Shown here: in pieces, positions 1-55,568 of the stretch
How positions within the stretch are numbered: the stretch's first letter is position 1
Layout of the letters: every line of letters begins with the position of its first letter
NCBI GenBank assembly: GCA_018003015.1
Contig: JAGNEZ010000042.1
Span: 1-55,568, forward strand
Reading direction: 5' to 3'
Length of the DNA stretch: 55,568 bases
From: Phycisphaerae bacterium
GTDB lineage: Bacteria; Planctomycetota; Phycisphaerae; UBA1845; PWPN01
Translations under genes and position numbers: made by a program
The notes under the pieces: model-generated
What the model was told of the DNA's origin: nothing
Seen by the model: only the letters and a program-made list of their open reading frames with translations
Databases searched by the model: none

Positions 1-2
1 GT

Positions 3-983
3 GGAATTCCAACCCGTCCACTGGGCAACGGCCGGATTCGTGTCAATCATGATCCAGAACCAGCCGGTCCCGTCATCGAGTCCGCTGGGGCTGTTCGCCG
101 CCGCCTCCAGGCGAAAGTAGTAGTAAGTATCGTCGTGGGCGATGGTAATCTGCTTGAAATCGCGATCGCCGTCGCCCGTCGGATCGTCCGGGTAGGGCGC
201 GACGCTCGCCCATTCCGACAGATCGCCGTTGATGGTGATGGCGCCGGAGGCCACCGGGTTGGAGAACGACTCCACCATCCCGGTCGGCCGGCTTTCCGGC
301 GGTATTGCCCCGGTGGTCGAGTAGTGGAAGTAGTCCGTACCGCCCGCATAGCCCCCGTCGGGGTAAATGTCCGTGAACGTGCCGCCCGTGTAGCCGTAGC
401 ACACGAAGCGAAACTCCGTCGCAGGCGGCGCGGCGGCGTTGGTGTAGTCGGTAGTCAGCGCGGAGCGCAGAACACGGGCCTCGAAGACCGACGGCGACTG
501 CACCGAGGTGGCGACGAACGCGAAGCCGCCCAGGCCGGAGGTGCAGGTGGATGCCCCCGGCGGCCACCGATTGACGCTCACGGCGCTGTTTGAAGTGAAC
601 TCGCCGCCGACCGAAAGACTCAGGCTCCCAAGGAGGTTCCTGCCGGTGGCGATGTTCTCGTCGGTGTCCAGGATGACGCGATAGCCGGCGTCAGTCAGCG
701 GCAGGCTGCCCGCCGCCCGCTCGAACCGGAAGAAGAGGTGAGTGTCGTCGTGAGCCATCCAGGCCTGGACCCAGTCATTGGAGCCGGCGACGGCGTCGCC
801 CGCCGGATCGGGAGAAAACGGCACGACCTCCGCCCAGTCGGTGAACGCCCCGTCAATGACGATCGAATCATCGGGAACCGGGTTCGACCGCTGTTCGAGT
901 TCCCCGGCGTACGACCACAGTGCCGGGCAGGCCGCGGCCAGTGTGACGACAGCCAAAGCCACCCAAGAGTTCTTTCCAGACAT
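3..983 (-). CDS. Secreted protein with two CBM9/DOMON-like repeats (C-terminus beyond window)
   Basis: The frame is open from an ATG at 983 to the window edge, about 327 codons without a stop, so the C-terminus is missing. An AGGAGG Shine-Dalgarno lies 7 bases upstream of the ATG. The first ~26 residues form a signal peptide (hydrophobic stretch VALAVVTLAAACPALWSYAG). Two similar blocks follow, one starting IVIDGAFTDWAEVVPF and a second starting ITINGDLSEWASVAPY. Each contains a D-P-x-GD segment and an AHDDTHLFFRF or AHDDTYYYFRL strand. This resembles family-9 carbohydrate-binding or DOMON-like beta-sandwich modules of extracellular proteins. The role is probably sugar or surface binding, by inference only. 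It lies downstream of, and on the same strand as, the LacI-type regulator gene. Confidence 0.8.
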   Translation of the reverse strand, partial: MSGKNSWVALAVVTLAAACPALWSYAGELEQRSNPVPDDSIVIDGAFTDWAEVVPFSPDPAGDAVAGSNDWVQAWMAHDDTHLFFRFERAAGSLPLTDAGYRVILDTDENIATGRNLLGSLSLSVGGEFTSNSAVSVNRWPPGASTCTSGLGGFAFVATSVQSPSVFEARVLRSALTTDYTNAAAPPATEFRFVCYGYTGGTFTDIYPDGGYAGGTDYFHYSTTGAIPPESRPTGMVESFSNPVASGAITINGDLSEWASVAPYPDDPTGDGDRDFKQITIAHDDTYYYFRLEAAANSPSGLDDGTGWFWIMIDTNPAVAQWTGWNS

Positions 984-1034
984 GTTCAATCCTCCTCAAT
1001 GGCCAGTGATGACGGACAGACGCTATCCGCTACG

Positions 1035-2117
1035 CTAACTCGAAGCCCGAATCACCAGCTGGGGCGGGATCACGACCGCCCGGCGATTTGCGGGCACGGT
1101 ACCCTTATCCAGCATTTCAAACAGCAGTGAGGTCATTGCTCGAGCCAGTTCCTCCACGCGAAGGTCAATTGTCGTCAGGGGCGGATCCACCAGCGTGCTG
1201 ATGTCCAGATTGTCACAACCCACGACGGCGACGTCCTCGGGCACGCGCCGGCCGCGATGGCGCAGGGCGGCCATGATACGAGCAGCGTAGGCGTCGTTGA
1301 CGGCTACAATTCCGTCCACTTTCTGGTCGAGGACAAGGTGGTCCACGGCCGCCTGGGCCAGGTCGGGGGTAAACGGATCCATCCATCCGGCAGCGGTTCG
1401 CTCGCCGAGCACCCACACCAGCCGCTCATCGTAGTCAAGTCCTCCCGCAGCCAGCGACTCCCGGTAGGATTCGTGCCGCTGGACGGCGTAGGGAAACACC
1501 AGGTTGCTCATGACCAGGCCGATGCGCCGGCGGCCCCTTTCAAGCAGGTGCCTGACGCCCGCTCGACCCACTTCTCGGAAATCCGCCTCCACATAACAGG
1601 CCCGTTCTGCCTGGGTTCGCTTGAGCACTCCGGGTTTCTCGTAATACACGACGTTCCCGAACCGGGCCAGGGCGGGCTGGACGAATGCGGCGTAGTCCGG
1701 GTGGTTGTGGAAGATGCTGATCACGCCGTCCACGCCGCGGGCCCGAAAATCGTCAAGGTAGTCGCGAACGCGCTCGCGCGATCCAATGGCGTGACCGACA
1801 ATGAAGCGGATCCCGCGGTCGGCCGCCCGTCGTTCCATCCACTGAATGATGCGAACGTCAACCACCGCCTCGGTATTGATGAGCACGCCCACGGCGTTGC
1901 TTCGTTTGCCGGCCAGCTGCCGGGCGATGGGGTTTGGGCGGTAGTTCATCCTGCGGGCGGTCGCCAGCACGCGCCGCGCGGTCCGGTCCGAAATGCGATG
2001 AGCCTGCCCCCGGCCGTTGAGCACCAGCGAAACGGTGGTCGGGGAGAGCTTCAGCTTGCTGGCAATCTGCTCAGAAGTGACGGACTTGGAATCAGGGTTC
2101 CGCACGCCAGGACTCAC
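1035..2117 (-). CDS. LacI-family transcriptional regulator
   Basis: The 360-residue protein has the LacI layout. An N-terminal helix-turn-helix (TSEQIASKLKLSPTTVSLVLNG) and hinge (ARRMNYRPNPIARQLAG) are followed by a periplasmic-binding-protein-like effector domain starting at NAVGVLINTEAVVD. That domain includes the GVDGVISI and DGIVAVNDAYAARIMAALRHRG segments and the C-terminal TIDLRVEELARAMTSLLFEML typical of sugar-responsive members. The start is uncertain: GTG at 2117 is the longest choice and has no good Shine-Dalgarno, and a GTG 12 bases further in is also possible. Operator-like palindromes lie 41-95 bp upstream. The neighbouring sugar-related genes suggest that it controls carbohydrate uptake or breakdown; the ligand cannot be read from sequence. 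Confidence 0.93.
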   Translation of the reverse strand: MSPGVRNPDSKSVTSEQIASKLKLSPTTVSLVLNGRGQAHRISDRTARRVLATARRMNYRPNPIARQLAGKRSNAVGVLINTEAVVDVRIIQWMERRAADRGIRFIVGHAIGSRERVRDYLDDFRARGVDGVISIFHNHPDYAAFVQPALARFGNVVYYEKPGVLKRTQAERACYVEADFREVGRAGVRHLLERGRRRIGLVMSNLVFPYAVQRHESYRESLAAGGLDYDERLVWVLGERTAAGWMDPFTPDLAQAAVDHLVLDQKVDGIVAVNDAYAARIMAALRHRGRRVPEDVAVVGCDNLDISTLVDPPLTTIDLRVEELARAMTSLLFEMLDKGTVPANRRAVVIPPQLVIRASS

Positions 2118-2157
2118 TTCCCGTCATCGGTTAGCCTTGAAGATGAGCACGGCATTC

Positions 2158-2175
2158 TGCTAAACCGCTTTTGCA
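2158..2175. promoter_or_regulatory. LacI-type operator candidate
   Basis: TGCTAAACCGCTTTTGCA is an 18-bp imperfect palindrome, with 7 of 9 pairs symmetric, centred on CG and with the AANCGNTT core usual for LacI-family operators. It lies 41-58 bp in front of the LacI-family gene, so autoregulation is plausible. It was identified by eye and has not been tested. Confidence 0.5.
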
Positions 2176-2196
2176 TTAAGATATCAGGCGATTGCG

Positions 2197-2212
2197 AACC
2201 TGTCAACAGGTT
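2197..2212. promoter_or_regulatory. Perfect 16-bp palindrome upstream of lacI-like gene
   Basis: AACCTGTCAACAGGTT has two perfect 7-bp arms around CA. It may be a second binding site, for the LacI protein or another factor, about 80 bp upstream of the regulator start. It lacks the CG centre of the site at 2158. Confidence 0.35.
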
Positions 2213-2616
2213 TTTGCCGTGATCTTGGCGGCGCCTGCCGGCCGGTCCGTGCCGCACGCTAAGTGGCGGAGTATCCATCGCTTATGCCATCGGGGATACG
2301 CCGGGGCCATCCACGCGGGTGACTGAATCGACGAGCCGCGTATTCGACGTGGGGTCTCTCCAGGCATGGCGACGGCGAGGCCGGGCCGGGCATCAAGGCG
2401 AGTCGTTGGGGAACTAGCTGCGAGCCGGTGCAGCATAGAGGGAAGAGGCGGTAGCCATACGAAAGCCAGGGCGTGGATTCAGGCGTCGGGGAGCTTCTCG
2501 TGACGCGTCAGGATGTGGCTGGCCGCCGTCATCCGGCAGTCCACCGGCGGAGTGGCAGTCCAGGCAGCCACTCTCTAAAATGGAGTTCAGCAGGTCTCAT
2601 CTGGCAGGGTACCATC
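2213..2616. other. Intergenic stretch, no gene seen
   Basis: About 400 bp separate the divergent LacI-family and pcm-like genes. Short open frames occur on both strands, but none has a ribosome-binding site or a recognisable product. Promoters for both neighbours presumably lie here. Confidence 0.5.
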
Positions 2617-3516
2617 ATGTGCAAGCCCTTCCCCGGAAGCCGCATCGTCCCGAGAAGCCGATTGGATCACGCGAGGTCGCGACGCACATGGGCTGCATGT
2701 GGGTTGTTGATCGTACTGACTACCGCCTGCCGGGAGCAGTCCGATCCGTCTCGATCCCGTTCAAGAGCCTCAACATCCACGGCGGCCGGTTCTGCTCACG
2801 ACACGGCTCCGGCCTTCGATCATGGGGCCACGGCTCGAAAGCCGCCGCCGGGATCGGCCGAGCGGGTCCGCGAGCGGGCCGAGATGGTGGAAACGCAGTT
2901 GCGGCAGCCCGTTGACGGTCGAGAAGCCATTCGCGATGAGCGAGTGTTGGAGGCGATGGCGATCGTCCCTCGCCATCTGTTTATCCCCGAACGGATGCGT
3001 CGGTCCGCCTATCATGATGGGCCCTTGCCCATCGGCCATGACCAGACCATCTCGCAACCTTATATCGTTGCCTTGATGACGGAAGCCATCGGGTTGCGCT
3101 CAGGCGAACGTGTTCTGGAAGTCGGCACGGGTTCGGGCTATCAGGCGGCCGTCTTGGCTCACCTCACATCGGAGGTCTACACGATCGAGATTGTTGAGCC
3201 TTTGGCCGAGAGAGCTCGGCGAACACTGCTCGAACAGGGCTACGAAGAAGTCAAATGCCGCGCGGGGGACGGGTACAAGGGCTGGCTCGAAGCGGCACCG
3301 TTTGACGCGATTACGATCACCTGTGCCGCGCCGGAGGTGCCCGCTCCGCTCTGGCAACAGCTCAAGACGGGAGGTCGTCTGGTGATGCCCTTGGGCGAAG
3401 CCGGCCATGTCCAGCAACTGATCCTTCTGACCAAGCGGGCCGATGGCGGCCGTCACGAGCAGCGGATCATCCCGGTTTCGTTCGTACCCATGACCCGTGA
3501 GCGGGGGGCACGCTGA
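2617..3516 (+). CDS. pcm: Protein-L-isoaspartate O-methyltransferase-like protein, exported
   Basis: This is a SAM-dependent PCMT-family methyltransferase, which in the known family repairs isoaspartyl residues in damaged proteins. The core contains VPRHLFIPERMRRSAYHDGP, GHDQTISQPYIVALM, the SAM-binding loop VLEVGTGSGYQAAVLAHL and ITCAAPEVPAPLWQQLK. The chosen ATG gives 299 residues. The frame stays open upstream to about 2473, but the first residues after 2617 look like an export signal: basic residues, then WAACGLLIVLTTAC with a cysteine at residue 38. The lipobox is imperfect (T-T-A-C). The core is therefore preceded by a secretion signal and a Ser/Thr-rich linker, giving an exported Pcm, whereas the usual enzyme is cytosolic. 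A GC-rich hairpin without a T-tract (3501-3524) spans the stop codon. Confidence 0.85.
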   Translation: MCKPFPGSRIVPRSRLDHARSRRTWAACGLLIVLTTACREQSDPSRSRSRASTSTAAGSAHDTAPAFDHGATARKPPPGSAERVRERAEMVETQLRQPVDGREAIRDERVLEAMAIVPRHLFIPERMRRSAYHDGPLPIGHDQTISQPYIVALMTEAIGLRSGERVLEVGTGSGYQAAVLAHLTSEVYTIEIVEPLAERARRTLLEQGYEEVKCRAGDGYKGWLEAAPFDAITITCAAPEVPAPLWQQLKTGGRLVMPLGEAGHVQQLILLTKRADGGRHEQRIIPVSFVPMTRERGAR

Positions 3517-3955
3517 TCCCCCGCGGTCTCCCGGTGGTGCTCTGGACCTGGTGTACTTGGGGCTGGGGGCGAGGTGGTCGAGCGGCGACCGGGCTTGTTT
3601 TCGGGTCAGCGGGGCGGACCGGTGCTTGGGTTACAGGGACGTTTACCCTGCTACGTGCCGGTCTCGAGTCAGTTCGACCTTCGCTCTCCTGGAAACAACG
3701 AGGCATCCGGTCTGTGACGTGGCCGCGGCAGCCAATTGCGGCGGGCCGTGTTTCAGCCCGCGGCGTCGGGTTGGCGGTCTGCGCAGCATGGTGCCGAGGT
3801 GCATTGGATTGACGATGTCGGTAGGCTGGTGACCTGGGATGGGGGGAGGTCCGTCTGCCGCGGGATGTGCCACCTCGGGTGGCGACTCTGGCTTTGAAGG
3901 ACGGTGGGCGAGGAGACGCCTCGCGTGAGGTGACCGCCGGATCACACCGTCGCTC
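3517..3955. other. Intergenic stretch, no gene seen
   Basis: About 440 bp lie between the pcm-like and GH5-like genes. Overlapping open frames occur on both strands, but they are arginine- and glycine-rich in the manner of non-coding high-GC DNA, and none has a supported start. Confidence 0.45.
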
Positions 3956-3973
3956 GTGGGCACGCCACAGGTC

Positions 3974-5197
3974 ATGGCAGCATCGAGCAGCAACTCAGCG
4001 AAGGTGTTGGCCGAGAACCGCGGCTTCGTGCGGCGTGACGGCCTGCATTTCCTGCTCAACGGGCAGCGGATTCATGTCGCCGGTGCCAACAGCTACTACC
4101 AGATGATCCATCGCCGGACCGGTCATGCTGGGGCGGACGAGATACTCGATGAGATGCAGGCTCGCTCGATGACCGTGCTGCGGACCTGGGCGTTCCAGGA
4201 CGAGGTTGAGCAGGGTGGGTGCCTGCAGTGTGCGCCCCATCGGCGGCTTGGTCGTAGGGAGCGCCCGATCGACTTCATTGACTCGGCCACGCTGATGGCT
4301 CTGGATCAGACCCTGGCGGCCGCCGATGCCCGCGGCATCCGGGTGGTGCTCACGCTGGTCAACAACTGGGATGACTACGGCGGTATGAACCGCTACACAG
4401 TCTGGCGGTACGGCTCGGTTCGCCACGACGCGTTCTACACGGATTCGACCATCCGCGGCTGGTTCAAGGACTTCATCGCCCTCCTTGTTCATCGTGTGAA
4501 CACGGTCAACGGCCGGATGTACCGCGACGAACCGACGATCTTCGCATGGCAATTGGCGAACGAGGCCCGTTCGAGTTGGAACCTGGCCGGAGCCCTCAAC
4601 GACTGGATCGGCGAGATGAGCGCGTACATCAAGAGCGTCGATCCGAACCACATGGTGAGTACTGGCATCGAGGGCTTCTACAACACAGGCCATGCCGAAT
4701 GCAATACGGACCTTTGGATGTGCGCTTGCGGACAGGACTTCATCGACAACCATCTGCATCCCTCTGTGGACTATGCCAGCTGTCACATCTGGCCCCTGAA
4801 CTGGGGCTGGGATCCGATCGGCCACACGACATGGGCGATGGCCAAGGCCCGGCAGTTTCTCCAGCAGCGCATCGACCATGCCCACGATGTGCTGGGCAAG
4901 CCGCTGATGGTTGACGAGTATGGCGTTCCGCGCGACAACCACGGCACAGGCCCCTCCGGAGGGCCGACCACCGTTCGCGAACGGTTTTTCCAGGATCTCT
5001 ACTACGCTTCGTGTGAAGCGTCGGCGAGCAGCGGCGGACCATTGGCGGGCACCGCCCTGTGGATGATCCTCGATGACGCTACGGCTTCATGGGATGACGG
5101 CAACGGCGTGTTCCTGCCGCAGGATGTCGCTCTGGACGCCATCATCAGCGCTCATGCCCGACGCCTATCCGGGGTGGTGGACCTGGAGTGCGTTTGA
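3974..5197 (+). CDS. Glycoside hydrolase family 5-like (mannanase-type)
   Basis: The protein is a clan GH-A (beta/alpha)8 glycosidase most like GH5 endo-beta-mannanases. The N-terminus reads FLLNGQRIHVAGANSYYQM. A strand-4 motif FAWQLANEAR gives the acid/base Glu, and a strand-7 motif GKPLMVDEYG gives the nucleophile Glu; with the ATG at 3974 these are about residues 197 and 315. TVLRTWAFQDE and VVLTLVNNWDDYGGM also fit the fold. A GTG at 3956 would add six residues; neither start has a strong ribosome-binding site. No signal peptide is visible, so either the enzyme is cytoplasmic or the true N-terminus is unclear. The frame ends 102 bp before the aldolase gene. It probably cleaves a beta-mannoside or related oligosaccharide, by inference. 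Confidence 0.85.
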   Translation: MAASSSNSAKVLAENRGFVRRDGLHFLLNGQRIHVAGANSYYQMIHRRTGHAGADEILDEMQARSMTVLRTWAFQDEVEQGGCLQCAPHRRLGRRERPIDFIDSATLMALDQTLAAADARGIRVVLTLVNNWDDYGGMNRYTVWRYGSVRHDAFYTDSTIRGWFKDFIALLVHRVNTVNGRMYRDEPTIFAWQLANEARSSWNLAGALNDWIGEMSAYIKSVDPNHMVSTGIEGFYNTGHAECNTDLWMCACGQDFIDNHLHPSVDYASCHIWPLNWGWDPIGHTTWAMAKARQFLQQRIDHAHDVLGKPLMVDEYGVPRDNHGTGPSGGPTTVRERFFQDLYYASCEASASSGGPLAGTALWMILDDATASWDDGNGVFLPQDVALDAIISAHARRLSGVVDLECV

Positions 5198-5299
5198 ACA
5201 CTCTCGTGAGAGGGCTCTGCGGAACATCCATTTGGCCGAGGCCGGCCGGGTCGGCGAGATGGATCTGCTCAACCCGGCGGTGATCCGAGGGAGGTGATC

Positions 5300-6061
5300 G
5301 TGAAGAACAAGCTGCGTCAGGCGTTGCTCGAGCGCAAGCTGTGTCTTGGAGCATGGATGCAGATTGGCCATCCAGCCTGTGCCGAGGTCTTTGCCCGGGC
5401 CGGATTTGACTGGGTCTGCGTTGACCTGGAGCACGGTGCGATCGATTTGGAGACGACGGCGGACATCTTCCGTACTCTTGATGGTTTCGACTGTGTGCCG
5501 GTGGCGAGGTTGCCGCTCAATGATCCGGTGTGGATCCATCGCACGCTGGATGCCGGAGCCCGCGGGATCATCATCCCGATGGTCAAGACCGCCGGGGAAG
5601 CCGAGGCCGCCATTCGCGAGAGCAAGTACCCGCCCCGCGGGGCCCGCGGTTACGGATACAGCCGGGCCAACATGCATGGAATGGAATTTGTTGAGTACAT
5701 CGCCTCGGCCAACGATGAGATCGCCATGGTGATGCAGATCGAGCACAGGGACGCGATTGCGAACATCGATGCGATCCTCGGAGTGCCCGGCGTTGACGGG
5801 GTATTCATCGGGCCGCTCGATTTAAGCGGTTCGATGGGGATCACCGGCCAGGTCGATCATCCGCAGATGGTCGCCGCGCTGGACACTTACCGTGCCGCCT
5901 GCAGGAGTCACCGGATGGCTGCCGGCATGCATATTGTCCGGCCGAACGAGCAGAACGTCCGCAAGGCGATTGATGAGGGTTACACGCTGATCGCCCTCGG
6001 CTTGGATAACGTGTTTCTCGATGAAGGCGCGAGGGCAAGCCTGGCGGCTGCGGGAAGGTGA
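5300..6061 (+). CDS. HpcH/HpaI-family class II aldolase
   Basis: The 253-residue protein matches metal-dependent aldolases that cleave 2-keto-3-deoxy sugar acids or 4-hydroxy-2-oxo acids to pyruvate and an aldehyde. Diagnostic parts are the catalytic His in CVDLEHGAID (about residue 45), ARLPLNDPVWIHRTLDAGARG, the metal-binding Glu in VMQIEHRDAI and the metal-binding Asp in GVFIGPLDLSGSMG. GTG at 5300 is preferred because GGGAGG sits just upstream; a GTG at 5294 overlaps that site. The stop codon overlaps the GTG of the next gene (GTGA), implying translational coupling. Its neighbours suggest a role in sugar-acid breakdown. The exact substrate, for example 2-keto-3-deoxy-rhamnonate, cannot be set from sequence. 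Confidence 0.9.
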   Translation: MKNKLRQALLERKLCLGAWMQIGHPACAEVFARAGFDWVCVDLEHGAIDLETTADIFRTLDGFDCVPVARLPLNDPVWIHRTLDAGARGIIIPMVKTAGEAEAAIRESKYPPRGARGYGYSRANMHGMEFVEYIASANDEIAMVMQIEHRDAIANIDAILGVPGVDGVFIGPLDLSGSMGITGQVDHPQMVAALDTYRAACRSHRMAAGMHIVRPNEQNVRKAIDEGYTLIALGLDNVFLDEGARASLAAAGR

Positions 6062-7179
6062 ACACGATGCCTGCCGAGTGTTCGCTGGCGAGGGACGAGG
6101 TGCCGCGTGGGGCGCCGGTTCTGCCGATCGAGGATCGTGTTGATCGGTTTCGCCGGTTCTACGCCCGGGCGAACGACCGGCCGTTGTTCGGTTTCTTCGT
6201 TGGCAGCGAGTATCCCCTCCTTCGTTACTCGGCGGCGCGGTTCCTGCCCGGCGGCCGGCCGCTGACGCCGGAGGACGTCGACGTCGGGCCGTATCTCCAT
6301 GACTGCGAGCGGCTATATGCCGAACATGAGGCTTGCGGGGGCGACTTCATCTGGAGTGCCACTGCTTATTGGGGCATCCCGTGGCTGGAGGCCGCCATGG
6401 GCTGCCCGATTATCGCCGATCACAGCACGGGTTCGATCCGGTCCGAGCCGCCGGCGGGCTTCAACGGGCCGGACAGCGTCCCCCGGTTCGATGCCTCCGC
6501 TCCCTGGATGCGCAAGGTTGTGGAGTTCATCGATCGCTTGGCCGCGCGGAGCGCCGGGCGATGGCCGATTGGTACCACGCGGATGAGAGGCATTGCCGAT
6601 CTGCTCTCGGCCCTCTACGGCGGGGCTGCTTTCATTTACGCCATGATGGATCGTCCGGATGAGATCATCGAGATCGGCCGCCGGCTGACCGATTTCTGGA
6701 TTGCCTGTGGCCGAATGCAACTCGAGCATGTGCCGCCGTTTCATGGTGGTGTCGGGTCCTTTTATTACCACATGTGGGCTCCTGAAGGTACCATATGGCA
6801 CCAGGAGGACTCGGCCGCCCTGCTGTCCCCTGGTTTGTACGGCCGATTTATCCGCCAGCACGATCAGCGGATCGCCGAGTCCTTCACCGGCTGTATCATG
6901 CACCAGCACCCGACCGCGTTCGTGCCGACGGATTCCTACCTCGACATGCCCTTCACGGCCCTGGAATTGCACGTGGACGAGGGCGGGCCGGATGTCGCGG
7001 CACTGGAGCCGGTGCACCGCAGAATCCTCGCTCGCAAGCCGCTCTTGATCTGGGGGCACCTCAGCGACAACGAGCTGGACCGGATCTTCACCCGGCTGCC
7101 GAAGGAGGGACTGGCGGTGATGACTTGTGTGGATGGACCGGAGGAGGCTGGACGGTTGTGGCGGCGGTATGTCGGGTGA
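6058..7179 (+). CDS. Uroporphyrinogen decarboxylase-fold protein, not HemE
   Basis: The 373-residue protein resembles divergent UROD-fold (PF01208-like) proteins, a group that also contains corrinoid:CoM methyltransferases. Supporting segments include PIGTTRMRGIADLLSALYGG, DRPDEIIEIGRRLTDFWIAC and the terminal RKPLLIWGHLSDNELDRIF plus GLAVMTCVDGPEEAGRL. The N-terminal arginine-rich substrate motif of true HemE is absent, so heme synthesis is unlikely. The GTG start overlaps the aldolase stop by four bases; an ATG at 6067 is the alternative. UROD-like genes of this kind sit beside sugar-catabolic genes in several planctomycetes as I recall it (not checked), but their reaction is unknown. Confidence 0.75.
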   Translation: MNTMPAECSLARDEVPRGAPVLPIEDRVDRFRRFYARANDRPLFGFFVGSEYPLLRYSAARFLPGGRPLTPEDVDVGPYLHDCERLYAEHEACGGDFIWSATAYWGIPWLEAAMGCPIIADHSTGSIRSEPPAGFNGPDSVPRFDASAPWMRKVVEFIDRLAARSAGRWPIGTTRMRGIADLLSALYGGAAFIYAMMDRPDEIIEIGRRLTDFWIACGRMQLEHVPPFHGGVGSFYYHMWAPEGTIWHQEDSAALLSPGLYGRFIRQHDQRIAESFTGCIMHQHPTAFVPTDSYLDMPFTALELHVDEGGPDVAALEPVHRRILARKPLLIWGHLSDNELDRIFTRLPKEGLAVMTCVDGPEEAGRLWRRYVG

Positions 7180-7198
7180 GGGCGGAGGCCTCGCCCTC
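7178..7198 (+). other. GC-rich hairpin without T-tract
   Basis: GAGGGCG and CGCCCTC form a perfect 7-bp stem around a 7-base loop, overlapping the stop of the UROD-like gene. There is no T-run, so it is more likely an RNA stability element or chance than an intrinsic terminator. Confidence 0.35.
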
Positions 7199-7263
7199 TA
7201 GGAACTCTGGGCGCGGCCCCGAGATGGAGCTGGCGCGTTGAGGCCTCTCGCAGGAGACTCGCG

Positions 7264-8673
7264 ATGGATGATCGATCGGACCAGGGGATGGACGGATTGC
7301 CCAGGCTGGCGTGGTATCAGGGGGTCACTCCGTATCAGTGGTGGGTCTTTGTGGTTGGAGCGATGGCCTGGTTGTTCGACTGCATGGACCAGCGGCTGTT
7401 TACCATGGTTCGATCGCCCGCGTTGTCGCAACTGCTCAACTTGCCGGAGAAGAATGCCCTGGTGGTCGACTACGGCACCTATGCCACCGCGGCCACCATG
7501 ATCGGCTGGGCGGTCGGCGGTTTGTTCTTCGGCGTGGTAGGCGACCGCTGGGGGCGCGTCAGAACGTTGTCGGCGTCGATCCTGGTCTATTCCCTGTTCA
7601 CCGGTCTTTGCGGCCTTGCGACGACGGGGTGGGATTTCTGTCTCTACCGATTCCTGATGGGCAGCGGCATTGGTGGAGCGTTTGCGGCCGCCGCCACGCT
7701 GATTGCTGAAACCATGCCTGATCACTCCCGCTCCACCTGCCTGGGGCTGTTCTCGGCGCTGTCGGTGCTGGGGAACATGATCGGCCTGGCGATCGGCTCG
7801 CGGGTCTTCGATCCAGGCAGACTGTATCTGGCCGGACTGTCCGGCAGCGGGGGCATACCTGGCTGGAGACTGGCGTTCTTCGTCGGGGCGCTGCCGGCCC
7901 TGCTGGTGGTCTTGGTTCTGCAGACGCTTAAGGAATCCGAGAGGTGGCAAAAAGCCCGACGGACGGCCGCAGAGAACCTGGAACGTCAGCTTGGTGACCT
8001 GGGCAGCCTGTTCCGCGATCGCCGGTGGCGGACGAACACGATTGTCGCGGTGAGCATGGCCACGGCGGGTATCGTGGGTGTCTGGGGCGTCGCGTTCTGG
8101 TCGCCTGAACTGATCACGTATGCCCTGATGCCCGCGGGAGGCATCGAGAATCTGCCCGCCGCCGAGCGGGCGGCCATGACGGCGAGAATCGGCCAGACCA
8201 GGTTCCTGGGCAACCTGTTCCAGGATATCGGTGGCTTTCTGGGTATTCTGAGCTTTGCCCCGGTCGCCAATCGCATCGGCCGGCGGAAGACCTTTGGGGG
8301 GGCGTTCATCATCTCATTTGTTCTGATCACCTACGTCTTTCTGACCCTCGACTCGGGCTTGAAGGCTTACATCGTGCTACCGATCATGGGCTTCTTTAGC
8401 CTGAGCATCATGGGCGGCTTCGTGGTCTACTTTCCTGAGATCTTTCCCACGCGCCTGCGCTCGACGGGTACCGCCTTCGGGTACAACGTTGCCCGCCTGT
8501 CGGCGGCGATCGTGATGCTATCGAGCAACCAGATTCGCGAATGGCTGGCCGCGCTGCAGTTCGAGCATCCCTTCCGCGTTGGTGCCGTGGTTGTGAGCAC
8601 CGTTTACTTCGCTGGACTGGTGGTGCTGATCTGGGCTCCCGAGACCAAGGGCCAACGCCTGCCGGAGGAGTAG
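7264..8673 (+). CDS. MFS transporter (sugar or organic acid)
   Basis: The 469-residue protein has about 12 hydrophobic segments and MFS signatures. Following TM2 is the loop GDRWGRVRTL, the TM4 region contains LYRFLMGSGIGGAFAAAATLIAE, and the second half has the matching loop ANRIGRRKTFG and YFPEIFPTRLRSTGTAFGYN near TM10. It resembles the sugar-porter or aromatic-acid:H+ symporter groups. A GGAG precedes the ATG by about eight bases. A roughly 60-residue soluble insert (PAGGIENLPAAERAAM) between TM7 and TM8 is long for the family. It follows the aldolase and UROD-like genes by 84 bp on the same strand and is probably the importer for the compound that they process. Confidence 0.92.
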   Translation: MDDRSDQGMDGLPRLAWYQGVTPYQWWVFVVGAMAWLFDCMDQRLFTMVRSPALSQLLNLPEKNALVVDYGTYATAATMIGWAVGGLFFGVVGDRWGRVRTLSASILVYSLFTGLCGLATTGWDFCLYRFLMGSGIGGAFAAAATLIAETMPDHSRSTCLGLFSALSVLGNMIGLAIGSRVFDPGRLYLAGLSGSGGIPGWRLAFFVGALPALLVVLVLQTLKESERWQKARRTAAENLERQLGDLGSLFRDRRWRTNTIVAVSMATAGIVGVWGVAFWSPELITYALMPAGGIENLPAAERAAMTARIGQTRFLGNLFQDIGGFLGILSFAPVANRIGRRKTFGGAFIISFVLITYVFLTLDSGLKAYIVLPIMGFFSLSIMGGFVVYFPEIFPTRLRSTGTAFGYNVARLSAAIVMLSSNQIREWLAALQFEHPFRVGAVVVSTVYFAGLVVLIWAPETKGQRLPEE

Positions 8674-9300
8674 CGGCTATTGGATCGGATGGACCGGTCG
8701 GTCAATCCTTTTCGCCGCGCCCTCCCCCGCAGGCACTTCATGGCCCACCTGGAGATGGCGTGCGTCCGGGCGACATCGCCGGGTGACCGACTGCGGGCGG
8801 GTATGTCCGAGCCGGCTCTGCAGCGTCAGCGACACCACGCGCGCCTGCCCCACGTGCTGCACGGCGTGATCTCGCCGGGTCGAACAGAAGACCGCTGAGT
8901 TCTCCTAACGCCTTGTCCGGCAACAAGTTCAGCTGATTCTGTCTTTCAGACGACGGTTCCGGATGTGGTGACGTGCTGCCGCTGGTGGCACTCCCTTGTG
9001 AGCTTGTCGGTGCTTGATCCGAACCAAGATGAGGACGACGCTGGGTTTCTCTGGTCGACAGGTCTCGCGTGGCGGCGGGCCGCTTGCTCGCATGTCGCTC
9101 ACTGGTGTCCACGCTTGCTTGGCACATGCGCTTTCCCGGCCGGCCTGTGGTAGTATTCGCGTCGTGGTTGGTGGATTGGGGCGACGATCGGCTGACCGCG
9201 ACGTTCGCTGCGGAGATGTACTGCCCGGAAAGGGAGAAGAGACTCGATGGCGGCGGCTCGGCAGACGCCGGGCGGAGACATTACCCTGACAGGAGTGGCC
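8674..9300. other. Intergenic stretch, no gene seen
   Basis: About 630 bp follow the transporter gene. Several short frames exist on both strands but none shows a recognisable fold, conserved motif or ribosome-binding site. The distal part presumably holds the promoter of the GuaA-like gene. Confidence 0.45.
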
Positions 9301-10233
9301 ATGGATTACCGGAAGTTCGTTGAGGATAGGGTCAGTGAGATCAAGGCAACCGTAGGCTCGGCGATTGCGATCAACGCTTTGAGCGGCGGTGTGGACAGTT
9401 CCGTCGTTACGGCGCTGGGGCATCGGGCGCTGGGCAATCGGCTGAAGACCGTCTTCGTCGATAACGCCCTCATGCGTCAAGGCGAGCCTGAACGAGTCCT
9501 CAAGACCTTTCGGAATATCGGAGTTCCCGTCGAGTCCGTGAACGCCCGTGAGGAGTTCCTGGGAGCCCTGGCGGGCCTCGCGGACCCGGAGGCGAAGCGT
9601 GAGGCCATCACGAGCACTTTCTACTCCAAGGTGTTTTCCCGCCTCGTCAAGGAATCGGGGGCGAAATTCCTGTTGCACGGCACGATTCTCACGGACATTG
9701 AAGAAACCGTGGCGGGCATCAAACGCCAACACAACATTCTCGAACAGCTCGGGATTTCCACGGAGCGGGCCTATGGATACGCGGTGCTGGAACCACTCAA
9801 GACACTCCGGAAGGACGACGTTCGCGAGGTGGCCAAGGTCCTGGGTCTTCCGCCGGAGATCTGGCAACGGATGCCGTTTCCCGGCCCTGCGCTGGCAGCG
9901 CGAATCGTGGGAGAGGTTACACGCGAACGCCTGGACGTCGTGCAAGCGGCGACGGCCATCGTGGAAGAGGAGCTTGGCGAATGCGGAGCGTTTCAGTACC
10001 TGGCCGTCCTGCTGAACGATCGAGCGACGGGCATCCGTAACAACAAGAGGGAGTACGGGCACATCGTCGTGGTGCGATGCGTGGAGAGCAAGGACGCGCG
10101 CGAAGCGGCGGTGACGCGTCTTGGCTGGGAGAAGTTGACACGGATCTGCGAGCGTATTACGGCCATCCCGGGAGTGAACCGCTGCCTGTATGACCTCACG
10201 CCGAAACCTCCGGCAACTATCGAGTACGTGTAG
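9301..10233 (+). CDS. GMP synthase-like ATP-pyrophosphatase, no glutaminase domain
   Basis: This 310-residue protein corresponds to the ATP-PPase and dimerisation domains of GMP synthase, which turns XMP into GMP. The PP-loop SGGVDSS is at residues 28-34. It is followed by VFVDNALMRQGEPERVL, LHGTILTDIEETVAGIKRQHN, LEPLKTLRKDDVREVAKVLG, PFPGPALAARIVGEV and the C-terminal KPPATIEYV that matches the XMP-binding tail of GuaA. The N-terminal class-I glutamine amidotransferase domain is missing and no partner gene is in the window. An ACAGGAG site supports the ATG at 9301; an upstream ATG at 9247 is less likely. It may be a two-subunit GMP synthase as in archaea, or a divergent paralogue: the QGT motif reads HGT and the PFPGPGL motif reads PFPGPAL. 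Confidence 0.85.
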   Translation: MDYRKFVEDRVSEIKATVGSAIAINALSGGVDSSVVTALGHRALGNRLKTVFVDNALMRQGEPERVLKTFRNIGVPVESVNAREEFLGALAGLADPEAKREAITSTFYSKVFSRLVKESGAKFLLHGTILTDIEETVAGIKRQHNILEQLGISTERAYGYAVLEPLKTLRKDDVREVAKVLGLPPEIWQRMPFPGPALAARIVGEVTRERLDVVQAATAIVEEELGECGAFQYLAVLLNDRATGIRNNKREYGHIVVVRCVESKDAREAAVTRLGWEKLTRICERITAIPGVNRCLYDLTPKPPATIEYV

Positions 10234-10679
10234 TCAACGGCCGCGCGTCGCGACCAGGGAGAAGGTATGCCCTCATTCTCCCTCGCAGTGTGGCTCTGCC
10301 CGTATCCTCTTCGCGGATGATCTCGTGGGACGTGCTGGGTCGCTCGGAGGGTGTGAGGGCCGATGTCGACGTGAGCCAGGTGGCCCGGCTGGCAAGCATG
10401 AGGCCGAGAACGGACGCAAACCGCTCTGCGGAGCACCATCCACTTCAGGAGGCCACGGGATTGCCCCGGGTGCGCGCGTGGCCGCCGGGTGGCGCCTCGA
10501 GCTGGGTGTCCGGCTCGGTGTGTACCTCTGGAGGAGGGGAGAGGGGCTCTCAAACCATCTTGGCATGGCAAAACAGGGGCGTGCGGCCGCACTCACGGGC
10601 TCTTGACGTCGCCGACCAGAACGATAGCTTGTGTGTACCCGGTGGTTCGTGGTGGTGGGGACCGGGGAGGAGAAGGCAC
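10234..10679. other. Intergenic stretch, no gene seen
   Basis: About 450 bp are open in several frames but carry no recognisable product. The frame that continues into the next gene is open here, but its amino-acid composition changes abruptly at the GTG at 10680, so this part is read as untranslated. Confidence 0.4.
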
Positions 10680-11123
10680 GTGGCCAGGATTACCCGCCGC
10701 ATCAGGATCCACAACGACCTTGCCGAGCTGGTTTTCGATCCGGATCTGCCGGGTCGCGGACAGACCCTGTTGCGGATTCACGGGCATACGTACGGCCCGT
10801 GTGATCCGGTTGGCCGGGTTCCCGCGTGGGAGCTCGTGGCCTTTGCCGTTCCGGCCGAGGAGCTCTGCACCGGGCGCCGGCCGTACGAGGAGCTGACCGA
10901 GCAGGCCGTGTTCTTTGGTGAGGCTCCACCTCCCGCGCCCGCTACGCCTGCAGACTACGCGGACTGGGCAGCCCGCAAGGTGGAGGCCTGGCGGTTCATT
11001 GCTCAGTTTCTGGCCCCCATCGATGCCCGTGCCATCGAACGGCTGCGCGCCCAGAGTCGACGCCGGCCTAACGGACGACGCACTGAATCACGTTCAGGAT
11101 CAGCGAAACGCCGCCAACCATGA
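10680..11123 (+). CDS. Hypothetical protein, 147 residues
   Basis: A GTG at 10680 has an excellent GGGGAGGAG site upstream. The protein begins with RITRRIRIHNDLAELVFDPD and has a glycine-containing middle, an acidic and proline-rich region (GEAPPPAPATPADYADWAA) and a highly basic tail (RRRPNGRRTESRSGSAKRR). I recognise no family. Its 3' end overlaps the convergent kinase gene by 56 bp, so the basic tail is read opposite the kinase's C-terminal membrane helix. Confidence 0.55.
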   Translation: MARITRRIRIHNDLAELVFDPDLPGRGQTLLRIHGHTYGPCDPVGRVPAWELVAFAVPAEELCTGRRPYEELTEQAVFFGEAPPPAPATPADYADWAARKVEAWRFIAQFLAPIDARAIERLRAQSRRRPNGRRTESRSGSAKRRQP

Positions 11124-12312
11124 CCACCACCAGGAACCACATGAGCGGGATTGAGGAAGGCGAGGTTTCCTGGTCCTGACCGGCGGCCGGACGGTTGTCG
11201 GGGGCCCGCTCGCCTGTCTCATCTAGCCGGGTCAGCAACTTGGATTTGTCGTGGGTTTGCGCGTGCACGGGAGGGTCGCCTCGAGCCAGGGCCTCGAGAT
11301 CTTGAATCAAGGCACCCAGCGTGGCGTATCGGTCCGCTCGATCCTTGGCCATCATCGTCTCTATGACTTCTCCGACTCCCGTGGACAGGGAAGGTCGCAC
11401 GTGATCTGGCGGCACCAATCGCGCGTGGAGGTGCTTGCGCATGATTGTGGCGGGTACAGGCCCATCAAAAGGCACGCGTCCGGTGATCATGTGGTAGAAG
11501 GTCCCGCCTAGGCAGTAGATGTCTGCGCGGAAATCGATGTCGCTGTTCGCGCGTATCTGCTCCGGGCTGATGTAGTCGGGCGTACCGTAGACTCGGCCCA
11601 GTTCGGCCGTTGCCGCCTTGACATCCGTCGTGCGCCGGGCAAGGCCGAGATCCGCCAGCTTGGCCGTGCGGTCCTTCGTCAGCATGATGTTCGACGGCTT
11701 GACGTCCCGGTGGACGAAACCACGAGCCGCGGCATGCTCCAGGGCGCGGGCCACCTGGACGACGATCTCGAGGGCCTCCTTCTCCGCATAGACCTTCCCT
11801 GCCGACAACTCCTCTCCCACCGATTTGCCATCAATGTACTCCAGAACAAGGTAATGGTACCCTTCCGTGGTGTCGACATCGATGACCTGCACGATGTTCG
11901 GGTGGCTCAGCTTGGCCGCCGCGCGTCCCTCCTCGTGGAAACGCTCAACGAACTCCGGCTTGTCGGCCAGCTTTCGGGTCAGGACCTTAATCGCCACGAT
12001 GCGATCGAGGCTCAACTGTCTGGCTTTGAATACTCTGGCGGTGGCCCCGGCTCCGAGCTTGGCGAGAACCTGGTAGCCGGGAAAGAACCGTGATTCGTCC
12101 GCGATCGGTTCCTCCTGCTCCATACCCAGACGCTGCAATTGACGACGGGTCAGCAGTCCAGCCTTGAGCATTACCTCCGCCAGGCTGACATGGGTAGCAC
12201 CGCGGGCAAGCTCGTGCTGCTTTTGCAGGCAGGCGTCAAGCTCCCGTTGAGTCATGAGTCTTCGGGTCACGGCCAGCCGGCCGATCTGGGTCTCGCTCAT
12301 TCGATCTGTCAT
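11068..12312 (-). CDS. Ser/Thr protein kinase with C-terminal membrane anchor
   Basis: The 414-residue protein is a Hanks-type kinase. The glycine loop is LGAGATARVFKARQ, the ATP lysine lies in VAIKVL, the catalytic loop is FVHRDVKPSNIML, the Mg motif is DLG instead of DFG, and the activation segment contains GTPDYISPEQ. It starts with an ~80-residue helical module (IGRLAVTRRLMTQRELDACLQ and VMLKAGLLTRRQLQRLG) that resembles the small two-helix repeats seen at the start of GspE/MshE proteins. It ends with a hydrophobic helix, PLMWFLVVVMVGGVSLILNV, which places the kinase on the inner face of the membrane. It lies 79 bp downstream of the response-regulator operon and could be read from the same transcript. 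Confidence 0.92.
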   Translation of the reverse strand: MTDRMSETQIGRLAVTRRLMTQRELDACLQKQHELARGATHVSLAEVMLKAGLLTRRQLQRLGMEQEEPIADESRFFPGYQVLAKLGAGATARVFKARQLSLDRIVAIKVLTRKLADKPEFVERFHEEGRAAAKLSHPNIVQVIDVDTTEGYHYLVLEYIDGKSVGEELSAGKVYAEKEALEIVVQVARALEHAAARGFVHRDVKPSNIMLTKDRTAKLADLGLARRTTDVKAATAELGRVYGTPDYISPEQIRANSDIDFRADIYCLGGTFYHMITGRVPFDGPVPATIMRKHLHARLVPPDHVRPSLSTGVGEVIETMMAKDRADRYATLGALIQDLEALARGDPPVHAQTHDKSKLLTRLDETGERAPDNRPAAGQDQETSPSSIPLMWFLVVVMVGGVSLILNVIQCVVR

Positions 12313-12391
12313 GATGACTGCTCTCGATCTACGGCCGTCATCGTTGAGGTCGCAGGGAGGGTGTGGCTTCCTGTCGTCCTCCCTGGCCCGC

Positions 12392-13057
12392 CTAATCTTC
12401 GGGCAATCGCGGGGTCGCCTCTTCGGCCGCCGCGCCCGACAGTGCGGTGAGCTCGTCGACCAGTCTCCTCATGCGTTTCGCGGCTTCGATTCCCCGGGTG
12501 AGGACAGTTTTGGCCTCCGGGGTCAGCTGTCCTCGGTACCGGGACTGCAGGTCGTGCAGAGTTTCTGTGATCTCCTGGAGCGGAGCCCGGAACTCGACGG
12601 CTGCCACGTCCGCAAACTCCCTGATCGTCGCGTTCGTATAGGCGAGTTCCTTCGCCCGATTGGCCAGAACGGCTTCGGTCTGCTTGCGGTCGATCGCGTA
12701 ACGTATCGATCGTTCGAGGAGGGCCGGGTCAACACGGCCCTTTTCCAGGTAGTCGACGGCCCCGGCCTCCATCGCCTTCATGTCGATGAGCAGATCGCCC
12801 TGGCCGGTCAGCAGGATCATCGGCGTCTGGCAGCCCCGGGCAAGGACCTCGCGGATGAACTCGAGGCCGTCGCGGTCGCCCAGGCGGTAGTCGATGAGGC
12901 ATACGTCGTATTGCCGCTGGGCAATTCGCTCGAGGCCGCGCTCATACCGATCCGCCCAGTCAAAAGCACAACCCATCGCTCGCACGATGTCGCGGATGAG
13001 AACGTGATCATCCGGGTCATCGTCGACCAGCAGCACCTTCCAGTCACGTCGGATCAT
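12392..13057 (-). CDS. Receiver domain fused to a histidine-less DHp-like helix pair
   Basis: Residues 1-120 form a CheY-like receiver: VLLVDDDPDD, phosphoacceptor Asp56 in CLIDYRLGD, LLTGQGD and Lys106. After a coiled linker (RKQTEAVLANRAKELAYTN), residues 145-207 align closely with the HisKA (DHp) domain of the kinase encoded two genes upstream. FADVAAVEFRAPLQEI corresponds to FAYVASHDLQEPLRKI there, and AAKRMRRLVDELTALS to AARRMQTLIDDLLTFS. The phospho-accepting His is Val154 and the next Asp is Glu155, and no ATPase domain follows. It is probably a dimerising, non-phosphorylatable DHp mimic that could bind or inhibit the kinase (inference). Its start overlaps the preceding gene by 14 bp. 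Confidence 0.88.
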   Translation of the reverse strand: MIRRDWKVLLVDDDPDDHVLIRDIVRAMGCAFDWADRYERGLERIAQRQYDVCLIDYRLGDRDGLEFIREVLARGCQTPMILLTGQGDLLIDMKAMEAGAVDYLEKGRVDPALLERSIRYAIDRKQTEAVLANRAKELAYTNATIREFADVAAVEFRAPLQEITETLHDLQSRYRGQLTPEAKTVLTRGIEAAKRMRRLVDELTALSGAAAEEATPRLPED

Positions 13058-13520
13058 GATCGTTCAGCTCTCCTTCGGATGGCAGTGCGACGATCTCAAA
13101 CCAGTACCGGCCGATGAAGCGCACGATCTCGACCAGCTTGTCGAACGTCACGGGTTTAGTGATGTAGGAATTGGCTCCCGTGCCGTAGCTGCGGATGATG
13201 TCCTCCTCCGCGTGGGACGTGGTGAGCACGATGACCGGAATGGCTCGAAGGGCGGGATCGTTCTTGATCTCTCTGAGGGTTTCGCGGCCGTCCTTCTTCG
13301 GCATGTTCAGGTCCAGGAGGATGATGCCGGGGCGTGGTGCCGTCTGTGGGTCGGCGTACTTGCCCCGACGTTTGAGGTAGTCCATCAGCTCTTCGCCGTC
13401 GGATACGCACCGCAGGTCGTTGGACAACCGCGCCTCCGCCAGGGCGTCTCGAACCAGCATGACGTCTTCCGGGTCGTCTTCGGCCATCAGGATCGAAATG
13501 GGTCTGGCTCCCGTACTCAT
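13044..13520 (-). CDS. Rcp1-type single-domain response regulator
   Basis: This 158-residue stand-alone receiver has ILMAEDDPEDVMLVRDAL, the phosphoacceptor Asp70 in GIILLDLNMPKKDGRE, VIVLTTSHAEEDI and the ITKPV lysine. The layout, with a charged loop before the phosphorylation strand and a long C-terminal helix, fits the Rcp1 group that partners PAS/phytochrome-type histidine kinases. GGAGGG lies in front of the ATG, which overlaps the kinase stop codon (ATGA), so kinase and regulator are translationally coupled. There is no output domain, so it probably passes phosphate or binds a partner. Confidence 0.92.
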   Translation of the reverse strand: MSTGARPISILMAEDDPEDVMLVRDALAEARLSNDLRCVSDGEELMDYLKRRGKYADPQTAPRPGIILLDLNMPKKDGRETLREIKNDPALRAIPVIVLTTSHAEEDIIRSYGTGANSYITKPVTFDKLVEIVRFIGRYWFEIVALPSEGELNDHDPT

Positions 13521-15433
13521 GTTGAACTCCCTCCGTGCTCGATCGGAAGCGACACGATGAAGGTCGCACCGCGGTCGGGTGCGCCTCGGGCGACGATCTC
13601 CCCGCCGTGGCGCTTCACGATCTTCTGGCAAACCGCCAGGCCGATGCCCGTTCCCTCGTATTCGCCCCGTCCGTGCAGTCGCTGGAAGATGCCAAAAATC
13701 CGCTCGGCGTACTTCTCCTCGAAACCGATGCCGTTGTCCTCCACGCTGATTCGGGACATGACGCCGACCGACTCGGCCCAGATCCGGATCCGCGGGCTCA
13801 CCTCCCTCCGGCGAAACTTGAGGGCGTTGCCGACCAGGTTCTGAAACAGCTGCCGCATTTGGGTCGGATCGGCCTGGACGGTCGGAAGGGCACTCACTTC
13901 CACCTGGGCTTCAGACTGCTCGATGCGCACCTCGAGGTCGGACAGAACTTCGCCCAGGACTTCGTTCAGGTCGACGGATACGTGCGGCCGGGCCTGGGTT
14001 GTCACCCGTGAGAAGGTCAGGAGATCATCAATCAGGGTCTGCATGCGCCGAGCGGCATTGAGCATACGCCCCATGTAGTCGGGCCCCTGACCCGGCAGGC
14101 CCTCGGCACAGGTGGCCTTCAGACGGTCACCGAAGGCCAGGATCTTGCGCAGTGGCTCCTGGAGATCGTGGGATGCCACGTAGGCGAACTCTTCCAGCTC
14201 AGCGTTGGACCGAGCCAGCGCCGCGACCTGCCTCGCCACCTCACGCTCCGCCTGCTTGAGCCGGGTGACGTCCCGCCACGTGCAGCGGCCGGCGATGATC
14301 CTGCCGGAACCGTCCCGGATGGGTGAGGCCTGCACCAGAACCTCCAGAAGGCTCCCGTCAGCCCGGCGCAGCGTCCGCTCCGCGTTGGACACGTGGCCCG
14401 TCTGCACAAAGGCCGCAAACGTGTCCGCCGCCGGAGCCCGGCACTCCGGGGTATAGAGGTCCAGAAACGGGCGCCCCACGATGTCTTCCTTGCGGAGCCC
14501 CAAGGCCCCGACGAGGGTGGTATTGCATTCTAATACCTGTCCGCTGGGTGCTTCAAGCACAGCCATGAGATCCGGAGCATTTTCAAAAAGGTCTCGGTAC
14601 CGGGCCTCGGCCTGAGCCAGATCCCGCGCGTGCCGCGCCAACTCCTCGTTGGCGATGGTCAGCTGCGTCGTCCGTTCCTCCACGAGTTCCGCGAGATGCT
14701 CGCGGTGTCTCTCCAATTCCCGCTCCGCCCGCCTACGCTCGGCTATGTGTCGCCTGACGCCGCGCAGCACACTGACCCAGATCATCACCACGATGGTCAG
14801 GGTGGCCAGCCCGACCACGAAACCCAGGTATAGCTCGCGGCGTCGGCCGTGGAGGCTGGCTGCAGCACGATCCTGCAGGACGGTGGTGATCTCCTTCATG
14901 CCCTGGGAGTAGTCCTGCTTCTGATCCTCATACTCCCGGCCGGTGAAGACGGCCGCGGCTTCGTCGCGGCGGCCGTCGCGCACCAGGGAGAAGGCCTTGT
15001 TCTCCATCTCGATCAGTCTGAGGTTCGCGGCGTTCGTCCGGCTTACCGCGTCCCTCGTGAGGGCCTCGGAAGCCAGGCGCATTACATCCTTGAGGGCGGC
15101 GTCCAGTTGAGGTTCGTATACCCGATAGCGCCTCTCCCACTGCGGATCGCCTGTGGCGGCGGCCATGCGGGCGGACATGGTCAGCACCTCATCGAGATGG
15201 ACGACCACGCCACTGAGTCGCTGGATGCTGAAATCCTCTTCCAGCGTCTTCTGAACGCCACGATAGGAGGTCCACAAGTGCCAGGCCAGAGCGGCGAAGA
15301 GCAGAGCTGTTACCGCCAGACAGGCGATGAGCGATCGAATCGGGAAAGGTGGGATTCGCTGGCTCGGAAGGCGCGCTGCCTCATGGAGTTGAGCTCCCTG
15401 AGCGGTGGATTCTTGGACACCGAAGCCCGCCAT
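13517..15433 (-). CDS. Membrane-bound PAS sensor histidine kinase
   Basis: The protein has 638 residues. Two membrane helices (about 34-52 and 202-222) flank a helical extracytoplasmic sensor of the four-helix type. A coiled linker (225-280) is followed by a PAS domain (280-395, starting RYRDLFENAPDLMAVLEAPS), a HisKA domain with His422 in YVASHDLQEPLRKI, and a HATPase domain (525-632; LFQNLVGNALKF, VEDNGIGF, YEGTGIGLAVCQKIV). The ATG at 15433 is chosen because AGGAG lies 8 bases upstream; a GTG at 15451 is also in frame. It is first in an operon with two receiver genes. The stimulus is unknown. Confidence 0.95.
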   Translation of the reverse strand: MAGFGVQESTAQGAQLHEAARLPSQRIPPFPIRSLIACLAVTALLFAALAWHLWTSYRGVQKTLEEDFSIQRLSGVVVHLDEVLTMSARMAAATGDPQWERRYRVYEPQLDAALKDVMRLASEALTRDAVSRTNAANLRLIEMENKAFSLVRDGRRDEAAAVFTGREYEDQKQDYSQGMKEITTVLQDRAAASLHGRRRELYLGFVVGLATLTIVVMIWVSVLRGVRRHIAERRRAERELERHREHLAELVEERTTQLTIANEELARHARDLAQAEARYRDLFENAPDLMAVLEAPSGQVLECNTTLVGALGLRKEDIVGRPFLDLYTPECRAPAADTFAAFVQTGHVSNAERTLRRADGSLLEVLVQASPIRDGSGRIIAGRCTWRDVTRLKQAEREVARQVAALARSNAELEEFAYVASHDLQEPLRKILAFGDRLKATCAEGLPGQGPDYMGRMLNAARRMQTLIDDLLTFSRVTTQARPHVSVDLNEVLGEVLSDLEVRIEQSEAQVEVSALPTVQADPTQMRQLFQNLVGNALKFRRREVSPRIRIWAESVGVMSRISVEDNGIGFEEKYAERIFGIFQRLHGRGEYEGTGIGLAVCQKIVKRHGGEIVARGAPDRGATFIVSLPIEHGGSST

Positions 15434-15479
15434 GACTGGGACTCCTGGCACTCGCCTTCGGGGTCGTCGACGCAGAGCA

Positions 15480-15679
15480 CGAATCTGCGCGTCGCTGCCG
15501 ATAACTATTTTAATAACAACGACTTAGGGACGGTCAATCCCGCCGGTCCGCCTTTCCCTACGCAGTTGTACGCGAATGACGAGACCTTGTCCATAGTGCT
15601 AGAACGGTGGCCATCCCTACCCGCCGAGGCCAAAGAAGCCATCCGGCGGATCGAGGAAAACGAGGTGGAAAATGAGTGA
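15480..15679 (+). CDS. Small open frame or gene remnant coupled to next gene
   Basis: An open frame ends with TGA inside the ATGAGTGA that starts the next gene, which suggests translational coupling. The readable tail is LSIVLERWPSLPAEAKEAIR followed by RIEENEVENE. The W-P-x-L-P motif followed by an amphipathic helix resembles tails that I associate with planctomycete integrase-type proteins, but this is a weak recollection. The start is unknown: an in-frame ATG at 15383 would run antisense to the kinase start. It may be the 3' remnant of a larger gene. Confidence 0.35.
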
Positions 15680-16025
15680 CAGCGACGCCACAGGTGTGGG
15701 CAGTATTGCCCAACCGTCAACAAGGGCGGTTCACGGCACCGATCGGGATGCGGGCGGAAAATTCCTTCCTGGTAACCGCGTGGCCAAGGGGAACCCTTTC
15801 GCAAAAAAGGTTGCGGCCCTTCGGTCGGTGCTCCTGCGAACCGTGAAGGCGTCCGACCTCAAGGAGATGGTGAGGAAGTTGGTCTCGGCAGCGAAGGATG
15901 GCGATACCGTCGCGGCGCGCGAGGTTCTCAATCGGCTCTTGGGGCCGGCGATCCAGGTGGATATTCTTCAGCGGTTGGAGGACGTCGAAGCACGGTTAAG
16001 CGGAGGTGTCGAGCGTGCCAATTGA
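15672..16025 (+). CDS. Small helical protein with FLPGN-GNPF motif (DUF5681-like)
   Basis: The 117-residue protein has an N-terminal GKFLPGNRVAKGNPFAKKVA, a motif seen in small phage- and mobile-element-associated proteins (DUF5681-like, possibly related to small terminase subunits). A helical repeat region, LKEMVRKLVSAAKDGDTVAA, follows, then REVLNRLLGPAIQVDILQRL. No enzymatic motif is visible. It overlaps the frame before it by 8 bases and the zinc-ribbon gene after it by 11, so the three look like one transcript. This cluster is unlike the surrounding signalling genes and may be acquired DNA. Confidence 0.65.
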   Translation: MSDSDATGVGSIAQPSTRAVHGTDRDAGGKFLPGNRVAKGNPFAKKVAALRSVLLRTVKASDLKEMVRKLVSAAKDGDTVAAREVLNRLLGPAIQVDILQRLEDVEARLSGGVERAN

Positions 16026-16281
16026 CCAGCGACTGAGGAAGGTGGAATCCACGCTCGGCGGTGATGGCAACGGCTGTCCCAACTGCCGGAACGCGGCGGT
16101 TGTGACGCAGTACATTGTCGGCTTCGAGGGCGACGAGCTTCCCGAACCGCAGGACACCTTCTGCGAAACATGCGGCCGGGTCATTGCCCGAGGGCGAACG
16201 TACACGGTGGTACTTGATAGCCCGCACCTTGCGACCGAGAAGACCGAGCGGCGTTCGTGCTCGCGGGCCGGGGGCTGGTGA
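16015..16281 (+). CDS. Small zinc-ribbon protein
   Basis: An 88-residue protein begins at GTG 16015 (a GTG at 16006 is the alternative). It has two CxxC knuckles, CPNC and CETC, 34 residues apart, separated by a strand-rich segment (AAVVTQYIVGFEGDELPEP). This is the layout of a zinc ribbon. The N-terminal helix PIDQRLRKVESTL may mediate pairing. The last residues (CSRAGGW) are probably unstructured. Its overlap with the previous gene suggests coexpression. The function is unknown. Confidence 0.6.
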   Translation: MPIDQRLRKVESTLGGDGNGCPNCRNAAVVTQYIVGFEGDELPEPQDTFCETCGRVIARGRTYTVVLDSPHLATEKTERRSCSRAGGW

Positions 16282-16361
16282 TAAGGAAGTTGCCCGCTCT
16301 CGGCTTTCCTGTGGTAAGATGTCGATATTACTTTGTCATACCAAGGGCGGCGATGGAGTAG

Positions 16362-16634
16362 ACCGGTGACTTCAGCAACTGGTCGTTATCCGATGGGCAA
16401 TTCGCCGAAGACCTGGCAGGTCGCGAGCCCCTGCCCGCACTGCCGAGCCCCTGCGCGGACTGCTACGTGTGTCACGACGCGGCGATTTCGGCCAAGTTTC
16501 TCGAAGTCGCGGTGTATGCTCGGCACGAGAGCGGGCTGTCCAGAGACTATGCGACAAAGTTGACCCGGCCCGTCCGGGACGAGGGGGACTGGCCCGAGGT
16601 GACGCGGCACGTGTTTCGTTCCCCGGGCGGTTGA
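16362..16634 (+). pseudogene. Gene-like frame without a start codon
   Basis: The frame has protein-like composition: a polar start (TGDFSNWSLSDGQFAEDLAG), a CADCYVCHDAA metal-binding-like motif, then LEVAVYARHESGLSRDYATK and a RHVFRSPGG end. A TAG immediately precedes it and no ATG, GTG or TTG occurs before the CxxCxxC-like motif. It is either the 3' part of a gene broken by frameshift, or it uses a non-standard start. It may belong with the small cluster at 15.5-16.3 kb. Confidence 0.35.
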
Positions 16635-16939
16635 CTGAACACAGCTTTTCTTGAGAGAATAACAGCGCGGGTTTCGGCGATGGCCGATGACGCTCCCCGG
16701 ATCGGTGCGACTCACCACTTCGCATTGACCGGGTGAGCAGCCCGCGGAAAGTGGTGACTCTTGGACGCGTGCACATTCACACGGATTGCAGGTCAGATAG
16801 CCCGCCTTGGCGATCAAGCCTATTCAGATGCGGAGAAGCTTTGGCAACTGCAGGCGCTGCAGCCGGTTTGTGCGCGGCGATGTCTGCCTCACGGCAGGGA
16901 GCCGAACCCTGATATGGGCAAAGCGTGGGGGAGCGGAGA
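16635..16939. other. Intergenic stretch, no gene seen
   Basis: About 300 bp. I looked for a tRNA cloverleaf and for a short coding frame with a ribosome-binding site, and found neither. Confidence 0.4.
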
Positions 16940-17212
16940 GTGATTGTCCTGCAAGTGTACTTGCTGGGTGTGAACTGCGCCACATTGGCGTGCTATGGGT
17001 ACGACAAGGCCATGGCTCGCACCGGGGGGCGTCGCGTTCGCGAGTCCGTGCTGCACCTGCTGGCAGCGGTAGGCGGCACTCCCGGGGCGCTGGTCGCCCA
17101 GCAGCTGTTGCGACACAAGACCCGCGATCGGGCGTTCCGGCGGGTGTTCTGGACGATCGCCGTCGTCCAGGCGGCCGCGCTGATCGGCATCATCGTGATG
17201 AGGAACCACTGA
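16940..17212 (+). CDS. DUF1294 membrane protein
   Basis: The 90-residue protein has the DUF1294 pattern. A first membrane helix is followed by YGYDKAMARTGGRRVRESVL, then LHLLAAVGGTPGALVAQQLL, RHKTRDRAFRRVF and a second helix, WTIAVVQAAALIGIIVM. GTG at 16940 is preferred over GTG at 16925 because GGAG lies just before it. DUF1294 domains are often linked to cold-shock RNA-binding proteins, and here the next gene encodes an RRM protein, which fits that association. Its function is unknown. Confidence 0.8.
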   Translation: MIVLQVYLLGVNCATLACYGYDKAMARTGGRRVRESVLHLLAAVGGTPGALVAQQLLRHKTRDRAFRRVFWTIAVVQAAALIGIIVMRNH

Positions 17213-17476
17213 GCAGCCGCGGCTTCCAGCCGGACCCACGTGGGCAGAGGCAAACGGCGGTCCGTACTCTTCACGGTGGGCCGGATCGCCGGTGGGCTGG
17301 ACTTGGGATGGCCATCCGTGTAGACTGCCGTTGGTTGGTTCGTCGAAAGAGCCGGATACGATCGTTTTCGCACCCTTCTCGTTCGCCTTCCTCCCTGGGG
17401 CTGAATGTCGGCCCCTTTCTCGTTCGACCCGGAGATTGAAATACGGGTCGCGATGCCCTCGGATAGGAGACTCACC

Positions 17477-17782
17477 ATGGGCAAGAAACTCTATGTCGGA
17501 AACCTGACCTATGACATGACTGCTTCATCGCTTGAGGCGCTGTTCACGGCGCACGGAACGGTCCAGAGCGCGGAAGTGATCATGGATCGCACGACGGGCA
17601 GAAGCAAGGGTTTCGGTTTTGTCGAAATGGCTTCGGATCAGGAGGCCCAGGCGGCCATCTCGGCGCTCGATGGCCAGGATCAGGGTGGACGTGCCTTAAA
17701 GGTCAATGAAGCCAAGCCCCGCGAGACCCGCAGCGGCGGCGGTCGTGGCGGCTACGGCGGCGGTGGGGGCCGGCGTTACTGA
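17477..17782 (+). CDS. RRM-type glycine-rich RNA-binding protein
   Basis: The 101-residue protein has one RRM domain with RNP2 (LYVGNL, residues 5-10) and RNP1 (KGFGFVEM), followed by a short Gly/Arg tail (GGGRGGYGGGGGRRY). Single-RRM proteins with this tail occur in cyanobacteria and planctomycetes and are often cold-induced, acting as RNA chaperones. AGGAG lies about 8 bases before the ATG. The 264-bp leader upstream may carry regulation. The gene ends with a strong intrinsic terminator. Confidence 0.95.
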   Translation: MGKKLYVGNLTYDMTASSLEALFTAHGTVQSAEVIMDRTTGRSKGFGFVEMASDQEAQAAISALDGQDQGGRALKVNEAKPRETRSGGGRGGYGGGGGRRY

Positions 17783-17805
17783 TCCGCTAGACTGTGGGAC
17801 ACGAG

Positions 17806-17831
17806 AAGGCCACGGCAGTGGCCTTTTCTTT
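17806..17831 (+). terminator. Rho-independent terminator of the RRM gene
   Basis: AAGGCCAC and GTGGCCTT form a perfect 8-bp stem around GGCA, followed directly by TTCTTT. It starts 23 bp after the RRM stop codon. Confidence 0.85.
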
Positions 17832-17871
17832 GGGAACTCGCGGGGCATCTTCGGGTCATCTGTGGAGGATG

Positions 17872-18252
17872 CTACTTCTTTTTCGGTTCGCGGAAGATCG
17901 GCGACTCGGCCAGAGTGAGGAGTACGACCTCCTCGCCCGTTACGGTGCTGATGTCGCGATGCAGGCTCACGACCTTCACGCCGGTGATCTCCTGGACCAT
18001 CGCCTCCAACACCGGCCGCGCTGTCTCGATCAACTGGATCCGGACCTGTTTGAGCAGGTCCCTGCCCTTCTCGGCGGGAAGCGACTTGGCCAGTTGCTGC
18101 TCGGCCGCAGTCAGAACCCCCTGAAGACGGACGACGAGGAGATCATTGATCAGGTGAGTGCGGATCTCCCTGGGCCCCCGGCCCATGTACTCCTGCTCAA
18201 AGCGGCTGATTCCATCGCATATCGCTGCTTCGATCTCGCCTTGCGTTTTCAT
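17872..18252 (-). CDS. DUF2294 family protein
   Basis: The 126-residue protein closely follows the DUF2294 consensus as I know it: EQEYMGRGPREIRTHLINDL, VVRLQGVLTAAEQQLAKS, GRDLLKQVRIQLIETARPVL and ITGVKVVSLHRDISTVTGEE. The family is found in many bacteria and its biochemical role is unresolved. No signal peptide or membrane helix is present. It is divergent from a second, more distant copy at 18626, with a terminator-bearing RNA candidate between them. Confidence 0.85.
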   Translation of the reverse strand: MKTQGEIEAAICDGISRFEQEYMGRGPREIRTHLINDLLVVRLQGVLTAAEQQLAKSLPAEKGRDLLKQVRIQLIETARPVLEAMVQEITGVKVVSLHRDISTVTGEEVVLLTLAESPIFREPKKK

Positions 18253-18467
18253 CCTAAACCTCGAACGCGTCTCACACTTCGGTTAGGGGGCCACAGCGGG
18301 AACACCCTGTGCACGGCGACAGAACGGATCATCGGGCTCCCGGCGATCCGTGAAACATGGTATCAGATGCGCGGGGAAATTCAAAAAGTCGAATCCTCTT
18401 GCTTTCCCCGCGCGGTTCTGTATGCTGAGGGCATGTTGGGGCTGGCACGGCACTGATCATGACGTGA

Positions 18468-18582
18468 GTTGCAGTCGTCGGATGACTGGATGAAGGGCAA
18501 CCCGGTAAGGGCCGGGCGGCCCGGCGAAGAGTAAGCCGACGTGGCTGAGCACCTCGGGGTGTTCTACCACGTCGGCTTTTTT
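18468..18582 (+). ncRNA. Structured RNA or attenuator candidate ending in a strong terminator
   Basis: A perfect 12-bp stem (AAGCCGACGTGG at 18533-18544 with CCACGTCGGCTT at 18567-18578) encloses a smaller GCACC-TCGG-GGTGT hairpin and runs into six T residues. Upstream are a CAGTC-loop-GACTG hairpin and the GC-rich segment AGGGCAACCCGGTAAGGGCC. The element starts roughly where a promoter for the second DUF2294 gene would be and ends 44 bp before its ATG. It could be a small RNA or a leader with transcription attenuation. I do not recognise a known riboswitch class. Confidence 0.5.
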
Positions 18583-18625
18583 CGTGCGGTGACGCGGCTC
18601 GCTCGCCGCCATCAGGAATGACCCG

Positions 18626-19039
18626 ATGGACGAGTCCGGACCGACCATGGCGAGGCAGATTGCCGAAGTGGCGGTCGCCTTCGAGAGACAGAGGACGGGC
18701 CACGCACCCAAGGCGGTGAACGTCATTCTTGGCCAGGATACGCTGGTCATCACCCTGCGCGGTGCCTTGTCGTCGGCCGAGAAGGCCCTGGCCGCAAACC
18801 CGACGGGCGCCGCTCAGCTACGGGAGCTTCACCGGCAGCTGTTTGCCGCCGCATTCGAACCGCTGCGGACGGAGATTGAGCGAATCACCGGCGTTCGTGT
18901 TTGCGACGCGACCGCCGAGATCGAGACGGCGGCGGGAACGGTGGTGGAAGTGTTCATGACCGGGACGGTGGTTCAGGTATTCCTGCTCGCGGAACCGGTC
19001 GCGGCGGAGGTGTGGAGTGAGGGAGTGGCCCCTGGGTAA
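18626..19039 (+). CDS. DUF2294-like protein, divergent paralogue
   Basis: The 137-residue protein aligns along its length with the DUF2294 protein at 17872-18252. RTGHAPKAVNVILGQDTLVI matches its GRGPREIRTHLINDLLVV, and LRGALSSAEKALA, LRELHRQLFAAAFEPLRTEI and RITGVRVCDATAEIETAAGT match later segments. Conservation is much weaker than in the first copy and the C-terminus differs. AGGAA lies before the ATG. The two genes are divergent, which suggests an old duplication with diverged function. Confidence 0.7.
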   Translation: MDESGPTMARQIAEVAVAFERQRTGHAPKAVNVILGQDTLVITLRGALSSAEKALAANPTGAAQLRELHRQLFAAAFEPLRTEIERITGVRVCDATAEIETAAGTVVEVFMTGTVVQVFLLAEPVAAEVWSEGVAPG

Positions 19040-19163
19040 GCTGATTCTCCACGGGAAGCGGTCTTCCTGTAGATCAGGATGGAGACCGTCATGACAGGGC
19101 AGAACGCCTTCTCTCGAAGGAGTGTGTAGTCTGCAACAGAGTGCTTTGCTGGAGGATAGTCCA

Positions 19164-19427
19164 ATGCTGACCGTAACGCCTGCCGCACGCGAGCGCTTGA
19201 CGCGGAAGCTGACGCGCAAGAAAGCCGGCAAGAACGAGGCGATGAGATTCACGCGCAAGCCGGGCGGCTGGAGGCTCTCCGTGGATCGCGCTGAGGCCAA
19301 CGACACGGCCATCGTTCACGATGGCAAGATCCTGCTGCTCCTCGATGAAGCGGTGTCGCGAGCGATGACGAACGCCACGCTCGATGTCCAGGATACCGAT
19401 GCAGGCCCAAGACTGAGACTGCGCTGA
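19164..19427 (+). CDS. HesB/IscA-like small protein without cysteines
   Basis: The 87-residue protein starts MLTVTPAARERLTRKLTRKK and continues with AMRFTRKPGGWRLSVDRAEA and NDTAIVHDGKILLLLDEAVS, following the A-type iron-sulfur carrier fold. The cluster-ligand cysteines of IscA/HesB are all absent: the protein has no cysteine. GGAGG precedes the ATG; a longer frame from 19122 lacks such a site. It ends 15 bases before the radical SAM gene, and the two form an operon. It probably has a structural or binding role linked to that enzyme (inference). Confidence 0.75.
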   Translation: MLTVTPAARERLTRKLTRKKAGKNEAMRFTRKPGGWRLSVDRAEANDTAIVHDGKILLLLDEAVSRAMTNATLDVQDTDAGPRLRLR

Positions 19428-19442
19428 GTGCAAGGAGGCATT

Positions 19443-21305
19443 ATGGAACTACCGCGCCGCGAACGCGGTGACGTGTACCTGCCGGATGGAGCCTTTCAGG
19501 GCAAGATCGATACCATTCGCCAGTATACTGATGCACGCGACCTGGCCGTCGGGATCTTCTACGCCTTCGATTCCCGCACACACATGCTACCGTTCTGGTA
19601 CGCCGACAAGCGCATGGCGCCGTGTTCCGTCCGGCTGCTAGCTGACGTGCTGCATGCGGCTCACTTCACCAATCTCCGTATCGTGTTGCAGCAATGGTCG
19701 CCGCGGGTTGTTCCCAGCCTGATGCGGCTGAACGGCAGGCCGTTGGACATCCTCATGGTGTCGTCCATGCAGGTGCATGCCGAGCGGGCGTACACTCTGG
19801 TTCGCGATGCATACCGGATGGGCGACGCCCGGCCGCTCATTCTGGCCGGCGGTCCCAAAGCCGTTTACGAACCCGCGGATTTCTTCGAGCTCGGTCCCGA
19901 GCCGGGTATCGGTGCCGATTGCGTGGTGACCGGCGAGGCGTTCGTGCTCCTGGATCTGCTGCACGCCATTCTCGCGGTTCGTCATGCCGGCGAGAGCCCG
20001 CGCGAGGCCTACCAGCGGGCTCGGCTGGCCGGCCTGCTGACGAAGGTGCCGGGGTTGGTCTACCTCTCCCCGGATGCGTCTCCGCAGAAGCCCGTAGCCG
20101 TGAACACCGGTGTGCAGCGGCTCCTGCGCGACTTGGACGAACTGCCTATGCCCGACGCGGGCTACCGGATGCTCGAGCCACCGCACCGCCATCGGACGGC
20201 CTCTCCGGATCCGTGTGCACCGGAACGGGTCGGCAAGTTCTCACCCATCGCCTCAGTCATCTCGACCCAAGGTTGCCGCTTCAACTGTCCCTACTGCTGT
20301 ATCCCTGCGGCGAATCAACGCACCTGGCGACACAAGAGTCCCAAGCGCCTGGCGGCGGAGATCGCCCACATCTACGAGCGCTTCGGCATTGCCATCTTCT
20401 TCAGCACCGACGACAATTTCTTCAATGACCGTCAGACCGTGATCGACCTCATGACAGAGCTAGCCCGCACCCGCATCGCCGGACAGCCGCTATCGACCCG
20501 CATCCGGTTCAACACCGAGGCTACCGAGTTCGACGTTTACAGGAATCGCGACCTGCTTCCGCTGGCCCGTGCGGGAGGCTTGGCCGCCATTTGGTTCGGT
20601 ATCGAAGACATCACCGCGGCACTGGTGAACAAGGGCCAGACCGCCAACAAGACCGCCGACCTCTTCGCCCTGATGCACCAGCTGGATATCGAACCGATGA
20701 CGATGATGATCCACAACGACACCCAGCCGCTGCACTCCCGAAACGGCGATCTATCGGGGCTGCTCGACCAGGCCCGCTACCTGTTCGATCAGGGGGCCAT
20801 ATCCTACCAATGCACCTATCTGGGGCCCGCCGTCGGGACACGCGATATCGAACCTGCGGCCAAGACCGGGACGATCTTCAAGCGGGTCGGAGATCGGGAC
20901 ATTCCGCAGGCGTATCAGGACGGCAATCACGTGCTCGCCTCGCGGCATGCTCGGCCCTGGCGACAACAGATCAACATCCTGCAGGCGTATGCCGCCTTCT
21001 ACAACCCGTGGAATACGCTGCGCGCTTTTCTGAGCATGCGCAGGAGCCCGCTTGGACCGAAGCGGGTGGTCTTCCAGCTCATCGGACAGATCGGGCTCAT
21101 TCTTACCATTCCCAGATTGCTCGCATGGGCGCGGCGGCTGAAGCGTGGTCCGATCGAAGTGTATCCGGGCCTGGAGACGGCCCGTATCCCGATGGTCGAC
21201 GCCGCGAACGGCGAGGAGATCAATTGGGCGATCGAGCATGTTCCATCGCTCTCAAACGCCCGCCGCATCCGCACAGCATGCTGCCCGGCCCCGGTGGCGA
21301 CCTGA
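19443..21305 (+). CDS. B12-binding-domain radical SAM enzyme
   Basis: The 620-residue protein has an N-terminal Rossmann-like, cobalamin-binding-type domain at about 65-185 (RPLDILMVSSMQVHAERAYT, ILAGGPKAVYEPADFFE, CVVTGEAFVLLD). A radical SAM core follows, with the cluster motif CRFNCPYC at residues 278-285 (Cx3Cx2C) and STDDNFFNDRQTVIDLM, RIRFNTEATEFDV, GGLAAIWFGIED and NKGQTANKT. The usual DxHxxG cobalamin motif was not seen, so B12 binding is not proven. AAGGAGG precedes the ATG by 4 bases. The basic, hydrophobic C-terminus (FQLIGQIGLILTIPRLLAWA) may contact the membrane. The substrate is unknown; relatives modify lipids, tRNA or natural products. Confidence 0.9.
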   Translation: MELPRRERGDVYLPDGAFQGKIDTIRQYTDARDLAVGIFYAFDSRTHMLPFWYADKRMAPCSVRLLADVLHAAHFTNLRIVLQQWSPRVVPSLMRLNGRPLDILMVSSMQVHAERAYTLVRDAYRMGDARPLILAGGPKAVYEPADFFELGPEPGIGADCVVTGEAFVLLDLLHAILAVRHAGESPREAYQRARLAGLLTKVPGLVYLSPDASPQKPVAVNTGVQRLLRDLDELPMPDAGYRMLEPPHRHRTASPDPCAPERVGKFSPIASVISTQGCRFNCPYCCIPAANQRTWRHKSPKRLAAEIAHIYERFGIAIFFSTDDNFFNDRQTVIDLMTELARTRIAGQPLSTRIRFNTEATEFDVYRNRDLLPLARAGGLAAIWFGIEDITAALVNKGQTANKTADLFALMHQLDIEPMTMMIHNDTQPLHSRNGDLSGLLDQARYLFDQGAISYQCTYLGPAVGTRDIEPAAKTGTIFKRVGDRDIPQAYQDGNHVLASRHARPWRQQINILQAYAAFYNPWNTLRAFLSMRRSPLGPKRVVFQLIGQIGLILTIPRLLAWARRLKRGPIEVYPGLETARIPMVDAANGEEINWAIEHVPSLSNARRIRTACCPAPVAT

Positions 21306-21564
21306 GTCTGCCGCGAACGGCTGCCGCAACACTGACCGCCAGGCCAGTCAGGCTTCCAGCCAAGGGTGATGCCCGACTGCATCCGGGGGCCGAGACTACT
21401 TCCGGGGATCGACCAGCCTTCTTCAGATGCCTGCTTGGCCGGGAGCTCATTCGGCCTGTCGGCAAACGCGGCGTCGGAAGCCGGCGCGTCCGTCAGCGGC
21501 CACGAGCGGGACGTGACCGAGGGTCCATCGCGCATGATCGCATGGCGCCGGGGCGATCATGGCG

Positions 21565-24500
21565 TCACGGATCGATGAACACCCCCGACAGTACCACATT
21601 CTCGCCCGCCGCATTGCGGATGCGGAAACGGACCGGTCCTGTGACCATCCAGGTCAGGTAGGCGCCCTTCGCCATCTGATCCGTGCTCACCTGGCGCGCA
21701 TCCAGCGGTTCGCCCAGGGAACCGGCCAGCGATATCTCCGCGGCGCGCTGTCTTCGGTCGTAATCCACCAGATAGAGGGTGAGTCGATAGGGCTGACTGC
21801 CGAAGGTGGCGATGTCGCCGTCAATTTCCCGTGTGTCGAACCAGCAGGCCGCAGTCCGCTTCCGGTCATCCACGCCGGGCGCCCGGGGATCATCGGTGGC
21901 GGCCGCCCAGGTGAATCTCGTGCCTCGACCCATGTTCAGCGTGAATCCGCCCTGCTGCGGCTGATCGACGGAGGGTGTACCGGCCACCCAGGCCGCGGTG
22001 GAGCCGAACGTCTTGAGCCAGTTCCCGCCCCGCTCGGCATCCACCGCCTGCCATGCGGCCGTGGCGCCGATGTACTGCACCCATACGAGCGGGAGGATCA
22101 GTTCTCGGGACGAACTGCCTGGATCTTCCGCTGCGTCGAGCTGCCAAGTGGCGAACTGCCGGCTGCCGTCCGCGGTCCGAGCACTCAGGCAGACGTGCCT
22201 GGGCAGGTACCAGAATCCGCTGGCCCCCGCGCGGATACGCACCACTGGGCGGGCCGTGTCCCGCAGTGAGCAGGGGAAGATGCCCACGTTCTCGTTAAGT
22301 TCTCCGACCGGCGTGTCATTGAGCAGCACGGAGAAGGTCCCCGGATGGAGCATGATGCCGTCAAGGCTGAGCACCGCCTCGGTAACGGCACCAGCCGGGG
22401 CCTCGGTCGCAGGTTCCATCGTGTCCCTGGCCACGGGAAACTGCGCGTCTCGCAAGGCGATAAGGCGGGGGCTGTCGTCCTGCGTCGGCTTCGGCGCGTC
22501 GCCCCGGCCCATGACCACGATGGTGGCTGCGGCATGATCGGGCACGCTCACCACGGCCTTGCCGTTGTCGGCTTGAACGGCCGCCATGCTCGGACAGCCG
22601 CCCAAGGGGATGATTTGAGCCCAGTTCAGCTGCCCGGCATCCGGCGTCGTGATGGTCACCTGCGCCGGTCTCACGGCGCGATCCCCGCGAGTCAGGAAGC
22701 GAGTTCGGGACGTCACTGGCACCACGTAGCGGCCCTGGGCGTCGGTGAAAAGGCTCACGTCGTTGGCGCCGCTGACGGCCACGCAGTGCGGCCTCAACAC
22801 CTGCCGCTTTCCGGCGAAAGTCTTGAAGAGCGGGGCGAACAGTTCCATGAGATCGGCGGCGCGCCCATCCGCGGGCTGCTGAGAGATAGGAAACCGGTGG
22901 GCGATCATCTGCGGCAGCAGGGCGATCTGCAGCCGCTGCTTGAGGTGGGCCTCGACGAAGGTCAGATCGCGCCGGCCCACATAGTCGCCGCCGCTGCCCG
23001 CCGTATGCCATGCGGCCGCCGGGCGGAGGGGTGTCAGGTAGCCCTGGGTGAGCATATCGCATTCATTGCAGGTACCGTCGACGTCGCGCATGATCTCCAC
23101 GCGGTAGAACTGGTTGACGATCACCCGTTTGCCGGCCGCATGGGAGAGCCGGCACACTTCTTGCACGGCCTCGGCCACCGTCCCGGCCATGTTGTCGACC
23201 GATCGATCCCCGATCATGGTCAGGCCGTCGTCGTGGGCATAGTCGTACCGGCTGGCCCAGTCAAGCCGATCGATGGCGAAGCCCGCGAAGTCCGGCAGCC
23301 GTTCGAGGTGGCGGCGGACCTGCTCCTGTAGGAAGGGGAACAGGGCATATTGACGGCGGGGGTTCATGACCATGGCGCCTTCCCAGGTGCGGATAGGCGC
23401 GTTGTCCTCGCGTTTCACCAGGGCATCGGCGAATCGTTCCCGGAGCTCGCGTGACGCCTGGGTGCTGTCACCCCCCTTGCCGCCGTTCCCGCCGTATTCA
23501 GTGACGTTGAAGTAGGCGAAGGTGCCAATGCGGTTCCGGCGCATCTTGCCGACGAAATCGTTGATCTTCACGTCGCTCATGGTCTGGCCCAGCTTCCACC
23601 ACTTGGCGTAGGTGTAGGGGTACCATTCCCTCTCCACGGGCAGGAACTCGCCGAGATAGGTGAACCAGAACGACGACCAGATGTAGCGCACGTTCTGACG
23701 TTCCATCTCCTCGAAGCCGGGATGGTCCTGGATGTGGTGGTACCAGAAGGCCCCCTCCAGATCACAATCGCGCGGCAGGGGGGGCTCGAAGTAGGTCGGA
23801 TACCGGGCGACGTATGCGGCCATGGCGGCGCGGTAGTCCGCCTGGTGGGTCGCGAACAGAAGGCGCAGCAACGACGGCTTGCCGCCGCCCATCCCACGAT
23901 GTCCGAGGGTCAGGCGCACGGTACGGGCGTCGCCCCATTCGACCTGGAGGTGGGGGATCAAGGCATCGGCGGGCAGGGCGATGGTGAGGGCCTGATTCTC
24001 CGCCGGGTCAAACACGCTGACCAGGGGCAGGACGTAGGTCCGGCCATAGTGCTCGTCGTAAACGCCGTAGGAGGGCGGCCTGCAGGTGGGCAGGATGGAC
24101 AGGTCCGCGACCCCTTGGTCGGTCGGCGTGAAGATGCGCAAGGCCGACGACAGCACCGGCAGTTCGAGGATGACCTCGTGGCCGGAGCGCGGCTCTTGGC
24201 CGATGAACTCCAGATCCCACACCAACCACTCCTTCTCCTGCGACCAGCGTGAAGACAGGGCCAGGCCGAGGGGTGGCAGCGATGCCTGGGCCTCGGCCAA
24301 ACCGACCGGAGCGACTGAGGTCCCGGACGTTTCCCGCCGGATGCTCAGCGCGGCCGGCGCCTTGAGCCAGCACTTCGGCCCTGTCTCGATATCAACGGGT
24401 ACGCCGGTCCATGCCTCGTAGGTCACACGCAGGTCGCCGGTCTGCACCTGGCTTTGTTCGGCGCCGGATGCACCGACGAATGTCCAGCACAGCACCAGCA

Positions 24501-24579
24501 GGACTGCGTGCTGGCTGTATCTTCTTCTATTGCCGGTCCTTGCCGTCTCCATCGTGGTACTTCGTTTCATAGCGGCCAT
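21565..24579 (-). CDS. Large secreted glycosidase-like protein
   Basis: The 1004-residue protein begins at ATG 24579, where AAGGAA lies just upstream; a longer start at 24603 lacks such a site. The signal peptide ends near VLCWTFVGASGAEQ. An N-terminal beta-rich region (30-250) is followed by a TIM-barrel-like core containing EGAFWYHHIQDHPGFEEMER, NRIGTFAYFNVTEYGG, FAGFAIDRLDWASRYDYAHD and GKRVIVNQFYRVEIMRDVDG. A C-terminal set of beta domains follows (FRIRNAAGENVVLSGVFIDP at the end). The IDRLDW and FNVTEYGG segments could hold catalytic Asp and Glu residues. It resembles uncharacterised planctomycete glycoside-hydrolase-like proteins. The substrate is unknown. Confidence 0.75.
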   Translation of the reverse strand: MAAMKRSTTMETARTGNRRRYSQHAVLLVLCWTFVGASGAEQSQVQTGDLRVTYEAWTGVPVDIETGPKCWLKAPAALSIRRETSGTSVAPVGLAEAQASLPPLGLALSSRWSQEKEWLVWDLEFIGQEPRSGHEVILELPVLSSALRIFTPTDQGVADLSILPTCRPPSYGVYDEHYGRTYVLPLVSVFDPAENQALTIALPADALIPHLQVEWGDARTVRLTLGHRGMGGGKPSLLRLLFATHQADYRAAMAAYVARYPTYFEPPLPRDCDLEGAFWYHHIQDHPGFEEMERQNVRYIWSSFWFTYLGEFLPVEREWYPYTYAKWWKLGQTMSDVKINDFVGKMRRNRIGTFAYFNVTEYGGNGGKGGDSTQASRELRERFADALVKREDNAPIRTWEGAMVMNPRRQYALFPFLQEQVRRHLERLPDFAGFAIDRLDWASRYDYAHDDGLTMIGDRSVDNMAGTVAEAVQEVCRLSHAAGKRVIVNQFYRVEIMRDVDGTCNECDMLTQGYLTPLRPAAAWHTAGSGGDYVGRRDLTFVEAHLKQRLQIALLPQMIAHRFPISQQPADGRAADLMELFAPLFKTFAGKRQVLRPHCVAVSGANDVSLFTDAQGRYVVPVTSRTRFLTRGDRAVRPAQVTITTPDAGQLNWAQIIPLGGCPSMAAVQADNGKAVVSVPDHAAATIVVMGRGDAPKPTQDDSPRLIALRDAQFPVARDTMEPATEAPAGAVTEAVLSLDGIMLHPGTFSVLLNDTPVGELNENVGIFPCSLRDTARPVVRIRAGASGFWYLPRHVCLSARTADGSRQFATWQLDAAEDPGSSSRELILPLVWVQYIGATAAWQAVDAERGGNWLKTFGSTAAWVAGTPSVDQPQQGGFTLNMGRGTRFTWAAATDDPRAPGVDDRKRTAACWFDTREIDGDIATFGSQPYRLTLYLVDYDRRQRAAEISLAGSLGEPLDARQVSTDQMAKGAYLTWMVTGPVRFRIRNAAGENVVLSGVFIDP

Positions 24580-24603
24580 AGTTCCTTTCTTGATGGCATC
24601 CAA

Positions 24604-25376
24604 TCACCCTTCCCTGGCCATGGCCCGCGCCTTGCCTCGTGCCGTTCGAGCGCCGAGCAGGTCGGTTGCCTGGGATTCTACCCTGCCTGCTTCTCTGTCG
24701 CGTCCCCCGCCGTCCCTTGTCTCAACCACCGAGGAGGCTCGGATAGGGGGGAGCAAACGCGGCTGCGGCTCGGACCGAGTTGTGACGTCGAAAAACGCGA
24801 AACGGGTGCACGGGTGCACAACATCTTCCTCTTTAAAACTCCTATGCGCCATAGTCGCGAAGGTTGCTCGCGGGTTCTTGGTCTGGGGGCGGATCCGAAC
24901 CAACGACCTTCGTCGTGATTTGTCGTTCACCGCGACCTAACGGTTCTGCACGTAGTCGTTCCTGAGCCTCTGTTGGCCTTGAGCGAGGAAACGGGTGGGT
25001 CCAGACGCTAACGGCGGCCTAACTGATCGCCGCAGACTACCCAGGAGCGGGGGGCGTCCCTTCCACCATCAAACGATGCCTGCCGTTATGGGCCAAGGAG
25101 TTATGATTGCCCGTGGGAGCGGTTGAAGTCTCTTTGGCAACGTGTCCCCTTGTGGCGGTCGTACTCGCGAGTGGTTGCGGCGTCATTGGGGGTCCGTCGT
25201 AGAGCAGGCGACCTACCCGCCAGCGTCAAGCGGCTAGTTAGCGTGTTGGCCCGCAAGACCGCACAACTCTAGACTATTGACAGCCATCGGCGGCTGCGTT
25301 AGGCTATTTTGGTCTGTGTGCTTGTCGGCTGAGTCAGGCGGGGTACAAAACTCGTTCAAGTTGCGGAGGTCGAAAG
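24604..25376. other. Long intergenic stretch, no gene seen
   Basis: About 770 bp lie between two divergently oriented secreted-protein genes. No frame has both a ribosome-binding site and a recognisable product. A TCGGATCC-like stretch near 24893 recalls a tRNA T-arm on the minus strand, but the rest of the cloverleaf is missing. Confidence 0.4.
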
Positions 25377-26402
25377 ATGAGAATATCAATCCTAATTGCT
25401 GTTGCAGCGCTGGGTTTCCTTTCCTCGGCAGCGCCAGCCGGCCCAAGTACTGATTTGGACTCTTACGTTCTTTTCGCCACAGGCGAAGGGCTCGCTGACA
25501 ACACCGCGCCTTTGACGTTCAAAGGGGGCAACGCGGCGGGCAGAGGCTACGTCCTCGGTGGCAATGTGGGTGTGAACCGAGCGGATGGGAACCTTGGTAA
25601 CGGTACTCAGATGATCAACGTCGGGGCGAATGGCCGCTTCGTCATGTCTGAAGGAACGCTACTGGTCGGCGATTCAATTCAGCTTGGGCCTGAGGCTCTC
25701 GTCTACGACGTCTACACCAACCAGCAGGCGGGCTCCGGCTGGTCAAATCCGAACCCGGGCTACGGCGTGCAAGGAACGGTGTCGGTTTTCACGTCGCCGC
25801 TGTTCAATCCGATGCCGTCGCTCTTCGATCCCTTCACTACCACGAGCACTCTCGATGTGACGGTTGCCAAGAACACGACGTACAACGGCGGAACCCCTCT
25901 TGATCCTGGAGAATACCGGGATTTGCAGGTCATGGATGGCGCGTCCATCTATCTGACGGAGGGTACCTATACCTTCAGGCGGCTCAACACGGGCCAAAGC
26001 TTCAACCTCTTCACCGTTCCCGGAACAGTCATTCAGATCACCGGCGATAGCGACCCCAACTCACTTGACCTTCAGTTCAATGGGAACGGGAGCTTCGTCG
26101 GCTCGGCGGATTCGAACGTCGAGAGCGTTGCCTTGTTCCGCTACCTTGGTACGGACGTGAACTTCAGCGACAGCAGTACTTTCTGGGGCGTGATCCTCGC
26201 TCCGAACGCCGATATCGGTTTGGGTAGGGGTATGACCCACTACGGCCGATTCGTCTCTCGGCAGATTCACTCTGATTTCAATGACAATATCTACTACCGT
26301 CAGTTCACCCCGGGAGTCGTGGTCCCGGCCCCCGGCGCCGTGATTCTGGCGGCTCTCGGAATCGGCTTGGTGGGCTGGGTCAAACGGCACGCGGCGGGGT
26401 GA
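25377..26402 (+). CDS. Secreted beta-rich protein with PEP-CTERM-like sorting tail
   Basis: The 341-residue protein has a signal peptide (ILIAVAALGFLSSAAPAG), a long polar beta-rich region and a tail reading VVVPAPGAVILAALGIGLVG, then WVKRHAAG. That tail is a short VPAP motif, a hydrophobic helix and a basic end, like PEP-CTERM signals processed by exosortases for surface or matrix proteins. The body contains repeated glycine/asparagine turns (GGNAAGRGYVLGGNVGVNRA), consistent with a beta-helix. GGAGG precedes the ATG. It stands alone; no exosortase gene is in this window. Confidence 0.8.
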   Translation: MRISILIAVAALGFLSSAAPAGPSTDLDSYVLFATGEGLADNTAPLTFKGGNAAGRGYVLGGNVGVNRADGNLGNGTQMINVGANGRFVMSEGTLLVGDSIQLGPEALVYDVYTNQQAGSGWSNPNPGYGVQGTVSVFTSPLFNPMPSLFDPFTTTSTLDVTVAKNTTYNGGTPLDPGEYRDLQVMDGASIYLTEGTYTFRRLNTGQSFNLFTVPGTVIQITGDSDPNSLDLQFNGNGSFVGSADSNVESVALFRYLGTDVNFSDSSTFWGVILAPNADIGLGRGMTHYGRFVSRQIHSDFNDNIYYRQFTPGVVVPAPGAVILAALGIGLVGWVKRHAAG

Positions 26403-26675
26403 TTGCCCCACGGAGCCTTGGCCACCGGGCTACGGCAGTGCGGAGGAAGATTCGCCTCCCGAAGCATGTGGAATAACGGAGGGGGCACCAGGTGCGCGGG
26501 CAGGGGCGGCCGATCAGGTTGTTCAGGTCTCGAACAACCCGTGCATTCGGAGCCCTGGCGTTGAGCCTGGTTGATGGAGGGTGCGACGGACCGGTAGTTC
26601 CGTTGCAGGTTGCGTTGGTGCTCTCAGGCAGCGGTACAACTGCGCACAGGGCATCAAGTTGTCGGCCGACCGGCT

Positions 26676-27054
26676 CCTTCCCGGTTCGATAGCTCATCAG
26701 CTTGAGGTCTTCGTCATGGACACCGCCCACGGTCCGCGCATAGGCCTTGTAGTCCCGTTCGCCGGGTTCCCGAGGCGCGGTCTCCTCGACCTTTAGGCAG
26801 TTCATGGAGGTTTATGCTGGTGGCTGAAGAGTTACGTCATCAGCGATATGCTCGGCTTGATCCTTGGCGTTCGGTGCGATCTCCTGGCAATACCGTGACC
26901 CCAACAGAATCGTTCCGGGCCTGACGAGTTCGGCCCTGGAATCCTCCTCGTCGGCCTGCCATGCCCCCGCGTGCTTGACGACTTTGCCGTCCTCGTACTC
27001 ATCGACCTCTGTGCCAAAGCAGGACACGTTCGCGGTGCTCCGTGTAGAGGGCAA
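26676..27054 (-). pseudogene. Remnant of a conserved secreted-protein family, stop-interrupted
   Basis: Two pieces lie in the same frame, separated only by a TAA at 26812-26814 and two codons. The first piece reads VSCFGTEVDEYEDGKVVKHA, then PGTILLGSRYCQEIAPNAKD. The second reads MNCLKVEETAPREPGERDYK, then VHDEDLKLMSYRTG. Together they match the C-terminal half of a family that I recall ending with EVDxYEDGKxVxHxGAW, GxxYYQEIAPG, CLKxxETTPLEPG and DLKLVxY. The N-terminal half is missing where the FHA-domain gene begins on the other strand. Both a truncation and an internal stop mark this as a decayed gene. Confidence 0.6.
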
Positions 27055-27116
27055 AGCGGTTCTCCGAACGAGGCGTCCTGTTTCGGTCTCCCGGTAAATC
27101 CGGTAGAGTCTATGTC

Positions 27117-28760
27117 ATGGCGACGATCGTTGTGCGATACCCTGACGGACAGGAATTGGGCCTGGCCCTTGATTGCGACGTACTGGCGTTCGGGAAGGCG
27201 GACGGCAACGACCTGGTGCTGAACGCCCGCGGGGTCTCTCGGGAACACGGCCGGTTCTTCCGTGACCGCGACGGCCGGTGGTGGATCGAGGATCGTGACA
27301 GCAGCAACGGCACCATCGTCCAGGGGCGGCGCATCAAGAAGCGTTGTCTTGAAGACGGCGACGTGATTGTTGTCGGCCAGGTGCGCATCGTTTTCGCTGC
27401 CGACCAGCCGGAGCTGCCGCCCGAGCGGGGCAGCGTTATCAGCTTCAGTGACACCCCGGAAACTCCCGGCTCCACCGTGGCACGGCAAGCCAGCGACTTG
27501 ATGGTACGCGATAGCGCCAGGCTGTCTGCGCTGTATGAGTTCGCCAGGCGGCTGATGGGGCGGCATGATGTGTCGGGCTTGATTGACGAGGCGTCGGCGA
27601 CGCTCATGTCGGCACTGCACGCGCAGATGGTGGTGCTCGGGCTCACCTGCGACCCGGAGCACGAGAGCGACCGCGTTCTGGTTCGCCCCGCGGGTGCAGC
27701 GGCCGCTGAGGTGATGATCAGTCGATCTGTCCTGCGACGGACCATCGCGGGACACCAGGCGGTTCTCATTGCCGACACGAGCGCCGACCTCGACGCCCGG
27801 CAGTACGAGAGCGTTATCGCGGGCGGCATCCGGTCGGTGCTCTCCGTACCGATGGTTCGAGATGACGAGGTCATCGGATTCATCTACATGGACAATCGCC
27901 AATACGGGAGGACCTACACGGAGAGCGATCTGGAATTTGCCTGTGCGATGGGTGCAATGGTCGCCACTGCCGTTGAGAACGCCCGCTTGATCGAAGCGAA
28001 GATGGTCAAGCAACGGCTTGAGGCCGAACTGGCCGGCGCCCGGCGGGTTCAGCAGGCGATCCTGCCGTCGGTGTGGCCGCGACTGGACGGTTGGGATATT
28101 CACGGTGCCCACTTCACGTGCCGCGAGGTGGGCGGCGACTATTACGACGCCATCGTGACGGAGGACGGCCATCTCTGGCTGCTGATGGCGGATGTCTCGG
28201 GCAAAGGGGCGCCGGCCGCGCTGCTGGCCAGCCGCATGCATGCCATGACCCAGGGGGTTCTCGAGCAGTGTAATTCGCCCGGGCAGTTGCTCGCTTCGCT
28301 CAACGACTTGTTGTTGCGGCGTTCGCTGGAAGGGCTGTTCGTGACCTGCCAGGTGGTGCGGCTGTCGCCGGATACGGGTGATGCGCTGATCGCCTCCGCC
28401 GGCCACCCGTATCCGATCTACGTCGGTTCGGGAGGAGATGCTCGCTTATTGTGCGTGGACAACGGCTGTCCGCTGGGCATTCTGCACGGCACGGTCTATG
28501 GCGAGACGAGTTGGCGGTTCCCGACCGGTGAAGGAGCGATCCTGCTCTACACCGACGGCGTAACCGAAGCGTTCGGGGGTAACCTGGAGCAGTTCGGAGA
28601 AGAGCGGTTGGTGGCCGCGGCGGCATCGTGTGCCGGTCACGTGGCCCGGAAAGCGGTAGAGAATGTGCGGCGGGAGGTCGAGACATTCTGTGTCGGCCAT
28701 CCGCCGAGCGACGATTTCACGCTGCTGGCCTGCCGGAAGGTGGCGGCGGTGGGCAGCTGA
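27117..28760 (+). CDS. FHA-GAF-SpoIIE phosphatase
   Basis: The 547-residue protein has an FHA domain (about 22-92, with GKADGNDLVLNARGVSREHG and DSSNGTIVQGRRI), a GAF domain (about 130-295, ending near MGAMVATAVENARLI) and a PP2C-like SpoIIE/RsbU phosphatase domain (about 330-545, with GGDYYD, MADVSGKGAPAALLAS, GAILLYTDGVTEAFGG and PPSDDFTLL). FHA domains bind phosphothreonine, and the phosphatase domain removes phosphate from Ser/Thr residues, often in partner-switching pathways. The gene is convergent with the large kinase gene, with only three bases between their ends, which suggests opposed enzymes of one pathway. The start has a weak ribosome-binding site. Confidence 0.93.
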   Translation: MATIVVRYPDGQELGLALDCDVLAFGKADGNDLVLNARGVSREHGRFFRDRDGRWWIEDRDSSNGTIVQGRRIKKRCLEDGDVIVVGQVRIVFAADQPELPPERGSVISFSDTPETPGSTVARQASDLMVRDSARLSALYEFARRLMGRHDVSGLIDEASATLMSALHAQMVVLGLTCDPEHESDRVLVRPAGAAAAEVMISRSVLRRTIAGHQAVLIADTSADLDARQYESVIAGGIRSVLSVPMVRDDEVIGFIYMDNRQYGRTYTESDLEFACAMGAMVATAVENARLIEAKMVKQRLEAELAGARRVQQAILPSVWPRLDGWDIHGAHFTCREVGGDYYDAIVTEDGHLWLLMADVSGKGAPAALLASRMHAMTQGVLEQCNSPGQLLASLNDLLLRRSLEGLFVTCQVVRLSPDTGDALIASAGHPYPIYVGSGGDARLLCVDNGCPLGILHGTVYGETSWRFPTGEGAILLYTDGVTEAFGGNLEQFGEERLVAAAASCAGHVARKAVENVRREVETFCVGHPPSDDFTLLACRKVAAVGS

Positions 28761-28763
28761 TAT

Positions 28764-31700
28764 TCACTTAACTGACCGCGCAGTGGAGTTGGCCAGGTCT
28801 CTGATCTCGACCTTGCGATAGCGGACGGTCCCGAGATAGGCCTCAAAGCCGATTCGACCCGGCCCGGGAGGGAGTATTGGGTACTTGAGTCCATTCCTTG
28901 ACATCTTATCGAGGTCAGTATCGAGTACCACCCGGTTATTCACCGTGACGCGCAACAGACTCCCGCGCAACAGGATCACCATCCGGTTCCACTCTCCGAC
29001 CGCCAAGAGTACCGCGGGGTGGTCGATGGCCAAGCCGTAGAGAGCGCCTGTCTGCCACTCGAGCGGCGTGCTTGCGTAACGCGGATCGTGATCTTCTCTG
29101 ACCTGGATCTGCGGGTGCGCGGGGTCGCCGGGATTCGCGCGCAAGGCGACACCGCTGTCCGCGCCGATGGTCAGCTGAAACTCGAAGCTCAGTTCAAAGT
29201 CGGTGTACTCGCGGCGGGTCATGAGCCAGTTGAATCCCTGCGGCTGGTGGGCGGTGCCGACGAGCACGCCGTCATCCATGGACCACGCCGATGAATCGCC
29301 ACTGGCCGCGAACCAGCCGGAGAGATCCTTGCCGTTGAATGCAGCGTGCAGGCGCGATGGGCCGTTCGCCTCATCCGGAATCGGGTCACTTCTTGGAAAT
29401 TGAGCTCCGTTCCCCGAGGGGCTTGCCACGGCGGCAGGCTCGCTGACCACGCGCAGCCCAGATCCCCAGTTCCGGAAACTGGCTGGGAAATCAAACCGGG
29501 CGGCGACCCTGTAGACGGCCGGGGGATCGTCCCAGGCGCCCCCGCGGATCACTCGGCTCGAAGAGCTCGAGTCGTCCAGCCATGCGGACCCATCCGCGGG
29601 CGCGCCTGCGTAGTTCTCGTGATAGTGGTCCTCACACCACTCCGCAACGTTCCCAATCATGTCGTGGAGGCCGAACCCGTTCTCGCGGTAGCTGCCGACC
29701 GGGGCCGTGGTTGCGTGGCCGTCACTCCTGCTCGTGCTCGATGACCAACTCGGGTACGCCTGCCTGGGAGCCTGGTCGGCGACATTGGCCATGCGGCCCG
29801 ACTGATCCATGTCGTCACCCCACCAGAATTCGGTGTCGGTACCCGCGCGGCAGGCGTACTCCCACTCGGCCTCGGTCGGCAGGCGGTACACGCGACCTTC
29901 CTTTTTGCCCAGCCATGCACAGAACGCCTTGGCATCGTTCCAACTGATGAAGGTAACCGGATGGTCATTCGTTTGCGTGAAGCCCGGCTTGCGCCAGGAT
30001 GCGTCCTCGGACCAGGAGGAGTCCCCATCGGAGTTCAGTGTGTCTCCGCCCTTTCTCCCCGCCGCGAAGGAGAGCGCGCCTCCTTCGGCGTCGGTGACAT
30101 AGTGCGTGTCTTCGACGAATCTTCGAAACTGGCCGACGGTGACCTCGTGGATCGCCATGTAAAAGGGAGTCCTGATTCGGACTTTGTGGTAGGGGATTTG
30201 GGTTGCGGGCCGGTTCCATTGGTCTTTCCCCCCAAATCGATCGATCAGTTCCGGAACGCTCGCTTTGCTGCCCATCATGAACTCGCCGGCCGGAATCCGC
30301 TTCAGGGACATGCCGATCGAGTTCTTGAGGGTCGTTGGCACAGCGGGTGGACTCGGCGGCACGGCCGCGGAGGGTGCGGGCTCAACCGCCGAGGGGCCGA
30401 CCATCCGGAGCATATACACGTGCGTCTCATAGGCGGCGAACGGATCCGTGAAAGCTGAGTCCTTGAGCGTGAGGGTCCTCGTCTCGCCAAGCAAATCGAC
30501 CGTTGGGGTTGTCCGCACGTTGAAGCGCAACCTCGGACTGACCGGCTGGTTTGAGGTGTTGATCGCGACGACGTAGAGCCGATCACCTTGGGCGTAAGCC
30601 TTGTAGTCGATCGGGTCAGTGACACCGGATGTATCCTCGACCTTCACTGCATCGAAGACCGCTCCCGTCAGAATCGCCGGGGCCAACCGTTTGAGTTCGC
30701 CGGCAATGCGGATGGACTCCTTGCGCAAATCGGCCAAGCGTGCGTCGCCCATCCCAAGGACCGCACGGAATCTGGGGTCATCGGTGTCACCCTCATAGAG
30801 CAGCGACTTGAAGCCGTCGATCAGGACACCGCCCGCGCCGCGATTGATGACCAGATAGGTCATCGCACGAATCTGAGCTGGCGTAGGACGCCCGTCGTTC
30901 CCTTGATGGGCGGGGATTAGCGCCCAGACGGGTTTCCCCCTGCCGAGTGAGACAGCCTGTTCCGTCCAGTAAGGGAGAAGGAGTATCCGGTCGCGATAGT
31001 CGAACTTCTGATATCGGAGATACGCCTCTGTGAAAGGGTTGGCCTCGATCGCCAGGATATCGCAATACTCGACGTAGTCCGGTAGCCTTGGCCATCGGTC
31101 TGGCACTGGGCATTCGAGCAGTTCCGCCGGGTGGGTGCCGTCAGCGGAGTGTATTGTGTCGTATACACGCTTGATGTCGGCTTTGGGGATTTCCCAGATG
31201 AGGGGATCCGCAGGCATGATCCATGCCAGCAGCGTGGGATCGCCACGACAGGCGCGGAGGCTGGCCTGTAAGGCATCCCAATCCGGTTTCTGACGGGTAT
31301 AGCCGATCGCGCGCAACCCGTGCCGCTTGGCCTCCTCCAGGTACGGCTCGGCCTTGTCGTGGTAGACGTACGAGACGGTGTTGAAGCCCGCCCGGGCGAC
31401 TTCGGCGAAGTCTGGCGGGTCGATGGATCTTGCCGCGATGACGAAGAACGGCTTGTCGTCGACTTGGATGGCGGCCGGCGGGCTGGCATGCTGGAGTGCC
31501 GGTACCGGTGCGGGCGGGGCAGCCTGCCGGCCCTTGTCAGCGGGAAGCCCCTGGGATGGTGTGACCGGCCGCGGCACTCCGTTTCCATCCGACTGAGCGA
31601 TGGGTGTGGATGCCGTCGGCGGTGGCGTGATCGCCACCGGAGGCCTCCTGAGCATCGAATGCACCAGCAAGCCGACGAGGACTCCCAGCACAATCACGCT

Positions 31701-33521
31701 TGCCAGCACGGGGATCACGATCTGCAGGATGAGCTTCCGTCGCCACAGTGAGGCTTCCAGCTTCTTGGCGGCTTTCTTGGCTGCGACTTTCTCGCGGCGT
31801 TTCGCGATTCGGTCAATCAGATTCTGGTACTTGCCCGAACGCGATTCCGCCTCATCCAGCAAACGGCCGGCCTCGATCATCTCCCCCTGGTCGATCGCTC
31901 GGTCCGCATCCGTGATCCGCTGCAGGGCCTCGGCAAGATCCAGCGCCTGGGTGAGCTTCGCTCGCTCTCGATGATCCTCCGGAACCAGCTCCAGGGCCTC
32001 CCGCAGCAGCAGGATGGCCGCCGAATAATCCTTTCGGTCAAACAACTTGAAGCCGGCGCGGATCTTGTCTCGTCCCATTCTGGTCCGGGCGGCGCGGATG
32101 GCCTTGCGGATCGCCTGGGCTTCGGCGTTCTCAGTGTCCAGGGCCAAGGCCGCCTGGCACTTGGTTTCGGCATCAGCGAAGCGATGGGCATCGAGGTGCC
32201 GGCGAGCTTCGCCGAGTTCCGCGGCCAGCTTCCCGTTGCGGATCTCGTCTTCGGCCTTGGCGAGTTGCTCGATGGCCTCGACGTCACCGGGGGCCGAGTC
32301 GAGGATGCGCTGCCATGCCACCGCCGCCGACTCCCAGTGGCCTTCGTTTGCCGCGCTATTCGCTTCCTGTCGCCAGCCTCGGATACTCTCGATCCGCGAA
32401 CGGATCAGCTCCACCTGCTTGCCGGCCCAGGCATGCTGCCCGTCGATCCGCAGAACCTGCTCGTAGCGATGAAGGGCTCCTTCCAGGTCGCCGGCCTTGA
32501 AACGCGCGTCCGCTCGACGGATCAGGGTCTCCACATCTCCGACCTTCGCTTGGGCCAGCGCTTCGCTGAAGGCGTTGATCGTCTGGTATCGTTGGCCGCG
32601 ATCGGCCGACATCGCCTTCAGGACCGACTCCCGGAGCTCCTCGGGAATCTTGCTCTCCTGAACCATGCGGGGACTGATGCCCGTCAACATCTCGTAGAGT
32701 GTTGCGCCCAGCGAGTAGATGTCGGTGCGGTGATCGACATTCTTGGTGTCCTGGAGCTGCTCGGGGCTGGCGTAATCGACCGTGCCCATCATCACGCCGG
32801 TCACCGTCAGATCCTGGTCCGCGATGCCTCGTGCGAGGCCGAAGTCCACCAGCTTAGGCGTTCCCTGGGCGGTGACGAGAATGTTGCCCGGCTTGATGTC
32901 GCGGTGAATGATCCCGCGGCCGTGGGCGTAGCTCAGCGCGTTGCAGAGTTGCCGCGTGATCTCGACGGCGCGCTCCGGGTCGATTCGGCCGTCACGGGCG
33001 ATCTTGCTCTTGAGATCCTCTCCTTCGATGTACTCCATCGAGATGAAGTAGCCGTCGGAGTCCTTGTCGATATCGTAGATCTGTACGATATTGTAGTGGT
33101 TGAGTACGGCGACCGATCTCGCTTCCGCCAGGAAGCGTTCCAGGGCCGAGGAGGAACCGGCGATGTTGGAGCTGATTCGCTTGATGGCCACGACTCGGCC
33201 AAGGCGGCGGTCGCGGGCCTTGAACACGATTCCCATGCCGCCCTTGCCCAGCGGTTTCAGGACCTCGTAGCGGGCCAACTCGCCGGCGGCGGGTTCTCCC
33301 GCCTCCGCGGCCAAGCCCCGCCCAAGCGAGTCGAGCAGCGACGCTCCGGCATGGGCGATGGCCGCATCCTCGCCCAGAGCGGACAGAATGGTCGTTTCGT
33401 CTTCAGCGTCGCCGGGTGGCAACTTCGAGGATGTGGCGTCCGGGGTGACCTGTGCCCCCTGATCGAGCGTCTCCGGATTGCAGGACGACGATGGTTGCTG
33501 ATCGGGTGTCAACTGGCCCAT
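28764..33521 (-). CDS. Receptor kinase fused to glycosidase-like, FGE and DUF1080 domains
   Basis: The 1585-residue protein has a cytoplasmic Hanks kinase (83-340: LGKGGMGIVFKA, Lys114 in VAIKR, HRDIKPGNIL with Asp208, DFG at 226-228). A TPR-like helical region follows (330-590), then one membrane helix (597-622). A proline-rich linker leads to a TIM-barrel glycosidase-like domain (685-1040), a formylglycine-generating-enzyme/sulfatase-modifying domain (1065-1360; GMSLKRIPAGEFMMGS, YRLPTEAEWEYACRAG, RVIRGGAWDDPPAVYRVAAR) and a DUF1080/3-keto-disaccharide-hydrolase-type domain (1392-1576; LHAAFNGKDLSGW). With the kinase inside, the last three domains would be extracytoplasmic, so this looks like a carbohydrate-sensing receptor kinase (inference). 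Confidence 0.93.
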   Translation of the reverse strand: MGQLTPDQQPSSSCNPETLDQGAQVTPDATSSKLPPGDAEDETTILSALGEDAAIAHAGASLLDSLGRGLAAEAGEPAAGELARYEVLKPLGKGGMGIVFKARDRRLGRVVAIKRISSNIAGSSSALERFLAEARSVAVLNHYNIVQIYDIDKDSDGYFISMEYIEGEDLKSKIARDGRIDPERAVEITRQLCNALSYAHGRGIIHRDIKPGNILVTAQGTPKLVDFGLARGIADQDLTVTGVMMGTVDYASPEQLQDTKNVDHRTDIYSLGATLYEMLTGISPRMVQESKIPEELRESVLKAMSADRGQRYQTINAFSEALAQAKVGDVETLIRRADARFKAGDLEGALHRYEQVLRIDGQHAWAGKQVELIRSRIESIRGWRQEANSAANEGHWESAAVAWQRILDSAPGDVEAIEQLAKAEDEIRNGKLAAELGEARRHLDAHRFADAETKCQAALALDTENAEAQAIRKAIRAARTRMGRDKIRAGFKLFDRKDYSAAILLLREALELVPEDHRERAKLTQALDLAEALQRITDADRAIDQGEMIEAGRLLDEAESRSGKYQNLIDRIAKRREKVAAKKAAKKLEASLWRRKLILQIVIPVLASVIVLGVLVGLLVHSMLRRPPVAITPPPTASTPIAQSDGNGVPRPVTPSQGLPADKGRQAAPPAPVPALQHASPPAAIQVDDKPFFVIAARSIDPPDFAEVARAGFNTVSYVYHDKAEPYLEEAKRHGLRAIGYTRQKPDWDALQASLRACRGDPTLLAWIMPADPLIWEIPKADIKRVYDTIHSADGTHPAELLECPVPDRWPRLPDYVEYCDILAIEANPFTEAYLRYQKFDYRDRILLLPYWTEQAVSLGRGKPVWALIPAHQGNDGRPTPAQIRAMTYLVINRGAGGVLIDGFKSLLYEGDTDDPRFRAVLGMGDARLADLRKESIRIAGELKRLAPAILTGAVFDAVKVEDTSGVTDPIDYKAYAQGDRLYVVAINTSNQPVSPRLRFNVRTTPTVDLLGETRTLTLKDSAFTDPFAAYETHVYMLRMVGPSAVEPAPSAAVPPSPPAVPTTLKNSIGMSLKRIPAGEFMMGSKASVPELIDRFGGKDQWNRPATQIPYHKVRIRTPFYMAIHEVTVGQFRRFVEDTHYVTDAEGGALSFAAGRKGGDTLNSDGDSSWSEDASWRKPGFTQTNDHPVTFISWNDAKAFCAWLGKKEGRVYRLPTEAEWEYACRAGTDTEFWWGDDMDQSGRMANVADQAPRQAYPSWSSSTSRSDGHATTAPVGSYRENGFGLHDMIGNVAEWCEDHYHENYAGAPADGSAWLDDSSSSSRVIRGGAWDDPPAVYRVAARFDFPASFRNWGSGLRVVSEPAAVASPSGNGAQFPRSDPIPDEANGPSRLHAAFNGKDLSGWFAASGDSSAWSMDDGVLVGTAHQPQGFNWLMTRREYTDFELSFEFQLTIGADSGVALRANPGDPAHPQIQVREDHDPRYASTPLEWQTGALYGLAIDHPAVLLAVGEWNRMVILLRGSLLRVTVNNRVVLDTDLDKMSRNGLKYPILPPGPGRIGFEAYLGTVRYRKVEIRDLANSTARSVK

Positions 33522-33836
33522 AGAACTGCTCGTATTCTCCGACTGGTCGTCCCGTTACCGTTTGAGGACCATCCGTTCAGGATTGGCGGTTTCTGCCTGT
33601 CGTCGTTATACCCGCTCGTCAGGCCATCTGCTACTCGTGTGGCCGGCGCGCTCTCCGTGTGGATCATAACCAGGAATAGTGGCGAGCGCACGTAGTACCG
33701 ATCGATTACCCGCGAAGGTCGGCGTGGTCGTGGAACCGGCGGATATTGAGAAAGCCGTCCTTGCCCCAGCCCACCTGGTCCGCCCGTACCCGAAGCCCTC
33801 GTCGTTCAACGCGCTCCACTACCTTTGTCTTGACCG
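33522..33836. other. Intergenic stretch, mostly empty
   Basis: A plus-strand frame ending at the TAA at 33838-33840 reads EPADIEKAVLAPAHLVRPYP, then KPSSFNALHYLCLDR, and may be a gene remnant. No start or family can be assigned. Confidence 0.3.
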
Positions 33837-34877
33837 CTAATCATCCTCCCGCTGGTTGTGATGATCTTCCAGCGGCTTGGCAGCCCGAGGATCGTCGATC
33901 TCGCGCAGTACTTTGGCGGCAGCCTGGCGCACATCTGGACTGGCATGCTTGAGCATCCCGATGAGCGGCTCCACTGCCGCAGGGTCGCCGAGGTGAGCCA
34001 GTGCCTCGGCAACGGGCCACCGCATCTCCCGGTCTTCCCTCTGGAGCACCGAGATGAGTGGCTTAACGGCACGGGTGTCGCCGAGTTGGCCCAACGCCTT
34101 GGCGGCGATTTCGCGAATCCGCAGAGGCCCATCCTGGAGAACTGCAATGAGTGGCTCGACGGCGCGAGAGTCGCCGATCTGGCCCAGCGACTTGGCGGCG
34201 AGACAGGTCAAATTCGGGTGCCCATCCTGGAGAAGCCCAATGAGCGGCTCCACGGCGCGAGAATCGCCGATCTGGCCCAGCGCGTCGGCAGCGAGACGGC
34301 GCAAATGCAGGTCGCCATCCTGGAGCGCCGCCATGAGCGGCTCGACGGCGCGAGAGTCGCCGATCTGGCCCAGGGCGTTCGCAGCAAGACGGCGCACGTT
34401 CGGGTTTCCGCGCTCGATCACCGCAGTGAGTTGGTCAACGGCAGGGGCGCCGATTCTGACGAGCGCCTGGACATCTCCGATTTTGATGAGTGATTCGATA
34501 GCGACCTGGCGCATCTCCGCATCCTGACTCGCTGCAATCAGTGGATCGACGGCGCGGAGATCGCGGATCTCGCCTAGCCCTTCGGCAGCGGCCCTGCGCG
34601 CATCCGGACCAGCATGCCGGAGCACTGCGACGAGAGAGGCGACGGATGGCGCGCCGATTTTGACGAGCGCCTTGGCGGCAGCCTCGCGCACATCCGGAGG
34701 CCCATCGCGGAGCACCGCAATGAGCGGTTCGACAGATGCCGAACCGATTCTGACGAGGGCTTTGGCGGCGGCGGTGCACAGATTCGGGTCCTTCCTGTAT
34801 GCCAACGATTTGGCCAGACCTTTGACATCATGCCTGGCGAACATCTTCTCAATATCAGGTGGTCCGAACAGCCACAT
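33837..34877 (-). CDS. HEAT-repeat (PBS-lyase-type) protein
   Basis: The 346-residue protein is almost entirely about ten HEAT-like repeats of ~31 residues with the pattern (A)KALGQIGDSRAVEPLIAVLQDG. Examples are ALVRIGSASVEPLIAVLRDG, ALGQIGDSRAVEPLMAALQD and SLGQIGDSRAVEPLIGLLQD. Such arrays form a superhelix for protein binding, and some act as lyases on phycobilin. AAAGGA precedes the ATG by 10 bases. The near-identical middle repeats also make the DNA itself repetitive, so copy number may vary. Confidence 0.93.
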   Translation of the reverse strand: MWLFGPPDIEKMFARHDVKGLAKSLAYRKDPNLCTAAAKALVRIGSASVEPLIAVLRDGPPDVREAAAKALVKIGAPSVASLVAVLRHAGPDARRAAAEGLGEIRDLRAVDPLIAASQDAEMRQVAIESLIKIGDVQALVRIGAPAVDQLTAVIERGNPNVRRLAANALGQIGDSRAVEPLMAALQDGDLHLRRLAADALGQIGDSRAVEPLIGLLQDGHPNLTCLAAKSLGQIGDSRAVEPLIAVLQDGPLRIREIAAKALGQLGDTRAVKPLISVLQREDREMRWPVAEALAHLGDPAAVEPLIGMLKHASPDVRQAAAKVLREIDDPRAAKPLEDHHNQREDD

Positions 34878-35120
34878 GTCGCGTCATCCTTTCTAGGGCA
34901 GGAGAAGCGGGATCAGAGGGTCAGGTTGGATTCTGCTACAACCTCCAGCCTTCTCTCCGTCACTTGCCCCGGTGCAGGCTCTGTCGAAGCCAGACCGCAT
35001 CCCAGCCTCACCGCCCAACATGGTCCATCGTACCCAAAGACCGCTCCGGGCACCATCCAATCCGGCTGAAAGCTGATCATTGAAGACCGCATCTGCAACG
35101 CCCCCGAACAGAAGAAGGGA
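34878..35120. other. Intergenic stretch, no gene seen
   Basis: About 240 bp precede the cystathionine-synthase-like fragment. No start with a ribosome-binding site and no recognisable product were seen. Confidence 0.4.
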
Positions 35121-35246
35121 GTGGAGGAGTGGGTCACCGGCGGCGTCCTCGATCCGCTGAGCTGCTACCTACTCATCCGCGGGCTCAAGACCTCGGACTT
35201 GCGGATGGAGCGGTTGAACGGCGTGGTCATGAGGGCGTTTCAGTGG
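35121..35246 (+). pseudogene. Fragment of a Cys/Met-metabolism PLP enzyme
   Basis: About 42 codons read VTGGVLDPLSCYLLIRGLKT, then SDLRMERLNGVVMRAFQW. This matches the segment of cystathionine gamma-synthase/lyase enzymes around GGxLDPxxxYLLLRGLKTLxLRM. The PLP-lysine region and everything before it are missing, and the frame soon degenerates. It is the tail part of a decayed gene. Confidence 0.6.
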
Positions 35247-35575
35247 CGGGAGAGACCCCCCAGGTCAGACGCGTCTACTAACCCGGGCTACCCAGCCACC
35301 GGCGCCACGGGATCGCCCGCCGCCAGATGAGGGGCTTCGGGGTCCAGTTCCTTTGTTCACACTCATCCAGAATTGTGTTAGGTTTGTCTTCTTGGTCCAC
35401 AGGCTTGATGCAGAAGTGTGGTCCTGGTGCCGAAGTGGAAGGTGGGATCGTGAAGCCTACGACGAAACCGAGCACCACACCCACGCGGGCGAGGGAATGA
35501 CCATGATCAGACAGCCTTGAGGCATGAGATCATCGACGTTGGCAGTGGGTGTGAAAAAACGCGGAGGTGAGGAGC
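35247..35575. other. Intergenic stretch, no gene seen
   Basis: About 330 bp follow the PLP-enzyme fragment. The first part may be further decayed remains of it, but I could not match it. No supported gene. Confidence 0.4.
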
Positions 35576-35713
35576 ATGGTTGAACAAGACGTATCAGAGC
35601 AGTCGGCTGCGGTGATGCAAAAGCTTGACGCAGACTGGGAGCGGCGGAAAGCGGCAGCTTTACGGTCGCTCGTTGAGTCGCCGTTGGACCGCTGGTTGCG
35701 AAGGCGAAGGTGA
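35576..35713 (+). CDS. Small basic protein, 45 residues
   Basis: A strong GGAGGTGAGGAGC site precedes the ATG. The peptide starts MVEQDVSEQSAAVMQKLDAD and ends VESPLDRWLRRRR. It is predicted to be helical, with an acidic start and a strongly basic end. No family is recognised. The ribosome-binding site and balanced composition are the only support. Confidence 0.45.
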   Translation: MVEQDVSEQSAAVMQKLDADWERRKAAALRSLVESPLDRWLRRRR

Positions 35714-35746
35714 TGGGGGCATTGACGGAGAATCCTCGCTTCCCCG

Positions 35747-36316
35747 TCAGGTGCGCCGGCCAAAGCGTATCCTCTTGGGATGCTCGACGATCGGAGCTAT
35801 CAGCGTGGCCAGCATCGTTCCGGCATCCTTGCCAATGTCCTTACAGCTTTCAGCGAGCTTGCCCCCCTGGCGTGCCTCACCAATCTCGCGGCACCGCAAT
35901 GGCCGTTTCTTCTTCCACTCTTCGGTAAATGCCTTGCGGAGCGGATTGGCCACCGACCTCCCGTCCGGCCGGCCGGCGCAGGTTAACCCAATGGTCATCA
36001 GCCCACCGCAGTAGTAGCCGCAGTGGTCGCCCATTCCCATCCCGCCGCCGAAGAGTGCAGCCACGCATACCAGTTCCGGGGGTTCGTCGAGGTATTCAAG
36101 GCCGGCGGCCAACATTGCCTCGGCGCAATTCTTGCCGCCTGCGCCAAGATTCGTCGCTGCGAGTTCGCCAAGGTCGGGTCGCTTCGTTGGTTGGCTCGAC
36201 GGCCCCGTTGTAGCGTTCTGGGATGCCGACACCTCGCCTGCATGCAGAGCCGACAGGGACCCGAGGACTGCGCCGGCGGTTCCCAGGAACGTTCGTCGAT
36301 TGCAGCGCTTGTTCAC
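35747..36316 (-). CDS. Tat-exported C_GCAxxG_C_C family protein
   Basis: The 189-residue protein starts at a GTG with AAAGGAG upstream; a longer start at 36346 is less supported. It opens with a twin-arginine signal (NKRCNRRTFLGTAGAVLGSL). The mature part has the cysteine pattern of the C_GCAxxG_C_C family: GKNCAEAMLAAGLEYL, GGGMGMGDHCGYYCGGLMTI, RCREIG and CKDIGKDAG. The family is thought to be redox-active, and its members often sit near Fe-S or selenium enzymes. Tat export means that folding, and perhaps cofactor loading, occur before transport to the periplasm. Confidence 0.85.
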   Translation of the reverse strand: MNKRCNRRTFLGTAGAVLGSLSALHAGEVSASQNATTGPSSQPTKRPDLGELAATNLGAGGKNCAEAMLAAGLEYLDEPPELVCVAALFGGGMGMGDHCGYYCGGLMTIGLTCAGRPDGRSVANPLRKAFTEEWKKKRPLRCREIGEARQGGKLAESCKDIGKDAGTMLATLIAPIVEHPKRIRFGRRT

Positions 36317-36512
36317 GGCGTTCTCCTTTGCAGATACGTCTCGCATGCCACTATGCTAACGGGAGGTGGCCAAGAGCGAGAACTTACCCGCCTGCGTATG
36401 CTGACCGCCAATTCGCCCGCCAGGACATCGCCGCACGGCCCCAAGGCCGGACTCATCCACGTTGGTGTCGTGGCCGAGGTCCGGCGGCTCACTGCAACGG
36501 CTGGGATCGCGG

Positions 36513-38237
36513 CTACTTCCGGGTGATTTCCAGCACGCTCCAGAGGCCCATCTCCGGAATGGTCAGCGCATCCTGCGTGATCGGCAGGATCCGTGGCTGG
36601 GTATCCGGCGCGAACCATCGGGCCTCAGCGGCTCCGGTCACGCCGAGCGCCGCCAGGTCCGCCCGCAACCGGACGTTCTTCAGGGGCCTAACGCCGTCTG
36701 ACCCGGCGTCGTAGTCCCGGTTGACCAGATGAACGACGGCGGCACCCGGTTTCACCCGTGGCAGAATGCGAAGCGGCCCCGGCGATTCGCAGCGTACGGC
36801 GGGCATAACCTTTGCGATGGCCGCATCAAGGTCCTTGAGTCTTTTTGACGGATCCACGGCGGTCAAGGTCCTTTGATCGGCCGGGGTGAAATCTCGGGGC
36901 TCCAACACCAGCAGGTAAGCGGCCGAAGCCAACTCCGCGGCAGGCAGCGGATGACCCACCACCTCGTCGCTGCCCAACGCCAGCCGGTACGAGATGTTGG
37001 CGGCCGACAGACGCTGACACGGGCTGGTCAGCTTGCGGGAGTCCCGGTCGAAGGTCCGGTGCGACAACGCCACGGTGAGGTCCGCGTGGTTCTGGAACTC
37101 ATCGAAGAGGAACGCGTTCTGACGCACGAAGCGATAGAGCGGGGCGAATTTCTCCTTCGGCCCTTCGTACCAGTGCGTGCCCTTCTCGGCCGTGTGGCAC
37201 CACTGCCGATGAGGGGCCATGAGGCAGTGGCCCGCGGCATACCCCATCACAATCCAGCCCTGAACCAGCCCGGGCAGGTTCCGCTCCTTGATGAAGGCCC
37301 AATCTTCGCCGCTCGCGGTAGCGGCCAGGGGGCGGCCGACGGCATCGGCCAGCCGGTAGGCCACCAAGGGGTCGTCGCTGAACCGCCGGGTTTCGGCGTG
37401 GTGCAGGATTTCAGCACTGAACAGGTCGAGGCTCTGGTAGTCGTTCAGATGGTGCGGCCAGAGCAGGCCCGCGTTGGCCCCCATCGGCACCGGCCGTCCG
37501 GCGGTCTTGGCGGCCAGAGCGCGGAGTTCGGCCATGAATGAGGCCGCACCCCGCAACTGGTAGACACACAAGTGATTCCAGAGCGGGTGTTGCTGGACGG
37601 TTCGGCCTGCCTTCTCGGCGACCCACGCCCGGAGCATGTTGCGGCAGTTGAAGCTGCCGGCATCCTTCACACCCAGGCGACCAAGTTCTTCCGGGGGCAG
37701 GCTCTTCAGGTAAGCGGGGAATTCCTCGACGCAGCGGTCGCAGAAGCAGCCGCCTTGCCAGAGGCCGCCGGCCGTGCCCAGATGATCGTCGATGTGCACG
37801 CCGTTGGCGCCTGCCTTGACCGTGGCGGCCACTCGTTCCGAGAGATACTGCCGGAACAGCGGCTGGCGCGTGCAGCACCACCAGAAGGGCACGCCTTTGT
37901 GCTGGAGGTCCACCAACCACGGCACCTTGTAGGGTTTACCCTCAATGTCCCGGCAGAGGCCCTGTTCATACGTTTGTGGAAAACGCTCGTAGTAACGGCC
38001 GAACTCGGTAACCATGCCGACGCTGCCGAAGAAGCGCAGCCCCCGGGCCTCGGCCAGCGACTGCGGCGTCGGCTCTCCGCCCCAGGCCAAGAACGTGGCG
38101 CCATAGTCCTCGTACGTCTGCCGCGACGCCTGGTACATGAATACGACGTCAGACCGTTTCAGAATCTGGATCTGCGCTTGCGCGGTGTCCACGCAAGTCC
38201 ACAAGATGCCCAGGACGGCCGCGATCGATGCTCTCAT
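36513..38237 (-). CDS. Secreted glycosidase-like protein
   Basis: The 574-residue protein starts at ATG 38237 with a GGTGAGC site; the frame stays open upstream, but only this ATG yields a signal peptide (SIAAVLGILWTCVDTAQAQ). The core is a TIM-barrel-like fold with ANGVHIDDHLGTAGGLWQGG, CFCDRCVEEFPAYLKSLPPE, SLDLFSAEILHHAETRRFS and QGWIVMGYAAGHCLMAPHRQ. A C-terminal beta domain follows, ending IPEMGLWSVLEITRK. It resembles planctomycete proteins annotated as hypothetical glycosyl hydrolases. The catalytic residues cannot be fixed from sequence alone, and the substrate is unknown. Confidence 0.75.
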   Translation of the reverse strand: MRASIAAVLGILWTCVDTAQAQIQILKRSDVVFMYQASRQTYEDYGATFLAWGGEPTPQSLAEARGLRFFGSVGMVTEFGRYYERFPQTYEQGLCRDIEGKPYKVPWLVDLQHKGVPFWWCCTRQPLFRQYLSERVAATVKAGANGVHIDDHLGTAGGLWQGGCFCDRCVEEFPAYLKSLPPEELGRLGVKDAGSFNCRNMLRAWVAEKAGRTVQQHPLWNHLCVYQLRGAASFMAELRALAAKTAGRPVPMGANAGLLWPHHLNDYQSLDLFSAEILHHAETRRFSDDPLVAYRLADAVGRPLAATASGEDWAFIKERNLPGLVQGWIVMGYAAGHCLMAPHRQWCHTAEKGTHWYEGPKEKFAPLYRFVRQNAFLFDEFQNHADLTVALSHRTFDRDSRKLTSPCQRLSAANISYRLALGSDEVVGHPLPAAELASAAYLLVLEPRDFTPADQRTLTAVDPSKRLKDLDAAIAKVMPAVRCESPGPLRILPRVKPGAAVVHLVNRDYDAGSDGVRPLKNVRLRADLAALGVTGAAEARWFAPDTQPRILPITQDALTIPEMGLWSVLEITRK

Positions 38238-38722
38238 GCGCTCACCCCACGCAAGAACCGGACCGAATCCGCCAATGACATGATTGGCAGTACCGGCGGT
38301 GAGCCTATCGAGTTGGCAGACCATTCGCAATCCGCAGGCAGGAGAGCACGCGGCCATCATCAGGGACGCGATCAACTTCCCCCAAGGCGAGACTCGAAGC
38401 GCCGTCATCAAGGTCCAGCACAACTGCACATCGGATCGAAGGCAGTTCAGGAAACTCGATGACGTGCCAAAAGGAAAGCCAGTGTCCAGCAGGTGCGTCC
38501 TCTCCGGAGGAATGCTGCAAGCCTTGCTCGAGCTCAGTTCTTGGTGCGTCTACAAGGCGTCGTCCAGGCAACGCAGAATGGGGAAGTTGGGGTGAGAGAA
38601 GAGTTCTGTCTTCCGCCGGGAGAGGGGGAGCAGAAAACTCGTCGGAGGGGGATGGCCGCTGGCCGGCGTTTGGCGTACACTGGGGCATCATAGGGATGGG
38701 TTGAGCTGAGGGCCCACGGGTC
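38238..38722. other. Intergenic stretch, no gene seen
   Basis: About 485 bp lie between divergent genes. A minus-strand frame across it has no ribosome-binding site and no recognised product. Confidence 0.4.
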
Positions 38723-39133
38723 ATGGACAACGCTCAGGCGGCGCTCAGGACGCAGGATGAATGGCTCAAGGTTCTGGCATAGTACCAGCAGCTCGGCTGG
38801 GGCACGCACTATCCGCGGGAACGCAGAACACGGAAGCGAGCGCAGCTTCGGGCGGTGGCGCGGCTGACGCATCTGGGCGACGACGGGCGGGAGGAACAGG
38901 TCGACAACGTGACCCATCAGGTGCTCGACGTCTCAGACGGCAGCGTGGCGATTCACAGCTATCGCAAGATCGTGCCGGGGACGCGGCTTGCCGTCGACAT
39001 GAACGTCGGCGACCGCAGATTGAGGCTGTTGGGCAAGGTGATTCGTTGCGCGGGCAACCTGGGCACCGTTCGCGTGGGGATCGCCCTGGAGTTCGGCGCC
39101 AGCGATGACAAAGAGGCGGCCGATGGCGGATGA
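38723..39133 (+). pseudogene. PilZ-domain gene interrupted by an in-frame amber codon
   Basis: From ATG 38723 the frame reads MDNAQAALRTQDEWLKVLA, then TAG at 38780-38782, then YQQLGWGTHYPRERRTRKRA and a PilZ barrel (VLDVSDGSVAIHSYRKIVPG, MNVGDRRLRLLGKVIRCAG, GTVRVGIALEFGAS). Sense sequence continues unchanged across the stop: the codon is followed by TAC CAG CAG and could be a mutated CAG. The RRTRKR segment would supply the usual N-terminal arginines of PilZ. The DxSxxG motif is degenerate (DVSDGS). Restarting at GTG 38855 would give 92 residues without those arginines. PilZ domains normally bind cyclic di-GMP. Confidence 0.7.
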
Positions 39134-39203
39134 TCGGCGCCTCCAGACATCCCCCGCGGTTTCGAGATCCGCCGGCGGGTGCACGTCGGGTTGCGTTTCA
39201 TCG

Positions 39204-39386
39204 CTATCCCGTCGTCCCCCCCAGTAGGCCGGCCTGGATCGCGGTTGTCAGGACCGAGATCAGGCCAGGCACGACCTCGGTCTTCAGTTGATTCATCACC
39301 TCTTCGTTGCAGCCGGCCGAGGTCAACAACAGCATGCCGCCGAACGACACCATCATGCCGAACCGATACAGGCTGTTCCGGATCAT
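39204..39386 (-). CDS. Small lipoprotein
   Basis: The 60-residue protein has AAAGGAG before its ATG. It begins MIRNSLYRFGMMVSFGGML with a hydrophobic stretch and the lipobox-like LTSAGC, followed by NEEVMNQLKTEVVPGLISVL and a glycine-rich end (QAGLLGGTTG). It is probably anchored through the cysteine. No family is recognised; similar short lipoproteins are frequent in planctomycete genomes. Confidence 0.75.
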   Translation of the reverse strand: MIRNSLYRFGMMVSFGGMLLLTSAGCNEEVMNQLKTEVVPGLISVLTTAIQAGLLGGTTG

Positions 39387-39912
39387 CGAACGCTCCTTTT
39401 CGATACTGCTCGATACAGTGTCATGTACCGACCCCGTGATCGGCACCAGCGACGGTTTTGGGTATGCCGGTCGCCAACGATCAACGCGACAAAGAAGACG
39501 GCAACCCGCAGCGCCGGGTAATTGAGAATAGAGAAGTGAGAATTGACCAAGCTGGGCACTCCATCGGACTGCCCCAAGCTTGTCGGCGGTGATTGCCGGA
39601 AGGCGACGGTTCTCGCCGAGCGACGCCCGAGTTGCCCGGTCCAGTTGTGGATTCTGTAGGCTACGGGTGCAACTTGCTGCATTCCTTCAGGAAAGGCCGT
39701 TTCTGGCCAGGATCGAAGGGGGGAGAATCGGCTTGTGTTTCGGTATGGCGGTTCATCGGTATCATGGTGTGGTTGCTGACGTGTGGCCAACGGTGATGTC
39801 ACGACGGACGGGCCGAGCCTAGCCGTGGGGCGTACACATGAGCGAGGGGCCTATCCCGTCGTCGAGAGCGAGGCGAGTCAGTCAACGGTTCTCAGGATCG
39901 CAGGAGTCAGGC
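39387..39912. other. Intergenic stretch, no gene seen
   Basis: About 525 bp lie between the lipoprotein gene (minus) and the DUF5107 gene (plus). Promoters for both presumably lie here. The reading frame of the downstream gene is open back to 39838, but the extra residues carry no signal peptide. Confidence 0.4.
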
Positions 39913-42900
39913 ATGAGCGTGCATCTTGGCGGGACTGTGCGTCGGGTTCTGTACGGCTTCGCCCTCGGTTTGTGTTCCTGTGCGGTCGGGCGAGCGCAGG
40001 TCAAGGCGTGGGAAGAGCCGATGGTGATTCCCACGTACGAGATTGGGGCGCCGGACCCCGATCCGATGTTCTATGCCCAGGACGCGTATCAGGGGGCGCA
40101 GAAGCGGATCTATCCCTACCCGGTTCAGGACCAGCTCACGCACGACCGGGTGGACAAGACGTACACGGCCCTCAACCTGGAGAACGAGTACATCACGCTG
40201 ATCGTGCTACCGGAGATCGGCGGGCGCTTGTTCGCGGCGACGGACAAGACCAACGGCTACGATTTCATATACCGCCAGCACGTGATCAAGCCCGCGCTCA
40301 TTGGCATGCTGGGGGCGTGGATCTCCGGCGGCATCGAGTGGTGCGCTTTTCACCATCACCGCAACACCACTTTTCTGCCGGTGGACTACACGCTGGCCGA
40401 GAACGCCGACGGCAGCCGAACGATCTGGTTCGGCGAGACTGAGCGGCGGCACCGCATGCGCTGGTTGGTCGGGCTGACGCTTTACCCCGACAAGTCGTAT
40501 GTGGAGGCGACGGTCAAGTTCTTCAACCGCACGCCCCAGGCGCATTCGATTCTCTACTGGGCCAACGTGGCCGTACGGGTCAACGATGACTACCAGATCA
40601 TCTTTCCGCCGAGCGTGCAGGTCGCGACCTACCACTCGAAGATCGATTTCACACCGTGGCCAATCGGGCGTGGCCGATATCGGGGGAGTGAATACACCGG
40701 CCTGGACATCAGTTGGTGGAAGAATTCGGTCGAGCAGAATTCGTTCTTTGCGTGGAACCTGCGCGAGGACTTCATGGGCGGGTACGACCATGGCCGTCAG
40801 GCGGGGATCGTGCACGTTGCCGACCACCATCTTGTGTGCGGAGCCAAGTTGTGGGAGTGGGGCACGGGGCCGGGCGGGCGAGCCTGGGACAAGATCCTGA
40901 CCGATACCGATGGTCCGTACGCCGAGCTGATGGTTGGGGCGTGGTCGGACAACCAGCCGGACTACAGTTGGATCAAGCCGTACGAGACGAAGGTCATCAA
41001 GCAGTACTGGTATCCGGTGCGCGGGATCGACGGTTTCAAGAACGCGAATCTCAACGCGGCGGTCAACCTGGAGCTGAAACCGGGGAACACGGTGGCGGTG
41101 GGCTTCCATGCAACGTCGCCGCGCATCGGCAGGGTTGAACTGACCGCCGGCGGCAAGAGCCTGCTCGGAGAAGAGATCACGATTTCGCCCGATCGTCCTT
41201 TCACACGCGAGATCGCCGTGCCTGAGGGCACCAAAGCGAGCGATTTGCGGGCTGCATTGCGAGACCGAGACGGTACGGTGCTGGTGTCGTATCAGCCCGT
41301 CGAGCGTGAGCCGGTTAAGGAGCTGCCCCGGCCGGTCACACCGCCGCCGAAGCCACAGGACATCAAGACGACGGAGGAGCTGTACCTCACCGGGCTGCGG
41401 GTCGAGCAGATTCACAGCCCAAGCCTCGATCCGCTGAGCTACTATGAGGAGGCGCTCAAACGGGACCCGGGCGACGTGCGATCGAACATCATGCTGGGCA
41501 TCAACTGCAACAAGCGCGGCCTGTACATGGACGCGGAGAAGTACTTGCGGAAGGCGATCGAGCGCCTCGCGGCTGAATACACCCGGCCGGGCAATACTGA
41601 GGCGTACTACCAACTCGGGTTGGCCTTGCGGGCTCAGGGCAAGTTGGACGAGGCGTACGAGACTTTCTACGGGGCAACCTGGGATCAGGCCTTTGTGTCG
41701 GCGGCGTATCATCAGCTCGCGGAGCTGTCCTGCTGCCGGCGGCAGTTCGACAAGGCCCTTGAGCAGATCAACGATTGCCTGGCCGCCAATGCGATGGACA
41801 CGCGGGCTTGCTGTCTGAAGGCGGCGATTCTGCGCCAGACGGGCCATGCCGAAGAACGAAGAAATGAGATGGCGGCCGTTCTCAAGGACGATCCGCTGAA
41901 TTTCCGAGCGGCGAATGAACTGATATCGGCGAACGACGCGCTGGCGGGTCTTCACGATGGCGATCCCTTGCCGGCCGAGCCGCGTGCGAAGCTGCGCCGG
42001 CTGATGCGCGACGACATACAGGCATACTTGGAGCTGGCGGCAGACTACATGAGTTGCGGGATGCGGGAGAACGCTCTGGAGATTCTGTCGCGCCCGGTTG
42101 AGCAGAAGATCCCTTTCGTCAGCACCTACCCACTGCTGCACTATTACCTGGGCTACCTGTGCGAGCAGCAAGGGGCGAAGGACGAGGCTCGCCGGCATTA
42201 CGCAAAGGCGTCGAAGATGCCGAGCGACTACTGCTTCCCGTTCCGACTGGAGGATCTGGACGTGCTCAATGCGGCCATCGTGGCAGACCCGTCCGACGCC
42301 CGCGCACACTACTATCTGGGCAACCTGCTGTACGAACTTCAACCGGAGCGGGCGATTCCCTGCTGGGAAAAGGCGCGGGAATTGGACGGCGGGTTTGCGA
42401 TGGTTCACCGCAATCTGGGCTGGGCGTACCACCGGGTCCAGAAGAACATGGCCGCCGCGATCGAGAGCTACGAGAAGGCGATCGGCTGCAACCGGCTGGA
42501 CCCCCGGCTGTTCTATGAGCTCGATGTGCTCTACGAGATGGACAACGCCAATCCAGCCAGACGTCTGAAGGCTTTGGAGCAGAATCATGAGACCGTGCGC
42601 CGCCGGCAGGACGCGCTGCTCCGCGAGATCATGGTCTTGGTGTTGACCGGCAACTACGACTGGGCGATCGAGTATCTGGCCAACAATCGGTTCCACGCAC
42701 GCGAAGGGGCTGAGAGCATTCGCGATGTGTACGCCGATGCTCACTTGCTCAAGGGACTGGAGTTCATGAAGGCGAAGAACCCGGCCGAGGCTCTGGCCGA
42801 GTTTCGGAAGGGAGGCGAGTATCCGGAGAATCTCGCCGTGGGCCGCCCGCGACATGACCGGCGAGGCCCGCAGGTGGCGTATCTGATGGGCACCGCCGAG

Positions 42901-43281
42901 GACGCGCTTGGCGAGGCCGCCAAGGCGAAAGATTGTTACGGACGAGCGGCCGATCAACAGGGTGTGTCCGACTGGCCGGAGGCCCGATACTACCAAGCGT
43001 TGTCGCTGGCCAAGCTGGGCAAGGAGAGAGCGGCCCGAGAGGCGTTTGCGGCGTTGGTGGAAGACGGCAGAAAGAGACTGACCCGGGTGGAGGATACCGA
43101 TTTCTTCGCGAAATTCGGCGAGCAGGAGACCAAGCGGGTTCGCACGGCCGACGCCTATTACGCCATCGGACTGGGATTGCTTGGCCAGGGTGAGGCTGAC
43201 AGCGCCCGGCGGGAGTTCGAACAGGCGGTCAAACTCAACGCGAGCCACGTGTGGGCGCGGTATCAGTTGGCCGGACGATGA
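39913..43281 (+). CDS. DUF5107-TPR secreted protein
   Basis: The 1122-residue protein starts at ATG 39913 with CAGGAG upstream and a signal peptide ending near CSCAVGRAQ. Residues ~40-370 match the DUF5107 domain, a galactose-mutarotase-like beta-sandwich, with YTALNLENEYITLIVLPEIG, GRLFAATDKTNGYDFIYRQH and WISGGIEWCAFHHHRNTTFL. The remainder (about 450-1110) is a long TPR array, for example YYEEALKRDPGDVRSNIMLG and AYYQLGLALRAQGKLDEAYE. Similar proteins are encoded near polysaccharide-degradation genes. Its end overlaps an ATG of the phosphatase frame (ATGA), suggesting joint translation. Confidence 0.88.
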   Translation: MSVHLGGTVRRVLYGFALGLCSCAVGRAQVKAWEEPMVIPTYEIGAPDPDPMFYAQDAYQGAQKRIYPYPVQDQLTHDRVDKTYTALNLENEYITLIVLPEIGGRLFAATDKTNGYDFIYRQHVIKPALIGMLGAWISGGIEWCAFHHHRNTTFLPVDYTLAENADGSRTIWFGETERRHRMRWLVGLTLYPDKSYVEATVKFFNRTPQAHSILYWANVAVRVNDDYQIIFPPSVQVATYHSKIDFTPWPIGRGRYRGSEYTGLDISWWKNSVEQNSFFAWNLREDFMGGYDHGRQAGIVHVADHHLVCGAKLWEWGTGPGGRAWDKILTDTDGPYAELMVGAWSDNQPDYSWIKPYETKVIKQYWYPVRGIDGFKNANLNAAVNLELKPGNTVAVGFHATSPRIGRVELTAGGKSLLGEEITISPDRPFTREIAVPEGTKASDLRAALRDRDGTVLVSYQPVEREPVKELPRPVTPPPKPQDIKTTEELYLTGLRVEQIHSPSLDPLSYYEEALKRDPGDVRSNIMLGINCNKRGLYMDAEKYLRKAIERLAAEYTRPGNTEAYYQLGLALRAQGKLDEAYETFYGATWDQAFVSAAYHQLAELSCCRRQFDKALEQINDCLAANAMDTRACCLKAAILRQTGHAEERRNEMAAVLKDDPLNFRAANELISANDALAGLHDGDPLPAEPRAKLRRLMRDDIQAYLELAADYMSCGMRENALEILSRPVEQKIPFVSTYPLLHYYLGYLCEQQGAKDEARRHYAKASKMPSDYCFPFRLEDLDVLNAAIVADPSDARAHYYLGNLLYELQPERAIPCWEKARELDGGFAMVHRNLGWAYHRVQKNMAAAIESYEKAIGCNRLDPRLFYELDVLYEMDNANPARRLKALEQNHETVRRRQDALLREIMVLVLTGNYDWAIEYLANNRFHAREGAESIRDVYADAHLLKGLEFMKAKNPAEALAEFRKGGEYPENLAVGRPRHDRRGPQVAYLMGTAEDALGEAAKAKDCYGRAADQQGVSDWPEARYYQALSLAKLGKERAAREAFAALVEDGRKRLTRVEDTDFFAKFGEQETKRVRTADAYYAIGLGLLGQGEADSARREFEQAVKLNASHVWARYQLAGR

Positions 43282-43298
43282 GAACGGGGGAGTCCTGC

Positions 43299-44216
43299 AT
43301 GGATGACGAGATGATCGGGTTTCGAGAATCGCCGACGCGGCGAGCAGTCTTACAGCGTGCTTCGCTTCTGGCCGCCGGCGCGGCGGGTGTGACGTGGCCG
43401 GGGTGTTCTCACCCGCACCGCGATGACACGTCGCGTCGAGGTCCGTTGCGAATCGGTCTGGTGGCCGACGTTCACTATGCCGACAAGGACTCCGCGGGAA
43501 ACCGGCACTACCGAGACAGCATCGCGCGGTTGTCCGCGGCCGTGGTGCATTTCAACGAGTTGAAGGTGGATCTCGTCGTCGAACTCGGTGACTTCATCGA
43601 CGGGGCCGATTCGGTGGAGCAGGAGCTGGGCTATCTGGGGCGAATCGAGTCGGTCTTCGCACAGGCTCGCTGCCCGCGACATCATGTTCTGGGCAACCAT
43701 TGCGTCCACACGCTGACGAAGCGGCAGTTCCTGGCACAATGCGGGCAACGCCGGTCGTACTATTCGTTCGACGTCGGCGGATTCCACTTCGTGATCCTGG
43801 ACGCTTGTTTCCGGGAGGATGGCGAGCCCTACGGTGACGGCCACTCCATCTGGACCGATTCCAACATTCCGCCGGCCGAGCTTGAATGGTTGACGCAAGA
43901 CCTGGCCGCGGCAAGGTATCCGGTCTTCGTCTTCGTCCACCAGCGTCTGGATGTCGACGATAACTACGGCATTCGGCAGCGAGCCGAAGTGCGCAGGCGA
44001 CTGGAGGCGTCGGGCAAAGTGCGGGCGGCGTTCCAGGGGCACAACCACAAGAACGATTTCAGGATGATCAACGGTATCCACTACTGCACGCTGCCGGCCA
44101 TGGTCGAAAGTGACGGCAACGCTTACGGCCTGTTGACGCTTGAAGTAGGCGGGGCCATGCGCATCGACGGCTTCGGTCGGCAGGAGAGCCGAGACTTCGA
44201 GCCGTCGCAGGCGTAA
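43299..44216 (+). CDS. Exported calcineurin-like metallophosphatase
   Basis: The 305-residue protein has GGGGGAG before ATG 43299; an ATG at 43278 overlaps the previous stop and is the alternative. A twin-arginine-like signal (TRRAVLQRASLLAAGAAGVT) ends in WPGC, so it may be a Tat lipoprotein. The metal motifs are GLVADVHYAD, VVELGDFID, LGNHC and FQGHNHKNDF, the usual DxH-GDxxD-GNH-GHxH set. An FVFVHQRLD segment also fits. It probably hydrolyses a phosphate ester outside the cytoplasm. Coupling to DUF5107-TPR suggests a shared process, such as handling phosphorylated sugars (inference). Confidence 0.88.
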   Translation: MDDEMIGFRESPTRRAVLQRASLLAAGAAGVTWPGCSHPHRDDTSRRGPLRIGLVADVHYADKDSAGNRHYRDSIARLSAAVVHFNELKVDLVVELGDFIDGADSVEQELGYLGRIESVFAQARCPRHHVLGNHCVHTLTKRQFLAQCGQRRSYYSFDVGGFHFVILDACFREDGEPYGDGHSIWTDSNIPPAELEWLTQDLAAARYPVFVFVHQRLDVDDNYGIRQRAEVRRRLEASGKVRAAFQGHNHKNDFRMINGIHYCTLPAMVESDGNAYGLLTLEVGGAMRIDGFGRQESRDFEPSQA

Positions 44217-44317
44217 CGACGCGTGTGTGGGACCGGGGCTGCGAAGGCAGAACCCGCCGGTGATGCCCGGCGAGATTCCATCGGCGCGGGCCCTGAGCGA
44301 GTGCCGGCAATGCCAAG

Positions 44318-44752
44318 TCAATTCGGTTTGCTGGCCTGCTGATTTTTTGCGGCCACCACCGTGACCGGTGCAATCTGCTCCAGATCCTTGAGGAGCTCAG
44401 CGGCCGGGCCGACGACCACGATGGCCAGCTTGGAGACGTCGATCCTGCTCGCCACCACGCGGGTGGCGGGGAGCATTTCGTAATCCTTGCTCATCCGCCG
44501 GTGTCGGCCCAGCCAGCCGAGCGTACGCTCGACGATCCATCGTTTCGGCAGCACCGCGAAGCCTGCAACATCGTCGCTGCGCTTGACGATCTCCAGCACC
44601 CAGCCGCCGAACTTCCTGGTCTACTCCACCAGCTTGCCCGCGTAGCCGCCGTCGGCCCAGATCAGCTTCAACCGCGGGTACACGCCGCGGATCTTGCGAA
44701 TCGCCAACTTGGCTCCGTCGCGATCCTGAATGCTGGCCGCGTGCACCACCAT
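44318..44752 (-). pseudogene. IS5-type transposase remnant fused to an M16-like tail
   Basis: From ATG 44752 the frame encodes a DDE transposase C-terminal region (HAASIQDRDGAKLAIRKI, RLKLIWADGGYAGKLVE). A TAG at 44621-44623 follows, where relatives have Trp, and the sense sequence then continues ([40 protein letters not shown]). After DYEMLPAT the frame changes character without a break into [20 protein letters not shown], then [14 protein letters not shown]. That is like the C-terminal end of M16 (insulinase) peptidases. The N-terminal part of the transposase is missing and no terminal inverted repeats were found, so the element is dead. Confidence 0.65.
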
Positions 44753-44771
44753 TGTTCACCCATCTGATTCT

Positions 44772-45827
44772 TCATTCTGAGTGGTTGCCTGTGGTCGCCC
44801 CAAGATGCTTCCGACGCACTTCACGGGCGCGATCCAGGTACGAATCGAGTGTTTCGATCTCGAACTCCCGGATCATGTCCTGGATCGACCTCTCAGGGTG
44901 GAGCGAGAACAGGAGGAAGACCGCTTCGGGGCTGGCCGTATCTGCGCTGGCCAACGGGCCGTATTTCTCCTTCATCCGCCGAACGCGGTCGGCATTGTAG
45001 TCGATGTGGACGATCTGGCTATCGAGATTGACCCGGGTGAAGATGATTCGCCCGTATTGGCTGGACTCGGCCAAGGTGCGGCCCAGCGGGTCAACAATAA
45101 CGCCGTTCTCATTGGGTACGGCGCTGGCGATGAAGCACTGGTTCCGCATCGCCGCCGCCGGGATCAATCTGCCGCCCCGAAACGCCGACAGGAAACAGAG
45201 CAGCTTCGTGCCGCGCTGCTTGTATTCCGCGAGCAATTCCGGGAAGTTCAGGTCGAAGCAGATCAAGGCTCCGATTCGACCGAAATCCGTGTCGAAGACC
45301 ACCGCCCCCCGACCGGGAAGCACACCATCCTCCATTTCGCCAATCGTGGGAAACGCCTTGTCATAGCAGCCCGCGACCTTACCCTGCCGGTCAACCAGCA
45401 CGGCGCTGTTGTACCGACCCTGGCCTTTCGGCCCTTTGCGCCAGTAGCTGCCCATAATGTACGCCCGGTGTTGTTTGGCCTTGCGAGCGAGGAACTGCGT
45501 GATAGGTCCGGGCTCAGGCAGCGGCTCCGACTGGGCGTCTTTCTCAGTGCGGCTGGCGGAAGGGGCCGAGTTCTGCATGCAGCCTTCGGTCAGCAGGATC
45601 AGGTCCGGCCGGTCAAGCGCCGCAGCGTCGATCAGCTTGTCCATCTCAGCGATGCTCCGACCAGCCGGGTGGCAGATGCACGAAACGCCTACCCGGCGAG
45701 AGTGGGACGGTTCGCCTTTCTGATCGTCCTTGGCGGGCTGGGTCTCCGCGCCATGGGCCGCCAGACCAAGGCCAAGGATCATCACCGCAACCGCCATCCG
45801 ACCACATTCACCTTTGCACCATGCCAT
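44772..45827 (-). CDS. Secreted nitrilase-superfamily amidohydrolase
   Basis: The 351-residue protein has a signal peptide (MAVAVMILGLGLAAHGAE) and the nitrilase fold. The catalytic triad can be read as Glu81 (LLTEGCMQN), Lys157 (GCYDKAFPT) and Cys190 (GALICFDLNFPELL). Later segments (FLSAFRGGRL, NENGVIVDPLGRTLAESSQY) fit carbon-nitrogen hydrolases that act on linear amides or nitriles. GGAG lies about 9 bases upstream of the ATG. Export is unusual for this mainly cytosolic superfamily. The C-terminal ~60 residues (SIQDMIREFEIETLDSYLDR) form an extra helical tail. Confidence 0.9.
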   Translation of the reverse strand: MAWCKGECGRMAVAVMILGLGLAAHGAETQPAKDDQKGEPSHSRRVGVSCICHPAGRSIAEMDKLIDAAALDRPDLILLTEGCMQNSAPSASRTEKDAQSEPLPEPGPITQFLARKAKQHRAYIMGSYWRKGPKGQGRYNSAVLVDRQGKVAGCYDKAFPTIGEMEDGVLPGRGAVVFDTDFGRIGALICFDLNFPELLAEYKQRGTKLLCFLSAFRGGRLIPAAAMRNQCFIASAVPNENGVIVDPLGRTLAESSQYGRIIFTRVNLDSQIVHIDYNADRVRRMKEKYGPLASADTASPEAVFLLFSLHPERSIQDMIREFEIETLDSYLDRAREVRRKHLGATTGNHSE

Positions 45828-45925
45828 GATGAAGATCTCCGGCTTTCTGTCACTTGGACCGCCTAATCTGAGCCAAGCGAGACTATCGCGTGTGTGGAAC
45901 GGTGCTGAAGCACGCGCTTAGAAAG

Positions 45926-46459
45926 TCACTCGACCAGGAGGAGCCCGTAGTAGTTCTGCTTGCAGTGTCGACTGGTCACGACCTCGATGGGAAATCCGGC
46001 CGCCCTTGCCGTCCCAAACACGTCGATTCCGCAAGCCTCCATTGCTGGTCTCGCCTGATCAGGATGCCGACATCCCTTCTCGAACGCGCAGGTCGGGCAG
46101 AGCTGGCAGGGACCGCAGGCAAAACCGAAAGCCTTGTAGAGCCCGCCCAGAAAGGCCGTTCGCTCAAGCCGGGCGACCAGGGGCCGCACATCTGTATACG
46201 CATCACAGTGGATCAGGATCGCCCGCTTGTATTCGTCGAGCACTCGGCGGGTTTCTTCCGGAACGGGTGAATGAGGCGGACAGAGAAGACTGGCCCCGTA
46301 GCCGTCGCAGCCGAAGCGGCACTTCCACCGGACCCAGGCACTGGTGAAGACCTTCCGGGTCGAGATCACCTTGGCATCCAGCGCCCCGAGTGAGACTGCC
46401 TGCTTGCGGAGCGAGTCAAGGGGGCTTTTCCGCTTCGGTTTGCTCCTTGCTCTCGCCAT
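45926..46459 (-). CDS. DUF2284 cysteine-rich protein
   Basis: The 177-residue protein starts at ATG 46459 with AGGAG upstream; an open extension to 46723 lacks such a site. It has the DUF2284 layout: KCRFGCDGYGASLLCPPHSP, then YKRAILIHCDAY, ACGPCQLCPTCAFEKGCRHP and EACGIDVFGTARAAGFPIEV. The many ordered cysteines suggest metal or Fe-S binding. The family is common in anaerobes and its role is unsettled. The stop codon lies 98 bp from the end of the nitrilase gene on the same strand. Confidence 0.88.
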   Translation of the reverse strand: MARARSKPKRKSPLDSLRKQAVSLGALDAKVISTRKVFTSAWVRWKCRFGCDGYGASLLCPPHSPVPEETRRVLDEYKRAILIHCDAYTDVRPLVARLERTAFLGGLYKAFGFACGPCQLCPTCAFEKGCRHPDQARPAMEACGIDVFGTARAAGFPIEVVTSRHCKQNYYGLLLVE

Positions 46460-46485
46460 TGCAGCAACTCCTGACCAGGCGGCTC

Positions 46486-47073
46486 TCACGCCGCCGTATA
46501 CCGGCTTCCTTGAGTCCCCTTGATCTCCTCCCTTTTCAGCTTCTTCTGCTTGGACAGTTGGCTCAGCGTGGTGTCTGCGGTCGCCCCACGTCCTTCCGAC
46601 TTCCACTGCTTGTTGATCTCGGCAGACGTGGCACCCAACTTGCCCTTGCCTTTCACGAAGTCGAGGACGGACTGAATACCGCTCTTTGCGAAAGTGCCGC
46701 CCTTCCAGCGTCGTCCCTTGCAACCAGCAGCCGCCGGTCTTCCGGGTTTACGCCCTGGCTTCCGTCCCGGAGGGCGACCACGACGCTTCCGTTCTGGGAG
46801 CTGGATGCCGTACTTCTCGAACAGAGCATCGATCTTGGCGATGGCATCCACATGCTCCCGTCGCTGGGCTTGGAGCTTGTCGATCATCGCAACAAGCGCG
46901 GCTGCAAGACCGTCACTGGCCGTTCCCCTCACCTTTTTCGTCGGTCTTGCCTTGGCGGCGGGCGGCGTTTTCGACTGGCCGTGGATGGTGGTCATGTGCC
47001 GGCCGAGGTGCATGGCCATCTTGAACGCCTTACCGCACTCGGAACATCTGAACCCGGTTTTCTTGCGGGGCAT
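46486..47073 (-). CDS. C2H2 zinc-finger protein with AT-hook-like region
   Basis: The 195-residue protein begins with a classical C2H2 finger, CSECGKAFKMAMHLGRHMTTIH (Cx2Cx12Hx4H). A coiled segment (MIDKLQAQRREHVDAIAKID) and a basic Gly/Pro/Arg region (KRRGRPPGRKPGRKPGRP) like AT-hooks follow. The C-terminal ~70 residues (SVLDFVKGKGKLGATSAEIN, STLSQLSKQKKLKREEIKGT-like) resemble a small winged helix. AGGAG precedes ATG 47073. It is probably a DNA-binding regulator or chromosome-organising protein. Eukaryotic-style C2H2 fingers are rare in bacteria but are known in planctomycetes and in Ros/MucR proteins, which have a different architecture. Confidence 0.85.
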   Translation of the reverse strand: MPRKKTGFRCSECGKAFKMAMHLGRHMTTIHGQSKTPPAAKARPTKKVRGTASDGLAAALVAMIDKLQAQRREHVDAIAKIDALFEKYGIQLPERKRRGRPPGRKPGRKPGRPAAAGCKGRRWKGGTFAKSGIQSVLDFVKGKGKLGATSAEINKQWKSEGRGATADTTLSQLSKQKKLKREEIKGTQGSRYTAA

Positions 47074-47132
47074 GTGGGGGCTCCTGATCGACATAAACGG
47101 GATTCTAACCTCCCGAACAGGCATGAGCACGC

Positions 47133-47723
47133 TTAACCCAGGCGCGGCTCTTCGAGGGGAACAGGGCATACCTCGTGGCGACGGCAGGACGGGCACAGCC
47201 GCCCCTCCCACAAGGCGTTGAAGTGCTCAAGGACGGCATCGATGAGGGCCGACGCATGGGTCCAAACGCCGATCTCGAAGTTGCGTTTGCCTTCACCCTT
47301 TGCGCCAAGGCCCGCTCCGGTGAGATTGGCGCTGCCCAGGTACATCGAACGACAATCGATGATGACCGCCTTGGCATGCAGGCGCGGACACCGCCGGATC
47401 ATGACCCCGCCCGGCAACTGCCGGCGGAGTCCCTGGAGCGCGGCGCTGCTGGGTATGCCACCATGAAGGAGGCGGATCTCCACGCCCTTGCCGGCCAGAT
47501 GGCAGAAGATGTCGATGATGGACTTCGCCCGCCGGCCCCTGGCCGTCGGCACGAGCATGGCTTTGAAATCCGCTGTGGCGATGTCCAGGCTGGTTCTTGC
47601 TTTCAGGATCCCCTCGCGTACGACACGGTCGAGATGATCCGCATCGAAGACCAGTTCGGCTTCACCGCCCAGCACGTCGGGAGGGCGGAATCCATGCCGC
47701 AATAGGACATCCGGGTGAGACAT
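47133..47723 (-). CDS. Single-HKD phospholipase D-like nuclease
   Basis: The 196-residue protein has one HxKxxxxD motif (His116, Lys118, Asp123 in RLHAKAVIIDCRSMYLGSAN), the minimal PLD unit that normally dimerises to form an active site, as in Nuc. LDIATADFKAMLVPT and SALIDAVLEHFNALW complete the fold. A C-terminal CPSCRRHEVCP motif may bind zinc. It lacks a signal peptide, so an intracellular DNA or RNA substrate is likely. The neighbouring Orc1/Cdc6-like fragment makes a DNA-processing setting plausible. Confidence 0.82.
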   Translation of the reverse strand: MSHPDVLLRHGFRPPDVLGGEAELVFDADHLDRVVREGILKARTSLDIATADFKAMLVPTARGRRAKSIIDIFCHLAGKGVEIRLLHGGIPSSAALQGLRRQLPGGVMIRRCPRLHAKAVIIDCRSMYLGSANLTGAGLGAKGEGKRNFEIGVWTHASALIDAVLEHFNALWEGRLCPSCRRHEVCPVPLEEPRLG

Positions 47724-47859
47724 AACCGTACATCGGCCATCCGGTGCCGCGGGTATGAGTGCAGGGACTGCGGTGAGGAACCATGATGCTAGCAGGCTGC
47801 TTCGGGCCAGCCGATGCCGGGGGTATGCGTGTTGCTTGCCCGTGACGATGAAGAAGGAA

Positions 47860-48168
47860 GGCCAAGTCGTTCAGGGCTCGGAAGCAGGGCCGGGGGGTGG
47901 ACAGGTCCAGCTGTTTGTGGCGCAGCGGCACCTTCCGCTCCCGAGCCAGTTCGGTCAGCAGCTTGAGAAAGAAGCTGATGGTCATGGTCTTGCCCGTGCC
48001 GGTCTTGCCCCAGATACCCAGGTGTACCGGGTGGTCGCCCCGGAAGATGGGGGCAAAGTGGCAGCTGATCTCGCGGATCTCGCGGTCGCGGACGTTGGCG
48101 TTGAAAACCTCCTCCAGCACCGCCAGCTGCTCCGAGCGGATAAGCTGCTCACCTGATGAGCCGGCCAA
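47860..48168 (-). pseudogene. Truncated Orc1/Cdc6-type AAA+ ATPase
   Basis: The first ~103 residues fit the start of an Orc1/Cdc6-like AAA+ protein: SEQLAVLEEVFNANVRDREI, ISCHFAPIFRGDHPVHLGIW, Walker A GKTGTGKT (54-61) and SFFLKLLTELARERKVPLRH, LDLSTPRPCFRALNDLA. After that the frame loses family likeness (proline- and arginine-rich), with no Walker B, sensor or winged-helix region. The remaining frame runs to 47662 and overlaps the PLD gene. It is therefore a 5' remnant, broken by deletion or frameshift near 47860. Confidence 0.65.
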
Positions 48169-48516
48169 CGGAACGGCTATTCAAATGACAAGGGATCTGT
48201 CAGCCGAAAAGGTGGCGTCGAGACCATGAAGAGCAGCCATCTCCAAAGGCCTTTCTGGCGTAGGAACACCCCCGTTGAGCACGGTTCGGTCGCGACAGAA
48301 TGGCTGATTCCGTTGACACTGTAATTCGTCTTGTTTTTATTTTGGCGCCGAGCTGGGGGAGCGCGGTACAATGACGGCATACTGCTCGACGGCACTGCCG
48401 AGCAAGGTCGCATGGGAAGAGGGGCAAGAACGCGCTCTCATTCCGGAGGCCGCCGCCCGTGTGGTCGCGGCGTCGCACCTAACTAGCGTTAAGGGGGGCG
48501 TGAAGAGGAGCAAGCC
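48169..48516. other. Intergenic stretch, no gene seen
   Basis: About 350 bp lie between the divergent ATPase remnant and secreted-protein gene. Local AT-richness (around 48310-48345) may mark a promoter. Confidence 0.4.
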
Positions 48517-49029
48517 GTGCCGGGGAGACTCTACCTCCGCCTTGTCATGTTCGCGATCGCCATTGTCATTTCGGCCCCTTGGGCATCCGCCGCTGGCGGC
48601 TTCACCTACCCGGGCCGGGTCACGAATGGCGACGCACCGATCACGGGCTCGTGCGATCTCACGTTCACGCTCTGGGATACCGCGGGTTCAGGGAGCCCGT
48701 CGACCGGCGGGAACCCGATCGGCTACCTCGGCTCGAACGCGATGACGTTCCGTGTCAACGGCTCGGAGCGGATACGGATCGCCTCGGACGGATCGCTGGG
48801 CGTCGGTATCAGCAGCCCGAATACGAAGGTCTCCTGGCAGGTAAACGGCATCCGGCAGGACCCCTGGGCGAACGCGAACCGCATCCCGGCCGACGAGGCC
48901 AAGCCGGCCGACGAAAGGGGCGCCTATATGCACCCCGAGGCGTACGGCCAGCCCGAATCGAAGGGCATCGAAGCGAGGCACATGCCCGATCGTGCGGCTC
49001 ACAAGCCGCAGGATGCGTCACGGAAGTAG
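48517..49029 (+). CDS. Secreted tail-fibre-like protein, short paralogue
   Basis: The 170-residue protein starts at GTG 48517 with GAGGAG upstream and has a signal peptide (LVMFAIAIVISAPWASAA). Its beginning (FTYPGRVTNGDAPITGSCDL) and its end (VSWQVNGIRQDPWANANRIP, DEAKPADERGAYMHPEAYGQ) correspond to the start and end of the next, longer protein. The middle repeats of that protein are absent here. It may be a deletion derivative or a short form of the same surface protein family. Confidence 0.72.
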   Translation: MPGRLYLRLVMFAIAIVISAPWASAAGGFTYPGRVTNGDAPITGSCDLTFTLWDTAGSGSPSTGGNPIGYLGSNAMTFRVNGSERIRIASDGSLGVGISSPNTKVSWQVNGIRQDPWANANRIPADEAKPADERGAYMHPEAYGQPESKGIEARHMPDRAAHKPQDASRK

Positions 49030-49075
49030 AAACATCACCCGCTGAGTGTTCGCATGGCGGAAGAGGAGAATGATC

Positions 49076-50641
49076 ATGAAACGCCGAGTGAGAATCGTGA
49101 GTTCTGTTGTAGCAGCGACGAGCGCCTTGGCCGCCGCCGCGATCGCGCAGGCCGCGACCCCCGTGGGCAGCGCGTTCACGTACCAGGGCCAGCTGAAGAA
49201 GGACGGCGTGCCCGTCAACGAGAACGCGGAGTTCCAGTTCTCGCTGTGGGATGCGTGGACGGGCGGCACGCAGATCGGGTTGACATTGACCCGGACCGAT
49301 CCGGTGACCAATGGGCTGTTCAGCAGCTGGCTGGACTTCGGAAAGTCGGCACTCGACGGGAACAACCGCTACCTCGAGATCGCCGTGCGGGTTCCTCCCG
49401 GGAGCGGTAGTTGGACCACGCTGAGTTCGCGACAGCCGCTCCTGGCCACTCCGTACGCGCAGTACACACTGAAGGCCGAGGACCTCGTTTTGCCCTTTTC
49501 GGGCAGCACGGCCGAATGGGACGATGCCTTCACGGTCACGCATACGCGGGCGAGCAGTGACGCGGCCGCGATCGTCGGAACCCATGATACGACCGTTCAC
49601 CGAGGAGTCGGTGTGAAGGGGATCGGGGGAATGACGGGTGTGGCTGGCGTATGCTACGCTGGGAACGACAGTCCGCTCGCCCTGTACTACGGCGTGTCCG
49701 CCTCCTGCACCGGTGGAAACGCAAATAACTATGCGGTCAACGCCTTGTCCCGATCGTCGAACACGGCTCTCGGTGTCTTTGCCGACGCTGACGCGGACAC
49801 CGACGAGGCTGCCGGCGGCTATCTCATCGGCCGCAGCTCGGGCGCGGCGTCCGTGTATGGCGTCCACGGCGTGGCCCTGGCCGGCGGCACCGGAAACCGG
49901 TACGGCGTCTGCGGCGAGGCCGACGGCAGCGCCGTCGTGTACGGCGGCTACTTCACCGGAGAAAGCTCGAGTGACCGCACCTACGGCATTCGCGCCAGTG
50001 CCGCCGGCACCGGGAGCGGCATCAACTACGGCGCCGTGGCCCGGGCCGAAGGAGCCGGCACCGGGACCAAGTACGGCCTCTATGCGATTGCGACCGGGGA
50101 CGGTACGGAAACCAAGTACGGGGTATACGGCGACGTCAGCGGCGGCGGCACGAAGTACGCGGGTTACTTCAAGGGCAATCTGACGGCCACCGGCACCAAG
50201 TCATTCCAGATCGATCACCCCCTCGACCCGGAGAACTCCCTTCTCAACCACTACTGCGCCGAGGGCCCCGAACCCCTGAACGTGTACGGCGGCACGATCG
50301 TGCTGGACGCGGGGGGCACCGCGCAGGTGAAGTTGCCGGCCTACTTCGAAGCGATCAACCGCGACTTTCGCTACCAGTTGACGCCGATCGGCGCGCCGAT
50401 GCCGAACCTGCACGTCGCGAGCGAGATCGAGAAGAACAGCTTCACGATCGGCGGCGGTAAGCCGGATGGGAAGGTCTCGTGGGAGGTCAAGGGCGTTCGC
50501 AACGACGCCTACGTGCGCCAACGCGGCACCCTCGTGGAGCAGGCCAAGCCCCCGGGGCAGCGCGGCAAGTACCTGCACCCCGAACTCCTCGGCAAGTCGC
50601 CGCGGGAGGCGATCCACCCGATCTCGGAGCCCACGGATTGA
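49076..50641 (+). CDS. Secreted tail-fibre-like protein with YG repeats
   Basis: The 521-residue protein starts at ATG 49076 (GAGGAG upstream; an ATG at 49070 is too close to that site). After a signal peptide (AATSALAAAAIAQAATPVGS) comes a beta-rich module (FTYQGQLKKDGVPVNENAEF). A run of glycine-rich repeats with a recurring YG(I/L/V) unit follows (KYGLYAIATGDGTETKYGVY). The C-terminal domain reads FQIDHPLDPENSLLNHYCAE, then VSWEVKGVRNDAYVRQRG. The repeats recall phage tail-fibre stalks and collagen-like adhesins. The protein is probably surface-exposed and trimeric (inference). Confidence 0.75.
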   Translation: MKRRVRIVSSVVAATSALAAAAIAQAATPVGSAFTYQGQLKKDGVPVNENAEFQFSLWDAWTGGTQIGLTLTRTDPVTNGLFSSWLDFGKSALDGNNRYLEIAVRVPPGSGSWTTLSSRQPLLATPYAQYTLKAEDLVLPFSGSTAEWDDAFTVTHTRASSDAAAIVGTHDTTVHRGVGVKGIGGMTGVAGVCYAGNDSPLALYYGVSASCTGGNANNYAVNALSRSSNTALGVFADADADTDEAAGGYLIGRSSGAASVYGVHGVALAGGTGNRYGVCGEADGSAVVYGGYFTGESSSDRTYGIRASAAGTGSGINYGAVARAEGAGTGTKYGLYAIATGDGTETKYGVYGDVSGGGTKYAGYFKGNLTATGTKSFQIDHPLDPENSLLNHYCAEGPEPLNVYGGTIVLDAGGTAQVKLPAYFEAINRDFRYQLTPIGAPMPNLHVASEIEKNSFTIGGGKPDGKVSWEVKGVRNDAYVRQRGTLVEQAKPPGQRGKYLHPELLGKSPREAIHPISEPTD

Positions 50642-50719
50642 AGCCCTGATGACCCGCGAGTTTCGTTACCGCAAGCGAAGTCGGCGCGCGAAGAACGGAA
50701 TCGGCGAGGAGAAACAACC

Positions 50720-51217
50720 ATGCAATGGGACTCTGGTGCGTTGCGTTCTCGGACAACACAGAAGTGGCTGATCGCGTGCGTCGTCGCATCCACGGCGGCG
50801 CCGGTCCTCGCCCAGGTCGGCGTCGGGTTCGACCTGACGTGGAACACGTTCGACGGCGGCGGCGTCATGTGGAGCGTCGGGGGAACCTACTCGCTGGGTG
50901 GTACGATCGGCCAGCCCGATGCCGCACTCCTACCCATGACCGGCGGAAGCTTCTCATTGTCCGGCGGATTCTGGCAAAGCCCAGGTCCGGCGTGCAGCAG
51001 TTTCGCGCCGGCGGACTTCGACCAGGACTGCGATGTGGACAGCGACGACCTTACCGCCTTGGCAGCCTGTGTCTCAGGACCAGCGCTTGGGTCATCATCA
51101 GGGTGTACGGGTAAGGACCTCGACCACGATACCGATGTGGACCAAGCCGATTTCGGCTTGTTCCAGCGGTGCTACACGGGTGCAGGCATCCCAGCCAATC
51201 CAAACTGCGCCAATTGA
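50720..51217 (+). CDS. Secreted protein with dockerin-like EF-hand pair
   Basis: The 165-residue protein has AGGAG before its ATG and a signal peptide (WLIACVVASTAAPVLAQVGV). A short beta domain (YSLGGTIGQPDAALLPMTGG) precedes two EF-hand-like loops. ADFDQDCDVDSDDLTALAAC and DLDHDTDVDQADFGLFQRCY are spaced as in type-I dockerins. Planctomycetes use such modules widely in secreted proteins; no cohesin gene is in the window. A C-terminal Asn-rich tip (IPANPNCAN) closes it. Confidence 0.85.
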   Translation: MQWDSGALRSRTTQKWLIACVVASTAAPVLAQVGVGFDLTWNTFDGGGVMWSVGGTYSLGGTIGQPDAALLPMTGGSFSLSGGFWQSPGPACSSFAPADFDQDCDVDSDDLTALAACVSGPALGSSSGCTGKDLDHDTDVDQADFGLFQRCYTGAGIPANPNCAN

Positions 51218-51371
51218 CGATTTTGGGTATCGAAAAGGCTGAGTGGCTCACCAAAGACAGTGGCTGACAGCAGCGCTCTGCCGATGGAGCGGGCGTTCAA
51301 ATGACAAAACGCAACGCGGGGCGGCGGTGTGGCCCCAGTGATGGGGGGGTCGAGTTCCGGGGCAGGCGGCT

Positions 51372-53042
51372 TCACATGGCCTTATAGCGTGGGCCACCGC
51401 CGCCCTCGGGCGCGGTCCAGTGGATGTTGTCCAGGGGGCACTTGCGCTGGCAGGTCTTGCAGTGCAGGCAGTTAGAGGCATTGACGGGCGAAAGGTGGCC
51501 CTGGATGCACTCGTAGACGCCGGCCGGGCAGAAGGTGACGCAGGGCTGGCCGAACTCGGGGCGGCATCGGTTCGCGCAGAGCGAGGCGTCGCGGATCCGG
51601 AGGTGGCAGGGCTGGTCCTCGCGGTGGTGGGTGTGCGCCAGGGCGATGAAGGTCATCTTGTCAAATTCCTTGTTGCCCTTATAGCGGTAGTGCTTGCCGG
51701 TCATGGTCTGGCTGTCGCGTTCGATCTGGTACTCGGGCAGCTTGCTCGAGAAGACGGACAGGGGCAGGCCCAGGGTGTTGCCAAAGCGGGAGATGGTGTG
51801 GCGGAAGTTGCGGGCCAGCTTCATCTCGCGGAAGACGGGCGACTCGCCGACCATCTCGGTGTACTTCTGGGCGGTCTTGTCGGGGGTTTTGAGCGACTGG
51901 GCAGCAGCCTGGCCGGCGAGGATGCCGGTGTCGATGGCGTTGTGCAGGCCCTTGATCTTGAGCATGTTGACGAAGCCGGCGGAGTCGCCCACGACGAGCA
52001 CGTTCGACTTGCCGATGGAGCCCGTGGCCGGATCGCGCGGGATGGCGCGGTCGCCGCCCTCGGGGATCATCTTGGCGCCGGCCTCGATGACCTTGCCGTC
52101 CTTGATGTACTTGTGGATGGCGGGGTGGTTCTTGAAGTGGGTCAGGGCGTCCTGGGGATTGAAGTCCTTTTCGCGCCAGTCGAGGCCGACGATCATGCCC
52201 ACGGCGATGGAGTTGTCGCCGAAGGAGTAGGCGATGCCGCCGCCGAACATGCTGGGGCCGACCAACGGTGTCCAGAGGGGGTAGCCCATGGCGTGGATGA
52301 CGCGGTGATCGCCGAAGCGGGCGTACTGATCGGGCGAGACGCGGATGAGTTCCTTGACGCCGACGGAGTAGAGGGGCACGCCGGCGCGCTGGAGGCCGGC
52401 GAGCTGGACGAACTGCTCGGTGAGGAGTCCATCGCAGCCCTCGGCCAGGATGATGACGTCAGCCTCGACCGTTTCCTCGGGGAGGTAGTTGGGCTGGGGG
52501 TGTCCCTCGCGGTCGAGGCCCAGGGCGATGAGGCGGACGCCGGTCGCGCGAGCCTTCGCGGCATCCCAATCGATGCCGACGGCGGCGAAGCCGTTGTAGA
52601 CCTCGATGCCCAGCTCGCGGGCGATCCGACCCAGCCAGCGCGTCAGCTTGGAGACGGAGATGATGTAGTCGCCCTGGTGGGACATCTGGGCCAGGCTCAG
52701 GTTGAGCGCCTTGGCCAGCCGGATGAAGGCGGTGATGGGCAACGTCAGGTGCCGGCCGCTGAGGAACAGGATCTGGTCGTGGTCGATGCGGTGGGTCAGG
52801 AGCTGGTCGGCCTCGGGCATTTCTCTCCAGTTGAGGCCGGTCATGTTGAGCAGCCGGTGGACGGCCTGGGCCTCGATGACGGCGCCGGAGAGGTTGTGGT
52901 TGCCCAGCTCAGCGGCCTTGTCGATCACGCAGACGTCGGTCTCGGGCCGGGCCTTTTTGAGGGCGATGGCGGCGGCGAGGCCCGCGGGGCCGGCACCCAC
53001 GATGAGCACCGGGGTCTTGTGGAAGCCGTTGTTGCCACTCAT
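51372..53042 (-). CDS. Electron-transfer-flavoprotein:quinone oxidoreductase
   Basis: The 556-residue protein has an N-terminal FAD-binding dinucleotide fold (VLIVGAGPAGLAAAIALKKA), the ADVIILAEGCDGLLTEQF and VLVVGDSAGFVNMLKIKGLH regions, and a C-terminal ferredoxin-like segment with CLHCKTCQRKCP (Cx2Cx2Cx3C) for one 4Fe-4S cluster. ATG 53042 overlaps the stop of the EtfBA gene (ATGA); a longer frame upstream is not needed. The enzyme passes electrons from ETF to the quinone pool, linking fatty-acid or amino-acid oxidation to respiration. The FAD and Fe-S parts make up one chain, as in known ETF-QO. Confidence 0.93.
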   Translation of the reverse strand: MSGNNGFHKTPVLIVGAGPAGLAAAIALKKARPETDVCVIDKAAELGNHNLSGAVIEAQAVHRLLNMTGLNWREMPEADQLLTHRIDHDQILFLSGRHLTLPITAFIRLAKALNLSLAQMSHQGDYIISVSKLTRWLGRIARELGIEVYNGFAAVGIDWDAAKARATGVRLIALGLDREGHPQPNYLPEETVEADVIILAEGCDGLLTEQFVQLAGLQRAGVPLYSVGVKELIRVSPDQYARFGDHRVIHAMGYPLWTPLVGPSMFGGGIAYSFGDNSIAVGMIVGLDWREKDFNPQDALTHFKNHPAIHKYIKDGKVIEAGAKMIPEGGDRAIPRDPATGSIGKSNVLVVGDSAGFVNMLKIKGLHNAIDTGILAGQAAAQSLKTPDKTAQKYTEMVGESPVFREMKLARNFRHTISRFGNTLGLPLSVFSSKLPEYQIERDSQTMTGKHYRYKGNKEFDKMTFIALAHTHHREDQPCHLRIRDASLCANRCRPEFGQPCVTFCPAGVYECIQGHLSPVNASNCLHCKTCQRKCPLDNIHWTAPEGGGGPRYKAM

Positions 53043-55138
53043 TTCGAGGCCCCTTCCAGTACCGAGACGAGATCGGGAACCACGTGCTCGACGTTGCCAA
53101 TGACGTAGTAATCGCACTGCTTGAGGATCGGTGCGTTGGGATCGTTGTTGACGGCGATGATCGTCTCGGTGTTGGCGACGCCGATCATGTGCTGGATGGC
53201 GCCGCTGATACCCAGGGCGATGTAGAGGCGGGGGCTGACGGCGGTGCCGGTCTGGCCGACTTGGCGGCCGCGTTCGGCGAAGCCGCGCTCGACGGCGGAG
53301 CGGGTGGCGCCCTCCTCGACGCGGGTGCCGAGCCGAGTTGCCAGGGCATCGCGGAGCGAGTCCAGGAGCTGGTGGTAGCTATCGCGGTTCTGGAGGCCGC
53401 GGCCGCCACTGACGATAACGTCGACGCCCAGGTCGACGCTCTCGGACGCGTACTCGGTCCTGAGGACGTCCATGCCGATATCCTCGGGGACGATCTCGAC
53501 GTCTTCCCGGACGACCTCGCCCGGGCGGTTGGGATCGCGGGGAAGCTGCATGGCGACGCCCGGGCGCATGGTGGCCATCTGGACGCGGGAGTCCTTGGTG
53601 CAGATGGTGGCCATGACGTTGCCGCCCAGGGCGGGCCGCGTCTGGAGCAGGATGGCGATCTCACCCTTGCGGGTGCGATCGCGGATATCGAGCGAGGTGC
53701 AGTCGGCCGTCAGGCCGCAGCGTAGGCGGTACGAGACCATGGGTGCCAGCACACGGCCGGCCGGGGTCGCCGCGAACAGCACGATCTGGGGCCAGTGCCG
53801 CTCGACGAGTGCCGAGACCGCCTTGCGGTAAGCCAGGGGGTCGAACTGTTCGAGTAGGTCGTGCTCGGCTAGGTAGACGCGGTCGGCCCCAGCCTCGAAC
53901 AGTTCATGTGCGAGCGGAGCGATGTTCGTGCCCACCAGGGCCACGCCGACCTTCTGTTCGAGCGATTCGGCGAGGTCGCGGGCCTTGCCCACGAGCTCGA
54001 AGGTGGCGGGAAGGAGCTTGCCCTGGCTGTGCTCGGCGACCACCCAGACCTCGCCCTGGTAGCTGGGCTGGAAGCTCCTCAGGCCCTCGATCAGCTCGTC
54101 CATCGACTTACCGGGCAGCCGGTCGGAGAGGTCGGAGGCGATTCTCTCGCGGGTCTCGTCGTCCATGTCGTAGAGGTCCTTGATGCCACGGGTCTCCATC
54201 GCATTGGAGAGCAGGCGGAAGCTCTCGACGTCGGCGGCGACGGCCTCGTAGGAGCGGTCGAACGGCGAGGGCCGCCTGCCGGGCAGCAGGTAGTGCCGGG
54301 CGCTGGAGCGCTGGGCGCCGTCGTGGCCGTCGCCCTGGCCCATGGACTCGACGATCACGCGGGCGAGATCGCGGACCTCGGTCAAGTGCTGGCACTTGCG
54401 GCTGGTCTTGCCCGGCGGGAACACGCGGGTGACCTGGGTCTTGGATCCCTTGCCGCCGATGAGGCTGGCCTTGACGTCGCTGGCGCCCCAGCGGGTGACC
54501 GGGACGCGACTGGCCCCCCGCGTGGCCGCGAAGCCCGCGTACAGCGGGTACTCGTACTTCGCCACGGTGAGCACGACGGGCAGCCCCCGGGCGGTGACCA
54601 CTTGGTTGCCGCCGCTGAGGATCCGGGTGAACTGGAACCGGCCGTCCCCGTACTCGGCGTGGGTCAGGTAGGGGATGCAGCCGATGCCGAGCTCCTCGGC
54701 GATCTGGGCCGGCACCTGGGCCGTGTCGCCGTCGACGGACTGCATTCCGGCCACGATGAAGTAGTCGCGGCTGCCCTGGAGGACCTCCGATTCGATCCGG
54801 CGGATAGCGAAGGCGAGAGGGTTGGCCGTCGCGACGGTATCGGCACCGCTCAGGGCGCGGTCGGTGAGCAGGATTGCCAGGTCCGCGCGACGACTCAGAG
54901 CATACCTGAGGATCTCCTCGGCCATCGGTGGCCCCATGGTGAGCACGATGACGCGGCCCTTCTCGTCGTTGCTCATTCGCTTCATGTGCGCGGCGAAGCC
55001 CAGCGCCTGGGCGTCGAGCTCATTGATGACGTTCTCGAGACGGCTGCGCACCAGGGTGCCTGTCTCCGGGTTGAACGCGTTGTCGGTGATCTGGGAGATG
55101 TCCGGAACCTGCTTGACGAGGACGATGTAATCACTCAT
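53039..55138 (-). CDS. Fused electron transfer flavoprotein, beta plus alpha subunits
   Basis: The 699-residue chain joins an EtfB-like part (about 1-260; YIVLVKQVPDISQITDNAFN, LTMGPPMAEEILRYALSRRA, VAGMQSVDGDTAQVPAQIAE) to an EtfA-like part (about 360-699). The latter carries the FAD-binding VIVSGGRGLQNRD, VGQTGTAVSPRLYIALGISG and NNDPNAPILKQCDYYVIGN. A linker of ~100 residues lies between. Normal ETFs are two proteins; fusion forces a 1:1 ratio. Four-base coupling to the ETF-QO gene supports a dedicated pair. No acyl-CoA dehydrogenase is adjacent, so the electron donor is unknown. Confidence 0.93.
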   Translation of the reverse strand: MSDYIVLVKQVPDISQITDNAFNPETGTLVRSRLENVINELDAQALGFAAHMKRMSNDEKGRVIVLTMGPPMAEEILRYALSRRADLAILLTDRALSGADTVATANPLAFAIRRIESEVLQGSRDYFIVAGMQSVDGDTAQVPAQIAEELGIGCIPYLTHAEYGDGRFQFTRILSGGNQVVTARGLPVVLTVAKYEYPLYAGFAATRGASRVPVTRWGASDVKASLIGGKGSKTQVTRVFPPGKTSRKCQHLTEVRDLARVIVESMGQGDGHDGAQRSSARHYLLPGRRPSPFDRSYEAVAADVESFRLLSNAMETRGIKDLYDMDDETRERIASDLSDRLPGKSMDELIEGLRSFQPSYQGEVWVVAEHSQGKLLPATFELVGKARDLAESLEQKVGVALVGTNIAPLAHELFEAGADRVYLAEHDLLEQFDPLAYRKAVSALVERHWPQIVLFAATPAGRVLAPMVSYRLRCGLTADCTSLDIRDRTRKGEIAILLQTRPALGGNVMATICTKDSRVQMATMRPGVAMQLPRDPNRPGEVVREDVEIVPEDIGMDVLRTEYASESVDLGVDVIVSGGRGLQNRDSYHQLLDSLRDALATRLGTRVEEGATRSAVERGFAERGRQVGQTGTAVSPRLYIALGISGAIQHMIGVANTETIIAVNNDPNAPILKQCDYYVIGNVEHVVPDLVSVLEGASK

Positions 55139-55454
55139 GGGGCTGACCCAGCTCTCGAAACGTGATCTGAGCGCAGACTGAGCAACGCTCGCTGAATTCC
55201 GAGCACACGTCGCTCGGTATCCTGGTGTCTCTTAGGGGACACCCTGGAGAACAGAGGGGCGGGATCATGAACCACGGTGCTCTTCTCGCACCCCTGACCT
55301 GGTATTGAAACGGAGCGGCCGACCGAGGTCAACTGATAGACTGATAGGAAAACTGATTCCTCGAGGGGCGGCGTGGCCCCCGGGGGGGGCCAGGGCCAGC
55401 GCGCATAGATAGGTAAGCTGGGAGGTCTGGCGCGATCGATTGGCATCGTGTATA
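55139..55454. other. Intergenic stretch, no gene seen
   Basis: About 315 bp upstream of the EtfBA gene and of the plus-strand gene at 55512. It includes a GC-rich hairpin near 55375-55392 and no supported frame. Both promoters presumably lie here. Confidence 0.4.
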
Positions 55455-55502
55455 CCTTTCGCAAGTACGCCGTATGGAGCGGCGAGAGTCTCTTGCGAAA
55501 GG
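55455..55502. repeat. Perfect 11-bp inverted repeat over a ribosome-binding site
   Basis: CCTTTCGCAAG (55455-55465) and CTTGCGAAAGG (55492-55502) are exact inverted repeats 26 bases apart. The right arm contains most of the AAAGGAG Shine-Dalgarno of the gene starting at 55512, so the hairpin could hide the site. It could also be a protein-binding palindrome. Confidence 0.5.
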
Positions 55503-55511
55503 AGTCTGCCG

Positions 55512-55568
55512 ATGGCCGAGAGAAGACGGGGTGTGGATTCGAGTGTTGCGGTGTCGAGGCAATCGCCA
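55512..55568 (+). CDS. Start of a gene running out of the window
   Basis: AAAGGAG precedes an ATG and 19 codons (MAERRRGVDSSVAVSRQSP) remain open to the window edge. Too little is present to assign a product. Confidence 0.45.
   Translation, partial: MAERRRGVDSSVAVSRQSP

Follow-up and report, generated by a model that had tools for sequence, protein, structure and literature searches.

Within the 55,568-nucleotide stretch of DNA analysed here (the window), one gene encodes a 221-residue protein in which a receiver domain (REC) is joined directly to a relative of the DHp hairpin (HisKA) of histidine kinases, with valine at the phosphoacceptor histidine position and no ATPase domain behind it. 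We moderately favour the view that this protein is a degenerate Rec-controlled histidine kinase (Rec-HK) of the LvrB type, turned into a phosphorylation-switched, non-catalytic dimeric response regulator or adaptor and so far seen in one genus. It would represent a natural case in which only the dimerisation hairpin of a kinase core is left, behind a receiver that stayed intact. The gene and its parts are as follows:

12392..13057, minus strand: 221-residue receiver–pseudo-DHp protein (open reading frame with ATG start; same-length orthologue in a congener)
12722..13036, minus strand: receiver domain, residues 8–112 (Pfam, alignment, AlphaFold2)
12416..12676, minus strand: pseudo-DHp, residues 128–214, comprising the end of helix 111–173, a loop and helix 180–214 (HisKA match, leave-one-out profile HMM, AlphaFold2, Foldseek)
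12596..12598, minus strand: codon of Val154, at the phosphoacceptor His position (alignments; kept in the congener)
12554..12556, minus strand: codon of His168, the only His of the tail, within HDLQ and two heptads (14 residues) after Val154 (kept in the congener; may be chance)

The receiver domain

Pfam places a Response_reg domain at residues 8–112 (E-value 6e-20), and receiver domains also filled the match list of a VIA-align comparison of the protein. The phosphorylation residues D13, D56, T84 and K106 are all present and are invariant among 22 aligned homologues; the receiver is probably still switchable by phosphorylation. No PAS or GAF domain was matched by Pfam between REC and HisKA, which are joined directly by a predicted helix, and no ANTAR domain was matched after REC up to an E-value of 10. 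An ANTAR output of the EutV type was dropped for want of this Pfam support, although EutV is the top Foldseek match of the whole model (10 Å rmsd). Nor is the protein a single-domain receiver, since the AlphaFold2 (AF2) model contains the additional DHp.

The tail is homologous to a DHp domain

The Pfam HisKA model matches residues 146–207 with an E-value of 0.0015 and 19 bits, which is below its cutoff of 26.9. To test this resemblance, a leave-one-out profile was built; it comprises 80 DHp segments of related loci that all bear the His, without the 221-residue protein and its orthologue. Against this profile the tail reaches 61.8 bits, a value which may be slightly biased towards the tail because the 80 segments came from an iterative search seeded partly with it. 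By comparison, the highest score was 7.8 bits among 500 composition shuffles of the tail and 19.2 bits among 500 shuffles that preserved its hydrophobic pattern; the reversed tail scored 4.1 bits. Aligned with the DHp of the histidine kinase in the same operon, the tail is 33% identical over 83 residues without a gap (E-value 3e-11, calculated for one comparison).

AF2 was run on an alignment of 22 REC-DHp sequences. The structure prediction proposed in a first-pass annotation of this DNA gave a DHp-type hairpin at a pLDDT of 89–90 (mean 89.7 for the whole protein, 88.9 for the tail alone). In the model, a receiver fold is followed by helix 111–173, which runs unbroken from REC alpha5 into the DHp, and by helix 180–214, which closes the hairpin. 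A Rec-HK is built in this way: receiver alpha5 forms a single rod together with the signalling helix and DHp helix 1, and DHp helix 2 follows. The best Foldseek matches of the tail-alone model are DHp domains of histidine kinases, including the ERS1 DHp, LOV-histidine-kinase chimeras, GacS and the RetS–GacS DHp complex (7n0e); their E-values are high (0.06–0.3), as expected for a helical hairpin. The whole model matches LvrB chains (8vc9) over 214 columns with a TMq of 0.47–0.49, and at an rmsd of about 11 Å only local parts superpose. Thus, homology of the tail to HisKA/DHp is confirmed, mainly by sequence comparison and in agreement with the predicted fold.

Losses and retained features of the pseudo-DHp

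In 82 aligned DHps, the phosphoacceptor column holds His in 80 and Val in two, namely the 221-residue protein and its orthologue. At the following position, 50 of the 82 have Asp and 32 have Glu. The first-pass annotation had reported a receiver carrying a DHp without its histidine, with Glu for the adjacent Asp and no ATPase domain behind. The missing histidine is borne out by the alignment and the profile score, and Glu is indeed present; as a sign of decay, however, Glu fails, because it occupies this position in 32 of the 82 DHps. Pfam found no HATPase match in the protein, which stops seven residues past DHp helix 2, and the next gene begins only 79 bases further on, so that no room is left for an ATPase remnant. 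Hydrophobic core columns of the DHp are kept at 18 of 21 positions; the losses include a core Leu of helix 2. At the Ser-Arg (SR) end of the DHp, the conserved Arg is also gone.

Transmitter phosphatases carry ExxT/N beginning at the residue after the phosphoacceptor His. At this site the 221-residue protein has EFRA; the motif (HExxT; PMC5992135) is absent, and a role as transmitter phosphatase was rejected.

A displaced phosphoacceptor was also considered, in which His168 of HDLQ would have taken over phosphotransfer and the protein would be a receiver–HPt piece of a relay. His168 is kept in the congener and is followed by Asp169, which replaces a core residue that is mostly Leu or Ile in relatives, and HDLQ occurs in only 0.02% of tail shuffles. 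However, this string was chosen after looking at the sequence, homology accounts for its Leu170, it is not followed by a Pro, an ATPase domain is missing and helix 1 ends five residues from the site. We regard such a displacement as very improbable.

Orthologue, distribution and selection

An orthologue in the congener RA.bin145 (JAKLEZ010000024.1) is 94% identical and keeps length, stop, Val and Glu. An assembly or frameshift artefact was rejected since length, stop and Val are identical in this second genome. Loss of the histidine is thus shared by the sole true orthologue. Outside the genus, His is kept in 80 of 80 other DHps, an outcome that the first-pass annotation had named as counting against its idea, but these belong to kinases of other architecture.

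The first-pass annotation had suggested looking for other receiver–HisKA-like proteins without His in order to see whether Val and Glu are conserved; both are in the congener, but in no other relative that was found. When 114 genomes of the order and 392 of the phylum were searched with the whole protein, and 392 with only its tail, the best matches listed contained no further receiver–DHp protein without an ATPase domain. Only plausible short ORFs of these matches were opened, and a diverged short relative could be missed. Short-ORF candidates for a truncated REC-DHp were rejected as other response regulators without a DHp or as kinases cut by contig ends. Phyla beyond Planctomycetota were covered solely by a pattern-based scan of genome contigs, which matched only the congener and one Desulfobacteraceae receiver, and viral contigs scanned for a degenerate AVEFRAPLQ(E/D) DNA motif yielded nothing. 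A receiver from a Desulfobacteraceae bin (L039, 41–361) is 51% identical over 107 residues and thereby as near as any planctomycete match from outside the genus.

A comparison of the two genomes gave a dN/dS of 0.16 for REC, about 0.4 (0.39) for the tail and 0.04 for the DHp of the operon kinase. Tests of pN/pS against neutrality gave 0.26 for the whole gene (p = 1e-4), p = 0.0003 for the receiver and 0.36 for residues 119–214 (p = 0.046); for residues 119–221, p is 0.066 and not significant at 5%. Constraint on the tail is weak at best.

Such relaxation would also be seen if the protein worked only as a receiver (competitor or phosphate sink) and its DHp were a decaying Rec-HK leftover which at most keeps the dimer. 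The narrow distribution and a long branch (see below) fit this explanation, and so do the losses described above: the His, the HATPase, three core positions and the SR end of helix 2. On the other hand, frame, length and helix pattern of the tail are kept in both species, 18 of the 21 core positions remain, and the pN/pS of residues 119–214 is below 1. A mere vestige is rather unlikely in our opinion, but it is the most probable of the alternatives to a degenerate Rec-HK with a new role.

Operon context

The neighbouring genes on the same strand are:

13517..15451, minus strand: membrane histidine kinase with PAS, HisKA containing FAYVASHDLQEPLRKI, and HATPase (Pfam)
13044..13520, minus strand: Rcp1-like stand-alone receiver, 158 residues from ATG (Response_reg in Pfam; same 158-residue ORF in the congener)
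11068..12312, minus strand: Ser/Thr protein kinase gene, 79 bases downstream of the 221-residue gene (Pfam; arrangement kept in the congener)

The operon order of kinase, Rcp1-like receiver and receiver–pseudo-DHp, as described in the first-pass annotation, was confirmed: the stop of the kinase gene shares bases with the start of the Rcp1-like gene, which in turn overlaps the start of the REC–pseudo-DHp gene by 14 bases. The kinase ORF comprises 644 residues from its first GTG (the 638 given earlier imply a slightly later start) and contains, as judged by eye, two hydrophobic stretches resembling TM helices. Its best NCBIfam match is LvrA, far under the cutoff of that model. The downstream Ser/Thr protein kinase is a possible partner of the operon.

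The order of an LQEPL-class kinase, an Rcp1-like receiver and a REC-X protein was found in 33 of 72 locus rows, corresponding to 31 distinct operons including both pseudo-DHp ones; the loci were chosen by receiver similarity and the counts are not a census. According to Pfam and motifs, the third gene of the other 29 operons encodes a histidine kinase core in 11 cases, GGDEF with or without EAL in eight and a sigma54 AAA domain in one; in seven, PAS/GAF is encoded by an ORF truncated where the locus ends, and two have no recognised output. None of these 29 third genes was seen to end after a DHp. Consequently, what sets the pseudo-DHp operon apart is the dead DHp, its plan being an ordinary one. 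That the same slot is elsewhere occupied by REC-HisKA-HATPase (11/29), REC-GGDEF or REC-sigma54 proteins supports a degenerate Rec-HK; weak tail constraint, presence of the gene in two genomes only and a very long branch count against it.

The two third genes without Pfam output (L025, L026) were rejected as DHp proteins, as their tails score only 2.4 and 0.2 bits. The receiver of L026 (1105–1983, minus strand), which occupies the same operon slot as the 221-residue gene, shares a C-terminal part of about 150 residues without Pfam match with a receiver of L024 (1495–2343, plus strand). By eye, the two parts look homologous (LDLALEQ/LDLAVER, VEHPIT/VEHDLT, VLELMGHLAS.YR).

Origin of the DHp and possible action on the operon kinase

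The DHp tree, weakly resolved owing to few columns, places the pseudo-DHp inside the SHDLQEPLR class with a support of 91/94. The operon kinase belongs to the same class but is not the sister of the pseudo-DHp, whose branch is 2.9 changes per site long. The first-pass annotation took the tail as a copy of the operon kinase's helix pair. Membership in the same class stands, as does the gapless alignment which includes the second helix; derivation from this particular kinase is supported neither by the tree nor by identity (33% to the own kinase, 34% to another). Most simply, the 221-residue protein arose from a Rec-HK by loss of the ATPase domain and the His, or by fusion of a receiver with an SHDLQEPLR-class DHp.

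The shared class and operon would be consistent with an anti-kinase that blocks autophosphorylation of the operon kinase under control of D56, either through pairing of the pseudo-DHp with its DHp or through docking on it as a receiver. The first-pass annotation had thought along these lines, with dimerisation or a block of phosphotransfer, besides a phosphate sink. There are precedents in RetS acting on GacS (PMC5992135), a complex which is itself among the fold matches of the tail, and in the single receivers FixT and Osp (PMC9430884). However, other kinases are at least as close to the pseudo-DHp as its own, which is not its sister either, and we consider an anti-kinase unlikely. Slightly less probable still is a negative feedback, in which the operon kinase would phosphorylate D56 and thereby enable the dead DHp to switch that kinase off by pairing or docking. 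If true, this would be a built-in feedback exerted by a dead relative of the kinase itself, formerly a Rec-controlled kinase.

Comparison with known systems

The closest paradigm for a degenerate Rec-HK is LvrB of Leptospira (PMC13269768, PMC5863495; PDB 8vc9), which has the same order of REC, signalling helix and DHp and likewise lies in an operon with an upstream kinase. LvrA transfers phosphate to D56 of LvrB (PMC5863495); once the receiver is phosphorylated, its dimer is altered and the signalling helices zip up, by which the CA domains are freed (PMC13269768). However, LvrB is a kinase with phosphoacceptor His161 and a CA domain, and the 221-residue protein has neither; gene context suggests that it may be activated by the operon kinase. 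By analogy, the operon kinase would phosphorylate D56, as well as the Rcp1-like receiver, and phosphorylation would rearrange the receiver pair and the signalling helix, while the DHp hairpin would form a homodimeric four-helix bundle. The first steps of the LvrB mechanism could thus survive, but for the last one the CA domain is missing. As no catalytic part is left, the output would have to be a binding event, be it with the kinase, the Rcp1-like receiver or another partner. In addition, the receiver may compete with the Rcp1-like receiver for phosphate from the kinase.

According to the first-pass annotation, no system with such a piece had been described. This does not hold, as both halves of the combination have precedents. 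A census of archaea from 2018 lists REC-(PAS)n-HisKA proteins without HATPase, none of which had been studied, and its authors suggest dimers acting via protein-protein interaction (PMC5847659). These archaeal proteins (REC-(PAS/GAF)n-HisKA, e.g., AF_1472) resemble ours in combining receiver and HisKA without HATPase, but they have PAS/GAF in between, whereas in the planctomycete protein REC is joined directly to the DHp and His is Val. Furthermore, lack of the His does not preclude function of a DHp, as DivL demonstrates (PMC4211667). There, the position is taken by a non-phosphorylatable residue (Tyr; Ala in Magnetospirillum), as by Val in both known members here; however, DivL keeps PAS and CA domains and has no receiver, the reverse of the 221-residue protein with its receiver and missing CA. 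The kinase inhibitors RetS, FixT and Osp (PMC5992135, PMC7078487, PMC9430884), receiver or kinase-core proteins which bind transmitters, may be a functional parallel, but FixT and Osp are single receivers and RetS is a full hybrid kinase, in contrast to a receiver with a pseudo-DHp.

The open-access literature yielded no description of a bacterial receiver that leads straight into a DHp without His. One large census of two-component systems removed proteins without the conserved His (PMC4558063), so that such genes may be under-reported. The combination of REC-HisKA without HATPase and a His-less DHp seems to be new, as a variant of described proteins. Two congeneric genomes and an ordinary, recurrent three-gene operon make this a simple system in which to ask for the role of such a protein.

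Other genes of the window

Two further ORFs were noted in the vicinity. The ORF at 9247–10233 (plus strand) encodes the ATP-pyrophosphatase and C-terminal domains of GMP synthase, with no glutaminase domain in the same ORF. At 15672–16025 (plus strand), divergent from the histidine kinase gene, a small protein with weak similarity to DUF5681 is encoded.
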